From Kiritimatiellia bacterium (GTDB lineage: Bacteria; Verrucomicrobiota; Kiritimatiellia; PWTM01): 38,719 bases of DNA. The notes beneath the pieces are model-generated. The model searched no databases, was not told the origin of the DNA, and worked only from the letters and a program-made list of their open reading frames with translations. The stretch is from positions 1-38,719 of the forward strand of contig JAGOHE010000004.1 in NCBI GenBank assembly GCA_017996315.1, in the 5' to 3' direction. The position numbers and the translations under genes were made by a program. Position 1 is the first letter of the stretch. Each line of letters opens with the position of its first letter. Shown here one piece after another: positions 1-38,719 of the stretch.

Positions 1-510
1 GTCGCCATAGCCCCCGCCGCCGTGGATATTGATCGTGTCCGCATGGGTCCATTCCGCGATTTCCGCCTGCGACTCCAAATCCCGAATGGAGCGCCGGACA
101 ATCTCTTCATCCGGCGAATTGAGCACGACGAACTGGTCCGGATGAAATCCCGTGCGGATGCCGTGTTCCCGGGCCAACGCGCCGCACCGGCGAAATCGCG
201 CCACCACATCCTCCGCACCCGGCAATTCCGCCGTCTCGTACCCGGCGGTCGGATGGGTTTTCACCGGCATGATCGAGCTGCCGATTCGAAACGAGCCGAT
301 GCCGTGCGCGGCGCAGTACCGGAGGGCTTCGTACAGGGCGCCGGCATTCGCCGCGCACAATTCGGCGAGTCTCCGCAACCGCTCTTTCCTGGGCCATCGG
401 AGCAGCGCGGTGGCGGTGGCGGCGCGAAACCGAATCGGCTCATCCCGGAACTGGCAGCACAAACCAAGGCGGATCGCGCGGTTTCCCGCAGACACGACCT
501 TCCTGCTCAT
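1..510 (-). CDS. uvsE: UV damage endonuclease UvsE (5' part, runs off window)
   Basis: This reading frame has no stop from 510 to the window edge, giving 170 residues of a family that is usually about 300 long; the C-terminal part lies outside. It matches the N-terminal half of UVDE/UvsE, a TIM-barrel, metal-dependent endonuclease that nicks 5' of UV photoproducts and starts an alternative excision repair route. Visible family signatures are RLGLCCQFRDEPIRFR near residue 14, the HGIGSFRIGSSIMPVKTHP stretch in the middle, FHPDQFVVLNS (metal-binding His region) and NIHGGGGYGD at the visible end. The start ATG at 510 overlaps the stop of the upstream Crp-type regulator as ATGA, so translation is probably coupled to it. 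Identification is by recalled family sequence, not by a search. Confidence 0.9.
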   Translation of the reverse strand, partial: MSRKVVSAGNRAIRLGLCCQFRDEPIRFRAATATALLRWPRKERLRRLAELCAANAGALYEALRYCAAHGIGSFRIGSSIMPVKTHPTAGYETAELPGAEDVVARFRRCGALAREHGIRTGFHPDQFVVLNSPDEEIVRRSIRDLESQAEIAEWTHADTINIHGGGGYGD

Positions 511-1205
511 GACGGGGCCTTCGAGCCGCTCCCGCGCGCCGCGACCCGTGATGCGCGGGACGCTCGCGGCGGCGCGGGACGCTCCAGACGTCGGCCCCGC
601 CATCGGAGGGCCCCCTCGGCCTCGAGGCGGCGGACCACCCGGGAGAGCGTTTCGGGCGTCGTGCCGATGGCTCGGGCGATGTCCCGCTTGGACAGGGCCA
701 CTTGCACGGCGGGAGCGTCGCCGTATTGCTCGCGCAGAAATCGGCGCAGCCGCTCCTCCACATCGCAGGCGGTCAGATAGAGCACCCGCTCGGCGAGGTA
801 GCGCATCCGGCGCATGACGCCGGAGAGAAAATCATTCCTGAAATCCGCGTGCTCCAGCAGGGCGCGCACGGCGCTGACGGGAATCGCATACACCCGGACT
901 TCGGTGAGGGCCGTGGCGGTGACCGGATAGCGCGGGTGTTCGAAGAGCACGACCTCCGCGAAGGACTCGCCGGGCCGGACCACCTTGATCACCACGTCCG
1001 TCCCATCCGGCGCGTGCTTGTGCAATTGCACCTGGCCCCTTGCCAACAGATACATCGCCTCGCCCTGCGCGCCTTCCACAAACAGCGTGGCGCGTTTGCG
1101 GAAGTCCCTCGGTATGCAATATTCCACGAGGCGGCGGCGGCTGGAGGGCCGGAGCTCGCTGAAGAAATGCGCCTGCGCCAGCAGCGCCATGCGATCGAGG
1201 GTCAC
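507..1205 (-). CDS. Crp/Fnr-family transcriptional regulator
   Basis: A 232-residue protein with the Crp/Fnr layout. Residues about 10-125 form a cyclic-nucleotide-binding beta-roll (FVEGAQGEAMYLLARGQV, then PGESFAEVVLFEHPRYPVTA). A long dimerisation helix follows, then a C-terminal winged helix with LSKRDIARAIGTTPETLSRV as the recognition helix region. The phosphate-binding cassette carries GESFAEVVLF rather than the Arg-containing form of cAMP-binding Crp, and there is no N-terminal Cys cluster for an Fnr iron-sulfur centre, so the effector cannot be named. The Arg/Ala/Ser-rich tail after residue 205 looks disordered. The ATG at 1205 overlaps the thiE stop (ATGA), and the gene's own stop overlaps the uvsE start. 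A second Met at residue 6 is an alternative start. Confidence 0.88.
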   Translation of the reverse strand: MTLDRMALLAQAHFFSELRPSSRRRLVEYCIPRDFRKRATLFVEGAQGEAMYLLARGQVQLHKHAPDGTDVVIKVVRPGESFAEVVLFEHPRYPVTATALTEVRVYAIPVSAVRALLEHADFRNDFLSGVMRRMRYLAERVLYLTACDVEERLRRFLREQYGDAPAVQVALSKRDIARAIGTTPETLSRVVRRLEAEGALRWRGRRLERPAPPRASRASRVAARGSGSKAPS

Positions 1206-1873
1206 GAGGGATCATCCCCAGCCAAGAGCGGATGCGCCGACTGGGCCTCCCGGACCTTGCGGCGCAGATCACGCGCCGCGGCGGCGGGATCGGACGCCGA
1301 CATGATGGCGCTGACCACGGCCACTCCAGAGGCGCCGGCGCGGATGACGGCGCCGGCATTGCCCGCATGCACACCGCCGATCGCCACCACCGGCAGACGC
1401 GTGGCGGCGCGCACCGCGCGGATGCCTTCAAGCCCGGCCGGCGCTGGCGCGTCGCGCTTGGTCGGAGTGGACCAGACCGGACTCACCGCGACATAGTCCG
1501 CGCCGTCGCGTTCCGCTGCCCGCGTTTCCTCCGGGGTTCTCACGGAAACACCAATCACCAGATCCGGCCCGGCGATACGGCGGGCCTCGGCGCACGGCAG
1601 ATCATCCTGGCCGAGATGGACCCCGTCGGCCCCGCAGGCCAGCGCCCAATCGAGCCGGTCGTTCACCACCAACGGAACATTGCGGTCATGGAGAAACGCC
1701 CGCAGCTCTTCGATCTCGCGCAGCGCGGCGCGGGCAGACGCTGATTTTTCGCGCACCTGAACGACGGTCACCCCGCCCTTCACGGCGGCGCGCACCACCT
1801 CGTCCACCGGGCGCCCCAGCGACAACGCTGCGTCGGTGACCAGATACACGGAGAAGTCCCAGTTGCGTTTCAT
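1202..1873 (-). CDS. thiE: Thiamine phosphate synthase ThiE
   Basis: ThiE couples HMP-pyrophosphate with the thiazole phosphate to give thiamine phosphate in the cytoplasm. The TIM-barrel signatures are in order: SVYLVTD at the N-terminus, GGVTVVQVREK (pyrophosphate-side strand), VNDRLDWALACGADGVHLGQ, GVSVRTPEE, YVAVSPVWSTPTKRD, VVAIGGVHAGNA and the phosphate-binding GASGVAVVSAIM. Starting at the ATG at 1873 gives 223 residues, a normal ThiE length. A longer in-frame start at 1921 adds 16 residues that match nothing in the family; neither start has a clear Shine-Dalgarno site. The gene follows a pseudopilin after about 120 nt and is overlapped at its stop by the Crp-type regulator. No TPP riboswitch was recognised upstream, and no other thiamine gene is in the window. 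Confidence 0.93.
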   Translation of the reverse strand: MKRNWDFSVYLVTDAALSLGRPVDEVVRAAVKGGVTVVQVREKSASARAALREIEELRAFLHDRNVPLVVNDRLDWALACGADGVHLGQDDLPCAEARRIAGPDLVIGVSVRTPEETRAAERDGADYVAVSPVWSTPTKRDAPAPAGLEGIRAVRAATRLPVVAIGGVHAGNAGAVIRAGASGVAVVSAIMSASDPAAAARDLRRKVREAQSAHPLLAGDDPS

Positions 1874-1993
1874 AGTGGATTCAGTCTGCCCTTGGGACGG
1901 GGTGCGACGCAATCCGAACATTTGGCGTGAAGACGAAACACCGTGAACGCCCGACGCCCGGCGGAGTTGGCTGCGACCGGAGACCGAGGGACG

Positions 1994-2743
1994 CTACTTT
2001 GCGGTCCGGTCGTAGTAGCACCAGTCCACGTCCCGGATCGCGCCCAGATCGTCCCACAACACCCAGCGCGCCGAGCCGTCCACAAAACCCATGTTCAGGC
2101 CGACCACTTCCACGTCCTTGAACGGACCCTTATTGGACGGCACCGAGACGCCCGTCTCATTGGCGATGGCATGCGGCATCCATCCGGGCCAGGCCGAATG
2201 CGGCGATGTGTATGCCATGCAGGTAATCAGCGTCCGGGTGGTCATCGGGCTGCTTAACCGCCGGGGCATCTGGTACGGCACGCCCGAACTGGATCCATCC
2301 AAGTTCATGATGACCCGATTGTTGGGTCCGTTGATCGCGCGGGACCCCCAATACATCCACCCGATCTGGCCGTCCGGAGTGCCCGAAAGGGGCACCTTTC
2401 CCACAGTATTCCTGTAGAACGTGGTGTTGAGATAGGTGATGCAAGACAGCGATTTCTTTTCGACGCCATACTTGGTATTGAGCGAAGTGATCGTCGGTCC
2501 GCACATCCACACCATGTCATCCGCCACTCCTCCGGTCACCCGCTCACCGCGGGGAATACTCCCATTGCTGTCCTGCGCCATGCTCAGCAAGGCGATGGAC
2601 ATTTGGCGGATGTTCGACAAATCCGTCATCCGAACTCCCCGGCGCTGCACGCCGCTGATGGATGGGATGAGGATGGTCATCAGCAGCAGGATGATGCCGA
2701 CGACCACCAGCAGCTCCACCATGGTGAATCCACGTCGTTTCAT
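1994..2743 (-). CDS. Type II secretion/type IV pilus-like pseudopilin
   Basis: A 249-residue protein that begins with a class III prepilin signal, MKRRGFTMVELLVVVGII. The prepilin peptidase is expected to cut before Phe in GFTMVE; Glu at +5 of the mature protein is present, followed by a roughly 20-residue hydrophobic helix. The rest is an extracytoplasmic globular part with WMYWGSRAINGPNNR and a C-terminal GFVDGSARWVLWDDL; this (F)VDGS..W ending is common in the large H-x-type pseudopilin families of planctomycetes and verrucomicrobia. The start at 2743 is supported by GAGG about 9 nt upstream, inside the last codons of the preceding lipoprotein gene; the upstream in-frame Met adds MDRGKQA and is less likely. 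No secretion ATPase or platform gene is nearby, so its machine must be encoded elsewhere. Confidence 0.85.
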   Translation of the reverse strand: MKRRGFTMVELLVVVGIILLLMTILIPSISGVQRRGVRMTDLSNIRQMSIALLSMAQDSNGSIPRGERVTGGVADDMVWMCGPTITSLNTKYGVEKKSLSCITYLNTTFYRNTVGKVPLSGTPDGQIGWMYWGSRAINGPNNRVIMNLDGSSSGVPYQMPRRLSSPMTTRTLITCMAYTSPHSAWPGWMPHAIANETGVSVPSNKGPFKDVEVVGLNMGFVDGSARWVLWDDLGAIRDVDWCYYDRTAK

Positions 2744-2750
2744 GGCTTGT

Positions 2751-3182
2751 TTACCTCGGTCCATAGAAACCCACGGCCTGCCCGGTTTTCGGGTCTATTT
2801 GAATCGGCACTTCCACGTAATCCGGATAGGGGGGCGCCTCGTCCTCCCCCGATGGCCACGCCTGTACACGGCTGGGAATACGATACTCCACCTTGGCCAC
2901 CCGGATTCCGCCTTCCTTCCTCACCCGGACGCGCGATTCATACTCGCTCATCGAAACTCCGCTGATCTTGAAGTCCGCCGGCGTCTCCGCCCCGGATTCC
3001 ACCAGTTGAAACATGTCGCGCCGCGCGGCGTCATCGCTCATGGTAATCCACACGTGCCGGCGGGCCATGTTCAGCGCCGCCTCGTGCTCCGCAGAAGATG
3101 GCTCCCGCCCTTCCCCGCCGCCGCACCCGCAGAGAATTCCAACGATCAAAATTCCGCACACTTTGATACTGTTCATACGCAT
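2751..3182 (-). CDS. Small secreted lipoprotein, unknown function
   Basis: A protein of about 143 residues with a short hydrophobic signal and a lipobox-like LCGC (CGILIVGILCGCGGG), so it is probably lipidated and anchored in the outer membrane or facing the periplasm. The mature part has no recognised domain; it contains MARRHVWITMSDDAARRD and ends in PYPDYVEVPIQIDPKTGQ. GTG at 3185, ATG at 3182 and ATG at 3176 are all possible starts in one frame and none has a strong ribosome binding site. It ends 7 nt before the pseudopilin start and supplies that gene's Shine-Dalgarno site, so the two are almost certainly co-transcribed. It may be a partner of the pseudopilin, but that is a guess from position only. 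Confidence 0.65.
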   Translation of the reverse strand: MRMNSIKVCGILIVGILCGCGGGEGREPSSAEHEAALNMARRHVWITMSDDAARRDMFQLVESGAETPADFKISGVSMSEYESRVRVRKEGGIRVAKVEYRIPSRVQAWPSGEDEAPPYPDYVEVPIQIDPKTGQAVGFYGPR

Positions 3183-3416
3183 CACTGTACCGAAATTTCC
3201 GGGCTCGTCACGCGAATAACATAAAAATTATCCCGCCGCTCTTCCCGGGCCGCGCATGCGCGGAAGACCGGAGGGAGGGTCCGGCCGGAGAACCCGGGGA
3301 TGGACCATTCTTTCCGCGCGCAAAAACACACTTGGCGACCATCGAAAATCACGGCACACTGACGCCGCGCGACGGATTTCCCGCGCGCGAAAACGAAGCT
3401 GCATGGAGAGCGCCCC

Positions 3417-4523
3417 ATGGAACTCGCGGTTCTGGTCAATCATTTCGCGGTGAACGGACGGCTGGTGACGATCAATCCCACCGGCACGGGTAATGTCAAC
3501 GACACCTTCCTGGCCATCTTCCGCAATACCTACCAGGAGGAGCAGATCATCCTCCAGCGGATCAACCGCAGCGTGTTTCCCCGGCCGCAGACGATTATGG
3601 AAAATCTGCGGGTGATGTCCGAACACATCCATCCCAAGATCGAGCGCGAATTGGACGTCTCGGATCGGGTGTGGCAGATGCCGCGCATTATCCCGACCCG
3701 ATCCGGCGCGGATTTCTTCACGGATGAAAACGGCGACGTCTGGCGCGCGATCACGCGCATTCCCTCGGCGACCTCGTTCGATGAAAGCCAGGGCGCGGAG
3801 CACGCGATGGAGTGCGGCACCGTGCTCGGGCATTTTCACTATCTGCTTTCGGACTTGGATCCCACGCGCATCGCGGACCCCCTGCCCGGCTTTCACATCA
3901 CGCCCCGGTATCTGGCCAAGTACGACCAGACCCTCGCCGGCGCGGAAGCGCAGGCGCGGGTGAAGGCCTCCATGGAGGCGCGCCGGATGGCCAAATTCAT
4001 CGAGGACCACCGCGCGTTCGCCACCACCCTGCAGGATGCGCTCGACGCCGGAAAACTGAAGCTCCGGCTGATGCATGGCGACCCCAAGGTCAACAACATC
4101 ATGATCGATAATTTCACGGGGAAAGGCACCAGCATCATCGATCTGGATACGGTCAGTCCGGGATTGATCCATTACGATTTCGGAGACGCTCTGCGGTCCA
4201 TCTGCAATCCGGCCGGAGAGGAATGCGACAATCTCAATCAGGTGATCTTCGATCTCGATCTCTGCGCCGCATTCTGCCGCGGGTATCTCTCGACCGCCAA
4301 GGATTTCCTGACCGAGCAGGATCGCGAGTATCTGTATCCCGCGCTCCGGCTGATCACGTTCGAACTGGGCCTGCGGTTCTTCGAGGATTACGTTTCCGGC
4401 AATAAATACTTCCGGGTGCGGTTCCCGGAGCACAATCTCAATCGCGCGCGCGTTCAGTTCCGGCTCTGCGAGAGCATCGAGGCGCGCGAACGCAGCATTC
4501 GCGAGTTGCTTAAGAGCGTGTAG
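3417..4523 (+). CDS. APH-fold phosphotransferase, N-acetylhexosamine kinase-like
   Basis: A 368-residue kinase of the aminoglycoside phosphotransferase fold. The Brenner catalytic motif is LMHGDPKVNNIMID near residue 220 (catalytic Asp in HGD, metal-binding Asn), followed by the DFG-equivalent IIDLDTVSPGLIHYDFGDAL. The N-terminal GTGNVNDTF stretch with ILQRINRSVF corresponds to the nucleotide-binding loop and lysine region. HGD...IDLDTV.PG...DFGDA is the pattern of NahK-like N-acetylhexosamine 1-kinases and relatives, which phosphorylate free hexosamines such as GlcNAc/GalNAc released from glycans. The true substrate cannot be read from sequence. GGAGAG lies about 7 nt before the ATG. The gene stands alone between divergent and convergent neighbours and is followed by a strong hairpin. 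Confidence 0.8.
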   Translation: MELAVLVNHFAVNGRLVTINPTGTGNVNDTFLAIFRNTYQEEQIILQRINRSVFPRPQTIMENLRVMSEHIHPKIERELDVSDRVWQMPRIIPTRSGADFFTDENGDVWRAITRIPSATSFDESQGAEHAMECGTVLGHFHYLLSDLDPTRIADPLPGFHITPRYLAKYDQTLAGAEAQARVKASMEARRMAKFIEDHRAFATTLQDALDAGKLKLRLMHGDPKVNNIMIDNFTGKGTSIIDLDTVSPGLIHYDFGDALRSICNPAGEECDNLNQVIFDLDLCAAFCRGYLSTAKDFLTEQDREYLYPALRLITFELGLRFFEDYVSGNKYFRVRFPEHNLNRARVQFRLCESIEARERSIRELLKSV

Positions 4524-4567
4524 TCCCCGCCCGCCGGGAGGGGTTTCATGTCCTGCAGGTTCAATGC

Positions 4568-4596
4568 CCTGTTCCGGCGACACGCGCCGGAACAGG
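4568..4596 (+). terminator. Perfect 12-bp inverted repeat after the kinase gene
   Basis: CCTGTTCCGGCG at 4568-4579 pairs perfectly with CGCCGGAACAGG at 4585-4596 across a 5-nt loop. It lies 44 nt after the kinase stop in a convergent intergenic space, which suits a bidirectional transcription end. There is no T-tract, so it is not a textbook intrinsic terminator. Confidence 0.55.
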
Positions 4597-4605
4597 AGAT
4601 CCTTA

Positions 4606-4693
4606 GGATATGCGTTCCTGCGCGGACCGCCTGCCGATCCGCCGGGGGTGTTCAGACCGCCTGTGCGGTCTCGCCGCCTGCCAATGCATATCC
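4606..4693. repeat. Nested palindromic element of unknown nature
   Basis: Outer arms GGATATGC (4606-4613) and GCATATCC (4686-4693) enclose an inner hairpin AGACCGC (4654-4660) / GCGGTCT (4665-4671). The whole is about 88 bp with GC-rich nested complementarity. It may be a REP/MITE-like dispersed element or a structured transcript end. It is seen once in this window. The sequence from 4694 to 4801 shows nothing else that I recognise. Confidence 0.4.
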
Positions 4694-4801
4694 GTGACCA
4701 CTCGATTTCGAGCCGCATCACGCTGGCGGGCGCCCTGGCGGCGGGAAACTGGATTTCCAAATCCCGCCGCAACAGCGAGCCGCACGGACGAATTGCCGAC
4801 C

Positions 4802-5719
4802 CTATTCCGGGACCGCGACAGGTTCCGAAAATACGGGTTCCGGAGTCGTGGCTTCCGGAGTCACAGTTTCCGGGGCCGGGCTTGTTTCTTCCTCCGCCGT
4901 CACGGAGGCTTCCCCGGTCGCGGTGTCCATATCTTCGTCCTCGGACTCAAACGGTTCCGCGCGCGCCTTTTCCGCGGCCGCGAGGATGGTCGGCATGAGA
5001 TCCAGGATATCCGCGCAGGGGACCACCACGGGGGTGGCTTGACCCATGCCCATTTCGCTCGAGGGCAGTGATTTTTGGGCGATGATACCCAGGCACTTTC
5101 CGGCGGTGGTCATGACGGGCAGGCCGGGGCCGGAATAGTCATCGATGAAGTAGGCCTTGCGGGGCCGGCGGGCGATGCTGGTGACCCGGACCAGCAGGAC
5201 GCGCGGCTCCCAGTTCAGCATCTTGGGATAACGGCCGAGCGCGAACACCGGATCCAGAAGTTCCGCCTGCGACTGCGCGTCGAGCGTCACCGGTTTGAGT
5301 TCCGGAATTTGCTGTTCCCGGCGGGGCCGTGGCAACAGGAACGCGAGATCCAGATCGGGATCGGAGTAGACGTTGCTGGCGGGCACTTCGGTCCCATCCG
5401 CGTACCGCAGCATGATCTTCGACGCCGAGCTGCGCAGGGTGAGGCCCATCGGAACCTGCACATTCCGGGTGGGATTGAGCATGCGGTCGGAGACGACCAC
5501 CAGCCCGCTCTCGTGAATCACGGTGCCGAAGGCATCCACGGGGATATCCTTGCGTTCGCTGCCGGCTTCAATGCGCACTACGGCCGACACGCCGATCATG
5601 GCATCCTGCGCGGCGGCCAGCGCCTGGCGTCCGTCCTGCTCGATCGTCGTCTGCGCAAAGCTCGCGAGACCGCAGAGCATGCCTCCGGCGATGGTCATTC
5701 GTATCAGGGTATGGTTCAT
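4802..5719 (-). CDS. Secreted trypsin-fold protein, probable pseudoprotease
   Basis: A 305-residue protein with a signal peptide (about residues 1-23, MNHTLIRMTIAGGMLCGLAS). The body resembles the protease domain of HtrA: AVVRIEAG, then DAFGTVIHESGLVVVSDRML, then SDPDLDLAFLLP, then DYSGPGLPVMTTAGKCLGII. When laid against the upstream HtrA, the catalytic-His segment TNHHV is replaced by SDRML. The Asp of DLAFL is kept. The GNSGGPLV segment becomes SGPGLPVM, which puts Pro where the nucleophile should be. The last 60 residues are Glu/Pro/Thr-rich. The ATG overlaps the stop of the HtrA gene (ATGA), so it is coupled to the active protease and may be a regulatory or substrate-binding partner. Loss of activity is inferred from a by-eye alignment. 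Confidence 0.7.
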   Translation of the reverse strand: MNHTLIRMTIAGGMLCGLASFAQTTIEQDGRQALAAAQDAMIGVSAVVRIEAGSERKDIPVDAFGTVIHESGLVVVSDRMLNPTRNVQVPMGLTLRSSASKIMLRYADGTEVPASNVYSDPDLDLAFLLPRPRREQQIPELKPVTLDAQSQAELLDPVFALGRYPKMLNWEPRVLLVRVTSIARRPRKAYFIDDYSGPGLPVMTTAGKCLGIIAQKSLPSSEMGMGQATPVVVPCADILDLMPTILAAAEKARAEPFESEDEDMDTATGEASVTAEEETSPAPETVTPEATTPEPVFSEPVAVPE

Positions 5720-7815
5720 GTCTTCGGCGCCTCCTGTGCGCCCTGGTCCGATTCCGGATCGGATTCCGCGGGCGATTTCGATCGCCCGTTCCACTGCGGT
5801 TCCACTTCCAAAAACTGGGTCACGACTCCCCGTCGGATGAAGAACACCACCCGGGGCCGGCGCTCTTTGACGGCCGCCTTGAGCGCCCGCTCGGCCGAAG
5901 GCACATCGGGCGTGGGCTCCCCATCCACGCGGAGGAGCAGATCGCCCGGCCGAACACCGGCGAGCTGGGCGTCGCTGGCGCGTTCCATCTGATCGATCAG
6001 CACGCCCCGCACGTCGTCGGGCAGCTGGCGGTTCACCCGGTCCATCTGGAGCATCTCGCGCACGGTGAACTCGAAATACATGTCGGTGTACCGCGCCGGC
6101 TCCTCCGCCGTATCCGCCGCTTCTTCGAGAACCAGCGAGAGGTTCATCGGCTTCCCATCCCGGATGATATCGAACGGGAGCGTGGCGCCTATGCGGTACT
6201 GGCGCAGCGTCTGCATCAGAATGTTGATGTCGTCCTGCTTGGGGGCGCGAATCGGATCGCCGTCCACCGAAACCAGAATATCGCCGGCCCGGAATCCGGC
6301 GCGATCCGCGGACCGGCCGGGAATCACAAACGCGACGCGCGCGGCGCTCGGCACGGGCAGGGCCAGCCGGCGTGCCAGGTCCTGATTGACGGGCTGGAGC
6401 ACGACCGGGAACTCCGGCCGCCGGGAGGGGGTGGGATTTTCGGCGGGGCGCTCCCCGCCGATCCGGGCGACGGCGAGGTAGCTGCGCTGATTGCGTTCGA
6501 ACTCCACGGTCACCGGCAGCGGGCTGGCGCGTCCTTCGCACAGTTCGGAGGTGAGCTTCGCGAGCGCCGCGACGGACGGCACGGGCGTATCGTTGACGCG
6601 GGTGATGATATCGCCGTCTTCCATATCGGGCTCGGTGATGTCGCACGGTCCGCCGACGCGGATGGAGGATACGAACACGCCATTGGTCGTGGACCGTTTG
6701 AGTTCGATCATCATCAGCCACGTGACGTCCCGAACCGTCAGCCCCCAGTCCTTCATTTCCCGATCGGGCGGCTGGGCGGGCTCACGCACCGTCGTGGTCA
6801 GCGACAGGGCAAGAACTTCGTTCCCCCTCCGGACGCGCATCGGCACCGTCCGGCCCACGGGCGTGCCCAACACGAGCGCATTGAATACCGGCAGATCATC
6901 GGTAGCGCCGACATTGGTTTCCGTTCCGTCGAACTCAAGAAGAATATCGCCCGGCTGAACTCCCGCCGCGGCCCCGGGCGACTCGGGCAACACGCCGCCG
7001 ATCAGCGCGCCCCGGGTGTCGTCCGAACCTTTGAGCCGAGGCTGAGCCAGCAGCCCCGTCCAGCTTCGGCGGACATGGCCGTGGGCGATGATCTCATCGG
7101 CCACCTGCCGGGCCAGATTTCCGGGAATCGCGCCGCCGAGTCCGGCGACGCCCACTTCATTGACACCGATGATCTGTCCGCGCATGTTGACCAGGGGTCC
7201 GCCGCTGTTGCCGGGAAAAATTTGCGCGTCATGGGCGATCCAGCGCACGAGAGAACCGACATCCTCTCCGTCCAATTGCATCTTGCCCTGCATGCCCCGG
7301 GGCAGCAGCAGCGCGGTGTTGCTGGCGATGCCACGGGTGACCGACTGGTTGAGTCCACCGGGGCTGCCCATCGCGAGCACCGCATCGCCCACCTTGACCT
7401 CGCGGCTGTCGGCGAATTCCGCCACCGGCAGGCGTTCGCCCGGACGCAGCGCCGTGAGGTCGAGCCGGAGGACGGCGATGTCCGCAAGGGCATCGGTGCC
7501 CACCAGTTCGGCGGGAATCTCCCGACCGTCGGCAAGCCGGCATATCAGCCGGGTGGCCTTGCCGGCCACATGGTGGTTGGTAAGCACATGTCCTTCGGAG
7601 GAAATGATGGTGCCGCTGCCGCTGCCGCGCTCCTTCTCCATGCGCCCCCCGCTCGCCTCTTCCGAAACCACTTCCACGCGCACCAACGCGGGATATACCC
7701 GGGCAATCGCCCGGACGACCTGTGCGCGGTCGTCCGATCCGCCCCACCATGCGGCGTTCGCCGCGGCGGCCATTCCCAATCCCCACGCCAGTACACCTGA
7801 AAAAATATTTCGCAT
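5716..7815 (-). CDS. HtrA/DegP-like serine protease with four PDZ-like segments
   Basis: A 699-residue periplasmic protease. Signal peptide at residues 1-21 (ends AAANA-A). The trypsin-like domain covers about 35-250 with the full triad: His82 in VLTNHHVAG, Asp112 in ALADIAVLRLD and Ser204 in FPGNSGGPLV. Four PDZ-like segments follow at about 255-345, 355-452, 468-563 and 575-672, each with the buried-strand pattern PGDILLEFDG, DGDIITRVND, AGDILVSVDG and PGDLLLRVDG. Known HtrA proteins usually have one or two PDZ domains. The C-terminus is a short acidic tail. The start at 7815 is set by AGGA about 7 nt upstream and by the signal peptide. The gene heads a two-gene operon with the pseudoprotease. 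Its likely role is envelope protein quality control. Confidence 0.9.
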   Translation of the reverse strand: MRNIFSGVLAWGLGMAAAANAAWWGGSDDRAQVVRAIARVYPALVRVEVVSEEASGGRMEKERGSGSGTIISSEGHVLTNHHVAGKATRLICRLADGREIPAELVGTDALADIAVLRLDLTALRPGERLPVAEFADSREVKVGDAVLAMGSPGGLNQSVTRGIASNTALLLPRGMQGKMQLDGEDVGSLVRWIAHDAQIFPGNSGGPLVNMRGQIIGVNEVGVAGLGGAIPGNLARQVADEIIAHGHVRRSWTGLLAQPRLKGSDDTRGALIGGVLPESPGAAAGVQPGDILLEFDGTETNVGATDDLPVFNALVLGTPVGRTVPMRVRRGNEVLALSLTTTVREPAQPPDREMKDWGLTVRDVTWLMMIELKRSTTNGVFVSSIRVGGPCDITEPDMEDGDIITRVNDTPVPSVAALAKLTSELCEGRASPLPVTVEFERNQRSYLAVARIGGERPAENPTPSRRPEFPVVLQPVNQDLARRLALPVPSAARVAFVIPGRSADRAGFRAGDILVSVDGDPIRAPKQDDINILMQTLRQYRIGATLPFDIIRDGKPMNLSLVLEEAADTAEEPARYTDMYFEFTVREMLQMDRVNRQLPDDVRGVLIDQMERASDAQLAGVRPGDLLLRVDGEPTPDVPSAERALKAAVKERRPRVVFFIRRGVVTQFLEVEPQWNGRSKSPAESDPESDQGAQEAPKT

Positions 7816-7847
7816 GAAATCCTCAATTTTGCCGACAGGCGGCGACG

Positions 7848-7876
7848 ATTGTACCTTAGACCCCCCCCTGCCGAAA
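7848..7876 (-). promoter_or_regulatory. Possible promoter for the HtrA operon
   Basis: On the minus strand TACAAT (7853-7848) is a good -10 match about 33 nt before the HtrA ATG. The hexamer 17 bp upstream, TTTCGG, is a poor -35, so the assignment rests mainly on the -10. Confidence 0.35.
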
Positions 7877-7926
7877 GCATTCATGTAATCTTTCCAAAAC
7901 CCGTCGCAGCGTCTAGGCTGTGGGGC

Positions 7927-8619
7927 ATGACTACTCCAATGCCCGGCGCCGGGGCGCTCCCGGCGTACCGTCTGCCCTTTTTGGATCCCGCGCCGGCGTT
8001 GACCTGCGCCTTCGAGGATCCCGCCTGGCGGGAAGTTCCCGTCGCGCGCATCGCGTGCTTCCGGCCCGAAAGCAGCGCGCATCGGCCCCGTGTCTCCGCC
8101 CGGCTGGTTTGGAGCGCGGATGGCTTGCACGGAATTTTTGATGTGCGGGATCGCGATACACGCGGGGTCTGCCGGGCGTTTATGGATCCGGTGTACGAGG
8201 ATAGTTGCGTGGAGTTTTTCGTGCAGCCGGAAGGGGTTGGACCGTACTTCAACTTTGAATTCAGCGGCGCCGGCGGCTGGCTCGCATCCCTGGTCCGGGA
8301 TCCATCCCGCATCGGCCTGGGCGGATTGAAGGATTGTGTTCCGCTGGACCCCGCCCGGGCGGGCCTCATCGGGATTCACAGCACCATGCCCGCGGGCGAC
8401 ACCCCGGGGCCCGTGGATTGGACGCTGTCGTTTCATCTTCCCTGGTCCGTGATGGACCGCGGGTCGGGCGAGCCCCGCCCCCGCGCGGGGGCGGTCTGGC
8501 GGGGGAATTTTTACAAATGCGGCGACCGCACCCCCGGTCCGCACTGGGCGGCCTGGGCCCCGGTGGCTGAGTTGAACTTCCACCTGCCCGCCTGTTTCGG
8601 GGAACTTCATTTTTCATGA
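7927..8619 (+). CDS. CBM9-like carbohydrate-binding protein
   Basis: A 230-residue protein that resembles the carbohydrate-binding family 9-like domain seen in many verrucomicrobial and Bacteroidetes proteins. Features are an opening LTCAFEDPAWREVPVARI, the strand VSARLVWSADGLHGIFDVRD, the conserved VYEDSCVEFFVQPEG, YFNFEFSGAGG, and a closing WRGNFYKCGDRTPGPHW. No signal peptide is evident, so it may act in the cytoplasm or leave by another route. ATG at 7927 is chosen because the domain starts soon after; an upstream in-frame ATG at 7849 would overlap the divergent promoter region. Its stop overlaps the start of the following membrane protein gene by 4 nt (ATGA). Sugar-binding residues cannot be assigned. 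Confidence 0.75.
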   Translation: MTTPMPGAGALPAYRLPFLDPAPALTCAFEDPAWREVPVARIACFRPESSAHRPRVSARLVWSADGLHGIFDVRDRDTRGVCRAFMDPVYEDSCVEFFVQPEGVGPYFNFEFSGAGGWLASLVRDPSRIGLGGLKDCVPLDPARAGLIGIHSTMPAGDTPGPVDWTLSFHLPWSVMDRGSGEPRPRAGAVWRGNFYKCGDRTPGPHWAAWAPVAELNFHLPACFGELHFS

Positions 8620-9473
8620 ATCGCCTGTGGGAAACTCCGGCGGGGTTGCTGTGCTGGGTGTGGACCCGGCCGCGGTTGAGCGTCTGGATTCCCGCCATGG
8701 CGCTGATGATCGCCCTGGGGCGCGGGGTGCTGGGGCGGTGGCCGGCGGCGATGATTATTCCGGGATTCATGTGGATTGATCCGGGCGTGACATTCATTCC
8801 GCTGGCGGGCTTGTTCGGCGGCCCGGCGGGGGCCTGGGCGGCGGCGGCGGGCACGGCGATTGGCGACGCGCTCGGGGGACAATGGGGCGCGCTGACGCCC
8901 TGGCGCGCTGCGGGCGCGGGGCTCTGGGCGCTGTCGGCCATGACGTTGTGGGACGCGACCTTCTGGTCCGCTTCCCCCGCTCCGGATCATCGCCCGCACT
9001 GGGGGCCCACCCTGCGTTTTCTCTGGACCGCCTGGCCGGGCGCGCTGGCGGCGGCGGTGCTCACCGCGCTGGGGTCCGACCTGCACCGGCTCTATGCGTT
9101 CCCCTATGCGCTCGTTCTGCATGCGGCGCATCATGGCCTGTTCTCCGGGGTCATCGGCATTTCGCTCTACCGAATACTCTCCCGAGAATGGACTCCCTGG
9201 TGGGGAACCTGGCGAAAACGCGGGGGAATTTCTCCCACCGACGCATCCATGAATCTGCGCCGCTCCATGGTGCTGATCGCGGGCATCCTGCTCGCCGCGG
9301 CGGGGGGCGCGATCTACGCGCGTTCAAGCCACGGGCTGAGGCTGTTCGAACCCTACATTCTGGGCCTGCATGCCGGTCCCGGGGCGGCGTGGTCCGCGCT
9401 GCCGGGCTTGCTGCTGGCCGCCGCAGCCCTGATCCTTCCCAACCGTCGCGCGCCGGCGAAAGGCAAGCAATGA
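8616..9473 (+). CDS. Multi-pass membrane protein, ECF S-component-like
   Basis: A 285-residue protein with about six hydrophobic segments. The segment WIDPGVTFIPLAGLFGGPAG followed by AWAAAAGTAIGDALGG has the small-residue pattern and position of the substrate-binding (S) component of energy-coupling-factor vitamin transporters, but the resemblance is weak and no EcfA/T genes are near. A central region (PHWGPTLRFLWTAWPGALAA) and a C-terminal pair of helices follow. Its start overlaps the stop of the CBM9-like gene (ATGA), so the two are made together, but I see no mechanistic reason for the pairing. An integral membrane protein is certain; transport of a small molecule is a guess. Confidence 0.65.
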   Translation: MNRLWETPAGLLCWVWTRPRLSVWIPAMALMIALGRGVLGRWPAAMIIPGFMWIDPGVTFIPLAGLFGGPAGAWAAAAGTAIGDALGGQWGALTPWRAAGAGLWALSAMTLWDATFWSASPAPDHRPHWGPTLRFLWTAWPGALAAAVLTALGSDLHRLYAFPYALVLHAAHHGLFSGVIGISLYRILSREWTPWWGTWRKRGGISPTDASMNLRRSMVLIAGILLAAAGGAIYARSSHGLRLFEPYILGLHAGPGAAWSALPGLLLAAAALILPNRRAPAKGKQ

Positions 9474-9503
9474 TTGCGCCGGTGAATTCGTTCGGGATAT
9501 AGT
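9474..9503 (+). promoter_or_regulatory. Sigma70-like promoter before the kinase gene
   Basis: TTGCGC (9474-9479) and TATAGT (9498-9503) are separated by 18 bp. The expected start of transcription near 9510 leaves a leader of only about 9 nt before the ATG at 9519, and there is no clear Shine-Dalgarno site, so translation may be close to leaderless. Confidence 0.45.
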
Positions 9504-9518
9504 CTAGAGCTCAAGAAT

Positions 9519-12500
9519 ATGTCTATCCGATTTCGATGCACCAAATGCCTGACTCCCCTCGAAGCGAGTGTGGAGGTCGCCGGCATCGAGGTGGAATGCC
9601 CGCGATGCCGCACGCAACTGACCGTGCCTCAATCCGAAATCGGACCCGGTTCCATTCTCGGAGGGTTCCGCATTGAACGCCTGATCGGCGAAGGCGGCAT
9701 GGGGCAGGTTTATCTCGCCAAGCAGCTCTCGATGGACCGGGATGTCGCGGTGAAGGTGCTCCGGCGGGGCCCCGGGTTCACCGAGCAGGACGCCCATGAT
9801 TTTCTCCGCGAAGTCCGGCTGCTGGCCCGGCTCGATCATCCGAACATCGTCACCGCCCACGAAGCGGGCGAGGCGGAGGGGGTGCTGTTCCTGGCCATGA
9901 CCTATGTGCGGGGGGATCCGGTCGAACGCCGGATCGCCCGGGACGGTCCGATGCCGGAAAGCGAAGTGCTGCGCATCGGGCGGAGAGTGGCCGAAGCGCT
10001 GGAGTACGCGTGGAACGAGCACCGCGTGCTGCATCGCGACATTAAACCGTCCAACATCCTCCTCGACTCCTCCGGCGAACCCCGGCTGGCGGATCTCGGG
10101 CTCGCGCAGAGCCTGCTGCACGAAGGCCAGCGGCTGTCGGATATCGAGGGCACGCCGAATTACATGAGTCCCGAGCAGGCGGAAGGCGTCGCGGATGCCG
10201 ATTGCCGATCCGATATTTACGCGCTGGGCGCGTCGCTGTACCACATGCTGACTGCGCATCTTCCGTTTGCCGCGGCCACCGTGGAGGAAACTCTTCGGCT
10301 GAAAGCCACGCAACCGCTCGAAGACCCGCGCGTCTATCGCCCGGAACTGTCGTCGCACACCGTCGAGCTGCTGACCGGCATGCTCGCGACCGAGCCCGGC
10401 GATCGCTATGCCACGTGGGAGGATGTCCGGCGGGCGATGGACCGGGTGGTCTCCGGACATGCGCCCCAGCCCACCCACGAGACGGCGGCTGCGGCGGCTC
10501 ACACCGGAGTCCGGGTCACCGCGGCCCAAATCGACGAGCTGCATCATGCGCATCACCACGGATCGTCCGACAAGCATCGCGCCTTCCTGCTGGCCGCGGT
10601 GGGGCTGATCGTGATCGGGGGCGCCGCCGTGCTGGTTCGATCTCTCCTGGATCGCCCCCTTCCTGTGACGCCGCCGGTCGCCGAGCAACCGCCGGTCACC
10701 ACCCCGACGCCTGATCCGACTTCCGATCCCGAGGCCGAAGCGAAGGCCGCCGCCGAACGCGAACAGGCGCTCGCCGCCGAACGCGAGCAGGCCGCGCAGA
10801 ATAAATTGAAGGAGGCCGAAGCCTGGGCCGCGCAGAATTCCGCCAACTTTGACGGGGTTCTGGACCGGCTCGCCGCGCTGCGGGAGGAGGTCAAAGGCAC
10901 CCCGGCTGAAGCCGCCCTGGACGCCCGGATCGCCCACTGGACGGAGGTCAAAGTCCAGGCCATCGCCGCTGTGATGAATCGGCTCGGAGAGCAGACCCGG
11001 CCCATGATCGAGCGCGGGGAATACGAAGCGGCGGCGTTGAAGATGGAAAGCTATGTCGGCGCGCTGGCCGGCGATACCGCTGGAGCGCGTTCGGAATTGG
11101 CGGCGCAATTCCGCCGCACGGGCGAAGAACACAGAACGCGCGCCCTGGAAAAGGCGCGCGCGGAGTGGGAAAAGGCGCGCGCGGAACTTGCCGGGCATAT
11201 CTTGAACAATGATCCCGCGGCCGCCGCGTCCCTGCTGGCGAAAGCCCGGGCGTCGGCCGAAACCTGCGGCGCCGCGGAGGAAGCGGAGAGCTGGGACCGG
11301 CTGGTCCGGAAAATTCAGGAATTCGACGGATGGATCATCCAAACCTTTCAAGAGGATATCGGGAAGACGATGGAGCTGGGGTCGGGACGGGAGGCTTGGA
11401 CGATCATTGGCATCCAGGGAAAAGCCCTGCGACTGCGGCGCGATTTGGGTGGGGCGTTTACGGAACGCAGCATCACGGCGGCCGATATTCCCCTCCCCGA
11501 GCGGTATCGGCGGCTGAGCACGGAAACCCCGCCCGTGCAGGGCCATCTCCAGGCCTGGTTCCACGCCGCCGCCCGTCTGGCCGATCGCATTCCCGCGCTG
11601 TTGAAAGATGCCGAAGATCCGGTCAGCCGCGCCCTTTCAGAAGCCGCCGGAGGAAAAACGGTCGGCGAGATGGAATCCCGGGCGCAGATGGCGTTGAACG
11701 AAGTCCTGCGGCGCGCGCGAATCCCGTCGGAGGCCGGAGAAACTCCCGCGAACTTCGCCGCGCGAGTCCGTCGCACCACATTCGATGAAACGCTGTCGGG
11801 ACAACTGAAACCCGTCATCCGGGATTTTCGCGCGCGATTCGCAAACACCCAAATCGTCTCCGACTGGGCCGAAGCGCTCGAAGCTCTGGAAAACACCGCG
11901 CCCTGGCCGCGTGAAATCGATCCGCGCCTGGTCGAGAACTCGATGAGCATGATGGCGCAACTCAACCCCGGCTTCCGCCCCGAGCTGGCCGAATGGAAGA
12001 CCAGCCTCGAGGGCGTCGAGCTCATTTTGGAAGGGCGGATGATTTCGAACATCACTCCCCTGGAAACCTTGCCGCTGACGGCGCTTACCCTGCGGGCCAC
12101 TTCGGTCCGGGACCTCTCGGCTCTGCGCAGCATGCCCTTGTTCCGGCTCGACGTAAGTCAGACCCCGATCCGGGACTTCAGCCCGCTGCGCTCCCGTCCG
12201 CTGCGCGAGCTGATTGCGAACGGCTGCACCCTCGATTCCCTATCCACCCTGCGAGGGCTATCCTTGCAGTCGCTGTCCATCTCCACGAATTCCGTTTCCG
12301 GATTGTCGCCGCTGACTGGGATGCCGCTGCAGCGGTTCGTGGCGAGCAACTGTCCCATCACCAGCCTTACCACGCTGAGCCGGATGCCGCTGGAATATTT
12401 GGACATCAGCCATACCACCGAAGCCCTGGACCTGAAACCCCTGCGGTCAACTCCGCTGAAAACCCTCATCCTTTCGCGCTCCCGGGTGACGGATCTTTCC

Positions 12501-13067
12501 GGGCTGAAGGGCCTCCCCCTGGAGACTCTTTACATCGACCAGTGCCACTCCCTCCCATCCCTGGGCACACTCCCCGCGGATCTTCCCCTCAAGTTCCTGT
12601 CGGCGCAAGGTCTCACTGAAGCAGCCATCCTGTCCCTTCCAACCCTGAGCACCCTGGAAGCGCTGGATGTCTCCCAGGGTCGGTCCATTGCCAATCCGAA
12701 TTTTCTCCGCGGCTTGCGCCTGAAAGAGCTCTGGATGAACCACACGTCGATGACCGAACTCGGCATCCTGATTGGAATGCCCCTGGAGCGGTTGCATCTG
12801 CGCGACACGCCGGTGATAGACATCGGGCCGTTGGCGAATTTGCCTCTGAAGTATCTGAACCTCAGGGACAACGCGCGCTTGAAAGATATCGCTCCGCTGG
12901 CGGACTGCGAGGAACTGGAGACTCTGATTCTTCCGGGATACCATGCCCTCCCCGACGACGCCGTGCTCAAACTCCCCAAACTCCAGAAGATCGGGCTAAA
13001 CGAAAGTCAGCTCCTTTCTCCCGCGGAGTTTAAGAAAAAATACCTCAAGGATCGTGCCGCGCCCTGA
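9519..13067 (+). CDS. Membrane Ser/Thr protein kinase: zinc ribbon, kinase, TM, coiled coil, LRR
   Basis: An 1182-residue signalling protein. Residues 7-30 hold a zinc ribbon (CTKC at 7-10, CPRC at 27-30). The Hanks-type kinase domain at about 50-310 has the Gly loop GEGGMG at 57-62, Lys79 (VAVK), HRD at 172-174 with Asn179, DLG at 192-194 in place of DFG, SPE at 217-219 and Arg296. All catalytic residues are present, so it should be active. One transmembrane helix lies at about 355-376. An Ala/Glu-rich coiled coil follows, then a long extracytoplasmic region. The last ~400 residues hold about 16 leucine-rich repeats of 21-23 residues with the pattern PLxxLxxSxTxIxDLSPL. Zinc ribbon, kinase and LRR in this order is typical of planctomycete/verrucomicrobial kinases. 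The LRR part probably senses a ligand or partner. Confidence 0.92.
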   Translation: MSIRFRCTKCLTPLEASVEVAGIEVECPRCRTQLTVPQSEIGPGSILGGFRIERLIGEGGMGQVYLAKQLSMDRDVAVKVLRRGPGFTEQDAHDFLREVRLLARLDHPNIVTAHEAGEAEGVLFLAMTYVRGDPVERRIARDGPMPESEVLRIGRRVAEALEYAWNEHRVLHRDIKPSNILLDSSGEPRLADLGLAQSLLHEGQRLSDIEGTPNYMSPEQAEGVADADCRSDIYALGASLYHMLTAHLPFAAATVEETLRLKATQPLEDPRVYRPELSSHTVELLTGMLATEPGDRYATWEDVRRAMDRVVSGHAPQPTHETAAAAAHTGVRVTAAQIDELHHAHHHGSSDKHRAFLLAAVGLIVIGGAAVLVRSLLDRPLPVTPPVAEQPPVTTPTPDPTSDPEAEAKAAAEREQALAAEREQAAQNKLKEAEAWAAQNSANFDGVLDRLAALREEVKGTPAEAALDARIAHWTEVKVQAIAAVMNRLGEQTRPMIERGEYEAAALKMESYVGALAGDTAGARSELAAQFRRTGEEHRTRALEKARAEWEKARAELAGHILNNDPAAAASLLAKARASAETCGAAEEAESWDRLVRKIQEFDGWIIQTFQEDIGKTMELGSGREAWTIIGIQGKALRLRRDLGGAFTERSITAADIPLPERYRRLSTETPPVQGHLQAWFHAAARLADRIPALLKDAEDPVSRALSEAAGGKTVGEMESRAQMALNEVLRRARIPSEAGETPANFAARVRRTTFDETLSGQLKPVIRDFRARFANTQIVSDWAEALEALENTAPWPREIDPRLVENSMSMMAQLNPGFRPELAEWKTSLEGVELILEGRMISNITPLETLPLTALTLRATSVRDLSALRSMPLFRLDVSQTPIRDFSPLRSRPLRELIANGCTLDSLSTLRGLSLQSLSISTNSVSGLSPLTGMPLQRFVASNCPITSLTTLSRMPLEYLDISHTTEALDLKPLRSTPLKTLILSRSRVTDLSGLKGLPLETLYIDQCHSLPSLGTLPADLPLKFLSAQGLTEAAILSLPTLSTLEALDVSQGRSIANPNFLRGLRLKELWMNHTSMTELGILIGMPLERLHLRDTPVIDIGPLANLPLKYLNLRDNARLKDIAPLADCEELETLILPGYHALPDDAVLKLPKLQKIGLNESQLLSPAEFKKKYLKDRAAP

Positions 13068-13110
13068 AGCTTCGGAGCGTTTGGCGCTGGCTTCCGCACC
13101 CGATTTCAAG

Positions 13111-13116
13111 TATACT
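13111..13116 (+). promoter_or_regulatory. Possible -10 element before typA
   Basis: TATACT lies 32 nt before the typA ATG in the short gap after the kinase gene. No good -35 is found at the right distance, so this is a single-element call. Confidence 0.3.
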
Positions 13117-13148
13117 GTCGCCTCTTTTTATCCCGGGAAACACCCTGT

Positions 13149-14969
13149 ATGTCTGAATCCATTCGCAACGTGGCGATCATCGCACACGTGGACCACGGCA
13201 AAACCACGCTGGTGGATGAGCTGTTAAAGCAGTCTCATTTCTTCCGCGAAGGCGTGGAGGTCGAAACCTGTTTCATGGACCGGAATGACCTCGAGCGCGA
13301 ACGAGGGATCACCATCCTCGCCAAACACATTTCGATCCGCCATCGCGGCACCCGGATCAACCTGATCGACACCCCCGGGCACAGCGATTTCGGCGGCCAG
13401 GTGGAACGAGTCCTCAAGCTGGCCGACGGCGTGCTGCTTCTGGTGGATGCCGCCGAAGGCCCCATGCCCCAAACGCGCTTCGTGCTCGACAAGGCGCTGA
13501 CGCTGGGACTGAAACCGGTGGTCATCATCAACAAGGTGGACAAACCGGCCGCGCAGCCCGACTGGGCGCATGAGCAGATCTTCGATTTGTTTGTCGAACT
13601 GGGCGCGTCGCACGATCAGCTGGATTTCCCGTTGCTGTACGCCAGCGGACGCGACGGATGGGCCGCGGCGACTCCGGATGGGCCGCGCACCTCGATCCTG
13701 CCGGTGCTGGACGCCATCCTCGAGCACATCCCCGCTCCGCCCGACCGGTCCGGTCCTGTGCAGATGCAGGTGGCCACGCTCGATTACTCGGATTATCTCG
13801 GGCGCATCGGCATCGGCCGCGTGTACCGGGGCACCCTGCGCCGCAACGTTCCCCTGAAGCATCTTCGCCAGAAGGGCGGAACGGACGACGTGATTGTCCG
13901 TCAACTCTACAGCTTCGACGGGCTGGACCGCGTCGAAGTTGAAGCGGTCGAATGCGGAGGGCTCTGCGCCGTGGCCGGCGTGGAGCTCATCGACATCGGC
14001 GATACTTTGGCCGACGCGGAGACGCCCGAAGCGCTGCCTCCGATCACGGTGGACGAACCGACCATCGCCATGGAATTCCGGGTCAATGACTCGCCCTTCT
14101 ATGGCCAGGAAAGCCTCTTCAGCAGCAGCCGGCACCTGCGCGAGCGGCTGCGGAAGGAAGCGGAACGCGATGTGGCGCTTCGGGTGGATCCCATGGAGGG
14201 GGACGCCATCAAGGTCAGCGGCCGGGGGGTGCTGCACCTTTCCGTGCTGATCGAAACCATGCGGCGCGAAGGATACGAAATGACCGTCTCGCGGCCGCGG
14301 GTGATCTATCACACCATTGAGGGAGAACTCCACGAGCCGGTGGAGATCCTGGCCATTGACGTGCCCGAGAGCTCCACCGGCCGCGTGATCGAGCAGGTCG
14401 GTTCGGCCCGGGGCGAGATGGTTCGCATGGAAAAACGCGGCGACCGGCAGCTCCTTGAATTCGAAATTCCGACGCGCGGGCTGATCGGCCTGCGCACCCG
14501 CGTCACCACGGTTTCGCAGGGGGAGGCCATTCTGAGCCACCGGTTCCTGCGCTATGCCCCCTACCGGGGCGAGATTCCACGCCGCCCCAACGGCGTCATG
14601 ATCAGCATGGACCGCGGAAAATCCGTGGCCTATGCGATCGACGGGCTGCAAATGCGCGGGGATTTCTTCATCGAGCCCGGCGAGATCACCTACGAAGGCA
14701 TGATCGTGGGGGAACATTGCAAGGACAAGGACATCGTCGTCAACCTGCAGCGCGGCAAGAAACTGACCAACATTCGCGCCGCGGGATCCGATCGGAACAT
14801 GCAAATCGCCCCGCCCCACCGGATGAGCCTCGAGGAATGCCTGGAATACATCGAGGAGGACGAACTGGTCGAAGTCACCCCGAAGAACATCCGGATGCGC
14901 AAGCGGCTGTTGAGCGAGCTCGACCGGAAGCGGGATCGCCGGACACTGCGCGATGAGACGCCGGAATAA
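13149..14969 (+). CDS. typA: Ribosome-associated GTPase TypA/BipA
   Basis: A 606-residue translational GTPase, the normal length for TypA. G1 is [10 protein letters not shown]2/switch I is [12 protein letters not shown]3 is [13 protein letters not shown] and G4 is NKVDKPA, all in the first 135 residues. Domain II follows, then the EF-G-like domain III ([20 protein letters not shown]) and domain V, and finally the BipA-specific C-terminal domain with [18 protein letters not shown] and [19 protein letters not shown]. The family binds 70S ribosomes and aids assembly or translation under cold and stress. The start is firm because [15 protein letters not shown] is the usual N-terminus. It is followed closely by the promoter of the DUF3943 gene, so it is probably monocistronic. 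Confidence 0.97.
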
Positions 14970-14983
14970 GCGCGCCGAATTTC

Positions 14984-15012
14984 TTGACACGTCCGGCGGC
15001 CTTCGACATTAT
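14984..15012 (+). promoter_or_regulatory. Consensus sigma70 promoter for the DUF3943 gene
   Basis: TTGACA (14984-14989), a 17-bp spacer and CATTAT (15007-15012) make the best sigma70 match in the window. Transcription should start near 15019, giving a leader of about 47 nt before the ATG at 15066. Confidence 0.7.
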
Positions 15013-15065
15013 CCGTCAACCCATGCGGCCACGGATCCGGGCGACGCATGCGTTGACAACTACGA

Positions 15066-15932
15066 ATGAGTGATGCCCTGCAGACAGGCTGGAAGACGGG
15101 TTGGCGCATAGCCGCAGCGGCCTTGATTTGGAGCGCATCCGCGGCCCGCGCGGAGTCGGATCCCGCGATTCCGCCGCCGGAGTTGAACGACGCTTCTGCC
15201 CCGTTGGACGCCGAACTGCGCCTGGCCCTTCCGCCTCCGGACCCGGAAGACGTTCCGGAGGAACTCGCCGATAAACTGACGCTGGCGGAGCCGCGCGGAG
15301 GCCGGCTGCGGTCTCAAACCACGCTCATGTTCGGCGTGGGCGTCATCGCCGTGGGGGTGCTGTATTTCATGCCTGCCAGCATCACCGGATGGGATCAAGA
15401 TTATGGTGTGAGCGATCTGCCCAGCCGATGGTGGGACAACGTGACCAGCGGACCGCGTTGGGACGACGACGACGTGTTTTTCAACTATGTCACGCACCCC
15501 TACTGCGGCGGTGTGTACTACGTTATGGCCCGAAAATCCGGATATGGCCCGCGCGATTCCTTTGTGTACTCCGCGCTGATGTCGACGTTTTTCTGGGAAT
15601 ATGGCATTGAAGCTTTCGCCGAGGTCCCTTCCATTCAGGATTTAATCACGACGCCCGTCGGCGGATGGCTGTACGGGGAATGGGCCTATCACCGCGAAAA
15701 GGCGATCATAGCCAACGGCAACCGCCTGTTCGGATCCCGGGTGCTGGGCTATGTGGCCCGGTTTCTTATCGATCCGGTGGACCGGATCGGAAGCGGAATC
15801 AACCACATGGTCGGGCGCGATTGGATCTATACCGGCGATATCTCCATCCGCCCGCTCGCATTCGTCACGCCCGATGAGCACGCGGGGGAAGACGATGCGA
15901 AAGTCACACTTCGCCTCGCCGTCCAGTTCTGA
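15066..15932 (+). CDS. DUF3943 envelope protein
   Basis: A 288-residue protein with an N-terminal signal peptide (cleavage likely after SAARA, near residue 29), a Pro/Glu-rich linker and the DUF3943 core. The core includes YVTHPYCGGVYYVMARKSGY, then STFFWEYGIEAFAEVPSIQD, LITTPVGGWLYGEW and a C-terminal FLIDPVDRIGSGINHMVG. The pattern HPY-G--Y...WE...EPS--D---TP-GG---GE matches the family, whose members are outer-membrane or periplasmic proteins of unknown function. A hydrophobic stretch TLMFGVGVIAVGVLYFM sits just before the core. The gene has its own strong promoter and stands alone; the next gene is convergent. Confidence 0.8.
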   Translation: MSDALQTGWKTGWRIAAAALIWSASAARAESDPAIPPPELNDASAPLDAELRLALPPPDPEDVPEELADKLTLAEPRGGRLRSQTTLMFGVGVIAVGVLYFMPASITGWDQDYGVSDLPSRWWDNVTSGPRWDDDDVFFNYVTHPYCGGVYYVMARKSGYGPRDSFVYSALMSTFFWEYGIEAFAEVPSIQDLITTPVGGWLYGEWAYHREKAIIANGNRLFGSRVLGYVARFLIDPVDRIGSGINHMVGRDWIYTGDISIRPLAFVTPDEHAGEDDAKVTLRLAVQF

Positions 15933-15977
15933 GCCCCTCCACTGGCGCCCGCCCCGTCCTCACAATCATGTCGCGAT

Positions 15978-16003
15978 CGGCGAACGTTTTCGTTCCTTCG
16001 CCG
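15978..16003. terminator. Hairpin between convergent genes
   Basis: CGGCGAACG (15978-15986) can pair with CGTTC and CGCCG (15991-16003) around a TTTT loop, with a 3-nt bulge. It lies in the 76-bp gap between the DUF3943 gene and the convergent omptin gene and may end transcription from both sides. Confidence 0.35.
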
Positions 16004-16008
16004 GGACT

Positions 16009-16950
16009 TTACCAGCGACAATTCAAAGACAGGTCCACCATGAAGGTATCGAGCGAGATCCCGGCGCTTTGGGTGTAGCGCTCGTCTATCTCGACCACAT
16101 GCAGGTCCCCCTTGAACTCCGGAATTGATTGCAGGTGCGCGCCCGCGGCCGCGGACCAATGCGGGCTCCATTTCCACTCCAGCGTGGCGCCCGCGCCCAC
16201 CCAGACGCCACCGGAGAAATCGCCCTCAAACCTCAAATCCCGAGCCACGTGATGATCCCAGTCTTCCGCCCAGACCTGCGGCCCTAGCGCCAGATAACCG
16301 GACCAGGCCCAGCGGTCGCCTCCGCCGTGCGCCTGCGCTCCAAGATATGGAACCACATACGACTGTTCGTACTCGATCAGCCGGCGGCCATCAAAGACGC
16401 CCCGGGTGTCCCGGAATCCTTCCTCGGAATAGATGTATTCCCGACCCCGGTCGCTCCAGCTCCAATGCTGCACCCGGAGGCCGGCCATGGCGCGCAGGGA
16501 CAAGAACTCCATCCGGACCAGTTGAACCGTCACGCCCGCGTCGGCGGTCCATGCTGAATCCACATCCACATAGCTGAGTGAATAATCGGTCCAGTCGAAC
16601 CCGGGAATCTGCCAGTCATAATCGCGCATCTGCCCGCGGCCTTCGCTCACCGCGACGACGCATCCCGCATACCCGGCCCACGCCCCCCACCGGCCGTTCA
16701 GGGCGAGGCCGGCCATGGAAACGCCATCGATATCCCAAATCAGCTCGCTCAATTTGTGCGTCGGCCCATACACCAATTCACGCGCCTCTCCGCCAATCGT
16801 CGCCGCGATCGCGCGCACGGAATATCGTTCCCGCGGAACCTCCTCCCCGGGCGTGTCGCGGATCAACGGGAGGGGCAGCGCGCGCGCCGGAATCACCAGC
16901 GCCGCCAAGGCGCAGACCACGGCCAACACACATTTCAGAAAATGGTTCAT
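16009..16950 (-). CDS. Omptin-family outer-membrane aspartyl-type protease
   Basis: A 313-residue protein with a signal peptide (residues 1-24, ends IPARA) and a 10-strand beta-barrel pattern ending in Trp (LSLNCRW). It shares the omptin signatures KLSELIWDIDGV near 66-77, MRDYDW at 108-113, EYIYSEEGFRD at 171-181 and YLGAQ near 202. The OmpT catalytic pairs Asp83/Asp85 and Asp210/His212 align with Asp110/Asp112 (D-Y-D-W) and Asp232/His234 (W-D-H-H), so all four catalytic positions are present. Known omptins (OmpT, Pla, IcsP) cut substrates at paired basic residues on the cell surface and need LPS. ATG at 16950 overlaps the stop of the metallo-hydrolase gene (ATGA). Omptins are best known from gammaproteobacteria, so finding one here is notable. 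Activity is inferred. Confidence 0.9.
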   Translation of the reverse strand: MNHFLKCVLAVVCALAALVIPARALPLPLIRDTPGEEVPRERYSVRAIAATIGGEARELVYGPTHKLSELIWDIDGVSMAGLALNGRWGAWAGYAGCVVAVSEGRGQMRDYDWQIPGFDWTDYSLSYVDVDSAWTADAGVTVQLVRMEFLSLRAMAGLRVQHWSWSDRGREYIYSEEGFRDTRGVFDGRRLIEYEQSYVVPYLGAQAHGGGDRWAWSGYLALGPQVWAEDWDHHVARDLRFEGDFSGGVWVGAGATLEWKWSPHWSAAAGAHLQSIPEFKGDLHVVEIDERYTQSAGISLDTFMVDLSLNCRW

Positions 16951-17789
16951 GATTCCACGCTCGCGGTGAGAGGGGGGTTCGACTCGGTTTCCGGCGAGGC
17001 CGCCGGCATGAGAATCCGGTACGCCGGAGTGGGCGCGCGCGCGCGGGCCACTTCGACGCGCACATGCGCGCAGCCGGCCTGCGCCAGCCGGTCCCGCATC
17101 GCGCGTTCGCAAAGCGCGCGCTCGTTACATTCCTCGCTGAGATGCGCCAGGATGATCCACTGCAAATGGGGCCCGGCCAGCTCCGCGGCCAGATCGGCCG
17201 CCATGTCATTGGAGAGATGCCCCAGCCGGCCAAGTATTCTGGATTTCAGGAGCAGCGGGCGGCCGGACCGGCGAACCATCCGCTCGTCGTGATTGGCTTC
17301 CAGCACCAGCCCGTGACATCCCTTCAACCGCGCGCGGATGAGCGAGGTGGGCATGCCCAGATCGGTGGCGACGCCCAGCCGCGCCCCGCCGCATTCAAAA
17401 ATAAATCCGACGGGTTCATAGGCGTCGTGGGGCACCGCGAAGGGGTGGACGTTCAATGCGCCAATCCGGAAGTCCGATCCGGTTTCGAAGGTCCGCCAGG
17501 CAATCCGGTCCAGCCCGGGAATGCGCGCCGCGCCCTGGGCGGTCCCGCGATTGGCATACACGGGAATTGCATACCGGCGATGCAGCGCATCCAGCCCCGC
17601 GATATGGTCGCGGTGTTCATGGCTGATGCAGACGGCGTTCAGCGAACCGGGGTCCGTGCCCGCTTCCTCCAGGCGCGCAACGAGCGACCGGGCGCTGATT
17701 CCCGCGTCCACGAGCAATGCCGTGCCCCCGCCCCGGATCAGGAGCGCGTTGCCCCGGCTGCTGCTGGCCAGCATGACGGCTTCAAGCAT
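16947..17789 (-). CDS. MBL-fold metallo-hydrolase, YycJ/WalJ family
   Basis: A 280-residue cytoplasmic metallo-beta-lactamase-fold protein. It opens with MLASSSRGNALLIR and LLVDAGISARSLVARLE, the usual YycJ N-terminus (ASGSSGN...LLIDAGLS). The metal-binding HxHxDH is SHEHRDHIAG; further ligands are His in VPHDAYEPVGF, Asp in GVATDLG and His in LAHLSEECN. Family members have been linked to double-strand-break processing and to cell-wall control next to WalKR. ATG at 17789 is used; another in-frame ATG at 17774 is possible and neither has a clear ribosome binding site. It is divergent from the zinc-ribbon gene at 17851. A functional link to the omptin downstream is not obvious. Confidence 0.88.
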   Translation of the reverse strand: MLEAVMLASSSRGNALLIRGGGTALLVDAGISARSLVARLEEAGTDPGSLNAVCISHEHRDHIAGLDALHRRYAIPVYANRGTAQGAARIPGLDRIAWRTFETGSDFRIGALNVHPFAVPHDAYEPVGFIFECGGARLGVATDLGMPTSLIRARLKGCHGLVLEANHDERMVRRSGRPLLLKSRILGRLGHLSNDMAADLAAELAGPHLQWIILAHLSEECNERALCERAMRDRLAQAGCAHVRVEVARARAPTPAYRILMPAASPETESNPPLTASVES

Positions 17790-17850
17790 GAGTGCGTTGG
17801 TCCATGGTGCGGTATAGGCGATCCACGCCCGAGGGAGTATACTACGCTGC

Positions 17851-18132
17851 ATGAGGCAGTTTGACCAATTCCTGGCCACCGAGCTCTGGTGCCCGACCTG
17901 CCGGAGCGCGCAGCCGGTCCGCGAACGGCTGTTGCTCGTGTTGCCCGGGGGGGAACTGCATGAATACCGCTGCACCCAGTGCGCCAGTTCCCTGGGCACC
18001 CGGGAAGTCCGGACCCCCGTGGGGATGTCGCTGTCTCCGTCCGCGGCGGCGCCCCGGCCCCGGCCCGCGAAACCGGGCCGGTCTGCGCACACCACCCCGA
18101 ATCCCGGGACGCATCGGGAACCGCGCCGATGA
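17851..18132 (+). CDS. Small zinc-ribbon protein, unknown function
   Basis: A 93-residue protein whose first 50 residues form a likely zinc ribbon with two CxxC pairs, CPTC and CTQC, about 27 residues apart; the rest is Pro/Arg-rich and looks disordered. TATACT at 17838-17843 lies just before the ATG, so the transcript may be nearly leaderless; GAGGGAG at 17831-17837 is too far away for normal ribosome binding. The stop overlaps the glycosyltransferase start by 4 nt (ATGA), so the two are coupled. I do not recognise a named family. Confidence 0.6.
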   Translation: MRQFDQFLATELWCPTCRSAQPVRERLLLVLPGGELHEYRCTQCASSLGTREVRTPVGMSLSPSAAAPRPRPAKPGRSAHTTPNPGTHREPRR

Positions 18133-19343
18133 GAATTCTGTTCGTCGCCCCTCGCCTGCCCCATCGCAGGGTGATGAGCGGCCATCAGATCGTGTATCAA
18201 CGCATGCGGCGGCTGATGGCCCGGGGGCATAAAATCGGGCTGGCCTGTTTTTCCCGCCCGGGTGAGGAATCCCTCGCCGCCGAATGGGCGGGCGAATTGC
18301 TCTCGCTGGAAACGGTGCCTGAACCCGACGTCAAAGGATTTCAGGGATTCCCCGGCGCCCGTACCGCGAGGTTGAAACCCCATTCCGCCGAACTGCTGCG
18401 ACGGGTGGGCGATATGGTCGAGCGGGACCGGTACCACATCGCGATCGCGGAATTTACCGAGATGGGCCCGTATCTGTGCCGGAATCCCTTCCTGCCCGCG
18501 GTGCGGCGGGTCATCTCCGTTCACCAATGCTTCACCGTGGCCGCGCAAAAACAGGTGGAGCTGAAGGGCTGGACCTTCGCCGGTCTTCGCGCGCGAATTC
18601 AGCGGGATCGTCTCCGGCAATCGGAGTTCGCCCTGTACCGGGAGGCGGACCGGATCCTCGCGCTCACGCCGCAGGAGCAGTTCGCGATGCAACAGCAGGC
18701 GCCGGATCTGCGCACCGCCCTATCGCCCGCCGGGGTGGATACGCGATTCTTCGGGCCGTCGCCCGGCCTTCCCATGCCGGGGGGACTGATTTTCACCGGC
18801 TATTTCAACCATGAACCCAACCGCGATGCGGTACGCTGGTTCGTTTCGCGCGTCTGGCCCGCCGTGCGCGCGCGGTACCCGGAGTTGTTTTTTTACGTGG
18901 TCGGCCCGAATCCTCCGCCCGATATTCTCAACCTCTCATGGAAAGATCCGACCATCGTGGTCACCGGCGAAGTGGAGGATGTGCGCCCCTATCTCCACCA
19001 GGCCAGTGTTTTCATCTGTCCCATCCGCATGGGATCGGGCATGCGGATCAAAATTCTCGAAGCCATGGCCAGCGAGCTTCCCGTGGTTTCCACCTCGCTC
19101 GGGGCCGAGGGCCTTCCGCTGCAGCAGGGCGTGAACGGTTTTGTGGCCGATCACCCCCGGATCATGGCCGAACAAATCCAGCAGTTGCTCTCCGACGCTC
19201 CGCTGCGAAAATCCATGGGCAATCGCGCGAGAACCACCGTCCGCGCCCACTATTCATGGGATCAAAGCGTCAGGGGGCTGGAGCGCCTGTTTCAGGAGCT
19301 GACGGAGCGGCCGGCGCGGCCACCCGCTGAATCCGCGAAGTAA
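18129..19343 (+). CDS. GT4-family glycosyltransferase
   Basis: A 404-residue GT-B fold glycosyltransferase. The N-terminal domain begins MRILFVAPRLPHRR with the acceptor-side loop MSGHQIVYQRM. The interdomain region has LTPQEQFAM and SPAGVDTRFFGP. The donor-binding C-terminal domain begins GLIFTGYFNHEPNRDAVRWF and contains VTGEVEDVRPYLHQASVFI, then MGSGMRIKILEAMASELPVV with the G-x-K-x-E pattern of GT4, and GVNGFVA. This layout is that of the WsaF/ExoH-like sugar transferases that use nucleotide sugars to build surface polysaccharides; donor and acceptor are unknown. The 3' end overlaps the convergent pseudopilin gene by 74 bp. Confidence 0.88.
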   Translation: MRILFVAPRLPHRRVMSGHQIVYQRMRRLMARGHKIGLACFSRPGEESLAAEWAGELLSLETVPEPDVKGFQGFPGARTARLKPHSAELLRRVGDMVERDRYHIAIAEFTEMGPYLCRNPFLPAVRRVISVHQCFTVAAQKQVELKGWTFAGLRARIQRDRLRQSEFALYREADRILALTPQEQFAMQQQAPDLRTALSPAGVDTRFFGPSPGLPMPGGLIFTGYFNHEPNRDAVRWFVSRVWPAVRARYPELFFYVVGPNPPPDILNLSWKDPTIVVTGEVEDVRPYLHQASVFICPIRMGSGMRIKILEAMASELPVVSTSLGAEGLPLQQGVNGFVADHPRIMAEQIQQLLSDAPLRKSMGNRARTTVRAHYSWDQSVRGLERLFQELTERPARPPAESAK

Positions 19344-20010
19344 TTACCTGCGCGGCCGGCAGGGCGACTTCCATCCGCGGGGCGCGGAGCGCGGAATTTC
19401 CCGGCTCGGCGCCCTCGATGCGAATTCCCCGCGGAAGCCGGGGCGCGGATCTGCCTGATGTCTCGGGAGGCCATTGTTCGGACCATCCTTTCCCATCGAA
19501 GAACGAGATTCGCGGCGCGGCGGGCGCGGATCGAACCGTTCGGGGAAACGACGTCCACGCCGATTCCGCGCCCGGCAGCGGATGGTATCTTTTTTGCAGC
19601 ATCCCGCCTGCGCCGGCTTGCGAGGGAATCCATTCGAGTTCCACCCTCCCCAATTCCCCGGGCCGATCGGGCACGGCGCCATACCATTCAAGAAGCGTTT
19701 GCCGGCCATCATCATCCGGCGCCTGCGCCGAACGCAGGGCGGGCCCGTCGGGCAGAAGATCGCACGCGCCTTCGAGTTCCTCCATCAGCCGGCGCATCTC
19801 CCGCAGCGGCACATGCGTCTGGTCGTGCCGGACCATCAACCGCCGGTGCGTGCGATTCAAGGTCGCCACCGCGGAAAACAGGAAGCCCAAGACCACAAAG
19901 GACAGCGCCAGGCCGATGAGCGCTTCCGTCAGGGTAAATCCGTCCGCCCCGTGTGTTGAATTCCAGCGCCGCCCCCCCCGGGCCGGACCGACCCGTGGTT
20001 TCCTGCTCAC
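19270..20010 (-). CDS. Pseudopilin-like protein with GFTLTE signal
   Basis: A 246-residue protein. GFTLTEALIGLALSFVVLGF is a class III prepilin signal with Glu at +5 and a hydrophobic helix; a basic leader (RKPRVGPARGGRRW) precedes it. The rest, with HDQTHVPLREMRRLMEELEG and a Pro/Ala-rich end, resembles GspJ/PilW-type minor pseudopilins. No ATG fits; GTG at 20010 overlaps the stop of the FHA gene as GTGA and gives a leader of sensible length, so it is chosen as the start. The upstream frame stays open through the FHA gene but is a shadow there. The C-terminal codons overlap the glycosyltransferase on the other strand. Confidence 0.72.
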   Translation of the reverse strand: MSRKPRVGPARGGRRWNSTHGADGFTLTEALIGLALSFVVLGFLFSAVATLNRTHRRLMVRHDQTHVPLREMRRLMEELEGACDLLPDGPALRSAQAPDDDGRQTLLEWYGAVPDRPGELGRVELEWIPSQAGAGGMLQKRYHPLPGAESAWTSFPRTVRSAPAAPRISFFDGKGWSEQWPPETSGRSAPRLPRGIRIEGAEPGNSALRAPRMEVALPAAQVITSRIQRVAAPAAPSAPETGAPAP

Positions 20011-20504
20011 CGGGCGAAAAGCATGAACAGCAGGGCCACCATGGCGAGTACCGCCAAAACGCCCACGAGGATCATCAGCGTGACCCAGGTTCGGCTGCTG
20101 CGGCTCGACCGGGATCCGAAGGGCGAAATGCTGGAAAATGTCACGGGCGCGGTGGCCGGCCCTTGCATCTCCTCCACCTCGGCCTTCACCATGGAGGGAG
20201 CCGGGGCCGCCTCGCCCACTTCGTTGTCGAACATGAACTCCAGCGACCCGATCTGGACCAGGTCCTTGGGCTTGAGCTGGATTTCCTTGATTTCCTGCTG
20301 ATTGACCCGCGTGCCGTTGGTGGAACCGCTGTCGGTCAGAATATAGCGATTGTTGACATGCGCTATGGCGCAATGCCGTCCGGATACGGAAGGATGCTCC
20401 AGGACGATCAGGTTCGTCGCTGTGCGCCCGATGGAAACCTTCTCTCTGGCCAATTCGAAATTCCGGCCTTTGACCTCCGCGGACATTCCGATCAGAACAG
20501 CCAT
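20007..20504 (-). CDS. FHA-domain protein with C-terminal membrane anchor
   Basis: A 165-residue protein. The FHA domain spans about residues 1-95 with the phosphothreonine-binding signatures VSIGRTATNLIVLEHPSVSGR (split across GR and SGRH) and LTDSGSTNGTRVN; these recognise phosphoThr peptides, usually products of Hanks-type kinases. A Ser-rich linker leads to a single transmembrane helix at about 141-164, so the protein is tail-anchored with FHA in the cytoplasm. AAGGAG about 8 nt before the ATG is a strong ribosome site. The gene is coupled to the pseudopilin (GTGA). The kinase at 9519-13067 is a possible source of its ligand, by general family logic only. Confidence 0.88.
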   Translation of the reverse strand: MAVLIGMSAEVKGRNFELAREKVSIGRTATNLIVLEHPSVSGRHCAIAHVNNRYILTDSGSTNGTRVNQQEIKEIQLKPKDLVQIGSLEFMFDNEVGEAAPAPSMVKAEVEEMQGPATAPVTFSSISPFGSRSSRSSRTWVTLMILVGVLAVLAMVALLFMLFAR

Positions 20505-20533
20505 GGTTTAGCTCCTTCCTCAAGGCAGTGCGC

Positions 20534-20562
20534 ATAGTGTATCATCGTCCAACGGCTGTCAA
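20534..20562 (-). promoter_or_regulatory. Promoter for the FHA-pseudopilin operon
   Basis: On the minus strand a perfect TTGACA (20562-20557) is followed by TGATACACTATG. TACACT gives a 15-bp spacer and CACTAT a 17-bp spacer, so the exact -10 is uncertain. The ATG at 20504 is about 30 nt downstream. Confidence 0.5.
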
Positions 20563-20680
20563 CCGCCGAGGCGAGCCGGGATGGTCCGGCGGGAGTCCGG
20601 CCCGGACGCCGGGAAAACAATAACAACCGAATTCCATCGTTTTTTTATCGTGATCGCGAAGGTTTGATCGGAGATTTTTC

Positions 20681-22975
20681 ATGAAACAGACAGGCCGGAG
20701 GTTGGGTTGTGCGATGCTCGGATGCTGGGCGCTCGCGGCGGGAGCGGCGGAACCGCCCCCGGTCCATGTGGTGCGCTTCGACCCCGCCGACTCGATCGAG
20801 GAACGGGTGCGAAAGGCCGCCCATGTGGTCCCGACCCCGATCCAATACGCCTACCACCGGAACGAGTTCATCGGATTCATTCACTGGGGCCCGAATACCT
20901 TCAGCCGCCGGGAATGGGGCGACGGAAAGGAACGCGCGGATCTCTTCCATCCCACCGGACTCGATACCGACCAGTGGTGCGAAGCCATGCGCGACGCGGG
21001 CATCCGCATGGTCGTGTTCGTGGCCAAGCATCACGACGGATATTGCCTGTGGAACACCCGCTACACCCGCCACAGCGTCGCCGCGTCGCCGTGGATGGGC
21101 GGCCGGGGCGATGTGCTGCGCTCGCTGGCCGAGTCCTGCCGGAAATTCGGACTGAAGCTCGGCGTCTATCTTTCGCCGGCCGATTTGCACCAGATCGAAT
21201 CCCCCGATGGTTTGTACGGAAACGGAAGCGCGTATAGCGACCGGGTGATCCCCCGAGCCGTTCCGGGACGCCCCTTCCGGGATACGCGCAAGTTCCAGAT
21301 TCGCGTGGACGACTATAACGAGTATTTCCTGAACCAGCTCTTTGAGCTGCTGACCGAATACGGACCGATTCATGAAGTGTGGTTCGACGGCGCCCATCCC
21401 AAACGCAAGGGCGACCAGCGGTACACCGAGGAGCTCTGGTTCCGCCTGATCCGGGCGCTCGCGCCCGAAGCGGCGATTTTCGAAGGCCCGGATGTGCGGT
21501 GGTGCGGGAATGAAGCCGGCGATACCCGGCGCAGCGAGTGGAACGTGCTCGCCCTGAAAAAAGCGCCGAAGAATTTTGATTGGGACTACGGGTCGGGCGA
21601 AGACCTCGGCAGCCGCGAGCGGCTGAAAACCGCCGAGGCGGCCGGATACCGCCCTCCGGAAATCAACACCTCAATCCGCGCCGGATGGTTCTACCGCGAC
21701 GAAGCGCAGGACGTCCGGTCCGCCGATCAGACCTTCGACATGTACGAACGCGCGGTCGGAGGCAACGGCGTGTTCATGCTCAACATCCCCCCCAATCGCG
21801 AAGGGCGGTTCGGCGAACGCGACGTGGCGGTGCTGCGCGAAGTCGGCCGGCGCGCGCGCGCGACCTACGGCGTGAATCTGGCCGCCGGCGCCCAGGCGCC
21901 CGGAGCGGAAGCCGTGCTCGACGAGCGGCCCGATACCGCCTGGTTGGCGCCCGGCGCGACGGGAGAATTCGAAGTGCGTCTGCCCGCGCCTCGCCGCGTG
22001 AATCGCGCCGTGTTGCAGGAGGACATCCTCCGTCACTCGCAACGCGTCGAAGCGCACGCGCTGGACGCCTGGATGGACGGCGCTTGGAAGGAAGTCGCCC
22101 GCGCGACCACCATCGGCTACAAGAGAATCCTGCGATTCCCCTCCGTGACGAGTGACCGGTTTCGTGTCCGTATCACCGAGGGGCGCGTGCGGCCGTCCAT
22201 CTCCTCCTTCACGCTGCATGCCTACGACGCCCCGCCGCCCGCCATCACCGCGCGCCGGGACGCCGACGGTCTGGTGCGGCTGGAACCCCAGACAACGGCC
22301 TTCCACTGGAAAGGCGGACGCCCCGCAATGCCGGACGAGGGAGAAGTTCAAATCCGGTACACGCTCGACGGCACGGAACCGGGCACGGCGTCGCCGCTGT
22401 ATCGTCAGCCGCTGGCGTTGCCCCAGGGCGGCCAATTCCGAGTCCGCTCCTGGAGACAGGGCGTGGAGGGCCCCGTGACCACCGCCGTCATCCCCATGAC
22501 AACACAGGGCTGGACGCTGCACGCGGTCAGCAGCGAGCACTCCGCGGAATTCGCGGCCGCCAAAGCATGGGACGGCGATCCCGGCACCTACTGGCATACG
22601 TCCTGGAACGGCGGCGATGCCCAGGCGCCCCGTCATCCGCATCATCTGGCCATCCGCCTTGGCGACGTTACGGCCATCGGAGGATTCACCTACCTGCCCC
22701 GACAGGACCGGAAGATCCCGGACGCAATGATCGAAGGGTGGGCTTTTGAAGTCAGCGACGACGGTCAGACGTGGACGCGTGTGGCGGAGGGCGAATTCGG
22801 AAACATCGTCAATGATCCCTCCCTGCGCGTGGAACGGTTCGAGAAACCCGCGCGCGCCCGATACGTCCGGCTTGTGAGCCGCAGCGGCGCGGCCGGAAAG
22901 CCGTACGCGGGAGCGGCGGAATTCGGCCTGCTCCCGGCGGCCGGGGGGAACATCCCGCCGTCGCCGCCGGAATAA
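20681..22975 (+). CDS. Secreted GH29 alpha-L-fucosidase with carbohydrate-binding modules
   Basis: A 764-residue exported enzyme (signal peptide 1-22, ends ALAAGAA). The GH29 barrel covers about 48-390. GFIHWGPNTF and VAKHHDGYCLWNT (His117, His118, Asp119) line the substrate pocket, and EVWFDGAHP places the expected nucleophile at Asp236. A fucosidase-type beta-sandwich / F5/8C-like module follows (about 395-515), then a chitobiase C-terminal-like strand repeat with IRYTLDGTEPGTASPLY (about 540-600), then a second F5/8-type C module with SAEFAAAKAWDGDPGTYWHT and RYVRLVSRSG at the end. It should release L-fucose from glycans such as fucoidan or host mucin-like chains. GGAGA lies about 7 nt before the ATG. 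Confidence 0.92.
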   Translation: MKQTGRRLGCAMLGCWALAAGAAEPPPVHVVRFDPADSIEERVRKAAHVVPTPIQYAYHRNEFIGFIHWGPNTFSRREWGDGKERADLFHPTGLDTDQWCEAMRDAGIRMVVFVAKHHDGYCLWNTRYTRHSVAASPWMGGRGDVLRSLAESCRKFGLKLGVYLSPADLHQIESPDGLYGNGSAYSDRVIPRAVPGRPFRDTRKFQIRVDDYNEYFLNQLFELLTEYGPIHEVWFDGAHPKRKGDQRYTEELWFRLIRALAPEAAIFEGPDVRWCGNEAGDTRRSEWNVLALKKAPKNFDWDYGSGEDLGSRERLKTAEAAGYRPPEINTSIRAGWFYRDEAQDVRSADQTFDMYERAVGGNGVFMLNIPPNREGRFGERDVAVLREVGRRARATYGVNLAAGAQAPGAEAVLDERPDTAWLAPGATGEFEVRLPAPRRVNRAVLQEDILRHSQRVEAHALDAWMDGAWKEVARATTIGYKRILRFPSVTSDRFRVRITEGRVRPSISSFTLHAYDAPPPAITARRDADGLVRLEPQTTAFHWKGGRPAMPDEGEVQIRYTLDGTEPGTASPLYRQPLALPQGGQFRVRSWRQGVEGPVTTAVIPMTTQGWTLHAVSSEHSAEFAAAKAWDGDPGTYWHTSWNGGDAQAPRHPHHLAIRLGDVTAIGGFTYLPRQDRKIPDAMIEGWAFEVSDDGQTWTRVAEGEFGNIVNDPSLRVERFEKPARARYVRLVSRSGAAGKPYAGAAEFGLLPAAGGNIPPSPPE

Positions 22976-23002
22976 TTCGCGTGCGTTGCGGCTTCCTCCG
23001 GC

Positions 23003-23022
23003 GTTCCTCATGAACGAGGAAC
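23003..23022 (+). terminator. Hairpin downstream of the fucosidase gene
   Basis: GTTCCTC (23003-23009) pairs with GAGGAAC (23016-23022) across a 6-nt loop, 27 nt after the fucosidase stop. No T-run follows. The remaining gap to 23215 holds no supported gene. Confidence 0.4.
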
Positions 23023-23215
23023 ACCGCGATTGTTGCGAATCAATCCGCCTCAAACACTTCGCGGCCCGAAGCGCGTCGTTGCGGATAACCCACCTCCCCG
23101 GCGGTCCCACCGGGGCCGCCGGCGGGGCGCTCCAATATCTTCTGTCCAAACGCTACCTCTTCATTTTAGGATGGGACCGTGCGCGGGCGTGTCGCGCCGG
23201 AGCTGGAATCCATAC

Positions 23216-23392
23216 ATGAATGCCCAACGTCCCATCCGATATATTTGCATAAACTGCGGGTACATCTATGATCCCGAGCTCGGCGATCCGGACCATGGCA
23301 TTCCGCCCGGAACATCCTTCGAAGCCCTGCCCGACGGATGGGTCTGCCCCATCTGCTACGTCACCCGAGATCAATTCGATCCCCATGATTGA
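23216..23392 (+). CDS. Rubredoxin
   Basis: A 58-residue rubredoxin that should carry a single Fe(Cys)4 centre for one-electron transfer. The ligand pairs are Cys11/Cys14 (CINCG) and Cys44/Cys47 (CPIC), with the family core [18 protein letters not shown], the aromatic Trp42 and the closing RDQF. The Gly that normally follows the last Cys is Tyr48 here, which is unusual because this Gly lets the backbone turn at the metal. The last codons overlap the start of the sigma factor gene by 8 nt, so the two are co-translated or co-regulated. An upstream in-frame extension to 23030 is not rubredoxin-like and was not used. Confidence 0.9.
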
Positions 23393-24023
23393 GCCCGCCC
23401 GCGAAGCTTCGTTCCCGGCAGTCTCCAGCCCCGAGGACGGGGGCCCGCCCGACACGGAACTCGTGCGCCGCGCGCAGGGAGGCGATACCTCCGCCTTTGA
23501 GATCCTCGTGCGGCGGCATCAAGCCCGGATCCGGGGCATGCTGTACCACATGACCGGCCACCGGGAGGATGCCGAGGATTTGACCCAGGCGGCCTTTCTC
23601 CGCGCCTATCGCGCGCTTCGGCGGTTTCAGGGGCAATCGTCGTTCTACACCTGGCTCTATCGCATCGCCGTCAACCTGGCCCTGAATTTTATCAAGAAGC
23701 GAAAGCGGCAGACTGGCGCCGGCACCTTGAGCCTCGATGATATCGACACCGCCGCGGAGCGGGATTCGGACTACGTGGAGCTCGCGGGTCGCGATACGCC
23801 CGACCGCAACGCGCATCTGGCGGAGATCCAACGCCGCATTCATTCGGCACTGGGCACGCTGACGGAAAAACATCGCGCCGTGGTCGTCATGCATGACCTG
23901 CAGGGCATGCCGCACGACGAAGTGGCCCGGGTGCTGCGCGTCCCCACCGCAACGGTGCGCACCCGCCTCTTTTACGCCCGCAGGCAATTGCAGCAGGAGT
24001 TGCGGGAACTGGTCGAAAATTAG
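23385..24023 (+). CDS. ECF (RpoE-like) sigma factor
   Basis: A 212-residue group 4 sigma factor. Region 2 runs from about residue 35 ([18 protein letters not shown]) through the -10-reading helix [18 protein letters not shown] and [20 protein letters not shown]. Region 4 near the C-terminus has the [23 protein letters not shown] followed by [20 protein letters not shown], which reads the -35. The ATG at 23385 is chosen because the segment before it lies in the rubredoxin gene. The zinc-binding anti-sigma gene follows 70 nt later, a common arrangement for membrane-controlled ECF sigmas. Its target promoter is unknown. Confidence 0.9.
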
Positions 24024-24093
24024 CCGATCATTTTATGAACATTGGGATTCCATGGGGGTCTATTCCCATTGACTACGATGGAGGTAGATCCTG

Positions 24094-24735
24094 ATGAACT
24101 GTCTTGATATCCAGCTCCGGCTGGCCGCGGGCGAGCCGGATCGCAGCGATCCCGCCGTGCAAGCCCATGTAGGGCTCTGCGAAAATTGCCGGGCCGCTCT
24201 GGACCGCGAACTCCGCCTGGACCGCGTGCTGACGCTCACGCGATCGGAGCGGCCGGATGCCCGCTTTGAAGACCGCCTGGTCGCGCGGCTTCGCGCCGAC
24301 ATCGCGGACACGCGTCCGCATCCGTTGTTCTGGACTCCCGCCCGGGCCTGGACCGCGGGACTTTCCGCGGTGGCCGCGCTGCTGCTGATCACCATGGCCC
24401 CCCTGCGCCCCGGCGATAGCTTCGGACCCGAGACCTTCTCCCTGGCGGGCGCGGACGATAGTACCCGTCAGCCCGCGGACCGCTGGGATTCAAACACAAC
24501 GGTTCATCCCATCTTCGGTTCATCCGCCGGCGCAATTCCAGATTCGAGTCGCCTGTTCGCCTCCGCGTTGGGCGGAGATTCCGCGCCCGAGGCGTTCACC
24601 GGTCTGACCTTGAGGGAACAACTGCCCGAGTCCTCCCTTATGCTGGCCTCCACCAACCTGCCGCTCCGGCTGGGACCCGGGAATATCCGCTACGGCGGCA
24701 ATTCCTTCATGGTGAACTTCGGCGAATCCAACTAA
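24094..24735 (+). CDS. Zinc-binding anti-sigma factor (membrane)
   Basis: A 213-residue protein. The N-terminal ZAS/zf-HC2 motif is HVGLCENC (His25, Cys29, Cys32) with Cys3 as a likely fourth ligand; this domain normally holds the sigma factor. A single transmembrane helix is at about 84-103 (WTAGLSAVAALLLITM). The C-terminal part, about 110 residues, would be outside the membrane and may sense the signal; it is Ser/Asp-rich and not recognised. GGAGG lies about 10 nt before the ATG. With the sigma gene just upstream it forms a sigma/anti-sigma pair. A redox signal through the zinc ligands is possible, as in RsrA, but the CxxC here is the ordinary ZAS form. Confidence 0.85.
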   Translation: MNCLDIQLRLAAGEPDRSDPAVQAHVGLCENCRAALDRELRLDRVLTLTRSERPDARFEDRLVARLRADIADTRPHPLFWTPARAWTAGLSAVAALLLITMAPLRPGDSFGPETFSLAGADDSTRQPADRWDSNTTVHPIFGSSAGAIPDSSRLFASALGGDSAPEAFTGLTLREQLPESSLMLASTNLPLRLGPGNIRYGGNSFMVNFGESN

Positions 24736-24790
24736 ACCCTCGCGCCGCACTTCCGGGTTCTAATCGGCGCTTCATCCGCCGCAGGCCGGC

Positions 24791-24808
24791 GGCGTACAGG
24801 TGTACGCC
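24791..24808. terminator. Hairpin between anti-sigma and wrbA genes
   Basis: GGCGTAC (24791-24797) pairs with GTACGCC (24802-24808) over an AGGT loop, and flanking CAGGC/GCCTG segments can lengthen the stem. The genes on both sides converge on it. Confidence 0.45.
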
Positions 24809-24891
24809 ACCGCCTGACGGAAGGATAGGCTCATTCCGCATCCTCCGGCCCTTACGAGCCATCGGCCGTTGGATGATTTCAGGGCGACGGA

Positions 24892-25506
24892 TTACGGACG
24901 GATCAGCTTCGCGGTGATCTCCGCGACATGCTTGCCTTGGAACCGGGCGATGGCCAGTTCGTTCTCGCTCGGCATGCGCGAGCCATCCCCGGCGGCGATC
25001 GTGGACGCGCCATAGGGGGTGCCGCCCGTGATTTCATTCATCGTCGTCTGCCGCGCTTCCGAATAGGGAACGCCCACGATGATCATCCCATGATGCAGCA
25101 GCGTCGTGTGGAAACTGAGCAGTGTGGCTTCCTGCCCGCCGTGCTGGGTGCCGGTGCTTGTGAAGACACTGCCCACCTTGCCGATCAAGGCGCCCTTCGC
25201 CCAAAGTCCGCCGGTCTGATCGAGGAAATTGCGCATCTGCGCCGACATCATACCGAACCGCGTGGGGGTGCCGAAAACAATCGCGTCCGCCTCCGCGAGC
25301 TGCGCGGGTTGGATCACCGGCACATGGGCAAACGTGGCGCGCGCGGCCTTGGCGCCCATTTTCTCCAGCCCCGCATCGGGCACCAGCTCGGGCACCTGGA
25401 ACAGCGAAACCTCCGCGCCCTGTACTTCCCGGGCGCCCGCGGCGATGGCTTCCGCCATCCGGTAGATATGGCTGTACATGCTATAGAACACGACTTGGAT
25501 CTTCAT
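24892..25506 (-). CDS. wrbA: NAD(P)H:quinone oxidoreductase, WrbA type
   Basis: A 204-residue flavodoxin-like FMN protein that reduces quinones by two electrons and so avoids semiquinone radicals. Signatures are [18 protein letters not shown] (FMN phosphate loop), [51 protein letters not shown] and [17 protein letters not shown] near the C-terminus, which is the WrbA-specific block. ATG at 25506 is supported by GGAGAG about 5 nt upstream; a longer in-frame start at 25548 lies inside the MarR gene. It overlaps the MarR stop as ATGA, so it is the regulator's direct partner and likely target. Confidence 0.93.
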
Positions 25507-25967
25507 GCTCGCTCTCCTGTGGGTTGATCGGTTCCGAGTTTCCTGCACAACACGCGCAAAGCCTCCTGCTCCGCCGCGCTAAGACCTCCAAACACCTCCA
25601 TAACATCCCGCACATGGCGGGGAAATACCCGGGCAATTCGCTTCCGACCCAAGACCGTCAGCTCGACCGTCCGATAGCGGCGATCGCCGGAACGGACCGT
25701 CCGCCGGATCCAGCCGTCCCGCTCCAGCACATCGAGTACGCGCGTAACATTCGCGCCAGTCACCAGCAGTTTGTCGGCCAGTTGCCGCTGACACAGGGGC
25801 CCGACATGCAGCAGGGCCTCCAGCACCGCCAACTGAGTCAGAGTCATCCCCTCCGAAGCGCGCCGGGCCGCCAGCCGGGCCTGAACCGCATTCGAGGCGC
25901 GCATCAGGCAAATCATCGCGTTCAGCGCGCGCTGCTCCTGTTCATTGCCTGGATACTTCGTCGACAT
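25503..25967 (-). CDS. MarR-family regulator
   Basis: A 154-residue winged-helix repressor. The core is [20 protein letters not shown], then the recognition helix [20 protein letters not shown], then the wing with [20 protein letters not shown]. Family members bind palindromes and usually respond to phenolic or quinone-like small molecules or to thiol oxidation; one Cys in the C-terminal helix (VLCRKLG) and one near residue 59 are present. An inverted repeat that could be its operator lies 16 nt before the start. Together with the ATGA-coupled wrbA gene this looks like an autoregulated quinone-stress operon. Confidence 0.9.
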
Positions 25968-25982
25968 GCGTCTTGGACCGAC

Positions 25983-26000
25983 TAGTTAGCTACTTAACTA
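25983..26000 (-). promoter_or_regulatory. Palindromic operator upstream of the MarR gene
   Basis: TAGTTA (25983-25988) and TAACTA (25995-26000) form a perfect inverted repeat with a 6-bp spacer in an AT-rich patch unlike the GC-rich surroundings. Size and position suit a MarR dimer site overlapping the marR-wrbA promoter. Confidence 0.6.
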
Positions 26001-26088
26001 TCAAATGCCCGCGTTGTCAAATGGGCCGCGCGGAAAGACAGCCGGCCGCCGATCCCGCGGGGGGCTGGAACGCGCGCACGGGCTGGAA

Positions 26089-26106
26089 GAGCGTGTGCCC
26101 ACGCTC
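26089..26106 (-). terminator. Hairpin downstream of the DUF2075 gene
   Basis: GAGCGTG (26089-26095) and CACGCTC (26100-26106) pair perfectly with a 4-nt loop, 43 nt after the stop of the nuclease-helicase gene on the minus strand. No T-run follows. Confidence 0.45.
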
Positions 26107-26149
26107 CACATGGAGCCTCTGCGTCGCCGTACCGGTCTTCAGGGGCGCA

Positions 26150-28174
26150 TCAGGGTGCTGCCCCAATTGCCGGCGGGTCATTCAGCAGAGGGATGCCCAT
26201 ATCTGCGAGATACTGGAATGTGCGCTGGTAAAACTCCGGGGAGCGCGTGGGATCATCTTCCGCGCCGGGCGGGACAAAGATGACCATGCCCTGCCGCGCG
26301 CGGGTGAGCAGCACCCGGTAGGCGTTGCGAAGATAGTTCCGGCGATCCTCGTTATGTAATCCGCACCACCGGTCGCCGCGGAAGATGTGGTAGTCCCAGC
26401 CGGATCCCGTGTACCGCAGGTCGGCATCCCAGTTCACGCAGACCCAGTCCAGTTCCAAGCCCTGGACATCGAACTGCGAAGCGGCATCCTCAAGGTACAG
26501 GCTCGATCGCGTATCCCGCCGGTCATCGAGGAACCAGTGGACGGGGTCAATAGTCACGCGGACATCAATCGCATGCGGCTTGAGCCGCTGGGCCTCGGAT
26601 GAAGCGACCATCCCGAACCGCTCGGTTCCCCGCGCGCGCTGCCGAATCCAGGTCTTGGCCTGCGCGAGGTCCCGGGTGAGCACAATGGGGTAGCGCTGCC
26701 TGAGTTTCGCGAAGGCTTCTCGCGCGCCTTCGATCTCGCAGTCCAGAACGGCTTTCACGAACGCCGACACGTTTTCGGCCCGGAACGAGCGCATGGAGAC
26801 GGCCAGATGAAGCGCGCTGTCGAAGTACGTGTGGCGCCTGGACCGCACGGCATCCAGGGCGTGCCCGGCCGCATATTCGCTGTCCGTCAGTTCTGGCGAG
26901 ATGTAAACGTGCCAATCGGGAAAGGCCGTGTTGATGGCTTCAATCCATGCGCCGATGCCGGCCTCGCCCGTGTTGATCTCCTGCCCGCCCCCGACCAGAC
27001 AGACCACAACGGCCCAATCCTCGTGCCGGTCGAGGTACGATATCAGGAACTCCGGCTCCGACTGGGCGAAGTTCTGGACCTTCTTCTTGCGGCGCATGAA
27101 GTCGGAGGTTTTGGCGCAATGCCATGCCCGTTGCGCCTCGTCGAAAATCACGACATGATCAATCGGCGGTGAGGTCTCACGAAGCGCCTCGTCGCGGAAG
27201 TGGTGGACGTTCTGTATGAACGCCTTCACGCTCTCGTACACCTTGCCCTTGCGGGCCTTCTCGCCGCCTGATCGTTTACGGGCCACCTCATCCCTCGTCA
27301 GCGCCTCGCGCAGCACGGCAACCAGCGGGCCGTTGCCGGACAGAAAAACCGCATGGGTCGCACGGTGGGTATCGCGACGCTTTGTGGCGACATTGAGGCC
27401 CACCAAGGTCTTGCCCGCTCCCGGCACACCCGTGACGAAGCAGATGATCTTGCTGCGTGATGCGCGGGCCTGCTCGACCAGTTCCTCGATGCGTGTTGAC
27501 GTGACTTGCAGATTGCGGGCGCCGGCATCATGACGGGCAATGGCATCCACCGAATGCTGGGCATAGAGCGACTGGGCCGCCTCAATTATGGTGGGCGTGG
27601 GATGGTAGGACGCGGCTCCCCACTTCACCCCATCCAACACACGGCCGGATATTTCGACCAGCCCCAGATCAATGATCCCCCGGAGTCCCCGGCCGTTCGA
27701 CCGGATTGGCGGGTAGACACGATCCTCATGGGGTTCGGTCAGGCGCCGATCGCTGACCGGAGCCTCCGTCGCCAGGAGAATCGGCAAAATCGGCGCCACA
27801 TGGCTTGCCTGATGGAAATTCTTAAGGTCCAGCGCATAGTCCCAGACCTGATCCAGATCAGCGCGGTTGAAGGCCCGCTCTCCCACTTTAAACTCGACGA
27901 CGAACACCATCGCCCCGGATACCACCACCGCATCAATCCGCTTGCCCATCCGAGGGATGTTGAACTCGAGAAACAGCGTCCCTTCGAGACCTCGCAGCGC
28001 CATCTTAAGAATCGCGATTTCCTCAAGCCACGCATCGCGCTGAGGCGGTTCGACGGCCATTTCGCTTCGGGTGGTCAGTACCCCCAGAACGCTTTCCGGC
28101 GGCGCGGCTATGAACGTCGCTATGGAATCGCTGTAGTACGCGCGAGGCAGGAGATTGGCGCAGGCATGTTCCAT
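26150..28174 (-). CDS. DUF2075 helicase with RecB-type nuclease-like N-terminus
   Basis: A 674-residue protein with two parts. The N-terminal ~200 residues carry a PD-(D/E)xK-like pattern: Asp81 in KRIDAVV, Glu94-x-Lys96 in VFVVEFKVG, and Gln109-x3-Tyr113 in DQVWDYALD, which matches the QxxxY of RecB/Cas4-type nucleases. The rest is a DUF2075 (superfamily 1-like) helicase: Walker A GVPGAGKT at 249-256, Walker B with FDEAQRAW near 344-351, a QEINTGE motif, SLYLEDAASQFDVQGLELDW, and a C-terminal motif VI-like YRVLLTRARQGMVIFVPP. Such proteins recur in phage-defence loci, but no partner gene is visible. GTG at 28177 is next to the ATG used. It lies beside a tRNA gene. Confidence 0.85.
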   Translation of the reverse strand: MEHACANLLPRAYYSDSIATFIAAPPESVLGVLTTRSEMAVEPPQRDAWLEEIAILKMALRGLEGTLFLEFNIPRMGKRIDAVVVSGAMVFVVEFKVGERAFNRADLDQVWDYALDLKNFHQASHVAPILPILLATEAPVSDRRLTEPHEDRVYPPIRSNGRGLRGIIDLGLVEISGRVLDGVKWGAASYHPTPTIIEAAQSLYAQHSVDAIARHDAGARNLQVTSTRIEELVEQARASRSKIICFVTGVPGAGKTLVGLNVATKRRDTHRATHAVFLSGNGPLVAVLREALTRDEVARKRSGGEKARKGKVYESVKAFIQNVHHFRDEALRETSPPIDHVVIFDEAQRAWHCAKTSDFMRRKKKVQNFAQSEPEFLISYLDRHEDWAVVVCLVGGGQEINTGEAGIGAWIEAINTAFPDWHVYISPELTDSEYAAGHALDAVRSRRHTYFDSALHLAVSMRSFRAENVSAFVKAVLDCEIEGAREAFAKLRQRYPIVLTRDLAQAKTWIRQRARGTERFGMVASSEAQRLKPHAIDVRVTIDPVHWFLDDRRDTRSSLYLEDAASQFDVQGLELDWVCVNWDADLRYTGSGWDYHIFRGDRWCGLHNEDRRNYLRNAYRVLLTRARQGMVIFVPPGAEDDPTRSPEFYQRTFQYLADMGIPLLNDPPAIGAAP

Positions 28175-28580
28175 CACAGCCCTGGTTCCGCAAATTCTCT
28201 CGCATCATTGATGGCACGCACCACTTTGTGCCCCCTTGGCTCGTTGAAACCTCTTCGCTCCACATGAAACAGCGCGCAGCGGCGCGGTCAATTTCGCACA
28301 AGTCCGCACACCAAGGCAATGGCCAAGAACAGAAACCGCTGAAGCGATGCCGGCTTCGATGAGGCGTCCAAGCATTGGATGGAATTGCGGCCGGATATCC
28401 AGACGTTGGATGAATGCGCAGTAACCCCGCCGCGAAAAATCACCGGCGTCCCGCAGGAGCCCGGCGGCGCGGCACGCATGAGGTGCGGTCATTCAGATTG
28501 CGCGGTGTACGCATATTTCTGAATGGCGGCGATGCCGCCGACGGACTGGGGCAATGGGGAAACGGAGTCCGGATATACCA
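28175..28580. other. Intergenic stretch between DUF2075 gene and tRNA-Leu
   Basis: About 400 bp without a supported gene. A GC hairpin GGCGGC/GCCGCC is at 28525-28539. Short open frames on the minus strand have no family match or initiation signal. No transposase, integrase or repeat was recognised. Confidence 0.5.
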
Positions 28581-28600
28581 TTTGATTGTATCCAATCAAA
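28581..28600 (-). repeat. Palindrome immediately 3' of tRNA-Leu
   Basis: TTTGATTG (28581-28588) and CAATCAAA (28593-28600) form a perfect 8-bp stem with a 4-nt loop, starting one base after the encoded CCA. Flanking CCA/TGG can extend it with a bulge. It may be a transcript end or processing signal, or an integration site arm. Confidence 0.55.
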
Positions 28601-28601
28601 A

Positions 28602-28685
28602 TGGTGCTCGGGGGGGGAGTCGAACCCCCACGCCTTTCGGCACATGCACCTCAAACATGCGTGTCTGCCATTCCACCACCCGAGC
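28602..28685 (-). tRNA. tRNA-Leu (anticodon GAG), CCA encoded
   Basis: An 84-nt class II tRNA. The acceptor GCTCGGG pairs with CCCGAGC before discriminator A and an encoded CCA. The anticodon stem CATGT/GCATG encloses loop TTGAGGT with anticodon GAG at the expected place after U33. A long variable arm TGCC-GAAA-GGCG and a T-arm GGGGG-TTCGACT-CCCCC follow. All arms fold by eye. It reads CUC/CUU leucine codons. Confidence 0.93.
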
Positions 28686-28749
28686 ACGGACGGACGAATA
28701 TGATGAACCGCCCTCCGCCGCGCGGCAAGGCAATTCCCGCCGGCGCGGC

Positions 28750-30504
28750 TTACTTGTTCTGGTTTTTCAGTACCGCCGCGCCGCCCAGTTCGCTAAACCC
28801 CTGCTGGGTCAAATCGGTCCACAGCGTTCCCTCCCCGGCGTGAATCACGCGGAATTTCATATCCTGGGGCAGGCCCTGGGCGAGCTGCCACAGGGCGTAG
28901 GCTTGCGGATCTCCGAACGCGCCCACTTTGAGCCGGAACCCGTCCGCGCGCGCGCCTTCCACCAGGGTGACGGTCTTCGCCTGGGCTTCTCCGATCTTGC
29001 GCACCCGTTCGGCGCGCAAGGTGGCGGTTTCGCTCTCCACCTCGGATACCCGGCGAGTGGTTTCAGCGCCGATTCGGGCCACTTCGCGCTGCTGGCCCGC
29101 GAGAATCTCCGCTTTGATCTTCTCGGTCTCCTGCATGACCCGCTGCCCGAACTGCTCGACCATCGCCAGCTCGGTGTTCAGTTCCGCCTGCTTTTTCGCG
29201 GTGTTCTGCTTTTCCTGGTTGGTCAGCACCTGCTCCACCGCGACGCTCGACTGCTGAATCGGCTCCAGAATTTCCGCCGGCGCATTCACGTGGCGGATCA
29301 GCGCGTTGTGCACTTTGATGCCACGTTCGCCCAGCGTCCGCTCCAGCTCCCGGGTCAGGTCATTCTGGAACGCCTCGCGCCCCTCGCCCACGATGAAATC
29401 GTTGGCCTTGTAGACCGATCCCTTGAGCCGGGAGATGGAGAGAATTTGCGGCATGATGGCCTTCTCCACCATGGCGGGAAGATCGCCGAAACGGCGGAAG
29501 ACATCCGCCAATTGGGTCGGCAGGAGTTCAAACTCCACGGTCATGTCGAGGCTGATTTCAAATCCGTCGCGGGAAGGAAATTCCACGTACTGGTTCACGA
29601 CAAAGGATGCCGACGAATCCGGGATCGAAATGGGCTGCCCTCCCTCGGGGGCCTGCGCCTGCCCCTGCCCCCACTCTTGCGCGGCGCGGCTCGAACCCCG
29701 GGAAAACAGCCCCCCCCTCCGCCCTCCGGCATAGCTGCTGTCCATGCTGATGTTCTGTGACTTGCTGGCGTACTCCTCCCGCTGCGCCTGCTGCCGTTGC
29801 AGAGCGTTCACCGCCATTTGCTGCAAGGCATCTTCACCGGCCATGACGTTGGCGATGTTCTTGGTGATGACCGCCCCGCCTTCCTTGCCCAGCAGCGATA
29901 CCTGGTTCAGGCCGACTTCGAGCACATCCACCTTAAACTCGCGCGGATTGATGAAATACAGTCCGGGCTGCAGCACATCCCGGCGCACGCCCTTTTGTCC
30001 CGCCTGGGCAAATTCCCCTTCCGGCGCGGGCTCTCCGGCAAGCGAAGTGACCACACCCACGTATCCGATGGGAATGTTCAGGGCGTCCTCAATGGCCACT
30101 TCATAGCCCACGGGGTTGAGGCGGTATTTACCCGGGCCCAAGACCCGGCGCTGGATGCCCTTTTCCCCCTCCGCGGCCAGAAACTCGCCCTGCGGCGGCT
30201 CGCGGCCGACGTTGGATTTCACAACGCCCACTTTCCCCGCCGGGATCAGGATCACGGGATACTTTTTGATGTCGAAGAGAATGGGGTTGAAGAAGTACCG
30301 GCCCTCGCCCAGGACGTCTTCCTGCACACCCTTCTCGTCCGGCCGCGCCAGAATTCGGCCCGCTTCCAAATCTTTTCCCGTCTTGGTAATAACCACCGCC
30401 ATCTGGTCCGGCCCGACGAATACGCGGCAGAACAACCACAGCCATCCGCCATAGAGAGCCGCCACGACCGCCGCCAGCGCCACCAGGGATTTCAACGCTT
30501 TCAT
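28750..30504 (-). CDS. SPFH/Band-7 membrane protein 2 with three N-terminal repeats
   Basis: A 584-residue protein. An N-terminal membrane helix lies at about 7-27. Three repeats of about 50 residues follow at 30-79, 87-136 and 144-192, each reading roughly xVGVVxSxxGxxPxxGEF...KGxxRxVLxPGxYxxNP. A low-complexity Gly/Ser/Gln-rich insert lies at about 225-300. The SPFH (stomatin/prohibitin/flotillin) domain begins near FVVNQYVEFPSRDGFEISLD, and a long helix rich in Ala, Glu and Gln (TNQEKQNTAKKQAELNTELA onward) suits oligomerisation. The start at 30504 has AGGAGG 10 nt upstream and sits 1 nt after the stop of its paralog. Members of this superfamily scaffold membrane microdomains; the exact role is unknown. 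Confidence 0.85.
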   Translation of the reverse strand: MKALKSLVALAAVVAALYGGWLWLFCRVFVGPDQMAVVITKTGKDLEAGRILARPDEKGVQEDVLGEGRYFFNPILFDIKKYPVILIPAGKVGVVKSNVGREPPQGEFLAAEGEKGIQRRVLGPGKYRLNPVGYEVAIEDALNIPIGYVGVVTSLAGEPAPEGEFAQAGQKGVRRDVLQPGLYFINPREFKVDVLEVGLNQVSLLGKEGGAVITKNIANVMAGEDALQQMAVNALQRQQAQREEYASKSQNISMDSSYAGGRRGGLFSRGSSRAAQEWGQGQAQAPEGGQPISIPDSSASFVVNQYVEFPSRDGFEISLDMTVEFELLPTQLADVFRRFGDLPAMVEKAIMPQILSISRLKGSVYKANDFIVGEGREAFQNDLTRELERTLGERGIKVHNALIRHVNAPAEILEPIQQSSVAVEQVLTNQEKQNTAKKQAELNTELAMVEQFGQRVMQETEKIKAEILAGQQREVARIGAETTRRVSEVESETATLRAERVRKIGEAQAKTVTLVEGARADGFRLKVGAFGDPQAYALWQLAQGLPQDMKFRVIHAGEGTLWTDLTQQGFSELGGAAVLKNQNK

Positions 30505-30505
30505 A

Positions 30506-32053
30506 TCACTTCACCTCCTGCGGAAGGTACGCGCGGAACAGCCCGCCGAGGGCATCCGGTCCGTCTGTGGTCATCACCGACTCCAGCCGGGGGCCCAGTT
30601 CCCGGTAAAACACGAAACGGGCGAAGTTCATGCCCGTCCCAAACGCCGCCGTCTGGTTGCGAATCACCTCGGCCTGCGCCGTGTTGTCGAACTGGATCAC
30701 CTGTCCTTCGGCTTCGGCGCGGCGCACCGTGGCCAGCGCCTGGAATGTCGCCGCTTCGTTTTCCAGCCGGGCCACGTCCATCTCCCGCTGGGCGGCCTGC
30801 ATGCGGACTTCCTGTTCCTGCTGCGCCTGGATCAGCGCGCGGATCTTCACCGTCTCGGCGTCCACCTTGGCCTTGTTCTGCACCGCCAGCATTTCCTGCT
30901 TCGTCAGCTCGGCTTTCGATTTCGCCTGCTCGATCTGCTGGTCGAACTTGCGCGCTTCCTGCACCGTGACTTCGCGTTCGCGGATCACGCGCGCGATGTC
31001 GTCGGGCGGGCGGATGTTCCGGATCAGTACCGATTTGATGTCCACCCCCCATTGGGCGCATCTCTCGCGCAGGTGCGATTCCAGCACGTTCTGGAACTGC
31101 TGGCGCGATTCGCCGACAATGTAATTCGTCGCCTTGTTCTTGCTGCCTTCAATGCGGCTGAACCCCCGCGCTCTGGGCAGAATGACCTTCTTCACCACGT
31201 CATCGAGATCGCCCACGCGATGGGTCAGCTCCGCCGCCTTCTCCCGCATCACCGCAAATTCCAGCGTGCCTTCGACCGTGACCGTGAAGCCGTCCAGCGT
31301 CAGGAACGTGATCGCGTCCTCGCCGCTCATTTCAAACCGCTGGCTCTGCAGGCTGACTTCGTTGACCTTGAACAGGTAGGGGTTGATGTAATGCGTTCCC
31401 GGATCAAGCCGTCGTTCGATCACGCCTTTGAATCCGTCGCGCACCATGAACTCGTTGGGATTTTCGTCCACCTGCGTCGAAGTGATCGGATCCGCCCCCG
31501 TGAGGGAGGTGACCACTCCGATATGGCCGGGGCGAATGGTGACCGCGTCCAGCATCTGCACCGAATAGGCGTAGGGATTGATAAAATACTTGCCCGGCGA
31601 GAGCACGTCGGCCACCAGCCCTTTCATGCCGTCTTCGGCGATAATCCGGTCGGCGGGAAGCGGATCGCCATACAGCCGGGTCTGCACCCCCATTTTGCCC
31701 GCGGGAACGTCCACCACGTTATGATACATCCAGCCCCACGTATAAGGGTTTCGGAAGTACCGGCCGGTGGGCTTGACCTCAAGCTGAATGCCCTTTTGCC
31801 CCTCCTCCAAAGCGATGATCTGCCCGGAGGGCAGTGTTTTTCCTGTCTTGCGATAGAAAATCGCGATCCGATCCTTCTCCGGCTCAATCCGGCAGAAAAA
31901 CCACACGAAGAGAGGTCCGATGAGGAGCACCAGCAACACCAGCACGGGCAACACTCCCCAGGCGGGAACCACGGGCATTTTCTTTGTCCGCGGGACACGG
32001 GATGATCGGCCGGGGACCGGAGGTGGAACGGCGTCAAATGCATCTGCGCTCAT
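30506..32053 (-). CDS. SPFH/Band-7 membrane protein 1 with three N-terminal repeats
   Basis: A 515-residue paralog of the next gene. A Pro/Arg-rich cytoplasmic tail is followed by a membrane helix at about 33-54 (VLPVLVLLVLLIGPLFVWFF). Three repeats lie at about 56-106, 115-165 and 172-230 with the shared KG...R.L.PG.HYINPY pattern; the third carries an extra 8-residue insert. The SPFH domain follows (SLQSQRFEMSGEDAITFLTL onward, with VTVEGTLEFAV), and then a coiled coil QIEQAKSKAELTKQEMLAVQ. AGGAGATG lies before the ATG. It is transcribed before its paralog with 1 nt between them, so a hetero-oligomer, as with HflK/HflC, is plausible. It lacks the large insert of its partner. Confidence 0.85.
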   Translation of the reverse strand: MSADAFDAVPPPVPGRSSRVPRTKKMPVVPAWGVLPVLVLLVLLIGPLFVWFFCRIEPEKDRIAIFYRKTGKTLPSGQIIALEEGQKGIQLEVKPTGRYFRNPYTWGWMYHNVVDVPAGKMGVQTRLYGDPLPADRIIAEDGMKGLVADVLSPGKYFINPYAYSVQMLDAVTIRPGHIGVVTSLTGADPITSTQVDENPNEFMVRDGFKGVIERRLDPGTHYINPYLFKVNEVSLQSQRFEMSGEDAITFLTLDGFTVTVEGTLEFAVMREKAAELTHRVGDLDDVVKKVILPRARGFSRIEGSKNKATNYIVGESRQQFQNVLESHLRERCAQWGVDIKSVLIRNIRPPDDIARVIREREVTVQEARKFDQQIEQAKSKAELTKQEMLAVQNKAKVDAETVKIRALIQAQQEQEVRMQAAQREMDVARLENEAATFQALATVRRAEAEGQVIQFDNTAQAEVIRNQTAAFGTGMNFARFVFYRELGPRLESVMTTDGPDALGGLFRAYLPQEVK

Positions 32054-32178
32054 ACATCATCTCCTGCGAGGGGGGCTCTGTGCGATGATCCGATTGTGGG
32101 ACGCTCACCAAGGCACCGCAAGCGAAATCACGCCCGCTGGCCGGCTTCATCCGTTTTCTTCGAGCCGGTTTCTCCAAT

Positions 32179-33594
32179 TCATGGATTTATGTTCTTTCGC
32201 AATTCGCGAATTCGGGCTTCGACGATCGGACGCCCATCCACCGCGCGCCCTCCCACCCGAAACACCAGGTTCGCGCCCGGACGACGGGAAGCCTGCAGCG
32301 CCCGCTCGTATAGGCGCACGGCGTCCTCCCAACGTCCGCCCCGCTCATGCCATTCGGCCCATCGCAGAGCGGCGGTGGCGATCACCGGCGCCGCTTCCGG
32401 GTCGTCGCGCGCCATCAGGGCGGCCCACGCCGGCTCCGGCGACCGGCCGTCCTCTTCCCTCCAAGCCCCCATGCGAAGTAGAAACGCGCCGCCGTCATCC
32501 ATGCGGCTCGCCAACGCGATGGCGCGCTCTATCTGGGCGTCCGCCTCAGCCTCCGCTTCGGGGTTCGTCCGCCACCGGAGCCACCCCTTCAGATACACAG
32601 CGGGCGCCGACTCCGAAGGGCCCAGCACGGTGTGCGCCAGATCGGGCCGCTGCATATCCACCAGCCTCCGAACCGCCTCGCGCGCGAGATCCGGCGGCCA
32701 GACCGTCACCAGTCCCGACGGCAGGTCGGCGGGCGCTTGTTCACCCAACTCCAGCCGTTCGATCATCCGCAGATAGAACAGCCAGGTGCGGGGCGTGATG
32801 CGATTGGAACGATCGCCGGCCAGCGCGCTCATCTGGCGGAGCACTTCGTCCTCCAGCCGGCCGCGCCGAACGGCCGAGTCGGCCGGTTCGAGCGGAAAAT
32901 GGTCGTTGCGTTCGAAGCCTTCCCGGGAAATGGCCAGCGCCTCCGGGTACCATTCCAGCGCGAGGGCGACTTCCGCCATGCGGTTCAGGGCGATGGAATC
33001 CGCGGGCGGATGCGCCGCATCCATGAGCAGGCTCTTCGCGCTCTCCGAGGGTTCGCCCCGGCGCGCCCAATCCGCCAACGCCGCCGCCACCTCCTGCGGG
33101 GGCCGTCGCGCGCACATACGGGCAAAGGCTTGCGCGGCGGTAACCGTCTGTCCCGGCGTTCGCCGCATTTCATGCATGACCCCCGCCAGCGGCGCTCCGA
33201 AGCGATCCGTCGCCTCATCCCACGCCTTCACCACCTCGGGGTCCCCGAACGATCCCATCAGGCGCGAGGCATCCTGCTTCGAAAAATCGGGAAGTATCCG
33301 CCACCGCGCCTCATCCCAGATTCGACCCAGGCGCGCGGAAATTTCAGGGTCCTTGGCGGCGTCCCATGCCCGCCGGATGCGCTCGCGGGCCGCGCCGGCA
33401 TGCCGCAGGATGTCCGCCTCGGCGGCCGCGCGCTGCGCCGGCTCATCGGCGCCCAGGGCTTCCATCCACCGGGCCCATTGCGCATCCGAAACCGCGCCAG
33501 CATCCGGCGCGACCTCCTCCGCGCGCGGTGCGTTCGGACCCATCCAGAGGATGACGCCGATCGCGGTCATTAGCTGAAAGACATGGATACGCAT
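32179..33594 (-). CDS. Secreted helical-repeat protein, unknown function
   Basis: A 471-residue exported protein (signal peptide about 1-25, ends APRA-EE). The body is helix-rich and Ala/Arg-rich with a HEAT-like start (RAAAEADILRHAGAARERIR) and TPR-like pairs further on (YPEALAISREGFERNDHFPL; WHERGGRWEDAVRLYERAL). Such repeats usually bind other proteins. No catalytic motif is seen. GAGG lies about 8 nt before the ATG. It follows the second secreted paralog after 52 nt and precedes the SPFH pair by 125 nt. A copy of its first codons and leader survives at 35214-35291, so it once took part in a local duplication. Confidence 0.72.
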   Translation of the reverse strand: MRIHVFQLMTAIGVILWMGPNAPRAEEVAPDAGAVSDAQWARWMEALGADEPAQRAAAEADILRHAGAARERIRRAWDAAKDPEISARLGRIWDEARWRILPDFSKQDASRLMGSFGDPEVVKAWDEATDRFGAPLAGVMHEMRRTPGQTVTAAQAFARMCARRPPQEVAAALADWARRGEPSESAKSLLMDAAHPPADSIALNRMAEVALALEWYPEALAISREGFERNDHFPLEPADSAVRRGRLEDEVLRQMSALAGDRSNRITPRTWLFYLRMIERLELGEQAPADLPSGLVTVWPPDLAREAVRRLVDMQRPDLAHTVLGPSESAPAVYLKGWLRWRTNPEAEAEADAQIERAIALASRMDDGGAFLLRMGAWREEDGRSPEPAWAALMARDDPEAAPVIATAALRWAEWHERGGRWEDAVRLYERALQASRRPGANLVFRVGGRAVDGRPIVEARIRELRKNINP

Positions 33595-33646
33595 CTGAAT
33601 ACCTCGTCACACGCGCCGCCGGGGAATTCCCGGATTCGGCGACGGG

Positions 33647-35125
33647 TCATCCTCCCCGGGTGATGTGGAGCATCATATCAGTCCCGGACTTGTCTTCTTG
33701 TTTTTCCTCCGGCTCACGCTGTCCGTACAGGTTCCATTCGGCCGAACGCACTCCGGAAAGAGGCAGTCGAATCGAGCCCGTGTTATCCGACGAGCCTTCA
33801 ACAACCTCTTCGGCCAGCCGTGCGCTGCCGAGCGTAATGATCGTGTCATCCCACAGCGCCAATCGCATGTCGTCCCGGTTCCGGCGCGCGCGCGCGTCAT
33901 TCTTTGCGAAGGTGATCAGATAGATGCGATCCACCGAAATCTCCTGCACGCCAAAGGAAGTCTCGACGCACGCGGTCTCCCCGGACAGCGCTTTCAGCGC
34001 GCCCGAGATATGATCGCCATCGTTCAGCGAGAGGGTTTCGGCCGTCCCGACCGCCGGAGCCTCTTTCCCGGAATCCGGCGTCCGGCCGTCCCACTCGCTC
34101 ACGCGGATATTTCGGACGATGATGGGCGGGCTACCCATGCAGCTGCAGAAGACGATCGCCTTGCCTTTTCCGTCAAAGCCCTGGAAATCCGTCCAGTCGG
34201 CCACCTGCGCGCCATTCACATAGACCAGGATCTTCTTCTGCTCCAAGTCCGTGAAGATGGAAAACCGCGCGGCATACTGATCGTTAATGCTTTCCAGCCC
34301 CTGCAGATTCGCTTGGCCGATCCGGCGATTGGCGGACATGGGGATGATGTGATAAAGAGTAATGCGGTTGTTGTCCTGGAGGGCGAACTCGTAGCAGTGA
34401 TTTGTCCCGACATGCGTGGTCGTCTGGTCGGAATAGAATGTGAACAGAAACGCACACTTGGCAAACCACTTCAACTCAAAATCAATGCGGGATTTCGGAG
34501 GCATCCGATCCAGTTGACGGCCGATAATGTCGTCGTTGAGGTGAATGTCTTCGTTGAAAATTCGGGGTGAGCCATGGGTGTTGGTCCATCCCTCCGGATT
34601 GCCCGGCCCCTCGAAGATCGTGCCCATGGCGCTGGTGTGCCTGGCGGACTGGATCAGCGCGCGAGCGATCTTCACGCGCCCCGAATACCAGGTGTCCAAC
34701 TCCAGGGTCTGGTCGTCCAACGCCACCATCTCGCCCCGCAACAGGTCCCCGTTGGTGAGCGTTACCGCCCAGTTCGACGCGGGGGTCTGCGCTCCGTTCT
34801 CCCGGCGCGACGCCTTGAACCGCCGGAGCCCGATCGTGGCGACATCCGCCGGTTCGCGCAAACTCTCATGCCGGAACGAAATCAACCCGGCCGAGGTGTC
34901 CATGCGTTCCCATGTGCCCGTCATCCGGTCGCCGTTGAGCAACTCGAGCACTCCGGCGCCGGCGGGGACGGCCGGCGCGGCGGGATCCTGTTGCGGCGAG
35001 GCCGGCGCATCCCCGGAGGCGGCCGGGCCCGGGGGATGGATCGCCGGAGGCGGGATGATTTCAATCGCCGCCCACGCGGCGGCGGCAAAGAGCAGGGCGA
35101 ATGCGGCGGTCAGTTTCATCCGCAT
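33647..35125 (-). CDS. Secreted lectin-like protein B (tandem paralog)
   Basis: A 492-residue exported protein, signal peptide about 1-20 (MRMKLTAAFALLFAAAAWA). A Pro/Ala linker leads to two short strand repeats of the form LLNGDRMTGTWERMD and LTNGDLLRGEMVALDDQTLE, then a concanavalin A/LamG-like core (GWTNTHGSPRIFNEDIHLND through KKILVYVNGAQVADW and NIRVSEWDGRTPD), and again LSLNDGDHISGALKALSGE. The first, second and last blocks share a NGD-x-(L/I)-x-G pattern common in planctomycete secreted proteins. GGAGGA lies about 8 nt before the ATG. It is very similar to the next gene upstream and is the downstream copy of a tandem duplication. Function unknown; binding is likelier than catalysis. 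Confidence 0.75.
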   Translation of the reverse strand: MRMKLTAAFALLFAAAAWAAIEIIPPPAIHPPGPAASGDAPASPQQDPAAPAVPAGAGVLELLNGDRMTGTWERMDTSAGLISFRHESLREPADVATIGLRRFKASRRENGAQTPASNWAVTLTNGDLLRGEMVALDDQTLELDTWYSGRVKIARALIQSARHTSAMGTIFEGPGNPEGWTNTHGSPRIFNEDIHLNDDIIGRQLDRMPPKSRIDFELKWFAKCAFLFTFYSDQTTTHVGTNHCYEFALQDNNRITLYHIIPMSANRRIGQANLQGLESINDQYAARFSIFTDLEQKKILVYVNGAQVADWTDFQGFDGKGKAIVFCSCMGSPPIIVRNIRVSEWDGRTPDSGKEAPAVGTAETLSLNDGDHISGALKALSGETACVETSFGVQEISVDRIYLITFAKNDARARRNRDDMRLALWDDTIITLGSARLAEEVVEGSSDNTGSIRLPLSGVRSAEWNLYGQREPEEKQEDKSGTDMMLHITRGG

Positions 35126-35154
35126 GTCGGGTGTCCTCCCGGCGCCCCACCGCG

Positions 35155-35291
35155 CATCCGCCCGAAGGGTTCTGGGCGGCGGCATGGCGGCCAGCCGGGG
35201 ATCGGTTCCATCGGCTGAAAGACATGAATGCGCATCGGAATATTTCGTCACACGCGCCGCCGGGGAATCCCCGGATACGGCGATGGATCAT
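35155..35291 (-). pseudogene. Duplication scar with relics of the two flanking genes
   Basis: The gap between the paralogs is mosaic. Positions 35214-35291 align without gaps to 33573-33650, the leader and first codons of the helical-repeat gene (MRIHVFQ); I count 9 differences in 78 bp, and the GAGG ribosome site is changed to GAAA. Positions 35176-35213 match 37553-37590 inside the squalene-cyclase-like gene with a 1-nt indel, and 35155-35182 match 36922-36949 near its 3' end with 2 differences in 28. The simplest reading is duplication of a block with both genes followed by deletion. Confidence 0.75.
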
Positions 35292-36760
35292 AGGGCGATG
35301 GGGAACATCACTTCAGGCCCGGCCTCTTCCTCTTGTTTGTCCTCCGGCTCGCGCCGCCCGTACAGGTTCCATTCGGCCGAACGCACTCCGGAGAGGGGCA
35401 GTCGCATCGAGCCCATGTTTTCCGACGAGCCTTCGAAACTCCCGTCGGCCAGCCGGGCGATGTCGAGCGTCACGATCGTGTCATCCCAAAGCGCCAACCG
35501 CATATCGCCCCGGTTCCGGCGCGCGCGCGCTTCATTCTTCGCGAAGGTGATCAGGTTGATGCGATCCACCGGAATCTCCAGCGCGCCAAAGGAGGTCTCG
35601 ACGCGCGCGGTTTCCCCGGACAGCGATTTCAGATCGCCCGAGAGCTGATCGCCATTGTTCAGCGACAGCGTTTCGGCCGTCCCGACCCCCGAAGCCTCTT
35701 TCCCGGAATCCGGCGTCCGGCCATCCCACTCGCTCACGCGGATGTTTCGTACGAGGAGCGGGTTCCCCTGGCTGCTGCAGAAGGCGATCGCCTTGCCTTT
35801 CCCGTCGAAGACCTGGGAATCCGTCCAATCGGCCACCTGCGCGCCATTCATATAGACCAGGATCTTCTTCTGTGCCACATCCGTGAAGATGGAAAATCGC
35901 GCGACATACTGCTGGCTTTCGTTTTCCAGCCCCTGCAGATTCGTCTGGCCGATCCGGCGCTGGCCGGAATTGGGGGTGACGCGGTTCAGTTCAATGCGGC
36001 TGTTGCCCTGGAGGCTGAACATGTAGCAGCCGTTCGCTCCGTCCTGCAGGGTCGGTTTGTCGGCATAAAATGCGACCAGGAAATAGCAGTAGGCGAACCA
36101 CCGCACCTCAAAATCAATGCGTGATTTCGGAGGCATTCGATCCAGTTCGCGGCCGACAATGGCGTTGTTGCCCAGATGAATGTCTTCGTTGGAAAAGCGG
36201 GGTTTGCCTTTGGTGTTGGTCCATCCCTCCGGATCGCCCGGCCCCTCGAAGATCGTACCCATGGCGCTGGTGTGCGCGGTGGACTGGACCAGCGCGCGAT
36301 CTATTTTCACGCGCCCCGAATACCAGGTGTCCAGCTCCAGGGTCTTGTCGTCCAACGCCACCACGTTGCCCCGCATCAGGTCCCCGTTGGTGAGCGTCAC
36401 GGCCCAGTTCGACGCGGGGGCCTGCGTTCCGGTCCCCCGGCGCGACGCCTTGAACCGCCGGAGCCCGATCGTGGCGACATCCGCGGGTTCGCGCAAACTC
36501 TCGTGCCGGAACGAAATCAATCCGGTCGAGGCGTCCATGCGTTCCCATGTGCCCGTCAGACGGTCGCCGTTGAGCAACTCGAGCACTCCGGCACCGGCGG
36601 GGCCGGCTGGAGCGGCGGGATCCTGTTCCGGCGAGGCCGGCGCTCCGCCGGAGGCGTCCGTGCCCGGCGGATTGGTCGCCGGAGACGGAATGATTTCAAT
36701 GGCCGCCCATGCGGCGGCGGTAAAGAACACGGCGAATACGGCAGTCATTTTCATACGCAT
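35288..36760 (-). CDS. Secreted lectin-like protein A (tandem paralog)
   Basis: A 490-residue paralog of the next gene downstream, with the same signal peptide (MRMKMTAVFAVFFTAAAWA), linker, NGD repeats, LamG-like core (WTNTKGKPRFSNEDIHLGNN; KKILVYMNGAQVADWTD; VRNIRVSEWDGRTPDSGKE) and acidic tail (EPEDKQEEEAGPE). Differences cluster in the central core, for example the segment FYADKPTLQDGANGCYMFS, so the two may bind different partners while keeping the outer scaffold. The start at 36760 has GGAGGAG about 8 nt upstream, the same arrangement as in the paralog. It starts 70 nt after the stop of the squalene-cyclase-like gene. The stop at 35288 lies within the duplicated scar. Confidence 0.75.
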   Translation of the reverse strand: MRMKMTAVFAVFFTAAAWAAIEIIPSPATNPPGTDASGGAPASPEQDPAAPAGPAGAGVLELLNGDRLTGTWERMDASTGLISFRHESLREPADVATIGLRRFKASRRGTGTQAPASNWAVTLTNGDLMRGNVVALDDKTLELDTWYSGRVKIDRALVQSTAHTSAMGTIFEGPGDPEGWTNTKGKPRFSNEDIHLGNNAIVGRELDRMPPKSRIDFEVRWFAYCYFLVAFYADKPTLQDGANGCYMFSLQGNSRIELNRVTPNSGQRRIGQTNLQGLENESQQYVARFSIFTDVAQKKILVYMNGAQVADWTDSQVFDGKGKAIAFCSSQGNPLLVRNIRVSEWDGRTPDSGKEASGVGTAETLSLNNGDQLSGDLKSLSGETARVETSFGALEIPVDRINLITFAKNEARARRNRGDMRLALWDDTIVTLDIARLADGSFEGSSENMGSMRLPLSGVRSAEWNLYGRREPEDKQEEEAGPEVMFPIAL

Positions 36761-36830
36761 GTCGGGTCTCCTCCCCGCGCTCCGGGGCGCGGTTATTACG
36801 GGCTCAACGGGCAAACATTCTCCTGGGCCA

Positions 36831-37856
36831 TCACCGTTCATAAATCGGCAGATAACGATAGTTCAGCGCCATGGAAAGCAGCGACGTGGCGGTGCAAAAG
36901 GTGGATCCGTTCGGACCATCCCATCCGCCCGAAGCGTTCTGGGTGGCGGACAGTCGGTCGGCGAGCTGGCGGTTCCACGTCCGCCAGGCATTCATGTCGG
37001 CGCGAAAATACGCCTGCGCGGCATAGTAGAGATAATAGAAATAATAGCTGTCCTGCGCGTTGTCGCCGGAGCGCTTGAGCCAGGCCCATGCGTCCCGGAA
37101 CAAACGGCTGTTTCGCTCGCGGGCCAGGGTGGCCACCACGACGGCAATCGCATTGCGCGGGGGCGAGCCTTCGCCGCGTTCGGTATATCCGATGCCGCCG
37201 TCGGGGTTCTGGCACTCGCGGTAGAACGCCAGCGCGCGCTCGATGGCCTCATCGGGAACTTCCAGCCCGGCGTTGCGCGCGGCGAACAACGCGACCACCT
37301 GCGCCCCGCTGACGGTGGTGTCGGCATCCGAGCTGCCCGGCGAATATCGCCACGCCCCGGGCCGGCTGTGTTTCTGGGCTTCGAGAATCAATCGGACGGC
37401 CCGGACGAGCGCGGGGCCCAGTCGCGGTTCATCCACCATCCCGTACAGCTCCGCCAGGGCCAGGGTCGCAAAACCGTGGTGATACATCGAGGGCCCGAAA
37501 TAGCCCTGGGCGTCCTGCATGCCGAGCAAGGCGTCCAGTCCGCGGCGGATGGCGGCGGCATGGCGGCCATATCGGGGATCGGTTCCTTCGGCGATCAGCG
37601 CCAGCAGCGACAAACCCTGGATGGCGGGGCCGTCCTCGCCGTCCTCGTTGCTCCACCGCCCGTTGGCCGCCTGCGCGCGGACGAGCCAATCCTGCCCGCG
37701 CTCGTACATGCGGACGATATCCTCCGGCACCTGCTCGCCGATATAGCCCGCCGGCATCCGGGTCATCGGCGCCTGGGCGCGGGCGGAAGTCATCCCGGCC
37801 GCCGCGACCGCCGCCACGATGATCGCGCGGCCGATACGGGTTCGAGTTCGACTCAT
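36831..37856 (-). CDS. Secreted squalene-cyclase-like alpha/alpha repeat protein
   Basis: A 341-residue exported protein (signal peptide 1-27, ends SARA-Q). Four or more alpha/alpha-toroid repeats carry Q-x2-x-G-(G/x)-W-like motifs: QAANGRWSNED, QDAQGYFGPS, QNPDGGIGYTERG and QNASGGWDGPNGS. This is the prenyltransferase/squalene-oxidase repeat. DADTT at 177-181 resembles the DxDD of squalene-hopene cyclase, but the full motif is missing and the chain is half the enzyme's length and secreted, so cyclase activity is unlikely. Such proteins are frequent in planctomycetes and verrucomicrobia with unknown role. Its ATG overlaps the stop of the upstream gene (ATGA). It shares relic sequence with the duplication scar at 35155-35213. 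Confidence 0.8.
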   Translation of the reverse strand: MSRTRTRIGRAIIVAAVAAAGMTSARAQAPMTRMPAGYIGEQVPEDIVRMYERGQDWLVRAQAANGRWSNEDGEDGPAIQGLSLLALIAEGTDPRYGRHAAAIRRGLDALLGMQDAQGYFGPSMYHHGFATLALAELYGMVDEPRLGPALVRAVRLILEAQKHSRPGAWRYSPGSSDADTTVSGAQVVALFAARNAGLEVPDEAIERALAFYRECQNPDGGIGYTERGEGSPPRNAIAVVVATLARERNSRLFRDAWAWLKRSGDNAQDSYYFYYLYYAAQAYFRADMNAWRTWNRQLADRLSATQNASGGWDGPNGSTFCTATSLLSMALNYRYLPIYER

Positions 37857-38719
37857 GGCTCCCCCTCCATCGCTTCATAATACCGCTGAATGGCATCCCG
37901 GTATTCGGCAGGCCATGTGGCCGGATCGCCCCCGGTCGCGCGGCCGCCCGTCGAGGAATCCTCGCTGCGTCCGCCTTCGCTGTCCGGCGTCCCGACGCCT
38001 CCGCCGGAATCGCGCGCGCCGCGGCCGCCCGTCGGGCCTGCGGTCTCCCCGGGCTGCGGATCGCCCGGTTCCTGCGACTCGGAAGGTTGCGCGGAGCTCG
38101 ATCCGCGCTGTCCTTGCATCATCCTCGCGATCGTCTCAATGATCTGGGTCTGCCCGCCCAACGCCGGCGCGCCCGTATCCGGGCGGTCCAGGTCGGAGGC
38201 CACCTCGTCGGACACATCGGCCAGCGAGCGCATCATCTGCGCCGCCTGCTCCATCCGGGTTTGATACGACATGGTGAACAGGGAACGCCCGATGTCCCGC
38301 TGCCGTTTCGACAACAATTTCACCGCGCCGGCGTACGTCTCCGAATCCCGGCCTTCGTCCGCGGCGCGGGTCTGCTCGCGCAGCATTTCCTCCTGCACCC
38401 GGGCCCGCATGAGCCCGAACAGGATGTCCGGCTCAAGCCCCTGCTGTTCTCCTCCTCCGCCGCCGCCATCGCCGCCCTGCGGGGGCGTCGCCGAGGATTC
38501 CAGCGCATCGGCCCACGCCTCAAACCGCGCCGCCAGCGCTTCAAGTTCAGTCGAGGCCATCATGAGCTGATTGGCGTCCATCCGGCGCAGCGCGACGTCA
38601 AACTGACCCAGTACGTCCGGCTCGCTCATTTCGAGCCGGATGCGCTCGTAAATTTCCTGCCGGGTACGCGTGTAGAACGCGCCGAGATCGTCGCGCACAT
38701 ATCCGGCCCCGCGCCGCGG
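37853..38719 (-). CDS. Coiled-coil protein, 3' part only
   Basis: The frame is open to the window edge with no start inside; 288 residues are visible (…GYVRDDLGAFYTR onward). The visible part is helix-rich with Met/Gln/Ala-rich segments (FTMSYQTRMEQAAQMMRSLA), a Gly/Gln-rich linker and a disordered Ser/Gly/Glu-rich C-terminal third. No membrane helix is seen in this part. It is coupled by ATGA to the squalene-cyclase-like gene. It resembles the tail of the large DUF4175-type coiled-coil proteins found beside MoxR/VWA gene sets in this group, but this is only a loose impression. Most of the gene lies to the right of the window. Confidence 0.6.
   Translation of the reverse strand, partial: PRRGAGYVRDDLGAFYTRTRQEIYERIRLEMSEPDVLGQFDVALRRMDANQLMMASTELEALAARFEAWADALESSATPPQGGDGGGGGGEQQGLEPDILFGLMRARVQEEMLREQTRAADEGRDSETYAGAVKLLSKRQRDIGRSLFTMSYQTRMEQAAQMMRSLADVSDEVASDLDRPDTGAPALGGQTQIIETIARMMQGQRGSSSAQPSESQEPGDPQPGETAGPTGGRGARDSGGGVGTPDSEGGRSEDSSTGGRATGGDPATWPAEYRDAIQRYYEAMEGEP

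Follow-up and report, generated by a model that had tools for sequence, protein, structure and literature searches.

The window analysed here, a stretch of 38,719 nucleotides of DNA, raises the question of whether a bacterium of the PVC group can possess a genuine, working omptin and, if so, where such a protein came from. The open reading frame at 16009-16950 on the minus strand (ATG at 16950) encodes a protein of 313 amino acids, which had been predicted to be an omptin-family outer-membrane protease. The family itself is already known; what is new here is a member of it in Kiritimatiellia. The product is a genuine omptin from a deep Kiritimatiellia branch, and it is probably active.

The host genome (2.2 Mb, 84% complete) is placed in the class Kiritimatiellia, in agreement with the PVC affiliation that had been proposed for it; the depositors' titles for MAGs of this class vary (Lentisphaerae, Victivallis, Spartobacteria). 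The YycJ-type hydrolase encoded on the same contig (see below) is closest to those of G002 and G003, two members of the host's family (52-53% identity), and roughly level with those of some other class members, and the contig is thus consistent with its genome bin.

Family assignment and predicted fold

The Pfam profile PF01278 (Omptin) matches the open reading frame with an E-value of 2.9e-29 (102.5 bits, cut-off 22.6) and nearly over its full length, from residue 49 to 309 of the protein and from position 11 to 279 of the 283 profile positions. A profile search of the host genome returned this omptin and no other. In a phmmer search of PDB sequences, Pla of Yersinia pestis and OmpT of Escherichia coli (MEROPS A26, PF01278) were matched at 3e-15 to 5e-12, Pla being the best match of solved structure at 3e-15. 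Among the NCBIfam models, the top-scoring one was NF008227 (the PRK10993.2-4 omptin subfamily, E 2.4e-37); equivalog membership was rejected, as the score of 128.8 bits falls short of the cut-off (706).

AlphaFold2, supplied with 14 homologues, models the protein with ten long strands (pLDDT 86.9, pTM 0.81), giving the antiparallel ten-strand outer-membrane barrel that is found in OmpT and Pla. The first eleven Foldseek matches to this model are all omptins, with TM scores of 0.73-0.91 (by either length) and best rmsd values of 1.5-1.8 Å. Pla (2X4M; 2X55 is also available) is the top match and the closest structural relative (E 8.1e-24, TM 0.82/0.89, rmsd 1.6 Å), as judged from the PDB search results, through which all comparison with Pla was made, and OmpT (1I78) follows closely (TM 0.82/0.89, rmsd 1.7 Å). 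The first match beyond the omptins falls to an E-value of 1e-8 and a TM score below 0.3. Hence, the assignment to the omptin family is far above chance, the predicted barrel superposing on Pla and OmpT at 1.6-1.8 Å.

In common with OmpT, the protein appears to start with a signal peptide and ends in an aromatic residue. Residues 1-25 (MNHFLKCVLAVVCALAALVIPARAL; 16876-16950, minus strand) read as a likely Sec signal peptide, with an AxA-like ARA near the putative cleavage point, and AlphaFold2 confidence is low over residues 16-30. The C-terminal residue is a Trp, which we take to be compatible with a BAM signal.

Catalytic tetrad and specificity pocket

Residues were mapped by a MAFFT alignment with OmpT of E. 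coli K-12 and 21 relatives. The catalytic residues Asp83, Asp85, Asp210 and His212 of OmpT correspond to Asp110 (16621-16623, minus strand, as are all codons given here), Asp112 (16615-16617), Asp232 (16255-16257) and His234 (16249-16251), exactly the four positions named in the original prediction. The superposition and the alignment together suggest that these residues lie close to one another at the mouth of the predicted barrel. The Kiritimatiellia protein is two residues shorter than OmpT in the loop that directly follows His212. In a wider alignment of 71 relatives from four phyla, Asp85, Asp210 and His212 are kept in all but one sequence, while Asp83 is missing from that same sequence and replaced by Asn in a few others.

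OmpT needs its four catalytic residues, and its preference for basic residues is set by the residues of its pocket (PMC11410778). These are also retained: Glu58 (16777-16779) and Asp230 (16261-16263) align with Glu27 and Asp208 of the S1 pocket, and Asp122 (16585-16587) with Asp97 of the S1' pocket. Since all three are kept, cleavage after basic residues is to be expected. Other Kiritimatiellia omptins (for example L005/L025, L019 and L007), which belong to the same clade at 31-40% identity, share the tetrad and the Glu27/Asp208 pair; many have His at the position of Asp97, where the host protein has Asp. A literature search found no studies of these other Kiritimatiellia omptins.

We consider it very likely that the protein is an active omptin of a Kiritimatiellia lineage, that is, a BAM-inserted barrel which would cut after Arg or Lys and which would do so without lipid A binding of the OmpT/Pla type. 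It would be exported by Sec and inserted by BAM into the outer membrane as a ten-strand barrel, where the Asp-Asp and Asp-His pairs at the outside mouth would activate a water molecule and surface-accessible peptides or protein loops would be cut after Arg or Lys. As to its use, our guess is that it may destroy cationic antimicrobial peptides or trim the bacterium's own or neighbouring surface proteins.

The protein might instead be an inactive barrel of omptin fold, an adhesin or a structural protein, whose catalytic residues are retained by inertia. Omptins also serve as adhesins (PMC7696990), the contact residues through which LPS activates the studied enzymes are gone (see below), and one relative, L010b, has lost its catalytic residues altogether. 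However, Asp85, Asp210 and His212 are fixed across phyla at 22-40% identity, where most else has drifted, and the host protein keeps both dyads together with the pocket for basic residues. An inactive barrel therefore seems improbable.

Some variation within the family deserves mention. In G020, two omptins occur in tandem (L010); the upstream one, L010b, has Glu, Arg, Ile and Tyr at the four catalytic positions, and the downstream one has Asn at Asp83. A second omptin-like clade (L012-L015 and L068-L076), in which Glu27 is replaced by Tyr or Ser and DSDW and DxDDH motifs are found, spans Kiritimatiellia and Desulfobacterota and includes two genomes of the host's own family. The pocket chemistry of this clade probably differs.

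The lipid A contact site and LPS

The LPS-binding Arg/Lys residues to which the original prediction had drawn attention are not conserved as OmpT/Pla lipid A contacts, though the host has LpxC. In the alignment, Tyr134, Glu136, Arg138, Arg175 and Lys226 of OmpT, to which the protein is 22% identical, are replaced by Leu158, Val160, His162, Ser197 and Ser246. The lipid A arginines of Pla (24% identity) are likewise lacking, and nothing hints at a host-directed role such as that of Pla. The contact motif (Arg138, Arg175, Lys226 and their neighbours) is absent throughout the Kiritimatiellia clade, and the pair of Arg138 with Arg or Lys at 175 is confined to the enterobacterial group among the 71 sequences from four phyla. 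On this alignment, the Kiritimatiellia omptin is predicted not to use the arginine site of OmpT and Pla for binding lipid A. Across the loci read, it is the catalytic site of omptins that is fixed, and not the LPS site.

The motif has been described as conserved in omptins (PMC3048539); we regard it as characteristic of those omptins that have been studied, and not as a feature that defines the family. Replacement of Arg138 by Glu in Pla abolishes plasminogen activation (PMC7696990), which, with the site lost, makes weak activity possible for the Kiritimatiellia protein. By contrast, when the putative LPS motif of OmpT was mutated, the enzyme kept excellent activity, the motif being dispensable there (PMC7356225). 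Loss of the motif alone, therefore, does not predict inactivity.

The host genome encodes both LpxC (E 4.4e-26) and BamA (E 1.1e-61), and LpxC was found in 18 of 18 Kiritimatiellia omptin carriers checked, the host included, as well as in every carrier checked from Pseudomonadota and Desulfobacterota. The situation differs in Spirochaetota, where only two of 30 omptin-bearing genomes checked possess LpxC and the other 28 (among them G304, G917, G967, G996, G1045 and G1048) gave no LpxC match. These 28 probably lack LPS; in several of them, matches lie at coordinates beyond 2 Mb on a single contig, so the absence of LpxC is unlikely to be a gap. An Omp85/BamA protein is present in all 30, which indicates that an outer membrane exists in each. 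Among 14 omptins read from genomes devoid of LpxC, 12 retain all four catalytic residues and the other two carry Asn at the position of Asp83. This absence concerns the omptin family and not the Kiritimatiellia host, which does possess LpxC.

It is conceivable, though we would put it at somewhat below an even chance, that omptins are old, LPS-independent surface proteases of diderm bacteria, common in Kiritimatiellia and Spirochaetota, and that the enterobacterial enzymes activated by LPS form a specialised branch that arose late and gained the lipid A site. If so, the 28 Spirochaetota would have omptins that work without any LPS, and the omptins associated with virulence would have arisen late, by adaptation of a general surface protease. 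Omptins from genomes without LpxC would make the role of LPS in omptin catalysis directly testable.

Distribution and origin of the omptin

The original prediction had offered either transfer or a wider spread of the family as the explanation for an omptin in this host, and the survey bears out the second. Counting weak profile matches, an omptin is encoded by 18 of the 58 relatives of the host surveyed, by 14 of 198 Desulfobacterota genomes (sampled around Desulfosarcina) and by 50 of 198 Spirochaetota genomes (around a Spirochaetaceae MAG), as against 12 of 398 Pseudomonadota genomes (around Franconibacter). In a sample of 289 genomes from across the host's phylum, 24 were positive, all of them in the host's class. 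On the loci read, the family is older and broader than its well-known enterobacterial members, and in this sampling Spirochaetota and Kiritimatiellia carry it more often than Pseudomonadota do. No omptin relatives were found in the viral contigs scanned. A search of the literature, which left most subscription journals outside its reach, found no study of omptins from Verrucomicrobia, Kiritimatiellae, uncultured metagenomes, spirochetes or Treponema; a Leptospira paper mentions a protein modelled like Pla (PMC5406399).

In a tree of 56 canonical omptins, the 25 from Kiritimatiellia form one clade (97/90), recovered in 96% of bootstrap trees, and the host sequence lies inside it. Pseudomonadota and Desulfobacterota omptins form a separate group (93/84), and 11 from Spirochaetota another (100/98); L042, a Spirochaetaceae sequence on a long branch, stands beside the Kiritimatiellia clade. 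Recent horizontal transfer from Pseudomonadota, be it from enterobacteria or similar bacteria, might be thought to account for the patchy presence of omptins among the relatives and for the canonical form being present in only two of nine genomes of the host's family, and published omptins are indeed described as horizontally spread (PMC3048539). The position of the host sequence within the 97/90 clade nevertheless makes such a transfer very unlikely: it is not nested among enterobacterial sequences, and constraining it to group with them costs 32 log units (p-AU 0.031, a modest rejection). Furthermore, the GC content of the gene (0.634, against 0.643 for the whole window) and its GC3 (0.76) are like those of its neighbours, and the protein is only 22% identical to OmpT, compared with 31-40% to canonical omptins of its class.

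Within the clade, the host omptin is nearest, with weak support, to L010, which comes from another family, rather than to L007, which comes from the same family as the host, so that exchange inside the class is possible, the long end branches limiting resolution at this level. Rather than being a recent arrival, the omptin very likely stems from a lineage long resident in Kiritimatiellia, as the tree suggests, with much gene loss and possibly with exchange within the class.

Genomic neighbourhood

The coupling of the omptin to a YycJ-type hydrolase, which had also been proposed, stands only in part. Directly upstream, at 16947-17789 on the minus strand, lies the gene of a YycJ-type hydrolase of the metallo-beta-lactamase fold (Pfam Lactamase_B_2, E 7.5e-22), whose stop overlaps the start of the omptin gene by four bases (ATGA, read at 16940-16960). 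With this overlap on the same strand, the two genes are probably co-transcribed, and it might be supposed that they form an operon in which omptin and hydrolase serve a common function. Yet the hydrolase has strong matches in 19 of 20 genomes searched, the host included; it has no omptin beside it in the eight relatives whose loci were read, and the other omptin loci have no adjoining hydrolase of this type. It seems, therefore, that the coupling is a local arrangement, and a shared function is highly improbable. No neighbours recur near other omptins except for weak matches to widespread families.

On the other side, a DUF3943 protein is encoded convergently to the omptin (15066-15932, plus strand; PF13084, E 3.8e-39). 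No sign of a functional link between the two was seen, nor was DUF3943 seen beside other omptins. Elsewhere in the window, a serine/threonine kinase fused to leucine-rich repeats (9519-13067) adjoins a trypsin-like protease that contains three PDZ stretches (5716-8610), and a protein with a Schlafen group 3 helicase domain is encoded at 26150-28177 (PF09848, E 6e-82).

Follow-up and report, generated by a model that had tools for sequence, protein, structure and literature searches.

A tandem duplication of a lectin-like gene in a Kiritimatiellia bacterium that left fragments of both neighbouring genes

Results

Gene order at the locus

The window analysed here is a stretch of 38,719 nt from a Kiritimatiellia bacterium, whose draft genome comprises 240 contigs and is 84% complete. 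All genes of the locus are on the minus strand, and in reading direction they encode a large conserved protein, an alpha/alpha-toroid protein (cyc), two lectin-fold paralogs (lec1 and lec2) that are separated by a short "scar", and a helical repeat protein (hel):

37853..38719, minus strand: C-terminal part of the large conserved protein, which precedes cyc in relatives; the gene is cut by the contig end
36831..37856, minus strand: cyc, secreted alpha/alpha-toroid (squalene-hopene-cyclase C-terminal-like), intact copy, identified by a Pfam match and orthologues; source of both cyclase fragments in the scar
35288..36760, minus strand: lec1, secreted lectin-fold protein, the slower-evolving paralog with family-like residues
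33647..35125, minus strand: lec2, the faster-evolving paralog, open over 492 codons
32179..33594, minus strand: hel, TPR-type helical repeat protein, intact copy, identified by Pfam TPR_12; an orthologue follows lec in relatives

The lec1 and lec2 repeats are adjacent and in direct orientation (33658-35125 versus 35293-36760, spacing 1632-1635), and their identity is 76-78% at the protein level and 86% at the DNA level. The genes cyc, lec1, lec2 and hel would share one presumed transcript, and the pair is apparently a member of an operon.

Predicted folds of the encoded proteins

The labels given in the initial annotation (cyclase-like, lectin-like, helical repeat) hold at the level of folds, i.e. 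a borderline Pfam match for cyc, strong fold matches for lec, and TPR repeats for hel. The match of cyc to SQHop_cyclase_C has 26.7 bits, with a cut-off of 26.1, and its orthologues in relatives are 50-62% identical. Squalene-hopene cyclases typically have two domains, about 630 residues, and a catalytic DxDD motif. Because cyc has a single domain of 341 residues, and the alignment shows D-x-D-(T/A)-T at positions 177-181 instead of DxDD, it is unlikely to be a squalene-hopene cyclase. The TPR_12 match of hel (E 2e-5) is below the cut-off.

Neither lec1 nor lec2 matches any Pfam family, and one relative has a weak match to 3keto-disac_hyd (E 0.03). The AlphaFold2 model of lec1 has a mean pLDDT of 81, with values mostly of 83-95 within the following domain:

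35717..36271, minus strand: predicted jelly roll of lec1 of the L-type-lectin/CBM66 type, residues 164-348 (AlphaFold2 model; VIA-align Z 17-18)

In the model, this domain superposes on L-type lectins (ERGIC-53/LMAN1, VIP36) and on CBM66 with Z values of 17-18 and an rmsd of 2.5-2.8 Å. In contrast to these proteins, to which the sequence identity of lec1 is 6-14%, lec1 is predicted to have small beta-barrels on the flanks (residues 57-105, 119-163, 363-405, and 420-463). In the model, these are repeated four-strand units with a short helix and a strand, and they may be small barrels of the Sm/Hfq/SH3 type; Hfq_1 matches were obtained for just 2 of 22 members (E 2e-4). The term "lectin-like" applies to the predicted fold, and sugar binding is putative. 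Clostridial neurotoxin binding domains appeared among the Foldseek rows, but they have only the jelly roll in common, and no relation is implied.

Distribution of the gene family in relatives

The loci of relatives were found by a search with the cyc alignment; a search of the genome contigs with lec1 alone yielded no match. A comparison with relatives lacking the duplication, as suggested in the initial annotation, revealed a single-copy order in four genomes of the same family (G001, G003, G006, and G007), i.e. the large protein, cyc, one lec gene, an additional gene or a gap, and hel. A single lec gene after cyc is also present in Kiritimatiellae bacterium CSSed165cm_27R1 (L053), which groups as sister to the window pair in the tree (SH-aLRT support of 98). 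The nearest relative compared has 39% identity with lec1. The lec pair of the window is lineage-specific and young. The additional gene, which has no Pfam match and lies between the lectin-like and TPR genes in relatives (e.g. L031:5632-6438), is missing from the window.

We counted the lec copies at 80 cyc loci, taking fused or contig-end genes as found. One copy is present at 24 loci, two at 46, three at 6, four at 1, and none at 3, so that two to four copies follow cyc at 53 of the 80 loci, which belong to Verrucomicrobiota, Kiritimatiellota, and Lentisphaerota. In Verrucomicrobiae, the first and the second copies form separate clades in the tree, indicating old duplications in this group. 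At five Verrucomicrobiota loci (L078, L100, L101, L108, and L110), a single very long reading frame seems to have arisen by fusion of the lectin-like genes. A Lentisphaerae assembly contains another, independent young tandem pair of this family (L060:5336-9198), with 78% DNA identity and an excess of divergence in the core. In one relative, DUF58, BatA, and a further gene are located upstream of the slot (L082:41-7906), and the slot therefore seems to belong to an extended operon of the DUF58-BatA type in Verrucomicrobiota, Kiritimatiellota, and Lentisphaerota. A literature search retrieved no paper describing the role of this gene slot in these phyla.

The scar between lec1 and lec2

Self-comparison with blastn revealed that the gap of 166 bp between the two lec genes (35126-35291) is tiled without remainder by four pieces, i.e. 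a lec leader, two cyc fragments (cyc'), and the hel leader with seven codons (hel'):

35214..35291, minus strand: piece 1, hel leader and first seven codons with a degraded ribosome-binding site; matches 33573-33650 at 69/78 positions (88%), E 3e-24
33573..33650, minus strand: source of piece 1, hel leader and codons 1-7
35175..35215, minus strand: piece 2, cyc fragment; matches 37551-37592 at 90% with one gap, E 1e-10
35155..35182, minus strand: piece 3, cyc fragment; matches 36922-36949 at 26/28 positions, E 8e-7
35126..35155, minus strand: piece 4, lec leader with Shine-Dalgarno motif; matches 36761-36790 at 24/30 positions, E 0.017 over 23 bp
35214..35215, no strand: duplication junction hel'/cyc', a GC dinucleotide common to both matches, given by their overlap

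None of 2000 shuffles reached the scores of the scar matches. The initial annotation had described the gap as the mutated leader and first codons of hel joined to two separated cyc fragments, and had predicted diagonals of 35155-35291 with 33573-33650, 36922-36949, and 37553-37590. All of these diagonals are present at nearly exact coordinates, and the tiling agrees with the description, to which the lec leader has to be added.

In minus-strand reading order, the arrangement is cyc - lec1 - hel' followed by cyc' - lec2 - hel. It contains a novel junction, at which the downstream end of the unit (hel') is joined to its upstream end (cyc'). Pieces 2 and 3 overlap by 8 bp, which are GC-rich (35175-35182). 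The ribosome-binding site of hel', originally GAGG, has degenerated to GAAA, whereas lec2 retains GGAGG. The hel leader directly follows lec1 in the scar, indicating that the interval with the additional gene of the relatives was already gone from the window lineage when the duplication happened.

The start codon of the hel' copy opens a chimeric frame of about 39 codons, which reads through hel' and then cyc' (window 35120-35235). The frame ends in a TGA that overlaps with the second start triplet of lec2 (ATGA), so that translational coupling would be possible judging from the sequence. A hairpin in the lec-hel leader was not clearly more stable than those of shuffled sequences (z -1.5 and -0.7).

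Age and maintenance of the two copies

The distance between lec1 and lec2 at four-fold sites is 0.20, which corresponds to about 0.10 for each copy. A comparison of the scar with its sources, in which only one of the two sides is free to drift, revealed differences at 14 of 147 sites. This value is close to that for one free and one constrained copy, indicating that the scar and the bulk of the pair are of about equal age.

The end branches in the tree have lengths of 0.048 for lec1 and 0.24 for lec2. In a Tajima-type test with L053 as outgroup, 11 residue changes were assigned to lec1 and 30 to lec2 (p 0.004); other outgroups mostly gave the same direction, often non-significantly when taken singly. 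At the sites at which the paralogs differ, family members match lec1 in 622 and lec2 in 208 cases.

For the whole pair, counting yields an omega of 0.62 and a codon model one of 0.44, with omega=1 being rejected (p 1e-6). Neutral drift of equal size would have generated about four stops in lec2, and the probability of finding none is about 0.02. Because omega=1 is rejected and stops are absent, both copies are probably maintained. The possibility that lec2 is a pseudogene is thus not supported; it is open over 492 codons. The initial annotation had characterised the duplication as being caught "mid-decay", which is appropriate for the scar, with its degraded ribosome-binding site of hel', but not for lec1 and lec2, which are both open.

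A divergent patch in the core of the lectin-fold domain

As noted in the initial annotation, the differences between the paralogs cluster in the central core. In residues 181-300, 35% differ, compared to 17% outside (Fisher p 1.4e-4). The sharpest segment comprises codons 219-268, with 33% versus 12% of nucleotides differing, and none of 300 permutations was as extreme:

35957..36106, minus strand: lec1 patch, codons 219-268, inside the lectin-fold domain; excess divergence by permutations
34325..34474, minus strand: lec2 patch, codons 218-267; G+C 0.50 versus 0.63 in the rest of the gene

The divergence affects each of the three codon positions to about the same extent. The analysis of dN/dS along the core, which the initial annotation had proposed, yielded a dS of 0.84, a dN of 0.44, and an omega of 0.52 inside the patch, compared to 0.26, 0.10, and 0.41 outside. 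The dS values differ (p 0.008) and the omega values do not (p 0.62); the patch consists of 50 codons only and its limits were chosen after looking at the data, so that the silent-site p-values are generous. For residues 181-300, the silent-site test gave a p of 0.02, and silent differences in codons with identical amino acids alone were non-significant (p 0.16).

In orthologues, the situation is reversed. The core is more conserved than the rest in 155 close pairs, which are nearly all orthologous and non-independent, with a median ratio of 0.57 and no ratio of 2.04 or higher. Family-wide variability as a cause of the clustering was rejected on the basis of this median and of the core term, which has a p of 3e-4 with column entropy included. 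At equal divergence, tandem pairs tend to have higher core ratios than same-slot pairs, weakly so in the case of old pairs. The sole other young pair, L060, has a core ratio of 1.47, a higher dS in the core (p 0.046), and an omega that is not higher.

One explanation of the core differences would be positive selection on a ligand-binding surface, leading to a new specificity of lec2. The dN of the patch is very high, omega reaches 1.6 there if dS is forced to be equal, and the near-invariant Arg260 is replaced by His in lec2, in a region that is conserved in orthologues. However, dS is raised as well, and omega inside is not significantly different from that outside once dS is free. Furthermore, the differences have no preference for one strand face, and the hypothesis that they alternate along the beta-strands was dropped, as 10 of 16 are on the commoner face, with 10.7 expected. 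Positive selection is therefore considered unlikely. The joint rise of dS and dN, which leaves their ratio unchanged, argues for recombination or conversion instead, and suggests that the tract has a longer history than its surroundings.

Such a history would also result if the pair were old and gene conversion had homogenised everything but the core. Duplicated genes of bacteria are known to undergo gene conversion (PMC12046097), and the higher core dS of L060 at unelevated omega would fit. In contrast, the cyc fragments of the scar, which are outside of any long homology, differ from their source at only 5 of 70 sites, whereas about 21 differences would be expected if they were as old as the core (P 2e-6, or P 1e-9 for the complete set of scar pieces). 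This explanation thus appears quite improbable. With a young scar, homogenisation of the rest explains the patch poorly, and the replacement of the lec2 tract from a divergent copy fits. A comparison with 138 family members revealed no donor of the patch.

Origin of the duplication

It is well supported that lec1, lec2, and the scar represent a tandem duplication that included parts of both neighbours, and that the inner remnant decayed later. In the scenario that we propose, the ancestor would have had a single lectin-like gene, flanked by cyc and hel. Head-to-tail copying would have affected a segment of about 2.38 kb (now 35214-37592) that ended within codon 89 of cyc on one side and within codon 8 of hel on the other, with about 2 bp of common sequence at the join. 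The event would have had no cost, since the outer cyc and hel remained whole, and the inner copies would have been truncated from birth. The inner cyc remnant would then have lost 601 bp across an imperfect GC-rich repeat of up to 8 bp, of which the overlap of the two cyc pieces would be the mark. In a second deletion, of 131 bp, cyc' would have lost its end as far as 30 bp ahead of lec2, leaving a cyc' remnant of 61 bp. lec2 would have retained a ribosome-binding site of its own as well as its position within the presumed transcript, and was apparently maintained while evolving faster than lec1. Lastly, recombination with a lectin-like sequence of higher divergence, e.g. a third copy that was since lost, may have replaced a tract of about 50 codons in the lectin-fold domain of lec2. 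The pieces and their order, the lineage specificity, the unequal rates, and the patch itself are observed, whereas we infer the exact number and order of the deletions, the co-transcription, and the source of the patch. Taken as a whole, this series of a single duplication, trimming, retention of lec2, and replacement of the patch is considered likely.

The initial annotation favoured the duplication of a block of cyc, lec, and hel, followed by deletion of the inner hel and cyc. A complete block would have had nearly 5 kb, and the deletions would have happened to join hel codon 8 to cyc codon 89. The final gene order would be the same, and a larger unit deleted to the same endpoints would look identical. 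Spontaneous bacterial tandem duplications often exceed one gene in length, which would fit a block of this size. However, an extra large deletion, comprising about 1.4 kb from hel and part of cyc, is needed, and the scar is fully tiled without any more distal hel or cyc sequence. A complete block is thus a rather improbable starting point. From this earlier view, the tandem duplication with parts of both neighbours stands, as do deletions of inner sequence, i.e. those of 601 and 131 bp within the cyc remnant; copying and deletion of complete flanking genes is less economical, and no further deletion is demanded by the sequence. Chance similarity or an assembly artefact, for which the draft state of the genome could be quoted, can practically be dismissed, in view of E values down to 3e-24, the absence of matching scores in the shuffles, and 14% differing sites between the copies, too many for misassembled identical reads.

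Discussion

The mechanism of the duplication described here is ordinary. Like known short-junction tandem duplications of bacteria, it is head-to-tail, its ends are within flanking genes, the common sequence at the join is very short, the outer genes are preserved, and inner remnants were deleted later. In contrast to these, the copy in the window is fixed and 14% diverged, and the remnant is still readable. In one experimental system of bacterial tandem duplication, borders did not need microhomology and recA turned out to be non-essential (PMC11111574), and therefore a RecA-independent origin is plausible also in the present case, by analogy.

The unequal rates of lec1 and lec2 resemble those of young paralogs of C. 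elegans, of which one copy evolves at the ancestral rate and the other accelerates (PMC3637608). Differences are that the window pair is bacterial, apparently resides in one operon, and has its excess largely in one tract of 50 codons. Gene family and slot are the same as in the other tandem lec arrays after cyc in Verrucomicrobiota, Kiritimatiellota, and Lentisphaerota; those are mostly ancient, whereas the window pair is young and lineage-specific.

The locus thus provides an unusually complete natural record, from an uncultured lineage, of a small bacterial tandem duplication with almost no common end sequence that was subsequently trimmed. The fragments of neighbouring genes in the scar allow a reconstruction of the event with nearly base-level precision. 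It is conceivable, albeit doubtful, that the tandem paralogs of the slot evolve as modules, with outer barrels that are kept alike by descent or conversion and a central lectin-fold tract that is swapped between divergent copies. If this were true, every duplication would soon yield a protein with a different binding domain. The reversed conservation of the core in the two youngest tandem pairs of our comparison offers a testable case of how a widespread, unstudied gene slot diversifies its lectin-like proteins.
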